33,055 bases of DNA from Bacteroidales bacterium (GTDB taxonomy: Bacteria > Bacteroidota > Bacteroidia > Bacteroidales > F082), in the NCBI GenBank assembly GCA_027011095.1, contig JALVAQ010000126.1, positions 1 through 33,055 of the forward strand, read 5' to 3'. Of this stretch, positions 1 through 33,055 are shown piece after piece. The translations under genes and the position numbers were made by a program. Below the pieces are notes generated by a model that worked only from the letters and a program-made list of their open reading frames with translations, ran no database searches and had not been told where the DNA came from. Numbering within the stretch: position 1 is the stretch's first letter; each line of letters begins with the position of its first letter.

Positions 1-2
1 TT

Positions 3-485
3 GTTTGGTTCGAAGATTTTATTCCCAGAAGAGGCAGCTCTTCATCCTGTGTGGTTGAAGGCGTGAAACCCGGCGAAGATGCCCGCCTTACCACCATGTG
101 GTCTATTGTTGGCTGGCCGCTGGCTTCGGTTGCCATTCCCATTTGGATAACCAAACACGATGACCTGCCGGAGGTTGTTACCTACAACGATTCCATAAAA
201 GACTCACCACTTTGCCACAAGGCTTTAACCTTAAAGAAACAAGTTTATTGCTACAACTGGGGTAAAAGCGCCAAACATTACATCAATGTTAATGCGCTAC
301 TCAACGCCAACGGTACCGGAATCGTTCAAAAGCTAAAACCTTTGGATGACAGTCTTATCGCGCAAGGCCACAGATTGTTAAACGAGTTGCGCCGGAAAGG
401 TTACGATTCAAAAAAAATTAAAGCCTTTTACGAGGGTGCCGACAAACAAATTCTGATAACCTACAACCAACTGTTTGGCTTGTAA
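3..485 (+). CDS. C-terminal part of a C45 / carcinine hydrolase / isopenicillin-N acyltransferase-like Ntn hydrolase (5' end outside window)
   Basis: Frame is open from base 3 (VWFEDFIPRRGSSSSCVVEGVKPGEDARLTTMWSIVGWPLASVAIPIWI...); the 'SSSCVVEGVKPGE..LTTMW..VG.PL.SVA.P.W' block resembles this family. Stop at 483-485. Confidence 0.65.
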   Translation, partial: VWFEDFIPRRGSSSSCVVEGVKPGEDARLTTMWSIVGWPLASVAIPIWITKHDDLPEVVTYNDSIKDSPLCHKALTLKKQVYCYNWGKSAKHYINVNALLNANGTGIVQKLKPLDDSLIAQGHRLLNELRRKGYDSKKIKAFYEGADKQILITYNQLFGL

Positions 486-581
486 GTTTTGTTTTTTTAA
501 CGGTTGAGGTTGTTGTTTTATTTAACTTGATATTTACTTTTGCCAAAAGAAAGATAGTAAAAAACAATTGTCGCAATGAAC

Positions 582-618
582 GTAGTCGAAGTGTGCTGAT
601 TAGTCATACTTCGACTAC
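582..618. repeat. Inverted repeat (REP-like), arms GTAGTCGAAGT / ACTTCGACTAC
   Basis: Perfect 11-nt arms at 582-592 and 608-618 with a 15-nt loop in an intergenic region. Confidence 0.7.
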
Positions 619-710
619 GCTCAGCATGACAACGAAGTACTGCTTTCAATAAAGTATTAAAAAGAACATATAAATATAAATTAACTTCAAGGAAAAAAAA
701 ATAAGCATAT

Positions 711-1835
711 ATGAAAACAAAATACTTTTTTACGGTTTTACTGGCTGTATTAATAGCAACGGTTGCTTTTGGCCAACGCCGTTCAGGAAAAAAGATTCAG
801 GTAGGTGTTTTTGATGGCAACGGAGCAAGCCCTGTTTGTGTTGTCGAAACCATGGAAGCCCTTAAAATTGACAAAGGAATTTATCCCCATAAAATATCGG
901 CTGTTGATATTATGAACGGTGCACTCGACAAATTGGATGTACTTATTTTTCCGGGTGGCAGTGCCAGTAAGGAGTACAACAACCTGGGGTTGAAAGCGGC
1001 TGAAAAGGTAAAAGCCTTTGCCGAAAAAAAACACAAAGGACTGGTTGGCATTTGCGCCGGAGGATACCTGTTTTCAACCACACCGGGTTACCCAAGTCTG
1101 GAACTGTTTCCTGCACCCGATATTCGCGACCATTACGACCGCGGCAGAGCATTAATAGGTTTTAAAATAAACAAAGCCGGCAAAAAAATATTTCCGGAGC
1201 TTAAAAAAGTGGACACTGCTTTTTACCAGTATTACGATGGCCCCATGTACGACATTCCGGAAGGTGCTCCCATAACCGTATTGGCAACATTAACCAGCGA
1301 TATTTCGCACAAAAAAGGATACCCTAAAAATGTAACACCCGGCAAACCCGCTTTTTTTACCGCCGACTACGGAGAGGGCAAAATTATTGCTTCGGTAGGC
1401 CATCCGGAAGCTACACCAGGCATGCGATGGATAGTACCAAGAATGGCTCGATACGTTGCCGGTAAACGCTTGGTGGGTTACAAAAAAAATGTGGTCAGGC
1501 CGCAAATTTATTCAAAGGAAGAGTTTTATACACCCGATGTAATTGCCTTTGAAAAAGAGAATTTTTGGAAACTCTTCTCAAAAAATGATGACGAGGTTAT
1601 TAAAGCCATCGACAATTTGCACTCCATTTATTCAAGGCCATCCATTCGCTGGTCTATTGGATTGCTACGTCACACATCGCCTAAAGTACGTCAGTATGCA
1701 GCGCAATATTTGCTGGAAACCGAATATACAGCAGCGCTACCCGATATAAGAGCAGCCTATCTGTCAGAAAAGGATGAGGCTACCAAAGCCGTACTTAAAA
1801 AAGTGCTCAACGGGTTAAACGGGCTTAGTCAATAA
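711..1835 (+). CDS. Secreted BPL_N / class I glutamine amidotransferase-like protein with C-terminal helical (HEAT-like) region
   Basis: Signal peptide MKTKYFFTVLLAVLIATVAFGQ; IQVGVFDGNGASP..., DVLIFPGGSASKEYNNLG, GLVGICAGGYL nucleophile-elbow-like motif; C-term 'SPKVRQYAAQYLLETEYTAALPDIRAAY' is repeat-like. Confidence 0.7.
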   Translation: MKTKYFFTVLLAVLIATVAFGQRRSGKKIQVGVFDGNGASPVCVVETMEALKIDKGIYPHKISAVDIMNGALDKLDVLIFPGGSASKEYNNLGLKAAEKVKAFAEKKHKGLVGICAGGYLFSTTPGYPSLELFPAPDIRDHYDRGRALIGFKINKAGKKIFPELKKVDTAFYQYYDGPMYDIPEGAPITVLATLTSDISHKKGYPKNVTPGKPAFFTADYGEGKIIASVGHPEATPGMRWIVPRMARYVAGKRLVGYKKNVVRPQIYSKEEFYTPDVIAFEKENFWKLFSKNDDEVIKAIDNLHSIYSRPSIRWSIGLLRHTSPKVRQYAAQYLLETEYTAALPDIRAAYLSEKDEATKAVLKKVLNGLNGLSQ

Positions 1836-2396
1836 TTAAAAATAATCGGGGTTTTTTGCATGTAAGTCCCTTACAAACCTGAGGGCTTTTCCCATGTGGT
1901 TTTCGATGGTTTTAACCGAAAGTTCCAAAGTGGAAGCAATCTCTTTATAGCTCATGCCATCTACCTTATGCAGTCTGAATATCAATCCTGTTTTTAATGG
2001 CATGGCGTCAATTGCAGTGCCAACAGCCTTTCTTAAATCCTGCCGAACCATTAAGGTTTCGGGTGTTACCTCCATTTTCAGATAATTTTCATGGTTTGAA
2101 ATGTCGCTAAACTCAGGCTTGTTTTTACGTAAATAGGAAATAACGGCATTGCGTACACTTCGATATAAATAGGCTTTTACATAAGTTACTTTGGTGTGTT
2201 TTTCACGGTTTTGCCAGATTCTGATAAAAACATCCGACACCAGCTCTTCGGAGTGATTAACCGATTTAAGCATTAAAAACGAAAAATTACAAAGCGGCTC
2301 ATAATAACGATCGAAAAGAACTTCCAGAGCATGGACATTCCCCTTTCGTATCTGTTCCATCAATTGTAAATCGCTAATATGTTCTTTTTCTGCCAA
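1836..2396 (-). CDS. ECF-type RNA polymerase sigma-70 factor (Bacteroidetes family)
   Basis: Region 2 'ALEVLFDRYYEPLCNFSFLMLKSVNHSEELVSDVFIRIWQNR' and region 4 'MSYKEIASTLELSVKTIENHMGKAL'. Confidence 0.93.
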   Translation of the reverse strand: MAEKEHISDLQLMEQIRKGNVHALEVLFDRYYEPLCNFSFLMLKSVNHSEELVSDVFIRIWQNREKHTKVTYVKAYLYRSVRNAVISYLRKNKPEFSDISNHENYLKMEVTPETLMVRQDLRKAVGTAIDAMPLKTGLIFRLHKVDGMSYKEIASTLELSVKTIENHMGKALRFVRDLHAKNPDYF

Positions 2397-2578
2397 AAAT
2401 CCTATCTGTTTACAGTGTTAGCAAAAATAGCTTTTTTAAGCTAATGATAAAAACCGGAAAAACGAGTTTGAAAACCGATTGTCCGAATTGTTGGAAATTG
2501 ATTATTCAAACAAACACCAAAAGCTTAGGGCATTCATAAAAAAGCTGATTAAAAAACCACAAGTCTCTCCTAACGTTC

Positions 2579-2755
2579 CTGTACTATTTAGAAGTACCCT
2601 CTGACAACAACGGGTCTGAAAGAGCCATAAAAAATGCAAAAGTGAAAATGAAAATCTCCAATCAGTTCAAGTCAATAGATTTCGCCAATCAGTATGCTGT
2701 TCTCTGGTCTGTCATAGACACAAGCCTTAAAAAAACTCACAAAAAAATTCGTTAA
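2579..2755 (+). pseudogene. C-terminal remnant of IS66-family transposase
   Basis: Frame translates LYYLEVPSDNNGSERAIKNAKVKMKISNQFKSIDFANQYAVLWSVIDTSLKKTHKKIR*; the DNNGSERAI(R/K)N..VK.K.S.QFKS block is typical of IS66 transposase C-termini. No intact upstream ORF. Confidence 0.8.
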
Positions 2756-2759
2756 ATCC

Positions 2760-2793
2760 GTGTAATTCGTTGGTCTTTGTCAACGAATTACAC
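2760..2793. repeat. Inverted repeat, 13-nt perfect arms GTGTAATTCGTTG / CAACGAATTACAC
   Basis: Arms at 2760-2772 and 2781-2793, 8-nt loop, immediately after the transposase remnant stop. Confidence 0.8.
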
Positions 2794-2919
2794 AAATTAC
2801 ACGAAATCTATCATGCCTGCCTTAATAGATTTCATATTATTGCAATGGAATATCAAATAGTATAAAAGCATTAATAAGTTGCTGGTTTGATTTGCATAAT
2901 ATTATTCCAACAGCTCCTT

Positions 2920-2946
2920 CTCCGATAGTTATCGTAGCTATCGGAG
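2920..2946. repeat. Inverted repeat CTCCGATAG / CTATCGGAG
   Basis: Perfect 9-nt arms with 9-nt loop. Confidence 0.7.
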
Positions 2947-2999
2947 GAATAAAGAGTTAACTATAAACAACTTCAATAAAAGTACCCATTCCATTTATA

Positions 3000-3184
3000 A
3001 AACCACTGAGTGGTTTAATATGAATAACCATCGGTGAAACCGGTGGTTAAAACGATACAAACATTAAAGAACCCTGGAAGGGTTCAATAACATTTGTTTA
3101 ATCCCTTCAGAATTATAATTTATTTAACTACCTATTTCCCGGCACTTCTTACAGGGAAATCCATATTAAATCCTTTCAGGATTT
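3000..3184. repeat. Cluster of short hairpins with different stem sequences
   Basis: AAACCACT-G-AGTGGTTT (3000-3016); AACCATCGGT-GAA-ACCGGTGGTT (3026-3048, one T:G wobble); GAACCCT-GGA-AGGGTTC (3069-3085); ATTTCCC-n13-GGGAAAT (3134-3160); AAATCCT-TTC-AGGATTT (3168-3184). Confidence 0.75.
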
Positions 3185-3263
3185 TGCCCTTAGATATTAC
3201 AAACAATTTGATATACCTTACAAGCAAAAAAGCGACACGTACCTCATAAAACAAGTTAATTCG

Positions 3264-3725
3264 CTAATGGTTTTTCATTAAAAAATTCTTTTCTCCGATT
3301 ATAATGTCAATAATCAGCGTAGTATCGGAGGTTACTAAAAATGAAATTTTTTTATAGGCCGGCGGACCGAATGTGCCGGTTTTGTTGTTTGAAAACCCAA
3401 ACGGTTCAACAGGAATTTTCATGCTGCCTCTATAATCCAACGAATCGTTGCCATTCAAATCCTGAAACAATGCAATGGCATAATAATTATTAACAGGCAA
3501 CTTAAAAGATACGGTAGCCCGATTGTCCGAAATATTTTTAACAGCGGTTTTAAAAGGAACACTGTTATTATAGTTTTCTTTACCATTGAAAACAGCAACA
3601 TGCGCTTTTCCAACGGATTGCGCTATACTGTCAATTACTACATTTACAGTTGCTTCCGTTTGTGCAAACGCAGAAGGTGTCGATAGCAGCATCAAAAAAA
3701 CAGCCGTAAAAAAAACTCTGTTCAT
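3264..3725 (-). CDS. Secreted DUF2141 family protein
   Basis: From MNRVFFTAVFLMLLSTPSAFAQ (signal peptide); 'VGKAHVAVFNGKENY..', 'YAIALFQDLNGNDSLD', 'PVEPFGFSNN' typical of DUF2141. The ORF-track start at 3758 overlaps the upstream NUDIX gene; the internal Met at 3725 is more plausible. Confidence 0.8.
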   Translation of the reverse strand: MNRVFFTAVFLMLLSTPSAFAQTEATVNVVIDSIAQSVGKAHVAVFNGKENYNNSVPFKTAVKNISDNRATVSFKLPVNNYYAIALFQDLNGNDSLDYRGSMKIPVEPFGFSNNKTGTFGPPAYKKISFLVTSDTTLIIDIIIGEKNFLMKNH

Positions 3726-3729
3726 TTTT

Positions 3730-4377
3730 TTATTTTTTTGCCAGTTCCAGCAACTCATTAATCATCATGGCCGTGGCACCCCAAAGTATTTCGCCGTCAA
3801 CAATAAAACAGGGTACCTCCAATGCCGTAACATATTTTGTAGTTACTTTTCTTATTTGCTTTGCATCGGGTTTCATCAACTCCCATAGGGCAACGGTTAT
3901 TACTTTTTTCACCTCCTCATTGGGTTTAAAAGCCGGTTTTTCATCAACATATCCCACAAAGGGAATAACATTAAAATTGGAGGGCGAAATATAAACCGGG
4001 GTAAGTTTCCCCAAAATATGAACCCGACTGATGTCGATACCCAACTCTTCCCGGGTTTCGCGCAATGCGGTGGCTGCATCACTTTTGTCGTATGGTTCTG
4101 CCTGTCCTCCCGGAAATGAAATTTGGCCGCTGTGAACCGAATGATTAGTGGCTCGTTTCATAAGCACCAACATGGTTTCACCCTTTTCGGGATACAGCAG
4201 CGCCAAAACAGCACTGTTTTTCGGCGGAATATCGTTGTTATTATATACCAACTGTTCAACGCGTGTTACCGGTGCCATTTGATATTGAATATTAAACCCC
4301 GGCAAAGGTTTGCGCAGGTTTTCAGCGAGGCTTTTAATAAAATCGGAAAATATTAAACCCATTAAATTGTGTGTCAA
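3730..4377 (-). CDS. NUDIX hydrolase, CoA pyrophosphatase (NudL)-like
   Basis: Nudix box GQAEPYDKSDAATALRETREELGI preceded by ISFPGG. Confidence 0.88.
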   Translation of the reverse strand: MTHNLMGLIFSDFIKSLAENLRKPLPGFNIQYQMAPVTRVEQLVYNNNDIPPKNSAVLALLYPEKGETMLVLMKRATNHSVHSGQISFPGGQAEPYDKSDAATALRETREELGIDISRVHILGKLTPVYISPSNFNVIPFVGYVDEKPAFKPNEEVKKVITVALWELMKPDAKQIRKVTTKYVTALEVPCFIVDGEILWGATAMMINELLELAKK

Positions 4378-4454
4378 TATAAAAATGTTTTCAAAAGTAA
4401 GTATATTACCAAAAAGAAATGTAACTTTGGATTCGATTTTAAAAAAATTATACC

Positions 4455-4730
4455 GTGTCAGTTCAAGAGAAAAAATTTCCGGATATTAAAGAAATTACAC
4501 AAGATGAGGATGTTAAAAAGCTTATTTTGTGGAATGATGATGTAAATTCGTTTGACTTTGTTATCGAAAGCCTTGTTGAAGTTTGCGGACACGACTATAT
4601 GCAGGCCGAAACCTGTGCCCTTATCGCTCATTTTAAAGGCAAATGCCCTGTAAAAAGCGGCTCGTTTGATGAACTTAAACCCATCTACACCGAAATGACC
4701 AATCGTAAATTAACTGTGGAGATTAACTGA
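4455..4730 (+). CDS. clpS: ATP-dependent Clp protease adaptor ClpS (GTG start)
   Basis: KLILWNDDVNSFDFVIESLVEVCGHDYMQAETCALIAHFKGKCPVKSGSFDELKPIYTEM matches the ClpS core. Confidence 0.9.
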   Translation: MSVQEKKFPDIKEITQDEDVKKLILWNDDVNSFDFVIESLVEVCGHDYMQAETCALIAHFKGKCPVKSGSFDELKPIYTEMTNRKLTVEIN

Positions 4731-4731
4731 T

Positions 4732-5199
4732 ATGTTGTGGCTTGTAATTGTATTAATTGTTGTGGGTATTGCATTGCTGCTGCTCGAAGTGTTGGTAATT
4801 CCCGGTACCGGGTTTGCGGGCATAGCGGGGTTTGGTGCCATTGTAGCCGGAGTTTGGGTTGCTTATGCTCATCTTGGAACCTCGTCGGGTAACATTGTGC
4901 TATTGGTTACCATTGCCGTTAACGTAATCGCTATCTGGCTGGGCGTCAGATCGAAAACATGGAAAAAAGCAGCGCTTGTTTCAACCATCGATGGCAAGGT
5001 AAACACCATGGAGCGAGCAGGCTTAAAAGTGGGCGATGTGGGAAAAACCATTTCAAGATGCGCTCCCATGGGCAAGGCTGAATTCAACGGTAATTTTGTG
5101 GAAGTTGATGCCCGTACCGACTTTATCGACCCCAACACCGACATTGAAATTATTAAAATTGATAACAATAAAATTTATATTAAATCTTTAAAACAATAA
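4732..5199 (+). CDS. NfeD-family membrane protein (short NfeD)
   Basis: IVLIVVGIALLLLEVLVIPGTGFAGIAGFGAIVAG... TM segments plus C-terminal OB-like domain; adjacent to floA. Confidence 0.88.
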   Translation: MLWLVIVLIVVGIALLLLEVLVIPGTGFAGIAGFGAIVAGVWVAYAHLGTSSGNIVLLVTIAVNVIAIWLGVRSKTWKKAALVSTIDGKVNTMERAGLKVGDVGKTISRCAPMGKAEFNGNFVEVDARTDFIDPNTDIEIIKIDNNKIYIKSLKQ

Positions 5200-5202
5200 A
5201 TT

Positions 5203-6195
5203 ATGGATACAAATGCCTATTTAATAATTGCCATGGGTATAGGAGCACTTTTTCTTATCTGGGTGCTTTTTTACTTCATCCCTGTAGGGCTGTGGTTTAA
5301 TGCATTGGTAAACGATGTGCGAATTTCGCTGGTACAGCTGATTATTATGCGATGGCGTAAAGTTCCGCCAAGCCTTATTGTAAACAGCATGATTACGGCA
5401 GCCAAGGCGGGTATTAACCTCGACCGTGGAAACCTCGAAGCGCATTACCTTGCAGGAGGCCATGTGCAACAGGTGGTTAATGCATTAATTTCATCCGATA
5501 AAGCCAATATGTCGCTGGATTTTAAAACTGCCACCGCCATCGACCTTGCCGGTCGTGATGTGTTGGAGGCCGTTCAAATGTCGGTTAACCCAAAGGTGAT
5601 TGACACCAAAAAAGTGGCCGCTGTGGCCAAAGATGGTATCCAGCTTATTGCTATGGCACGGGTTACCGTACGAGCCAACATAAAACAGTTGGTTGGAGGT
5701 GCCGGAGAAGAAACCGTTCTGGCGCGTGTTGGTGAAGGTATTGTATCTTCCATCGGATCGGCAAAATCGCACAAAGCGGTACTTGAAAATCCCGACAGTA
5801 TTTCAAAAGTGGTATTGGAAAAAGGCCTCGACTCGGGAACCGCCTTCGAGATACTTTCCATTGACATTGCTGACATTGATATTGGTAAAAACATTGGTGC
5901 TGTGCTGCAAATGGATCAGGCCAACGCCGATAAAAACATTGCACAGGCAAAGGCCGAAGAGCGCAGGGCAATGGCTGTTGCCCATGAGCAGGAGATGAAA
6001 GCCAAAGCCCAGGAAGCCCGCGCCAACGTTATTCAGGCCGAAGCTCAAATTCCCATGGCCATCGCCGAAGCATTTAGAAGTGGTAACCTCGGCATTATGG
6101 ATTATCAAAAATACCGAAACATACAGGCAGATACGCGCATGCGCGATTCCATAGCCAAAGACCCTAATATTGAAGGAAGCAGAGAGAACAAATAA
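5203..6195 (+). CDS. floA: Flotillin-like protein FloA
   Basis: [49 protein letters not shown]..., [43 protein letters not shown]. Confidence 0.93.
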
Positions 6196-6217
6196 ACCTT
6201 GCCTTTAATATAAAATG

Positions 6218-6259
6218 AAAAAAAAGCAGTGCTCCCAAATATGAGACACTGCTTTTTTG
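6218..6259 (+). terminator. Rho-independent terminator after floA
   Basis: aaaaagcagtg ... cactgctttttt stem followed by a T-tract, 20-60 nt after the stop. Confidence 0.8.
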
Positions 6260-6331
6260 CGTTATGGTAAGATAATAATGGCGAACCATTGTTGGTTTAC
6301 AATAATTCGTTATTTTTATAAACGATTTTAG

Positions 6332-8530
6332 ATGAGAGGTGAAACGTACATGAAAAAACCGGATAAAGTATCGATACAGTCGCTGAATAGTTTATTGCAT
6401 AACGAAACGAAGCCTTTCAACGACAAAGAAAAGCACTTGATTTCAAAAGCTTTTAACCGCGTTTGGGAATCACATCACCTTAACCCATCTGACGAAAAAT
6501 TTAAACACTACCTCGAAATTGCCCACATTGTAATTAAAGAAATAGGGCTGGGTGCCAATTCGGCCATGGCAGCATTAATGCATGGTATTTCATCCAATGA
6601 ATATTCATACGAAAAAATGGAAAGCGCCTTTGGCCACGAAGTCAGAGTAATTGTTGAAGGCTTTAATAAAATATCAGAATTACAAACACAGCGCGTTTCA
6701 TTCCAGTCGGAAACATTCAGGAGCATGTTTCTATCCATTGTTGACGACATCAGGGTTATTTTAGTTAAAATGGCGCACCGTTTGTACGACCTGCGAAACC
6801 CCGACGAATCATCTCCCGAACGGTTTACAAAAGTTATTAACGAAACAAAATATATTTATATTCCCATTGCACACAGGCTGGGGCTTTATAACGTAAAAAC
6901 CGAGATGGAAGAGCATGTAATGCTCTACGAAAGTCCTGATATTTACAACGATATAAAAAACAAACTTAAAGAGACCAAAACCAAGCGCGAGGTTTATATT
7001 CAGGACTTTTTAAAACCCGTCGAGCGCGAATTAATCAGGGCGGGCATCAACTATGAGCTTAAGTATCGAACCAAGTCGATACCCTCAATCCGGGCAAAGA
7101 TTAACCGTCAGAATGTTGGTCTGGAGGAAATCTTCGATCTGTTTGCCATCCGGATTATTGTGGATGCAAAACCAAAAAAAGAGCAGGAGATGTGCTGGCG
7201 AACCTACTCCATAGTTACCGATATTTACGAGCCAAACCCCAAAAGGCTTCGCGACTGGATTTCGCAACCCAAAGAGAGCGGGTACGAATCGTTACACACA
7301 ACGGTTAAAGGCCATAGCGGTAGATGGGTAGAGGTTCAAATACGGACAAAACGTATGGATGATGAGGCAGAGCGAGGGCAGGCAGCACACTGGATTTACA
7401 AAGAAAACCACAAAGCCAAAGATGCTGACAACTGGCTTACACAGGTGCGTGGCGCACTGGAAAAAAGTAAAACTTCCGATAAAGCGGTTTATAAAGTTGG
7501 TAACAAAAAAACCGACAAAGTGTTTGTATTTACTCCCAAAGGAGACCTCAAGCAATTTGTTGCCGGAGCTACGGTGCTCGATTTTGCCTACGATATTCAT
7601 TCCGATGTGGGAGCGCACTGCAATGGTGCCAAAGTAAACAATGTTGCCGTACCCATTCGCTATGTGCTTAAAAACGGCGACAAAATCAGCATCATAACCT
7701 CCAACAGGCAAAAACCTAAAATCGACTGGTTAGCCTATGTGATAACCGACCGGGCACGAAACCGCATCAAACGTCAACTTAAAGAAGAAAAATATCAGGA
7801 GGCAGAAGCGGGAAAATCGTTGCTGTTGCGAAAATTTAAAAACTGGAAAGTTAAAAGTACCGATGACCTTATCAACCTTTTGGTAAAACATTTTAAGCTC
7901 GATACTGCCGTTGACCTCTATTATCTGGTGGCAACCAACAAACTGGATGTTGCCATCATTAAAAAAGTAATTTTCGAAAAAACAGACGAAGAGGATAAAA
8001 AGGCCGGCACAGCCAGGGAGAGAGAACCATCGGTAGAAACAGGCAGCACCGCTACAAAACGCGACAGAGAAGATGAAAAAGAGGTACTTTGGGTGGGCGA
8101 CAACCTTAAAAATGTAAACTACCATTTTTCAAAATGCTGCAACCCGATATTGGGCGATCGCGTTTTCGGTTTTGTTACAACTCAGGGTAAAATATCAATC
8201 CATCGTTACGATTGCCCCAACGCCAAACGATTGTTAGAAAGGTATCCCTACCGTGTGCTGCCCATAAAATGGCTCGATACCAACGAAGATATTTATAAAA
8301 ATGCCGTTATCCGTATTCAGGGTAAAGATGTGCTGGGGCTGGTGGGCGAAATAACCTCCACTATTTCCAACGACCTGAACATAAACATGCGTTCCATCAA
8401 TTTTGAAACAAAAGGAAAACAATTTGACGGCCGCGTTACGGTAATGATTAAATCGGTTGATTATTTAAACAGCCTGATTCACCGCCTCGGAAAAATAAAG
8501 GGCGTACTAAAAGTTACCCGCGTAAAATAA
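6332..8530 (+). CDS. Long RelA/SpoT homolog (HD - synthetase - TGS - ACT); hydrolase site appears degenerate
   Basis: Synthetase motifs EIFDLFAIRIIVD, ESGYESLHTTVKG, WVEVQIRT, GQAAHWIYK; TGS 'DKVFVFTPKGDLKQFVAGATVLDFAYDIHSDVGAHCNGAKVN'; C-terminal ACT. HD motif reads LMHGISSNE instead of LHDVVEDT. Confidence 0.93.
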   Translation: MRGETYMKKPDKVSIQSLNSLLHNETKPFNDKEKHLISKAFNRVWESHHLNPSDEKFKHYLEIAHIVIKEIGLGANSAMAALMHGISSNEYSYEKMESAFGHEVRVIVEGFNKISELQTQRVSFQSETFRSMFLSIVDDIRVILVKMAHRLYDLRNPDESSPERFTKVINETKYIYIPIAHRLGLYNVKTEMEEHVMLYESPDIYNDIKNKLKETKTKREVYIQDFLKPVERELIRAGINYELKYRTKSIPSIRAKINRQNVGLEEIFDLFAIRIIVDAKPKKEQEMCWRTYSIVTDIYEPNPKRLRDWISQPKESGYESLHTTVKGHSGRWVEVQIRTKRMDDEAERGQAAHWIYKENHKAKDADNWLTQVRGALEKSKTSDKAVYKVGNKKTDKVFVFTPKGDLKQFVAGATVLDFAYDIHSDVGAHCNGAKVNNVAVPIRYVLKNGDKISIITSNRQKPKIDWLAYVITDRARNRIKRQLKEEKYQEAEAGKSLLLRKFKNWKVKSTDDLINLLVKHFKLDTAVDLYYLVATNKLDVAIIKKVIFEKTDEEDKKAGTAREREPSVETGSTATKRDREDEKEVLWVGDNLKNVNYHFSKCCNPILGDRVFGFVTTQGKISIHRYDCPNAKRLLERYPYRVLPIKWLDTNEDIYKNAVIRIQGKDVLGLVGEITSTISNDLNINMRSINFETKGKQFDGRVTVMIKSVDYLNSLIHRLGKIKGVLKVTRVK

Positions 8531-8588
8531 TTATACATACAACCATTCAACAATTATGATGTCATACCTTTAACCACATAACCCTTTT

Positions 8589-9542
8589 ATGAAAAAAATA
8601 CTTCTGGCAGCTCTGTTTTTAAGTTATATTATGCTTACAGGCTGCGTAAAAATCTTAAACGATGAGCTTAAAACCAAGGAGACAAAAATGGTGCTCAACG
8701 CAGCCATTGCTCCCGATAGCGTTTTTACGGTAAATGTAAGCCGAACCTTTAATATTTTTGAGGACGAATCGGCTGACAACCTGCCCTTTATCGATAGTGC
8801 CAATGTGTTGCTTTATGAAGACGATCAATTTTTGTTTCAGTTACAAAATACCGGATACGGATTTTATAAACATCCCGGATTTTACCCTCAAATTGGTAAA
8901 CAATACAGGGTAACTGTTTCGCATGGTGCCTGGCACGACATCGAAAGTATTGCCTCCATCCCTCCAAAAGTGCCCATTGTTTCGCTGGATACCTCGTCTG
9001 TTTTTAATTCCGATGAGTACGGAAATAATGAAACACAGTACATTGGAGAGATTACCTACAACGACCCGCCCGGAGTTGCCAATTACTATCAGTTAAGTTG
9101 TGTATTGTATAATTATTACAACGACAGTTTGGTTTATGTTGACCCGCAATCTGCTGTATGGCCCACCGATGACAATGAGCGTTTTTTCGACAGCCAATCG
9201 GGCAGCAGCCTTCTTTGGAGCGATAAACTTACCGATGGCAAGCAGGTAACCTTTAAATTTATCTTTTTGTATGCTTATGCCTACAACAAAATGGCAAGAG
9301 AAAACAAACAAACCTTTAAATTTGAGTTTCACCTGAAATCGATAACCAAAAATTACTTTACCTATCTGAAATCGCTGGGTGTTTATTGGGAAACAGGCGG
9401 AAGTGAAAACCCCTTTTCGGAACCTGTGGTTATTTATTCAAACGTTGACAACGGTTATGGTATCCTTGGAGCTTATAGCAGCGATACCATATCGGTTAGT
9501 TACACTGTTTCCACCGGTGGCGGCGAAGGAGGTAAGCCATGA
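8589..9542 (+). CDS. DUF4249 family lipoprotein
   Basis: Lipobox LSYIMLTGC; N-terminal 'MVLNAAIAPDSVFTVNVSRT.. FIDSANVLLYEDDQFLFQL' pattern typical of DUF4249; next to TonB receptor. Confidence 0.8.
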   Translation: MKKILLAALFLSYIMLTGCVKILNDELKTKETKMVLNAAIAPDSVFTVNVSRTFNIFEDESADNLPFIDSANVLLYEDDQFLFQLQNTGYGFYKHPGFYPQIGKQYRVTVSHGAWHDIESIASIPPKVPIVSLDTSSVFNSDEYGNNETQYIGEITYNDPPGVANYYQLSCVLYNYYNDSLVYVDPQSAVWPTDDNERFFDSQSGSSLLWSDKLTDGKQVTFKFIFLYAYAYNKMARENKQTFKFEFHLKSITKNYFTYLKSLGVYWETGGSENPFSEPVVIYSNVDNGYGILGAYSSDTISVSYTVSTGGGEGGKP

Positions 9543-11950
9543 AAAAATTTATTATAATTCTGCTTGCCATCATGTTAGGTGCAGCAACCGGACATGCTCA
9601 AAAATTTACCATTACCGGATTTGTTAATGATGCTTCCAACGGCGAAAAGCTATTGGGTGCCAACGTTTATAACAAACAAACCTATGCGGGATGTGTAACC
9701 AACAACTACGGATTTTACAGCCTCACCCAGCCAAAAGGCATGGTTACGGTGGTTTACTCCTTTGTGGGATATCAGCCTCTTAACCTCACTTTTAACCTAA
9801 CTGCCGACACGGTTATTAATGTGGAGCTAAAACCTACCATTGAGCTGGAAGAGGTTGAAGTTAAAGCCAATGGCATTGAGCACCACCTCGAAAGCTCACA
9901 AATGAGCATTACCGAGCTTCCATTGAAAACCCTTAAAAAATTACCCGTATTTTTTGGCGAGGTCGATATTATGAAAACCATTCAGCTGTTGCCAGGCGTA
10001 CAATCGGGAACCGAAGGCACCAGTGGTATTTACGTGCGTGGCGGCGGCCCCGACGAAAACCTTATTTTGCTGGATGGCGTTCCGGTATATAACGCCAACC
10101 ATCTGTTCGGTTTCTTTTCGGTGTTTAATGCCGATGCCCTCAATTCGGTAACACTGGTAAAAGGAGGTTTTCCGGCAAGGTATGGCGGCAGGCTCTCCTC
10201 GGTGCTCGACATCAGAATGAAAGAGGGTAACAGCAAAGCCTTTAAGGTGCAGGGAACCGTAGGGTTTATTGCTTCAAAAATTACCCTCGAAGGGCCTGTG
10301 GTAAAAAATAAATCGTCGTTTATTGTTTCGGCACGACGAACCTATATCGATATCTTATCGTACCCCTTACAACTTATTGCCAACAAAATGGCAGGCAACA
10401 GCGATAACTTTTTTGGCGGCTATTATTTTTACGATTTAAACGGGAAAATAAACTGGCGGTTTTCCGAAAAAAGCCGCATTTACCTGAGTGCTTATATGGG
10501 AAACGATAAGGCATACGCCAATAGCAAATACGAATCGGCTGATTATAAAACCAAAGATAATTTTAAACTAAGATGGGGAAATATTACCACTGCCTTACGA
10601 TGGAATTATGTGTTCAATAAAAAACTCTTTGCCAATTTCAGAGGCTCCTACAGCCGGTATAATTTTTTGGTTGGTGAAAAAAGCGATAACACAACACCTG
10701 ATTATCACGAAAAACTGGCCTTTGATTATTTTTCGGGAATTGATGATTTGGCTGCCGCCGCCGATTTTGATTTTGTGCCCACCACAAATCAATATATCCG
10801 CTTTGGAGTCAGCAACATTTATCACACCTTTAATCCCGGTGTAAATGCCTATTCGTTTAGCAATCAGGAGGGGTCGGAAAATGCATCGGTTGACACAACC
10901 TTTGGAAACAATAAAATTTATGCCAACGAAATTGACGCGTATGTTGAAGATGACTTCTCCCTGGGCAGTTATGTTAAAATGAATCTCGGTTTGCATGCTT
11001 CAGGCTTTTATGTAAAAAATACCTTTTATAAATCGTTGCAGCCCCGTGCGGCGTTGCGGGTAATTGCTTCTAAAAAACTGTCGCTTAAGGCTTCGTATGC
11101 AACCATGGCGCAGTATGTGCATTTGTTAACCAATACTTCAATTGGCCTGCCCACCGATTTGTGGGTTCCGGTAACCGATACCATCAAGCCCATGAAATCG
11201 CAACAGGTGGCGTTGGGTGGCGTGTATAACCTGAACGATATGTTTGAAATAAGCCTCGAAGGATATTATAAGTGGCTTGAAGATGTTATTTCGTACAAAC
11301 CCGGTGCATCGTACCTAACATCGGACAACAACTGGCAGGAGATGATTACGGTTGGAAATGGATGGAGCTATGGTGCCGAACTTTTAATACGAAAAGATAT
11401 GGGTAAATTAACCGGATGGATAGGATACACCCTGTCGTGGTCGTGGCGTAAGTTTGAAGAGGTTAGCCCCGATAAATTCCCCTATCACTACGACAGGCGG
11501 CACGACCTTTCAATTGTTGCCACTTACAAGCTTAGCGACAAAATCGACTTTGGTGCCACCTGGGTGTTTGGAACCGGTGCCGCCATTACCCTGCCGTACG
11601 ATAAATACATTACCATTGATAACAGCGCAGGAGGCTATGCAGGCGTAGGAGGCCCGGGTGGCATGCAACCCTATTATGAGTATGTTGATAATGTGGAGGA
11701 GCGCAACAACTACCGCACGCCAAGCTATCACCGCCTCGACCTCGGGGTTAATTTCCATAAAAAGAAAAAATGGGGCGAACGCACCTGGAGCGTAGGGCTG
11801 TACAATGCCTATTTTCGCCAAAATTACTTCTTTATTTTTGTGGATTACGATTACGACCATTACAACGGAACCGGCAAACCCCAAAAGGTGTTAAAACAGG
11901 TAAGCCTTTTCCCCGGCATGCCCTATGTTTCGTATAGTTTTAAGTTTTAA
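9539..11950 (+). CDS. TonB-dependent receptor with N-terminal carboxypeptidase-regulatory-like domain
   Basis: FTITGFVNDASNGEKLLGANVYNKQTYAGCVTNNYGFYSL; plug 'GVQSGTEGTSGIYVRGGGPDENLILLDGVPVYNANHLFGFFSVFNADALNSVTLVKGGFPARYGGRLSSVLDI'; C-term barrel ending in F. Confidence 0.95.
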   Translation: MKKFIIILLAIMLGAATGHAQKFTITGFVNDASNGEKLLGANVYNKQTYAGCVTNNYGFYSLTQPKGMVTVVYSFVGYQPLNLTFNLTADTVINVELKPTIELEEVEVKANGIEHHLESSQMSITELPLKTLKKLPVFFGEVDIMKTIQLLPGVQSGTEGTSGIYVRGGGPDENLILLDGVPVYNANHLFGFFSVFNADALNSVTLVKGGFPARYGGRLSSVLDIRMKEGNSKAFKVQGTVGFIASKITLEGPVVKNKSSFIVSARRTYIDILSYPLQLIANKMAGNSDNFFGGYYFYDLNGKINWRFSEKSRIYLSAYMGNDKAYANSKYESADYKTKDNFKLRWGNITTALRWNYVFNKKLFANFRGSYSRYNFLVGEKSDNTTPDYHEKLAFDYFSGIDDLAAAADFDFVPTTNQYIRFGVSNIYHTFNPGVNAYSFSNQEGSENASVDTTFGNNKIYANEIDAYVEDDFSLGSYVKMNLGLHASGFYVKNTFYKSLQPRAALRVIASKKLSLKASYATMAQYVHLLTNTSIGLPTDLWVPVTDTIKPMKSQQVALGGVYNLNDMFEISLEGYYKWLEDVISYKPGASYLTSDNNWQEMITVGNGWSYGAELLIRKDMGKLTGWIGYTLSWSWRKFEEVSPDKFPYHYDRRHDLSIVATYKLSDKIDFGATWVFGTGAAITLPYDKYITIDNSAGGYAGVGGPGGMQPYYEYVDNVEERNNYRTPSYHRLDLGVNFHKKKKWGERTWSVGLYNAYFRQNYFFIFVDYDYDHYNGTGKPQKVLKQVSLFPGMPYVSYSFKF

Positions 11951-11975
11951 CCGGTAAACCAAACAACAAAGCCGC

Positions 11976-12074
11976 TAATTTGCGAGGGGCGTAATCCCCG
12001 AAGTCCGCCCGGATGAATATCCCTGCCCGTCCGGTCAGGCAGGCATTCGGACGGGCAATCTTAGACAATGAACG
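11976..12074. repeat. Dispersed repeat unit: TAATTTGCGAGGGGCGTAATCCCCGAAG ... GCCCGTCCG/CGGACGGGC hairpin ... AATCTTAGACAATGAACG
   Basis: Motifs recur at 12723-12769 and partly at 15740-15838; contains a perfect 9-nt inverted repeat at 12025-12033/12048-12056. Confidence 0.8.
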
Positions 12075-12101
12075 TTTATTGCTTAAATCATCACCCATCA
12101 A

Positions 12102-12578
12102 TCATCTCCTACTCTCATCAAACACCTTCAACACTTTCAACACCGTTCCAACATTCCGTTTTATTGTTTTATCCTCCGATTGTGCCATCTGTTTCAGGTT
12201 GTTTTGGCAGAATGGCGACAGCTTTAAATCCCAAAGCAGCACCATGGCCGAGAGGCGAAGATACTCGTTTTTTTCTTTGGTGCTGCGCAGGTTTACCGGC
12301 TCGGTGTTGAGGTAGTCGCGGATTTTTTGTTGGCTTTCGGCAATGTATTTTCCCGATACGGTTACCGGCTTGTTATCCATGCGCAACTGTACGAGGTTGC
12401 GAGGCAGCATCAACGGCAGCAGCCGGGCATCGAGGTGCTGTTGAGGGTTGATGATTGTGTAAATGATTTTTCCGTTTTCAAACTTTGCATCGGCGTAAGG
12501 TGTAAGCCAACCGGAGGGCTTTGTTTGCGACAGAGCCAACAAAGGCAAAAAGAGAAAGAGGAGTATTGTTTTTTTCAT
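12102..12578 (-). CDS. Small secreted protein of unknown function (158 aa)
   Basis: Signal peptide MKKTILLFLFLPLLALSQ; C-terminal half duplicated at 15520-15692. Confidence 0.75.
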   Translation of the reverse strand: MKKTILLFLFLPLLALSQTKPSGWLTPYADAKFENGKIIYTIINPQQHLDARLLPLMLPRNLVQLRMDNKPVTVSGKYIAESQQKIRDYLNTEPVNLRSTKEKNEYLRLSAMVLLWDLKLSPFCQNNLKQMAQSEDKTIKRNVGTVLKVLKVFDESRR

Positions 12579-12624
12579 GGTTTTGTTTTTTGATTCATTG
12601 TTTCAATTCATTTTACAGGGTGTG

Positions 12625-12769
12625 TTGTTTAAGATTGCTTCGCTTCGCTCGCAAATTACAGGCTTCGGATGGTTTTTTTGTAGTCGTATCGGTTTTCCCC
12701 GGAAACTATATAACAGAGCACGTAATTTGCGAGGGGCGCAAGCCCCGAAGCAATCTTAAACAATGAACG
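12625..12769. repeat. MITE/REP-like element with imperfect terminal inverted repeats
   Basis: Left arm TTGTTTAAGATTGCTTCGcttCGCTCGCAAATTAC (12625-12659) is the reverse complement, with an internal bulge, of right arm GTAATTTGCGAGGGGCGCAAGCCCCGAAGCAATCTTAAACAATG. Confidence 0.75.
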
Positions 12770-12851
12770 CTTATTTTTGTTAAGTTATTAATTTTCAATA
12801 TTCAACACGCAATAATCAATTTTCAGGTTTGTTTGTTTCGAGCTCTTGTAC

Positions 12852-12893
12852 TTGCTCATTGCTCGTTGAACATTGCTTATTGCTTATTTACTC
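12852..12893. repeat. 7-bp degenerate tandem repeat (TTGCTYA) overlapping the 3' end of the T9SS gene
   Basis: TTGCTCA TTGCTCG TTGAACA TTGCTTA TTGCTTA TTTACTC in register. Confidence 0.65.
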
Positions 12894-14482
12894 CTTTCAA
12901 GAACAAACGCCCTCTTCCCCAGCACCTTTTTCCCGTTGCTTACCACCGCCACGTACAGCCCCGGTGAAAAGCCGTTAACAGACAATTGTGCCTCTTTCTG
13001 TCCGGTGGCAATGGGCTTTTTCACCATTGGCCTGCCCGATATATCGTACACGGTAAGCTGCATGTTGCTGTGGTATTGGGTGTATTTCAGCTTAAAATGC
13101 ACCATGTTGCCGTTTACGGGATTGGGGTAAGCCGTGAGATCCACCTTTTGTTTGGCAGCATAGTAGGCGGCGGGCGAAGGAAACTCCGGCGTGCTTACAA
13201 TTACTCCGCAATCGGTTACATAAATGGTATCCGATGCTATGGGCAGGTTATCGCACAAACTGTCGTAGTTATAAGATGCCGTATCAATGGGCACGCTGTT
13301 TAAATCGGCATTAAATTTATAGAGTACGATGTTCCAATTGTTGTCGTTGGAGTTGTAGGCCAGATAGTACTGGTTGCTAATGGTATCTTTTTCAAGCGGA
13401 TACAAGCCGCTACTCATTGTAGCATTTGGGTGCGACTGGTGGTTGAATACATTGCACATGGTATCTATAATCATTTCTCCTGTAGGATTTTCTCCGGCGC
13501 CCTGATTACCATACTTTACAGAAGCAAAATAGGTGGTATCATCACGAATGGCAAGGTCAAGGAAAAAGTTATCGGTTACTGTGGGGTCTATACTACTGTT
13601 TTCAAGTATGTAGTATGTGGTCTCATTTCCGGCAGTATCGAAATTCATAAGCAGTGAATTTGCAATGGGATATCTTTTGTCGCCCCAACCGTGTAAAATT
13701 CCATTTTCATAGGAAATTACACCAATTGTTGTTCCGATTATAGTATCTGTGGTGCTGCTGTCGGTTACTCCGTAAGGTAAAAGCCATTCTTCGTAAAAAT
13801 TCGTATCGGTCTTTATATACATTGGTTTTAAAAAGCCAAGGTTGGGTTTATCAGGATGTGCATAATAACCAAATCCCGACAGGATAATAAATCCGTCAAA
13901 TTCATTCATGCCGAAATCAATTATCATACTCAAAAGCAGCGGATATTTTTGCAGCATGTTAAAGGGGTGAAACCAAAGAAAATTACCGGCGGTATCGAAA
14001 GATAAAAGGCCAATATCATAGTCGGAATTACCGCTAACCACTCCTGTACTGGCTACAATGTTGCCGTCGGAAGTAAAAATAGCGTTGTTAAAATAGGTTT
14101 CATAATAGTTGTACGGGTCAACAAACTCACGGCACCACAGCAGGTTACCACAGGCATCAAGATAAACCAGCGATGCTTTGTAATCGGTTTCTCCGTAAAT
14201 CATCATTTCACCGGATGCATTTTGTTTTATGCCATTCGGGCTTACCGGATTATCATAAAACAGATGCTTTTGCCATAATATATCACCGTTTCTGTCAAGT
14301 TTAAAAATAGAAGTATTGTTATGGATACTTTCTCGTACCGAAATTAATTGACCATAATCGTACGAAATAGTATTTTGAAGTGAAACATATTCTTCTCCGC
14401 TTATCTCATTTTCCCACCTTTGCTGCCCTACGGACAGCAAAGGAAGAAAAAGTAATAACACTACATAAATTCTGACACGCAT
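12884..14482 (-). CDS. Secreted protein with T9SS type A C-terminal sorting domain
   Basis: Signal peptide MRVRIYVVLLLFLPLLSVGQ; C-term 'LTAYPNPVNGNMVHFKLKY...LTVYDISGRPMVKKPIATGQKEAQLSVNGFSPGLYVAVVSNGKKVLGKRAFVLE'. Confidence 0.88.
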   Translation of the reverse strand: MRVRIYVVLLLFLPLLSVGQQRWENEISGEEYVSLQNTISYDYGQLISVRESIHNNTSIFKLDRNGDILWQKHLFYDNPVSPNGIKQNASGEMMIYGETDYKASLVYLDACGNLLWCREFVDPYNYYETYFNNAIFTSDGNIVASTGVVSGNSDYDIGLLSFDTAGNFLWFHPFNMLQKYPLLLSMIIDFGMNEFDGFIILSGFGYYAHPDKPNLGFLKPMYIKTDTNFYEEWLLPYGVTDSSTTDTIIGTTIGVISYENGILHGWGDKRYPIANSLLMNFDTAGNETTYYILENSSIDPTVTDNFFLDLAIRDDTTYFASVKYGNQGAGENPTGEMIIDTMCNVFNHQSHPNATMSSGLYPLEKDTISNQYYLAYNSNDNNWNIVLYKFNADLNSVPIDTASYNYDSLCDNLPIASDTIYVTDCGVIVSTPEFPSPAAYYAAKQKVDLTAYPNPVNGNMVHFKLKYTQYHSNMQLTVYDISGRPMVKKPIATGQKEAQLSVNGFSPGLYVAVVSNGKKVLGKRAFVLERSK

Positions 14483-14485
14483 GGT

Positions 14486-15514
14486 TTAATATTTTACAAA
14501 TTTTGCACTTTGCAAGGTGTTGCCCGAATCCGACAGCCGTATCAGATATGTACCCGGGGTATAGTCGCGTAGGTCTATTATTTTAACGCCTTGTTTTTTA
14601 AACAATCGGAAAGTGTTAATGTGCATGCCTGTAAGGGTATAAATTTCAATAACCGGATTTACAGTTTTATAATCAACCTTATACTCAAATGTAAGGTATT
14701 GTTTGGCGGGGTTGGGATAGAGCGTAAAGTATTGATCCGCTATGTTAGAAGTATTGCCTAAACCACCTTTTACTTTTGCCGTTTTGTTTTGTGTGGTATC
14801 GGGAAAAATGTAGGGCTCGTTGTAAACAATGTCGCCCGTTTTTATAAGAATGTTGCGAGCAAGAGCCTGTACCAATCCACCGGAGTTTTGCACAATGTTG
14901 TACAGCGTAGCCTTTTGTGTACTGTCAATATCGGTTATGTTTTTGCCTTCCGATTGCAAGGTAAGCAAAACACCGAAATAATCTTCGTAAGCGGAATGAA
15001 TACCGGTTTCATAACTGCTTAAATCGAAAACGGAGGTTACGTCCGAAAGCTTGTTTATCACACCTGTACTATCTCCATTGTTGTATCTTGCAAAGGCCTG
15101 TAAATAATAGGATTCGGGAGTTTGCACCCGGGCAAGCGCAGATTCAATACTGTCGTAAACGGCAGTAATTGTCGTATCGCTCATATTCAACCGTACCAAA
15201 TCGTTAACATTTTGTTGTTTGCGTGATGCATAATAGGCTTTTTTAGATTCCAGCGCTTCTTTTTCGCCCAGTACGGTGTCGTTGGCATGTATTTGCGCCA
15301 TTTGATTATCGTTAGGTGGGGTAGTGCGTTCGTTCAGTTTGTTTAACACATTTTCCGCTTTGGCCGACTGCGGGTTCTCGGCCAAAATTTCGGTAACAAT
15401 GCTGTTGGGCAGCACATCCTCCTTTTCGGCTGCGTTTACCATTACCGTGTCGCTGAGGTAGGGTGAAGCACTGAGCAACTGGCTGCGTAGTTGCATAGTT
15501 TCGGGGGGCATCAT
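14486..15514 (-). CDS. T9SS sorting-domain protein, probably a 5'-truncated fragment of a larger surface protein
   Basis: C-term 'YFTLYPNPAKQYLTFEYKVDYKTVNPVIEIYTLTGMHINTFRLFKKQGVKIIDLRDYTPGTYLIRLSDSGNTLQSAKFVKY'; N-term MMPPETMQLRSQLLSASPYLSDTVM... has no signal peptide. Confidence 0.7.
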   Translation of the reverse strand: MMPPETMQLRSQLLSASPYLSDTVMVNAAEKEDVLPNSIVTEILAENPQSAKAENVLNKLNERTTPPNDNQMAQIHANDTVLGEKEALESKKAYYASRKQQNVNDLVRLNMSDTTITAVYDSIESALARVQTPESYYLQAFARYNNGDSTGVINKLSDVTSVFDLSSYETGIHSAYEDYFGVLLTLQSEGKNITDIDSTQKATLYNIVQNSGGLVQALARNILIKTGDIVYNEPYIFPDTTQNKTAKVKGGLGNTSNIADQYFTLYPNPAKQYLTFEYKVDYKTVNPVIEIYTLTGMHINTFRLFKKQGVKIIDLRDYTPGTYLIRLSDSGNTLQSAKFVKY

Positions 15515-15519
15515 CTTAT

Positions 15520-15692
15520 TTATTTTCTGTTTTCATCAAATATTTTTAATACTGACAGCACCGTTCCAACATTTTGTTTTATCTCTTTATCCTCCGACTG
15601 CACCATCTGTTTCAGGTTGTTTTGGCAGAACGGCGACAGTTTTAAATCCCAAAGCAGCACCATGGCTGAGAGGCGAAGATACTCGTTTTTTT
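15520..15692 (-). pseudogene. Truncated duplicate of the 3' part of the 12102-12578 gene
   Basis: Reverse strand reads KNEYLRLSAMVLLWDLKLSPFCQNNLKQMVQSEDKEIKQNVGTVLSVLKIFDENRK*, versus KNEYLRLSAMVLLWDLKLSPFCQNNLKQMAQSEDKTIKRNVGTVLKVLKVFDESRR* in the intact copy; homology stops abruptly upstream with no start codon. Confidence 0.88.
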
Positions 15693-15745
15693 GTTTGTTT
15701 TCAATTTTTATTTGAGAGTGTATTGTTGAAGATTGCCAGTCCGGT

Positions 15746-15812
15746 CAGGCGGGCCTACCCGAGTGCATCATTCAGGCGGGCCTGCCCGAGTGCATCGTTC
15801 AGACGGGCGTTC
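15746..15812. repeat. 27-bp tandem repeat, about 2.5 copies
   Basis: CAGGCGGGCCTACCCGAGTGCATCATT / CAGGCGGGCCTGCCCGAGTGCATCGTT / CAGACGGGCGTTC. Confidence 0.85.
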
Positions 15813-15904
15813 GGACGGGCAATCTTAAACAATGAACGCCTATGCCTTCTCAAACAAACAATGTTAAGCTATTGTAAATAGTTAAAATAAGTCGAATTGT
15901 TGTG

Positions 15905-15912
15905 TATCTTTG
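15905..15912 (+). promoter_or_regulatory. Putative Bacteroidetes -7 element (TATCTTTG) upstream of rnr
   Basis: Matches TAnnTTTG; the -33 element is not convincing. Confidence 0.4.
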
Positions 15913-16034
15913 TGCCCTGTTAAGATTTAGTTCCCCTCCCTCAAATTTTATTGGCCATAAAACCACCTTGTCCATTGATAATTTGATATTACAAAATCTA
16001 ATTTAATAACCAAAACAACAAAAATTTACAGTTT

Positions 16035-18188
16035 ATGTCATCAAAAAAAAATAAAAGAAAATTTAAAGGCACCCTGCAAGGCGTTATCCTTAGCGAGTTT
16101 GCCGACAATCCGTTTAAAGCACTTAATTACAAACAGGTTTCGTTTAACCTCGGCATCCGCGATAAGGCAACACGCGATATGGTTCGCCGTGTAATTGACC
16201 AACTGTTTGAAAACGGCGATTTAATTGAAGTGAAAAAGGGAAAATTCATGCTTCCCGCCGACAAGCTTAACAAGTTTGCCAACAAACACAAATATATTAC
16301 CGGTACGGTAGAAATGAAAGAAACCGGAAAGGCCTATATTATTTCCGACGAAGGAGGCGACGACATCCTTATTATGCCCAACAACCTTAACCATGCGCTT
16401 AACCGCGACCATGTTAAAGTGCTGATACTTCCCAAACGTAAAGGACGTAAACCCGAAGGCCAGATTGTTGAAATACTGAAAAGAGAAAAAGATACCTGGG
16501 TTGGCATTTTTGAAAAAAGCAAGAACTTTGGCTTTGTGGTACCCGACAGCAAAACCATGCCCTACGACATTTTTATTCCCAAAGAAAAAACAAACCGTGC
16601 CGAAAACGGCCAAAAGGTGCTGGTTAAGCTAACCGAGTGGCCCGAACATTCAAACAACCCCTTTGGCGAAATTGTACAGGTCTTGGGCCGTCCGGGCGAT
16701 AACGATGTGGAGATGCAATCCATTTTATCGGAATATAATTTTCCGCTCTCCTTTCCAAAAGAGGTTGAAAAAGATGCCGACAAAATTAAGTACAGCCTTA
16801 GCAAGGAGGAGCTAAAAAAACGACGTGACTTCAGAGATGTTTTTACCATTACCATCGACCCCTGGGATGCCAAAGATTTTGATGATGCCATCTCCATAAA
16901 AAAACTCAACGAAAACCTTTGGGAGGTGGGTATTCACATTGCCGATGTGTCGAACTACGTTAAGCCGGGCACCGCCCTCGACAAAGAAGCTTACAACCGT
17001 GGAACATCCATCTATTTGGTTGACAGAGTTATTCCCATGCTGCCCGAAAAATTATCAAACGGCGTATGTTCGTTACGGCCCAACGAAGAAAAGCTGACCT
17101 TTTCGGCAGTTTTTAATTTGAATGATAAAGCCGAAGTGCTGTCGCAGTGGTTCGGAAAAACCGTTATCAAATCAAACAGAAGATACACTTACGAGGAGGC
17201 GCAAAAAATTATTGAAACCGGAAAAGGTGATTTTCCCGATGAGATATTAACCCTGCACAAGCTGGCCACCATTATGCGGCAACAGCGTTTTACCAACGGA
17301 GCCATTAATTTTAATACGGTTGAAGTCCGCTTTAAGCTTGATGAAAAAGGAAAACCGATTGAAACCTACATTAAGGAACAAAAAGAGGCCAACCACCTTG
17401 TGGAAGAGTTTATGCTGCTGGCCAACAAAAAAGTGGCCGAGCATGTTGGAAAAACCGCACGGAACAAAAAAGCCAAAACCTTTGTTTACCGTATTCACGA
17501 TGAGCCAAACCCCGAAAAATTGAACACCTTTGTGCAGTTTCTGAAAAAGATGGGGCACCATCTGAACATCAGCAACCGACAGGCTCTGGCACAATCGTAC
17601 AACGAGTTGTTCAATAAAATAAAGGGAAAGGGTGAGGAAAACCTCATCGAAACCATCGCCATCCGTACCATGTCGAAAGCCATCTATTCCACCGATAACA
17701 TTGGCCACTACGGACTGGCATTTCCCTATTACTCGCACTTTACCTCTCCCATTCGCCGTTATCCCGATATGATGGTGCATCGTTTGCTGCAACGCTATCT
17801 CGAAGGCGGCTCTTCGGTTAACAAAGAGGAGTACGAAGAGTACTGCAAACATTCATCGGATATGGAAAAGAGGGCAACGGAGGCCGAGCGCGAATCAATA
17901 AAATACAAACAGGTTGAATTTTTACAGGACAAAGTTGGAAAGGTGTTCGAGGGTGTAATTTCGGGGGTAAGCAAATGGGGGCTTTTTGTTGAGCTGTCGG
18001 TAAGCAAAAGCGAAGGCCTTATTCGTATGCAACAAATGGCAGACGATTTTTATGTGCTTGACGAAGATAACTATCGAATTCTCGGGCGCAACAGCGGTAT
18101 GGTGTATCGCCTTGGTGATAAGGTAAATGTGTTGGTAAAAAAAGTTGACCTCGGACGCAGGCAGCTCGACTTTGAGCTGGTGGATTAG
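16035..18188 (+). CDS. rnr: Ribonuclease R
   Basis: RNB domain 'TITIDPWDAKDFDDAISIKKL...WEVGIHIADVSNYVKPGTALDKEAYNRGTSIYLVDRVIPMLPEKLSNGVCSLRPNEEKLTFS', 'YYSHFTSPIRRYPDMMVHRLL', C-terminal S1 domain. Confidence 0.96.
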   Translation: MSSKKNKRKFKGTLQGVILSEFADNPFKALNYKQVSFNLGIRDKATRDMVRRVIDQLFENGDLIEVKKGKFMLPADKLNKFANKHKYITGTVEMKETGKAYIISDEGGDDILIMPNNLNHALNRDHVKVLILPKRKGRKPEGQIVEILKREKDTWVGIFEKSKNFGFVVPDSKTMPYDIFIPKEKTNRAENGQKVLVKLTEWPEHSNNPFGEIVQVLGRPGDNDVEMQSILSEYNFPLSFPKEVEKDADKIKYSLSKEELKKRRDFRDVFTITIDPWDAKDFDDAISIKKLNENLWEVGIHIADVSNYVKPGTALDKEAYNRGTSIYLVDRVIPMLPEKLSNGVCSLRPNEEKLTFSAVFNLNDKAEVLSQWFGKTVIKSNRRYTYEEAQKIIETGKGDFPDEILTLHKLATIMRQQRFTNGAINFNTVEVRFKLDEKGKPIETYIKEQKEANHLVEEFMLLANKKVAEHVGKTARNKKAKTFVYRIHDEPNPEKLNTFVQFLKKMGHHLNISNRQALAQSYNELFNKIKGKGEENLIETIAIRTMSKAIYSTDNIGHYGLAFPYYSHFTSPIRRYPDMMVHRLLQRYLEGGSSVNKEEYEEYCKHSSDMEKRATEAERESIKYKQVEFLQDKVGKVFEGVISGVSKWGLFVELSVSKSEGLIRMQQMADDFYVLDEDNYRILGRNSGMVYRLGDKVNVLVKKVDLGRRQLDFELVD

Positions 18189-18200
18189 GGAGCAGATGTT

Positions 18201-19442
18201 TTAAAAACTCGACCGCATGGCTTCCACCGGATCAAGGCGTGAAGCCGCCCATGACGGAATAAACCCCGACAGAAACCCGATAAAGGCCGATACCGTCAGT
18301 CCCAGCATAATGTTTTTTATTGAAAGCACCATGGCAAAGTCGAAGGCGTTGCTGACAATCAGGGTTAAAATAAACACCAACAGCAATCCTACAAGGCCTC
18401 CCATCAGCGAAAGAAAAACAGCTTCAAACAGAAACTGCATCAGAATAAAATATTTTTTGGCGCCAAGTGCTTTTTGAATACCGATTTGGTTGGTTCGCTC
18501 CTTTACCGATACAAACATAATATTGGCAATACCAAACCCTCCCACCAACAGCGAAAACCCACCGATAATCCAACCTGCTATGCCAATAATGGCAAACAGC
18601 TGGTCGAAACCTTTTGAAATAATATCGGTTTGATTAATGGCAAAATTATCATCCGCTGCCGGCTTTAGCTTTCTGATTGAACGCATAATACCCGTAAGCT
18701 CATCCTTCATCTCATCAATACTAACATTGGGTTTGGCTTTTACAATAATGGTAGCGCCAATATGCCGGTAATCAATCAGGTTTTTGGCAAACGCTGCCGG
18801 AACATATACCAGCTTGTCGGGCGAATTGCCAAAAACATCATCGCCCTTGCGTTTAATCACACCAATTACCATTAGTTTCCGGCCAAAAATTTTTACTTTT
18901 TTTCCAACCACATCCAAATTACCAAAAAGGCCGGTGGCAATATCATACCCTAAAATGGCCACATTCCGGCCGCTAAACGATTCCTGATCGGTAAAATACC
19001 GGCCTTCACCAATGTCGATGGGCATAACTTTAATAAAGTCGTGCGATACCGCCTGTATCCTTGTATCTTCAACCACATTGTTACGATAATACACATTACG
19101 CGAAACGCTGAACATAAAAGCGGCCTTATCAATTGTATTGCTGCGCTTTGTAAGCTGTTTCATTTCGCGAAGTCGAGGTTCGGGCCGCTGCCAGTATTTC
19201 CACCAGGGATAGTCGCCACCCATCGCCCACGGCCACTTTTGAATAAACAAAACATCGTTACCCAACGAGTTAATTTCGGTTTTAATGGAATCCTGCAAAC
19301 TGTCGAAAACAGTAAATACCGCAATAATTGAAAATATCCCGATGGTGATACCCAACAACGACAAAATAGTCCGAACCTTATTGACCACCAACGAACTGAT
19401 GGCAAATAAAAGGCTTTCGTGTATTAATTTTAATATTATCAC
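18201..19442 (-). CDS. MacB/FtsX-type ABC transporter permease
   Basis: N-terminal TM + MacB-PCD region, C-terminal 'GFGIANIMFVSVKERTNQIGIQKALGAKKYFILMQFLFEAVFLSLMGGLVG...SRLDPVEAMR'. Confidence 0.93.
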   Translation of the reverse strand: MIILKLIHESLLFAISSLVVNKVRTILSLLGITIGIFSIIAVFTVFDSLQDSIKTEINSLGNDVLFIQKWPWAMGGDYPWWKYWQRPEPRLREMKQLTKRSNTIDKAAFMFSVSRNVYYRNNVVEDTRIQAVSHDFIKVMPIDIGEGRYFTDQESFSGRNVAILGYDIATGLFGNLDVVGKKVKIFGRKLMVIGVIKRKGDDVFGNSPDKLVYVPAAFAKNLIDYRHIGATIIVKAKPNVSIDEMKDELTGIMRSIRKLKPAADDNFAINQTDIISKGFDQLFAIIGIAGWIIGGFSLLVGGFGIANIMFVSVKERTNQIGIQKALGAKKYFILMQFLFEAVFLSLMGGLVGLLLVFILTLIVSNAFDFAMVLSIKNIMLGLTVSAFIGFLSGFIPSWAASRLDPVEAMRSSF

Positions 19443-19598
19443 TATGTCAATGGTTATAAATCGTAAACAAATATTTGTATTTCGATTTTTTTCGTTAAAA
19501 ATTATTGTAAAAGTATAATAACTTTTGATTAAAACTTGTTATTTTGCAAAACCATTTGAGGATTGGGGTTTTTGTCTCACTTTTAATAATTTACCAAA

Positions 19599-21113
19599 TT
19601 GAAAAAGATTAAATCGGCGCTGATTTCAGTTTTTTACAAAGAGGGCCTTGAGCCAATAGTTAAAAAACTAAAGCAATTGGGTGTTAACATCTATTCCACG
19701 GGGGGCACTCAAAGCTTTATTGAGTCGCTGGATATTCCGGTTACATCGGTTGAGTCGCTTACCGATTACCCTGCCATTTTGGGAGGAAGGGTAAAAACAT
19801 TGCATCCAAAAGTTTTCGGAGGTATTTTGTCACGTCGCGAAAACAGTGATGATGCCGCCCAGCTTGCAAAATATGATATTCCGGAGTTTGATTTGGTAAT
19901 TGTTGACCTTTATCCTTTTGAAGAGACGCTGGCAAAAACCACCGACGAAAATGAGATAATCGAAAAAATCGACATTGGAGGCATCAGCCTTATCAGAGCT
20001 GCCGCCAAAAATTACCGCGATGTGTTGGTGGTTCCTTCGTCAACATTTTATCCGCAATTAATTGATTTGTTGGAATCCAAAAACGGATCGTCCGATTTGA
20101 ATGACCGTAAATGGTTTGCCGCACAGGCCTTTAACATAAGCTCGCACTACGATACCTGTATTTTTAACTGGATGAATCCCGGCGACATTAAAACTTTTAA
20201 AGCAAGCCAAACGGGAGCCGTTGTTTTACGCTATGGCGAAAATCCACATCAGCAAGGCATTTTTTACGGTAATATGGAAGCTGTTTTTGAACAACTTCAC
20301 GGCAAAGCCATTTCGTATAACAATCTGGTTGACCTCGAAGCAGCCATCAACCTGATTGAAGATTTTGACGAAACCACTTTCGCCGTTATCAAACATACCA
20401 ACGCCTGTGGATTGGCATCGCGCGATACTTTGGTACAGGCATGGAAAGATGCCCTTGCCGGCGACCCCGTTTCGGCCTTCGGCGGTGTGCTGGCAACCAA
20501 CCGCATTGTTGACAAGGCCACTGCAACCGAGATTAACAAAATATTTTTTGAAATTATTATTGCTCCCGGATATGAAGAGGATGCGTTGGAAATATTAAAA
20601 TCGAAAAAGAACAGAATTATCCTGAAAAAACAATCCTTCCGGTTTCCCGGCAAGCAGTTTAAAACACTGTTAAACGGTGTAATATTACAGGATAAGGATT
20701 TAAAAACCGAAACCGCCAACGACTTAAAGGTGGTTACCAAAACAGCTCCCGGAGCAGCCGAAACCGACGATTTGTTGTTTGCCAACAAGCTTGCCAAGCA
20801 CACCAAATCGAACACCATTGTTTTGGCAAAAAACAAACAGTTGGTAGGTTCGGGTACAGGCCAAACCTCGCGAGTTGACGCTTTAAAACATGCCATTGAA
20901 AAGGCAAAGAATTTTAACCTACCTTTGGAGGGCGCTGTAATGGCTTCCGATGCCTTTTTTCCGTTTGCCGATTCGGTGGAAATAGCACATAAAGCAGGCA
21001 TAAAATCGGTAATACAGCCGGGAGGTTCCATTCGCGATAAAGACTCAATCGAATATTGTAACAATCATGGTGTTTCGATGGTTTTTACCGGAATCAGACA
21101 TTTTAAACATTAA
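19599..21113 (+). CDS. purH: Bifunctional AICAR formyltransferase / IMP cyclohydrolase (TTG start)
   Basis: KIKSALISVFYKEGLEPIVKKLKQLGVNIYSTGGTQSFIE...GGRVKTLHPKVFGGIL; 'LRYGENPHQQGIFYG', 'FAVIKHTNACGLA', 'ASDAFFPFADSVEIAHKAGIKSVIQPGGSIRD'. Confidence 0.96.
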   Translation: MKKIKSALISVFYKEGLEPIVKKLKQLGVNIYSTGGTQSFIESLDIPVTSVESLTDYPAILGGRVKTLHPKVFGGILSRRENSDDAAQLAKYDIPEFDLVIVDLYPFEETLAKTTDENEIIEKIDIGGISLIRAAAKNYRDVLVVPSSTFYPQLIDLLESKNGSSDLNDRKWFAAQAFNISSHYDTCIFNWMNPGDIKTFKASQTGAVVLRYGENPHQQGIFYGNMEAVFEQLHGKAISYNNLVDLEAAINLIEDFDETTFAVIKHTNACGLASRDTLVQAWKDALAGDPVSAFGGVLATNRIVDKATATEINKIFFEIIIAPGYEEDALEILKSKKNRIILKKQSFRFPGKQFKTLLNGVILQDKDLKTETANDLKVVTKTAPGAAETDDLLFANKLAKHTKSNTIVLAKNKQLVGSGTGQTSRVDALKHAIEKAKNFNLPLEGAVMASDAFFPFADSVEIAHKAGIKSVIQPGGSIRDKDSIEYCNNHGVSMVFTGIRHFKH

Positions 21114-21134
21114 GAATTTAAGGAGAAAAAATAT

Positions 21135-22157
21135 ATGGGTTTATTTTCATTTTTATCAAAAGAGATTGCCATTGACCTGGGAACGGCCAACACCATCATC
21201 ATGTACAACGATAAAGTGGTGGTTGACGAGCCTTCCATTGTTGCCATTGAACGCAGCTCGGGAAAAATTATTGCCGTTGGCAAACGCGCCATGATGATGC
21301 ATGGTAAAACACACGAAAACATTAAAACCATCCGTCCGTTGCGCGATGGCGTAATAGCCGATTTCCAGTCGTCAGAGTATATGATTCGCGAGATGATAAG
21401 AATGATTGGTATCAAAAACAGCCTGTTTCAGCCTGCACTTAAAATGGTTATTTGTATTCCTTCGGGAATTACCGAAGTGGAAGAGCGCGCCGTTAAAGAT
21501 TCGGCCGAGCAGGCAGGAGCCAAAGAAATCCGCCTGATACACGAACCCATGGCCGCAGCAATTGGCATTGGTATTGATGTGCTCGAACCCACCGGAAACA
21601 TGATTATCGACATTGGTGGCGGCACTTCCGAAATTGCAGTTATTGCTTTAGGTGGAATTGTCAACAACAAATCCATTCGTATTGCCGGCGACGATTTTAA
21701 TGCCGACATTAAAGAGTATATGCGGAAACAGCATAACATTTCCATTGGCGACCGCACCTCCGAACGCATTAAAATTGAAGTGGGTGCCGCCATTACCGAA
21801 CTGGACAATCCTCCCGACGAATATGCCGTTCATGGCCGCGATTTGCTCACCGGTATTCCGCGCGAAATAAAAGTGAATTACAAGGAAATTGCCGCCTGTC
21901 TCGATAAATCCATTTCAAAAATTGAAACGGCGGTTTTACAGGCACTCGAATTAACCCCGCCCGAACTTTCCGCCGACATTTATCGTACCGGAATTTATCT
22001 CGCCGGTGGCGGCTCACTGCTCAGAGGCCTCGACAAACGAATTCAGGCAAAGGTTAAACTGCCCATTCATGTTGCTGAAGACCCGTTGCGCGCCGTTGCC
22101 CGTGGAACCGGCATCGCCTTAAAAAACTTCGAGAAGTTTACATTCCTTATCAAATAA
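21135..22157 (+). CDS. mreB: Rod shape-determining protein MreB
   Basis: IAIDLGTANTIIMYNDKVVVDEPSIVAIE...GNMIIDIGGGTSEIAVIALGGIV...IYLAGGGSLLRGLDKRI. Confidence 0.97.
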   Translation: MGLFSFLSKEIAIDLGTANTIIMYNDKVVVDEPSIVAIERSSGKIIAVGKRAMMMHGKTHENIKTIRPLRDGVIADFQSSEYMIREMIRMIGIKNSLFQPALKMVICIPSGITEVEERAVKDSAEQAGAKEIRLIHEPMAAAIGIGIDVLEPTGNMIIDIGGGTSEIAVIALGGIVNNKSIRIAGDDFNADIKEYMRKQHNISIGDRTSERIKIEVGAAITELDNPPDEYAVHGRDLLTGIPREIKVNYKEIAACLDKSISKIETAVLQALELTPPELSADIYRTGIYLAGGGSLLRGLDKRIQAKVKLPIHVAEDPLRAVARGTGIALKNFEKFTFLIK

Positions 22158-22169
22158 GGATGGCTCACC

Positions 22170-22982
22170 ATGCAAAATCTGCTGCTTTTTATTCGAAAAC
22201 ACTGGTTTGTTGTTTTGTTTCTTTTGCTGGAAACCGGCTCTTTTGTTATGGTAGCAAACAGCTACTCCTACCATCGATCACTGGCTTTTAATACGGTAAA
22301 CGATTTTACAGGAGGGGTTTTTTCAGCTTTTGCAAACATTACCGATTATTTTGCCCTTAAACCGGCCAACGAAAAGCTGCAAAAGCAAAATGCCGAACTT
22401 CTTAACAGCTGCCCCGGCTCCTTTTTAACCACCGATACCGGATTTATTTATAAGGATACCCTTTATAAATATGTCCCCGGCCATGTGGTAAGTATCTCTG
22501 TTAACCACCCATCAAACTATATAATGATTAATAAGGGAAGCCTACATGGCATTAAAAAAGAGATGGGTGTAATTTCAGGTAGCGGAGTGGCCGGTATAAT
22601 TATCGGTGTTTCAGAACACTATTCGCTTGCCATGTCGTTGTTGCACCACAATACCCGAATAAGTGGCCGGATAAAAAAGAATGGCATGCTGGTAAACATA
22701 ATTTGGGATACCGGCGATTACCGGTTTGGGAACATACAGGATGTGCCTTCGCATGTGGAACTTTATCCGGGCGATACCATCGTTACAAGCGGTAAATCAA
22801 TGATTTTCCCCGAAGGGTTGGTAATAGGTTTTGTTGAAAGCAGTACCGAAAACCCCAATATCGATTTTAAAAAAGGCATCATCCGCTTTGCCACCGATTT
22901 TAAACGCCTGCAGGATGTTTATATCATCGAAAACCTGATGAAAGAAGAGCAAAAAAAATTATTAAAGCAAAACGATGAATAG
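22170..22982 (+). CDS. mreC: Rod shape-determining protein MreC
   Basis: N-terminal TM, 'YVPGHVVSISVNHPSNYIMINKGSLHGIKKEMGVISGSGVAGIIIGVSEHYSLAMSLLHHNTRISGRIKKNG'; directly after mreB. Confidence 0.93.
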   Translation: MQNLLLFIRKHWFVVLFLLLETGSFVMVANSYSYHRSLAFNTVNDFTGGVFSAFANITDYFALKPANEKLQKQNAELLNSCPGSFLTTDTGFIYKDTLYKYVPGHVVSISVNHPSNYIMINKGSLHGIKKEMGVISGSGVAGIIIGVSEHYSLAMSLLHHNTRISGRIKKNGMLVNIIWDTGDYRFGNIQDVPSHVELYPGDTIVTSGKSMIFPEGLVIGFVESSTENPNIDFKKGIIRFATDFKRLQDVYIIENLMKEEQKKLLKQNDE

Positions 22983-23493
22983 CAGATTGGTAAAAAACAG
23001 CATACGGTTTATTTTGCTTGTGCTATTGCAGGTACTGCTTTTTAGCAACATGCACCTGTGGGGATATGTTACCTTGTATCCTTACCTGTTGTTTTTGCTG
23101 CTGTTGCGTTACGATATTAATAAAACCAATTTACTGCTGATAGGATTTTTTACCGGCCTTACCATCGACTTTTTTCAAAACACCCTGGGGATGCAGGCTG
23201 CCGCTTCAACGCTTTTGGTTTTTGCCCGGCCGGCAGTTTTAAATTTCTACTTTAAAAAGATGGAGTTTGCTCCACGCGAAGAACCCGGCATCAGCAAACT
23301 GGGATTTACAGGCTTTTTAAAGTACGCAACCACCCTTGTTTTCATTCACAATCTGCTGCTATTTTTCCTCGAAGCTTTTTCGTTTCACAACTTTTTTGCA
23401 ACCCTCGAACGGATTTTGATAAACACTGTTTCTACGGTCATTCTTATTATGATTTTGGAGATGCTGTTAAGTAAAAAGAAAAAAGGTTTGTAA
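22975..23493 (+). CDS. mreD: Rod shape-determining protein MreD
   Basis: Small multi-TM protein overlapping mreC by 8 nt; 'LFLLLLRYDINKTNLLLIGFFTGLTIDFFQNTLGMQAAAS'. Confidence 0.88.
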   Translation: MNSRLVKNSIRFILLVLLQVLLFSNMHLWGYVTLYPYLLFLLLLRYDINKTNLLLIGFFTGLTIDFFQNTLGMQAAASTLLVFARPAVLNFYFKKMEFAPREEPGISKLGFTGFLKYATTLVFIHNLLLFFLEAFSFHNFFATLERILINTVSTVILIMILEMLLSKKKKGL

Positions 23494-23632
23494 ACTTTTG
23501 TCTGCCCGGATAAATAACCCTTGCACCACAGCAACCAAAAAGTAGTAAGCCTCTATACCAACGGAATAAAAAGCTATATATCCTTACATCCAGGTGTTCG
23601 GTGTCACGCTTCGACTCCGCTATTAATAACAA

Positions 23633-23649
23633 TATCCCAATTTGGGATA
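23633..23649. promoter_or_regulatory. Palindromic operator-like site TATCCCAA-T-TTGGGATA
   Basis: Perfect 8-nt arms, 28 nt upstream of the HigB-like remnant ATG. Confidence 0.55.
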
Positions 23650-23677
23650 CATCGATTAATTAGTGTATATTTATAGA

Positions 23678-23824
23678 ATGAGAATCATTGCGTTTAGAAC
23701 AATAAACGAGTTCTTTGAAAAGCCGGAATATTCAGATTCCGAGGTTTCATTGAGAGCCTGGTATCATGATGCTACAACAAATAATATAGTGTTTGCCTCA
23801 ATTAGTATAAAATATCAACGATGA
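23678..23824 (+). pseudogene. HigB-like mRNA interferase toxin remnant (48 codons, internally deleted)
   Basis: MRIIAFRTINEFFEKPEYSDSEVSLRAWYHDATTNNIVFASISIKYQR*: N-terminal MRIIA..T..EF.EK......LRAWY is HigB-like; the middle/C-terminal catalytic part is missing. Confidence 0.65.
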
Positions 23825-24112
23825 AGCATTTATGAATCTGGTCTAAAAAGATTCGCCAAAAAAACATTACGGCTGGCATACTATGTGCTGATAATGTTTG
23901 TACAGAAAATGTTGAAAACAGCAAAAACCGTTAAGAAATAACAATTGAAGGCTACCCCAAAAGTTTCAATGCACTCATATCAACCCCTCAAAACAATAGC
24001 TGGCCTATATTTTAAAATTATTTAACTCAATAATAGCGCCATAGCATCCGCAAATATTTGTATCTTGCGCCACTTTTTTTTGAGAAATTTAACCTTATTA
24101 AATATTTAGATT

Positions 24113-25081
24113 ATGAAATTGTACGGAAAATTATTGATGATTACAGCCATGGTTGCTTTTGGTCTTTCTGTTTCAGCTCAGTCGGTTGAAGCCGTAGGAC
24201 AAAAGTATAACGATGCCATTGAATTGTATAAAGCCAAAAACTATGCACAGGCTATTCCTGCTTTGCAACAAACCGTTGATATGGGTAACAAAGTTGGTGA
24301 AGCAGCTGCCGACATGACTTCAAGTGCGCAATCGGCATTGATGAAAGCATACAAATATTACGGAGTAACTTTATACAAAAAGAAAAAGTATGATGAGTCG
24401 GTAAAAGTTTTAAAAGAAGGCATCGCTGCTGCAAAAAAATATGGTGACGAAAAATCAGCTAAGAAGTTTCAGTCGATTATTCCACAAATATATGCCGGAC
24501 ATGGAAATAGTCTGTTAAAAAGTAAAAAATACGAAGAGGCTCTCAAGCAGTTTGACAACGGTTTAGCCGAAAACCCAAAATGTATCAGAGCTTTTATGGG
24601 AAAAGAATCCGTTTATAAAGACAAAGGCGATTTTACTAAAATGAAAGAATATGCCGACAAAGCCATTGAAGCCGGCGCCGGCAGTTCAAAACAGGCCAAA
24701 AGGGTACAACAAGCCAAAAAAATTGCTTATTTGGGATTGTACAAAGCCGGTGGTGAAGAGCTTGGAAAAGGTAACTCGTCAAAAGCCATTGCTTTTTTTA
24801 ACGATGCTTTAAAATATGGTAACGGCGATGCTGACCTATTTTTAAACATGGCCTTGGGCTACAACGCGTTGAAAAAATTCAGCAAAGGTATTGAGGCTGC
24901 TAAAAAATCGTTAACCTTAAAAGGTGACGGCGACAAAAACGCCATTTACTTTGTGTTGGCACAAGCCTATCAGGGTGCCGGCGACAACACCAATGCCTGT
25001 ACTTACTTTAAAAAAGTTACAGCAGGCCCCAATGTTGATGCTGCCAAGTATCAGGTTGAGCAGGTGCTGAAGTGTAAATAG
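24113..25081 (+). CDS. Secreted TPR-repeat protein
   Basis: Signal peptide MKLYGKLLMITAMVAFGLSVSAQ; repeated YNDAIELYKAKNYAQAIPALQQ..., YGVTLYKKKKYDESVKVLKEGI, GNSLLKSKKYEEALKQFDNGL. Confidence 0.9.
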   Translation: MKLYGKLLMITAMVAFGLSVSAQSVEAVGQKYNDAIELYKAKNYAQAIPALQQTVDMGNKVGEAAADMTSSAQSALMKAYKYYGVTLYKKKKYDESVKVLKEGIAAAKKYGDEKSAKKFQSIIPQIYAGHGNSLLKSKKYEEALKQFDNGLAENPKCIRAFMGKESVYKDKGDFTKMKEYADKAIEAGAGSSKQAKRVQQAKKIAYLGLYKAGGEELGKGNSSKAIAFFNDALKYGNGDADLFLNMALGYNALKKFSKGIEAAKKSLTLKGDGDKNAIYFVLAQAYQGAGDNTNACTYFKKVTAGPNVDAAKYQVEQVLKCK

Positions 25082-25099
25082 ATATAGATAATTATTTTG

Positions 25100-25130
25100 A
25101 AAAGAGCTGCTTAAAAAGCAGCTCTTTTTT
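25100..25130 (+). terminator. Rho-independent terminator after the TPR gene
   Basis: aaaagagctgc-ttaaaa-agcagctctttttt hairpin plus T-tract. Confidence 0.88.
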
Positions 25131-25156
25131 GTTTTTAAATCTTTTTATCGGATTAC

Positions 25157-25186
25157 TTGACAAAGCATAAAAATTAACTATTTTTG
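25157..25186 (+). promoter_or_regulatory. Promoter of tRNA-Gln, -33 TTG(ACA) / N19 / -7 TATTTTTG
   Basis: TTG 25157-25159, 19 nt spacer, TATTTTTG 25179-25186, ten nt upstream of the tRNA 5' end. Confidence 0.75.
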
Positions 25187-25195
25187 CGCCCTCAT

Positions 25196-25268
25196 TGCCC
25201 GATGGTGTAATTGGCAACACGTCTGATTCTGGATCAGAAGAGTCCAGGTTCGAGCCCTGGTCGGGCAA
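25196..25268 (+). tRNA. tRNA-Gln (anticodon CTG)
   Basis: Acceptor TGCCCGA/TCGGGCA; anticodon arm TCTGA-TTCTGGA-TCAGA; T arm CCAGG-TTCGAGC-CCTGG; discriminator A; CCA not encoded. Confidence 0.95.
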
Positions 25269-25270
25269 CA

Positions 25271-25301
25271 AAAGCTTTCACGTTAGTGGAAGCTTTTTTG
25301 T
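25271..25301 (+). terminator. Terminator downstream of tRNA-Gln
   Basis: aaaagctttcac-gtta-gtggaagcttttttg hairpin with T-tract. Confidence 0.75.
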
Positions 25302-26504
25302 TTATAATACAATTTTACGTATCCGGACACCTTTAGGGTTTCTTAAAACAATTAAGTAAAGGCCATGCCTGTAACTTTTTTCGTTAACATCCAACAAAAT
25401 GCGTTTTTTATTATTGAAAACCTTTTTTATCAGACGCTTTCCGGATAAATCGTAAATTTCAACATATCCGGCAGTTAATGTTTCCGGGATTTCAACAGCA
25501 ATTGTTCCGTTTCCGTAATGTCGCACAACCAGTTCCGGCATATGCTCAATTTCAGGCTGCGTTAAAGGAAGCTCAAGCAGAAAATGGCCGGTCAGCACCA
25601 GGCTGTCGTTATAATAATAATTATATGTCCACTCGCCTAAATAGGTATCGGGTGGCGTGGATATATAGGAATAATAGTAATAAAACCACCAGTCGCTTTG
25701 ATATGTGAAGCTATAATCGAACCACAAATTGCCTTGGGGAGTAATCCATTCTATGCGTGTCGAATCACCCGATTTTATACCGTATTGAAGGTTCCAGAAT
25801 GTAATTATGGAATCTTGATTATTGAAATTTATCCTTGGTGTGGGTCGCTCCCGCAGCGAGTCGAGGGGTGGGACATAATCGCATAACCCCCAATCCCAAA
25901 CATTGAAATTTGTATCGTAAGGCAAAGAATCTATCCAAAAAGAATAATTGTTGCCACAAGAACCCGCAAAGGGATCAACTAAATACAACGAATCGTACCA
26001 AAGCTCAAAATGCAGGTGCGGGTCGGTGGAATTACCCGAACTGCCAACCTGACCAATAACCTGCCCAGGAACTACCGAATCGCCTACACCTACAACTATC
26101 GAGTACTTTTTCATATGTCCGTAATATGCAAAATACCTGTTGCTATGCTTGATGGCAACATAATTGCCAAGGCCAAGTTCAGGGTTGCCATCGGTATGGC
26201 GGTCGAACTCGCCATCGTGTATAAAAACAACCACACCGGAGTCAACCGACTCAATGTTAACACCCTCGTCCATTTGTGGAAAACCGCTGATAACAAAATC
26301 GGTGCCCTGATGCCCATCATAGGTTTTAGTGCCGCAATTACAATCGATAATAGAGTCGCCAACATCCCAATCCACATAATTTACTATGATGAAATCCTGT
26401 CCGTAGATTCCTTCGATGGGTTTTACAAAAACCGGCGACTGGGCATAAAGAAACAAACCTTTTAAGAGCAGGGATACTATTAGTATATGCTTTAGTTTTA
26501 TCAT
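25302..26504 (-). CDS. M23 family metallopeptidase with T9SS C-terminal sorting domain
   Basis: TYDGHQGTDFVISGF, GLGNYVAIKHSNRYFAYYGHMKKYSIVVGVGDSVVPGQVIGQVGSSGNSTDPHLHFELW; C-term 'VEIYDLSGKRLIKKVFNNKKRILLDVNEKSYRHGLYLIVLRNPKGVRIRKIVL'. Confidence 0.92.
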   Translation of the reverse strand: MIKLKHILIVSLLLKGLFLYAQSPVFVKPIEGIYGQDFIIVNYVDWDVGDSIIDCNCGTKTYDGHQGTDFVISGFPQMDEGVNIESVDSGVVVFIHDGEFDRHTDGNPELGLGNYVAIKHSNRYFAYYGHMKKYSIVVGVGDSVVPGQVIGQVGSSGNSTDPHLHFELWYDSLYLVDPFAGSCGNNYSFWIDSLPYDTNFNVWDWGLCDYVPPLDSLRERPTPRINFNNQDSIITFWNLQYGIKSGDSTRIEWITPQGNLWFDYSFTYQSDWWFYYYYSYISTPPDTYLGEWTYNYYYNDSLVLTGHFLLELPLTQPEIEHMPELVVRHYGNGTIAVEIPETLTAGYVEIYDLSGKRLIKKVFNNKKRILLDVNEKSYRHGLYLIVLRNPKGVRIRKIVL

Positions 26505-26682
26505 ATTAGGTTTTTGAAATAGCTCATATTCTTCCTTTATTTTACAATTTGTCGCACCCTTTTTTATTATCCTAATAATTTTTTCTTTAGATATTTTGGA
26601 AGGAATCCTTTTGTCAGTAAACTTGTTTAAAGTCTTTTGCTTAAACTACTGGCAACCGGGTAGTTACTACTTAAAGTTTTTG

Positions 26683-27261
26683 CTATAGCGTTGTTTCCTT
26701 AACCCTGATATCGCCGAGCAGCACATCCCAGAACCCAATCAGGCGTCCGCCAATTTGAGTTTCTTTGCGTTTTACATAAACGGTGATGTCTTTTTTTGTG
26801 GTATCCTGATAAATCAAACGCCCCTCTTTGTCGTATCCTTTAAACTTTTGAAATACGGTAATAACGCCAACATAGGTACCATCGGGCTGCCGTTGTAAAT
26901 CGCTTACATACTCAATATCGTACCATTCAATTTCAACTTTGTTGTAGTTAAGACGCATCAACCGTTCAAAATATTTGCGAACCGGATAATACTTTATTTC
27001 GGGTTTAACCAACGACGACACACCCATTTCGCTGCCTTGCATAAACAGCTCTTCGGCACGGTCAATTACACGGTTGGCTTCGCTCCAGGGCGTTTCTTTG
27101 TCGCCAATAATACTGATGTATTTACTCAGGTCTTTTACCTTTTCCAGTGCAAGGCTGTCGATGGCCTGTTTACGTTCGGGGGTAAGGTTATCCTGTGCCC
27201 ACAGTTGCGATGACAATCCAAGGCCAAAAACCAATATCAATAAATATGCTATACGTTTCAT
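26683..27261 (-). CDS. Secreted protein of unknown function (192 aa)
   Basis: Signal peptide MKRIAYLLILVFGLGLSSQLWAQ; Bacteroidetes-like composition; 4 nt downstream of the lipoprotein gene. Confidence 0.75.
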   Translation of the reverse strand: MKRIAYLLILVFGLGLSSQLWAQDNLTPERKQAIDSLALEKVKDLSKYISIIGDKETPWSEANRVIDRAEELFMQGSEMGVSSLVKPEIKYYPVRKYFERLMRLNYNKVEIEWYDIEYVSDLQRQPDGTYVGVITVFQKFKGYDKEGRLIYQDTTKKDITVYVKRKETQIGGRLIGFWDVLLGDIRVKETTL

Positions 27262-27265
27262 GGGT

Positions 27266-27916
27266 TTATTTTTTTATTAATTCAAGTTCTGTAATTTTAC
27301 CGTCGTCGTTGTACTTGGCCGATTCAATATCGTAGTTAAATTTTTTGGTGTCTTTTAAATAGTTCATAAATTTAGAAATGGTTGTAGGCCTGTCGTAATC
27401 GTTATACCCTTTGTTTTTACTTATGATAATCAGTACCGGAACATCGGGTGTGGCATATAAATTCAAAGCGCCTTCAATTTGGCTGTTGGCTTCGTCGAAG
27501 TTTTTAGCTTTTGCAATGTTATCCAAGGTGTAAACAATCAACTGATATTTTCGCCGTAGCTGATTGGACATCTCCTCTTCTTTCTTTTTAAGCCGCGCCT
27601 CCTCAGCTGCTCTTTCTTCCTCTTTTAATTTGGCTTCAACCTTAACAACTAAATCTTTTACATCCTGATCGTCGATGTTATACGATTTAATCGTTTTTAG
27701 TCTTTCCTGTTTTTCAGGCAGCGTCCAATTGGTTTCGTCGTTTAACATGGCTGTTAAATCTTTTTTTGCCTGCGCCACCTTGGCCTGGTATTCGGCTTCT
27801 GCTTTTTCTCTGGCCAGTTTCTTTTTGCTTTTACACGATGTGGCACCACCCATGGCAATTATCACTATTAGCGAAAGCATCAAAAGCCGGCTCATAAGGT
27901 TTGCTGATTTTTTCAT
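27266..27916 (-). CDS. Lipoprotein of unknown function with coiled-coil segment
   Basis: From MKKSANLMSRLLMLSLIVIIAMGGATSC (lipobox GATSC); charged helical region AREKAEAEYQAKVAQAKKDL...EEERAAEEARLKKKEEEM. ORF track starts upstream at 27937. Confidence 0.75.
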   Translation of the reverse strand: MKKSANLMSRLLMLSLIVIIAMGGATSCKSKKKLAREKAEAEYQAKVAQAKKDLTAMLNDETNWTLPEKQERLKTIKSYNIDDQDVKDLVVKVEAKLKEEERAAEEARLKKKEEEMSNQLRRKYQLIVYTLDNIAKAKNFDEANSQIEGALNLYATPDVPVLIIISKNKGYNDYDRPTTISKFMNYLKDTKKFNYDIESAKYNDDGKITELELIKK

Positions 27917-27981
27917 TTTCTCTCTGTTTTTCACCATTATTATTAATTTCTAAAATTAAACCTGCAAAAGTATTTAAAAAA

Positions 27982-29022
27982 ATGGCATTTTTGCCAAAAC
28001 CATTTGAAGCGTTGAAAAAACACTTTAACATACCTGTATTTATTCCCGAATTGGCCTGTCCGTTTCAATGCGCATTTTGTAATCAACGCAAAATATCGGG
28101 GCATATTGCCATACGCGAATCCCATGAAATCATAAAAACTGTTAATGATTATCTCGCTACTTTCCCCAAAGAAAACTGTCATGTGGAGATTGGTTTTTTC
28201 GGAGGTAGTTTCACGGGGCTGCCGCTTTTGCAACAGGAAAATTTTTTAAAACTCGCCCGGCCCTACCTCGAAAAAGGACTTATTCAGGGCATTCGCTTAT
28301 CCACCCGGCCCGACTACATCAATGGGGAGGTTCTGACACTTTTAAAAGACTATGGCGTAACCACCATTGAGTTGGGTGCCCAGTCGTTTGACCTCGAAGT
28401 TTTAAAACAGTCGTATCGGGGCCACACACCACAGCAAACCATTGACGCTGCAAAAATGATTTTACGGCAGGGGTTCGATTTGGGGCTTCAAATGATGATT
28501 GGCCTGCCGGGCGATACGCTTGAAAAGGCTGTAACGACAGCCAAAACCATTATTTCGCTGGGAGCATCCAACACCCGCATCTATCCTACGGTAGTAATTA
28601 AGGATACCGCCCTGCACACCTGGTATAAACAAGGAAAATACAAACCGCTTACTTTACAGCAGGCAGTTGAGTGGACCAAACATCTTTTACCGTTATTTGA
28701 AAATGCAGGGCTTAAGGTTATCCGCACGGGGTTGCACCCCTCCGAAGGTTTACTCAGTGGCGAAGAGCTGGTTGACGGCCCGTTCCACCCCTCTTTTAAG
28801 GAGCTGGTTTTAACTGAAATATGGTATGATAAACTACAAAATATCCATGTTAACCCGTCAAACCCGATAGTTATTTCAGTTCCCCCGGGCGAACTCAACC
28901 ATGCCATTGGTTACGAATCAAAAAACAGAAAACGGTTACTGCAAAAATACAAAAGTGTAAAGTTTAAAACCGACACCGGATTAAAAGGAAAAACGTTTAA
29001 TGTTTCATCAGTGGTTCCGTAG
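27982..29022 (+). CDS. Elp3-like radical SAM protein
   Basis: CPFQCAFCNQ cluster motif; FFGGSFTGLP; STRPDYI; TTIELGAQSFD; LGLQMMIGLPGDT. Likely start is the internal Met MAFLPKPFEAL rather than 27901. Confidence 0.88.
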   Translation: MAFLPKPFEALKKHFNIPVFIPELACPFQCAFCNQRKISGHIAIRESHEIIKTVNDYLATFPKENCHVEIGFFGGSFTGLPLLQQENFLKLARPYLEKGLIQGIRLSTRPDYINGEVLTLLKDYGVTTIELGAQSFDLEVLKQSYRGHTPQQTIDAAKMILRQGFDLGLQMMIGLPGDTLEKAVTTAKTIISLGASNTRIYPTVVIKDTALHTWYKQGKYKPLTLQQAVEWTKHLLPLFENAGLKVIRTGLHPSEGLLSGEELVDGPFHPSFKELVLTEIWYDKLQNIHVNPSNPIVISVPPGELNHAIGYESKNRKRLLQKYKSVKFKTDTGLKGKTFNVSSVVP

Positions 29023-29159
29023 AAAAGCTATTTATCCTGCTAATATTTTTCAAAATACAACTTTATCTCCTAAGGGTTGTCTAACTATTTGGTGAATCTA
29101 AACGAGTTTCCGGTTTAAGGCGGGAATTTTGTATGTTTGTTATGAATCTTATTTAGTTT

Positions 29160-29777
29160 ATGAAAAAAATATTTCTGCTTTTATTTGCGCTTTTCTCTTT
29201 AGCAGGCCTAAGGGCGCAAAGCTATCATCATCACGATTTTTCGTTGAGTTACGGTATGTTAACTCCCGACAGGTTTTATACTTTTAAGTCAGCTATTTTA
29301 GATGATCAGTTACCCGACAGCCGTTATATCAGAGATAATTACAAAAGCCCGGGCAATGTTTTTTTTACTTACCGGTTTGTTACTTTAAATGAGTTTTTAA
29401 TGTGGAGCGGAACCGTTGGTTATGGAACAAGCTCATCGGAAATTTTTTACATGGGGCAAAAGCAGGGTATAATCGACCGCCAGTTTATAACCGGAGCCTT
29501 TGAGTTGCAATATCGCTATGTTAACAACGGCTCTTTTCAAATGTACTCGGGAGCCGGCATCGGCCTTACCATGGGAAAAGAATTATTTACCGCCCGCGCT
29601 GAAGGGCTTACCTCCGATAACCGAACCATGATATTGCCCGGATATCAAATAAACCTTGCCGGAGTGAGGTTTGGAAAACGATTGGCTGTTTACCTTGAGT
29701 TAGGCTATGGCTACAAAGGAATTATGAACGCCGGAATAGCCTACTCGGTTTACAAGTTTGGGCATAAAAAATATTAG
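29160..29777 (+). CDS. Outer-membrane beta-barrel-like protein (205 aa)
   Basis: Signal peptide MKKIFLLLFALFSLAGLRAQ; alternating beta-strand pattern, 'GAGIGLTMGKELF', terminal aromatic strand. Confidence 0.65.
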   Translation: MKKIFLLLFALFSLAGLRAQSYHHHDFSLSYGMLTPDRFYTFKSAILDDQLPDSRYIRDNYKSPGNVFFTYRFVTLNEFLMWSGTVGYGTSSSEIFYMGQKQGIIDRQFITGAFELQYRYVNNGSFQMYSGAGIGLTMGKELFTARAEGLTSDNRTMILPGYQINLAGVRFGKRLAVYLELGYGYKGIMNAGIAYSVYKFGHKKY

Positions 29778-29811
29778 GAGTTGAGGTGGCATCACTCACA
29801 AAAAGATACCC

Positions 29812-32055
29812 TTAATTTTTGATTCCAACAGGAATTGTAAGCACCAGCATTACGTTTCTGCCCATATCGTAAATTCCAAGGGGCTTTAAGGTTGAAAGAT
29901 GATCCTGATAAACTTTGTTTAGCAAATTATTACCATTGATACTCAACGATATTAATTGCTTTCCAACTTCTATATTGGTACCAATACCCGCATCCAACAA
30001 CCAATACCCATCGGTAGGGGTTTCAAACTGAGCCGGTTTATTTTGTGCCAGCGCAATATTGGTTCCCATTTTAAAGTATGAGTTTCTAAAAACCGACCAC
30101 GTCTGTTTTTCAACCTTAATTTCAAACCTGAACTTTTGAGCAGGAATAAAAGGCAAAAATCCTCCATCCGCTTTTTTACCCACCACATACGACCAGTCAG
30201 CCATTAAATGCAGCCAATGAGCCGGATGAGGATGAACATGCACTTTTGCCTCTCCACCAAAAAGCACTGCCCTGTTTTGTTGATAGTAATAAATTGGCAA
30301 ACCCGATTCGGTGGTATCGGTTGAAGGGCTTAGATAAATATAATTGTTTACATAATTATAAAATCCCGACACATCCACAGTGGCATGAACCGTATGCAAA
30401 TGCAAGCCGAGGTCGCCCTCGGTATTGCGCTGGGTTTTTAAATCGGGGTTACCCTTTTCGTAGCGGGTAGCATGCACACCGTCCTGTGTAAGCTCGGCAA
30501 GATTAGGACTTCTAAAAGCCGAAGCAATGTTGGCTCTGATAAGCAATTGCTCACTAAGATGGTAGGTTGCGCCCAACGAAAAGCTCACGTTGCTGTATTG
30601 TTTTACCAGCGGCCCCATAAGCGGCTTGTTAGGCCACCCTTTTGGCTGTGCGGGGACAAACAAGTGGTAAAAGGTATAGCGCAAACCGGTTTCGATGTTA
30701 ATTTTTTCGGTTTGATACTGCCCCAGCGCAAATGCCGAAACTTCGTTTATAGTGGCATCGGGAAGCACGTGGTCGGGAGCCACATTGTTTTTGTTGTTTT
30801 GCCACATGCCCTGTGCTCCCACCGAAAACTTATAACTGCTTCCTACCGGGATGGTTGACCGAACACTGTAATGTAACGTGTTTAACAACATATCAACCGC
30901 TGTAAAATAGGGTAAAGCCGGATCGGTTTGTAACCGACGATGGTTTTTTTGCCAGGCAACATCAATATTGGTAATAACATCGCCAAAATAGAGGTTGTTT
31001 TTTGAATGCACCAACAGATTTGACAGGTCTTGATACCAAACGCTGTTTTTTCTTTCATTGTCATTTACACTTTGAATGGCGGGCGGTACTGTTAATCCCA
31101 GCTTGTTTGTGCTGTATTCACCAAACAACTTAAAAGAGCCTCTCTCCTTCAGCAGCCCGATATTGGCTTTAATACTGTTTGTGCTAAACCTCGAATTGTC
31201 CACCCGATTACCATTACCATCAATATAATCCTTATTTGATGCAGCATGCCCGCTAAGTCCCCAAACCAAATCATTGTTGGTTCCGCGAATACCAATAGTG
31301 CCATCCGGCCCGTCGGTGTTTGAATAGTACTTAAAAACAGCCTTACCACGAATGGTTCCCGGAGGCAACTGCTTTTGGGGAATTACATTGATGATTCCAC
31401 CAACAGCCCCCGAACCATACAACAACGAAGCCGGCCCCTTTATCACTTCCACCCTTCCAATATTCGACTCATCAATCATGTAGGGATGATTTTCGGAAAA
31501 CTGAAAATTTTCCATGGGAATACCATTGTTTAAAAACAATATGTTGCTTGTTGAAAGTCCGCGAATTACCGGTGTTCCAACACCCGGCCCCTTCGAAATC
31601 ATATCTACTCCGGGTATGGAGGCAATGGCTTTAATAAACGATGGCGAGGCCACATTCAGCAACGATTTTCTCTCCAACGTATTAATTTTAACGGTGTTTA
31701 CATGTTGCCTGCCGGCAAAATTACCCGAAATCACAACCTCTTCCCCCTGAATAACTTCAGGACTTAAAGCAACATTAAGAACCGTAGTTTTGACCCCGAT
31801 GTTTACTTTAACAATTTTTGTGGTGTAACCCACAAACGAAATTGTTACCAGCTGCTCCCCTTTTGGCAACCGGTTAATGGTATAATTACCGTCTGAATCG
31901 GTTACCACCCCTCTTTCAAAGGCGGGAAAATAAATGTTTGCTCCCGGTAACGGAGTACCGGTTTGCTTATCATATACCCTGCCTGTAAGCATATCCTGTC
32001 CAAAAAGCACAAAGCTTACCATGGCAAATAACAGGGTGATTAATCCTCTTTTCAT
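29812..32055 (-). CDS. TonB-dependent receptor with carboxypeptidase-regulatory-like N-terminal domain
   Basis: LTGRVYDKQTGTPLPGANIYFPAFERGVVTDSDGNYTINRLPKGEQLVTISFVGY; plug 'PVIRGLSTSNILFLNNGIPMENFQFSENHPYMIDESNIGRVEVIKGPASLLYGSGAVGGIINVI'. Start placed at the internal Met (MKRGLITLLF); ORF track uses 32076. Confidence 0.94.
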   Translation of the reverse strand: MKRGLITLLFAMVSFVLFGQDMLTGRVYDKQTGTPLPGANIYFPAFERGVVTDSDGNYTINRLPKGEQLVTISFVGYTTKIVKVNIGVKTTVLNVALSPEVIQGEEVVISGNFAGRQHVNTVKINTLERKSLLNVASPSFIKAIASIPGVDMISKGPGVGTPVIRGLSTSNILFLNNGIPMENFQFSENHPYMIDESNIGRVEVIKGPASLLYGSGAVGGIINVIPQKQLPPGTIRGKAVFKYYSNTDGPDGTIGIRGTNNDLVWGLSGHAASNKDYIDGNGNRVDNSRFSTNSIKANIGLLKERGSFKLFGEYSTNKLGLTVPPAIQSVNDNERKNSVWYQDLSNLLVHSKNNLYFGDVITNIDVAWQKNHRRLQTDPALPYFTAVDMLLNTLHYSVRSTIPVGSSYKFSVGAQGMWQNNKNNVAPDHVLPDATINEVSAFALGQYQTEKINIETGLRYTFYHLFVPAQPKGWPNKPLMGPLVKQYSNVSFSLGATYHLSEQLLIRANIASAFRSPNLAELTQDGVHATRYEKGNPDLKTQRNTEGDLGLHLHTVHATVDVSGFYNYVNNYIYLSPSTDTTESGLPIYYYQQNRAVLFGGEAKVHVHPHPAHWLHLMADWSYVVGKKADGGFLPFIPAQKFRFEIKVEKQTWSVFRNSYFKMGTNIALAQNKPAQFETPTDGYWLLDAGIGTNIEVGKQLISLSINGNNLLNKVYQDHLSTLKPLGIYDMGRNVMLVLTIPVGIKN

Positions 32056-32073
32056 TACTAAAAATTTAGAGCG

Positions 32074-32081
32074 CAAAGGTA
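32074..32081 (-). promoter_or_regulatory. Putative -7 element (TACCTTTG on the minus strand) for the TonB receptor
   Basis: caaaggta on + strand; matches TAnnTTTG; -33 not clear. Confidence 0.4.
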
Positions 32082-32170
32082 AAGTTTGAAAACGGATATT
32101 AAATAAGATTAACAGTTTTTAACCCACCAATTTATAAAATATTGACAGCTAAATAAATATAGCATATTAC

Positions 32171-32201
32171 TTGACAAAGCCTTCATTTATTTGTATCTTT
32201 G
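32171..32201 (+). promoter_or_regulatory. Promoter of queA, TTGACA / N20 / TATCTTTG
   Basis: TTG at 32171-32173, TATCTTTG at 32194-32201. Confidence 0.7.
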
Positions 32202-32281
32202 CCGACTTTTTAGTTTGTTTTTTTTATTGTAATAATTAAAGCATTGAAATACAAAACGATAATAACACAAAATAGCAATAT

Positions 32282-33055
32282 ATGAAGCTTTCTCAATTTA
32301 AATTTAATTTGCCCAAGGAGTTGATAGCTGATTTCCCTCCGAAAAACAGAGATGAATCAAGACTAATGGTTGTTGACAGGGCAAAAAAAACCATTGAACA
32401 CAAACAGTTTAAAGACATTATCAACTATTTTGATGATGGCGATGTTTTTGTAATCAACAACACGAGAGTGTTTCCTGCCCGATTATATGGCGAGAAAGAA
32501 AAAACAGGTGCTAAGATTGAGGTTTTTTTATTGAGAGAGCTTAACCGCGAAAGTCGTTTGTGGGACGTATTGGTTGATCCGGCCAGAAAAATAAGAATTG
32601 GAAACAAGCTCTATTTTGGCGAGGAAGACGAATTGGTGGCCGAGGTTATCGACAACACAACTTCGCGTGGCCGTACGCTTCGTTTTTTATTTGACGGCTC
32701 ATACGAAGAATTTAAAGCCACTCTCAAAAAATTGGGTGAAACACCGCTACCAAAAATTCATGCAAGAGAAGTAGCGCCTGAAGATGACGAACGATATCAA
32801 ACCATTTATGCCAAATATGAAGGAGCTGTTGCCGCTCCCACTGCCGGTATGCACTTCTCACGCGAACTAATGAAACGCCTGGAAATTAAAGGAGTAGATT
32901 TTGCCGAAATTACACTTCACACCGGGCTTGGCAACTTCAGGCCCATCGAGGTGGAAGACCTTACCAAACACAAAGTGGATTCGGAAGAGATGTACATTTC
33001 GGAACAAACAGCCAACCGGGTGAATCAGGCCATACAAAATGGTAAACGTATATGC
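32282..33055 (+). CDS. queA: S-adenosylmethionine:tRNA ribosyltransferase-isomerase QueA (3' end outside window)
   Basis: [70 protein letters not shown]...; [43 protein letters not shown]. Confidence 0.95.

Follow-up and report, generated by a model that had tools for sequence, protein, structure and literature searches.

How does a surface-protein locus come to begin with the end of one of its own genes? The question is raised by the window, a stretch of 33,055 nucleotides from a metagenome-assembled Bacteroidales genome (G000), where the tail of a short gene is followed by a T9SS fragment, an intact T9SS protein gene and, last, a complete copy of the gene whose tail stands in front. A relative with the same locus allows the duplication, trimming and mosaicism of this surface-protein cassette from an uncultured Bacteroidales to be documented, and the answer assembled here rests on gene order, on synteny and on the forms that the cassette takes in other genomes.

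Results

Gene order and a partial second copy of C

Read on the minus strand, the genes follow in the order C', A', 3 nt, B, about 300 nt and C (Table 1); the same order had been proposed in an earlier note made from the sequence, and the open reading frame coordinates bear it out. Comparison of the window with itself at the nucleotide level reveals a direct repeat of 176 nt, 12104–12279 and 15522–15697, with 86% identity, and in a protein search of the own genome, residues 100–158 of the 158-aa protein C recur at 85% identity (E 2.3e-28). The second, partial copy of the 158-aa gene claimed by the earlier note is thereby confirmed, and the search found no third copy in the 3.7-Mb genome, just C and C'. 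As C and C' lie in direct orientation, a DNA inversion was set aside. From AAAAAAAC on, the 5' half of C' is missing.

Table 1. Features of the region in window coordinates
Feature	Position	Strand	Basis
C', 3' remnant of a second copy of C (last 55–58 codons and stop)	15520–15697	-	86% nucleotide identity to 12104–12279
A', 342-aa T9SS ORF, C-terminal stub of surface protein A	14486–15514	-	homologue alignment, Por_Secre_tail
B, 532-aa T9SS protein with signal sequence	12884–14482	-	Por_Secre_tail
C, intact 158-aa protein with signal sequence	12102–12578	-	ORF, hydrophobic N-terminus
Junction of C' stop codon (TAA) and A' codon 1, TAAATAAGATGATGCCC	15509–15522	-	sequence
Dispersed repeat element, inverted ends ATTGTTTAAGATTGC / GCAATCTTMAACAAT	15722–15848		adjoins C' upstream
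Dispersed repeat element, second copy (B–C spacer)	12624–12764		sequence comparison
Further copy of the dispersed intergenic element	11946–12084		sequence comparison

Both A' and B score above the Pfam cut-off for Por_Secre_tail and the NCBIfam cut-off for TIGR04183. By inspection, a hydrophobic signal sequence is present at the N-terminus of B and C and absent from A', whose N-terminus, MMPPETMQLRSQLLSASPYLSD, has no hydrophobic stretch and thus lacks the Sec signal peptide of T9SS cargo; the description of the pair as a signal-less T9SS fragment and an intact T9SS protein holds. C has no match in Pfam or NCBIfam. Its structure model consists of a small beta part and four helices, for which a fold search returned nothing at E <= 0.001, with weak armadillo/HEAT-like matches only, and a search of solved structures gave only noise.

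A' is the C-terminal fifth of a large protein

In relatives, A is a protein of approximately 1,650–1,690 aa, and the alignment of homologues makes A' its last ~342 residues, the C-terminal fifth; the 5' part that the earlier note took to be missing from the T9SS fragment is thus found in other genomes. A' aligns to residues 1316–1655 of the 1,656-aa A of relative G005 at 76.6% identity and to the C-terminus of A in G002, the closest relative in the comparison, at 77%, and its counterparts elsewhere are residues 1347–1687 (G043), 1350–1689 (G038), 1312–1653 (G052) and 1311–1651 (G039). The A of G005 has a signal sequence, a sorting domain above the Pfam cut-off and weak BNR/propeller-type repeats below it; a search of solved structures with full A found nothing. 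The model of A' (mean pLDDT 80.7) has an all-helical domain at about residues 1–230, a low-confidence linker and a T9SS sorting beta-sandwich at 260–342, so the stub keeps two whole domains. In the fold search, the tail resembled the CTDs of mirolase and FspA; all matches were to sorting-domain or Ig-like folds, with nothing firm for the helical domain.

The N-terminal part of A is absent from the rest of the window's genome in a search of that assembly (completeness ~95%), and with 342 aa the A of the window is without the long N-terminal part that marks a full-length A of the A-B(-C) family. Lacking a signal peptide at the N-terminus, A' is presumably not delivered to the T9SS, and judging from its sequence it is most likely a by-product that is not exported. 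On the other hand, the A' branch carries 14 synonymous and 12 nonsynonymous substitutions against 18 and 12 on the G002 branch, with no excess of amino-acid changes; this lack of any sign of relaxed constraint points to a recent truncation or to a stub that is still translated or used. Its translation is perhaps coupled to that of B, whose start sits just behind. In a tree of A C-termini, A' had no firm placement, and an old orthologous lineage of short A genes is compatible with the tree but not supported by it.

The same locus in the closest relative

G002 is an uncultured Bacteroidales MAG (record WGDP01) in which the locus is spread over two contigs: contig C321 holds RNase R and then residues 7–1191 of A, and contig C41 holds residues 1146–1655 of A, followed by B, C and a TonB-type gene. 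The contig ends overlap by exactly 151 nt, which identifies them as neighbours, and G002 therefore bears, at the locus of the window, a full-length A with a signal sequence and without C' in front. Window and G002 match at 93.8% identity up to 15851, where the match breaks, and it resumes at 15511, the start of A'; between these points the window has the repeat element and C' where G002 has the promoter region of A and its first ~1,314 codons. At the position corresponding to the C'/A' junction of the window, the A genes of G002 and G005 read GTAACCAGCATGCC. The earlier note held that relatives conserving exactly this short form would speak against its reading. Because A is full length at this locus in G002, the nearest relative, the short form of the window is lineage-specific, although signal-less stubs do recur elsewhere, with different junctions.

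No informative empty site is found in G003, G004, G083 and G005, where the TonB and RNase R genes either sit on separate contigs among other neighbours or are placed at the end of a contig. On contig C176 of G004 (176–5204), A is split in two frames with in-frame stops (residues 5–1018 and 1014–1655), reflecting either a pseudogene or an assembly frameshift.

Cassettes, tandems and stubs in relatives

Complete cassettes in the order A-B-C, as predicted, are found in five relatives (G002, G005, G038, G043 and G052). In addition, three genomes hold tandems with a shortened A: G043 reads A-B-C-A''(141 aa)-B-C, with A'' beginning 3 nt past the C stop; G001 reads A-B-A'(342 aa)-B, with A' beginning at the stop of B (TAATG); and G037 reads A-B-A'(91 aa)-B-C. 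Cassette copies outside the window, whose absence from every relative the earlier note considered damaging, are thus plentiful. The C-A'' joint of G043 is found also in G060, and in G014 an A' stands directly behind the end of another sorting domain.

When only cases are counted in which at least 0.9 kb of upstream sequence holds no further N-terminus of A, signal-less A fragments with B downstream occur at ten loci, spread over nine genomes and including that of the window. Their starts form two clusters, one near the start of A' (window, G001, G053, G014 and G023) and another near residue 200 (G043, G060, G083 and G020), and their lengths are 90–349 aa with one of 561. At nearly every locus with enough downstream sequence, a B-like gene comes next after an A-type C-terminus, as it does in the window, where the C-terminal domain of A is followed 3 nt later by a B-type T9SS gene; C is present in 14 of the 173 genomes of the lineage's family. 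As B follows A nearly everywhere and independently of C, A and B form a general pair, to which C is added in a minority of genomes.

Elsewhere in G043, the minus strand of contig C48 (1–12264) carries another array, in which the arrangement B-x-B-x-B comes after a 2,145-aa A-type gene. Here x stands for a protein of 163 aa whose N-terminus is signal-like and whose sorting domain is of the A type, and the array is a clear tandem amplification of B.

The truncation of C' and the dispersed element

The break of synteny with G002 at 15851 coincides with the outer edge of the dispersed element at 15722–15848, a copy that holds a 27-bp tandem repeat (15745–15798) and is related to pieces at some 20 places in the genome. 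The earlier note saw homology between the C copies stop abruptly; coding homology does end, at AAAAAAACGAG, but likeness to the upstream region of C resumes upstream of C'. Matching element ends precede both C' and C, followed by a short flank, ACACYCT...AATTGAAA, which is missing at the two other exact copies of the element end in the genome; by itself, the match of this flank has a p of about 0.02. This is suggestive of C' being a C whose 5' half was deleted internally, rather than a copy that simply ends there. The joint falls within an A-run, CAAAAAAAC versus GAAAAAAAC, which is what a deletion between short direct repeats would leave.

Over 55 codons, 14.5 synonymous and 9.5 nonsynonymous changes separate C from C' (dS 0.61, dN 0.077), and the ratio of 0.13 indicates that protein-level constraint acted on both copies through most of their existence. 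C' probably lost its 5' half later than most of the divergence, and it is now most likely a pseudogene and not functional. A clear parallel is provided by G083, where a partial copy of C at an unrelated locus (contig C239, 3424–3696), which shares 94% identity with the genome's intact C, is joined between two 10-bp GGCAAAAATC repeats, one in the B-C spacer and the other inside C, a duplicated C having lost its 5' half by deletion between these repeats.

On the minus strand at 15683–15704, the putative deletion scar of C' puts TTG, 20 nt and TATCTTCG ahead of A'-B. The Bacteroidota promoter reads TTTG-N17-23-TAnnTTTG, and the loose resemblance of the scar to it could be chance.

A recombined block

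Identity to G002 is 86–93% over 15511–14850, 48–78% over approximately 14811–13400 and again 84–97% over 13333–12930. Correspondingly, dS is 0.42 for A' codons 1–215, 2.13 for the first 360 codons of B and 0.26 for its last ~150 codons, compared with 0.19–0.42 in the flanking genes. The sorting domain of A and most of B have thus been exchanged as a block in one lineage. As the window resembles G005 fairly evenly across the block, the exchange most likely took place in the G002 lineage; in the protein tree, the B of the window groups with that of G005, of another genus (98/98), and not with that of G002.

Discussion

In our judgement, the region is probably the remnant of a tandem A-B-C array of surface-protein genes, shaped by a partial tandem duplication and subsequent deletions. 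The ancestral cassette would have been RNase R, A (~1,650 aa, with a signal sequence), B, C and TonB, as in G002. In the duplication, the right copy would start inside A, at the start of the conserved C-terminal helical domain, and the left copy would end just past the stop of C, producing A-B-C1-[A'-B-C2]; the joint would place an ATG before the A fragment, so that A' would be an open frame lacking a signal peptide. Subsequently, A and B1 would have been lost by deletion together with the 5' half of C1, in the case of C1 possibly via a slip between short repeats of the AAAAAAC type, leaving C1'-A'-B-C, with B and C probably the remaining working genes.

A duplication whose right copy starts inside A accounts in one step for the joint of a C stop, a few bases and the middle of A, as well as for the fortuitous start codon, and it is matched by the surviving tandems of G043 and G001. 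The earlier note's general reading, a duplication followed by deletion or recombination in a family of T9SS cassettes, gains support from the cassettes and tandems of relatives and from the full-length A of G002. Counting against the model, microhomology at the joint of the tandem duplication amounts to no more than 3 bp, and the intermediate A-B-C1-A'-B-C2 was seen at the window's locus in no genome compared. The dS between C and C', from 35 sites only, exceeds that between G000 and G002 in the flanks; the duplication may therefore predate the split of the two genomes, needing a loss in G002, or involve DNA of another lineage.

Similar remains could be left without any duplication of the whole cassette if a repeat-flanked C was inserted independently upstream of or inside A, the 5' part of A being lost then or later. 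The partial C of G083, with its B-C intergenic sequence and repeat-like edges at an unrelated locus, demonstrates that C can be copied alone, and the same dispersed element precedes both C' and C. However, an insertion leaves unexplained why C' ends exactly at its stop, a few nucleotides before the A fragment and much like the 3-nt joint of the G043 tandem, and we regard this origin as unlikely.

One may also ask whether A'-B-C units are not debris but functional orphan reservoirs that swap B and the A sorting domain with a full-length A via the helical domain, in the manner of orphan cdiA-CT/cdiI modules. Signal-less stubs with B downstream are recurrent, and the block of A C-terminal domain and B body does differ between G000 and G002. 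Furthermore, across seven full-length A proteins, the start of A' falls in a conserved stretch (71% mean identity, G005 residues 1276–1350), preceded by one of 42%. Against this, the genome of the window keeps no full-length A as a recipient, the stubs vary in length, and no strain pair was found in which the orphan and the main gene had actually exchanged sequence, all of which makes a reservoir role highly doubtful. Finally, an assembly artefact or strain chimera, conceivable given the 527 contigs, the 6% contamination, the nearby repeats and a related assembly that breaks inside A, is very improbable as C' differs by 14% from the one other C of the assembly and lies inside a 33-kb contig whose flanks both match G002 in order at ~94%, and the same type of joint is found in the assemblies of G043 and G060.

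The phenomenon is one of ordinary genome dynamics, and the similar stubs in relatives indicate that the family rearranges repeatedly. While the kind of event is familiar, the A-B-C family, the general pairing of A and B and the recurrent headless copies of A are new; A-B is a T9SS gene pair found widely in the lineage, for which the libraries searched have no family name. There is also a caution for annotation: many short ORFs labelled "T9SS type A sorting domain" that have no signal peptide are stubs and not small secreted proteins.

Comparison with known systems

We found no relevant literature on the T9SS with tandem duplication and no description of an A-B-C T9SS family. The nearest resemblance in layout is to orphan cdiA-CT/cdiI and rhs-CT/rhsI modules, in which the gene of a large exported protein is followed by units repeating its C-terminal part and the next gene, with stubs that have no export or translation signals (PMC3150448). 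In cdiA-CT/cdiI arrays, the C-terminal fragments behind the main gene mostly lack translation signals, and recombination after tandem duplication has been suggested (PMC3150448). Unlike in CDI and Rhs, the part repeated here consists of a helical and a T9SS sorting domain, the next gene, B, also encodes a T9SS protein, and what A has lost is N-terminal. As no toxin or immunity family was among the Pfam/NCBIfam matches of A', B and C, we do not class the region as a CDI/Rhs orphan module. We consider it quite unlikely that A'-B-C is the T9SS counterpart of such modules, with headless A fragments in front of alternative B genes serving as homology anchors for switching the partner B of A.

At the level of domains, the T9SS type A sorting domain (TIGR04183 / PF18962) is present above curated cut-offs in A', in full-length A and in B, A' differing from type A cargo in having no N-terminal signal peptide. 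The rearrangements themselves recall Porphyromonas gingivalis, whose surface proteins, including kgp/hagA, undergo domain rearrangement and allelic exchange (PMC5266723, PMC9328147). In both cases, Bacteroidales surface proteins form mosaics via recombination between strains, and deletions between homologous loci give truncated genes (PMC5266723, PMC9328147); the protein families are different, however, and in the searches made A-B-C has only the T9SS sorting domain in common with known proteins.
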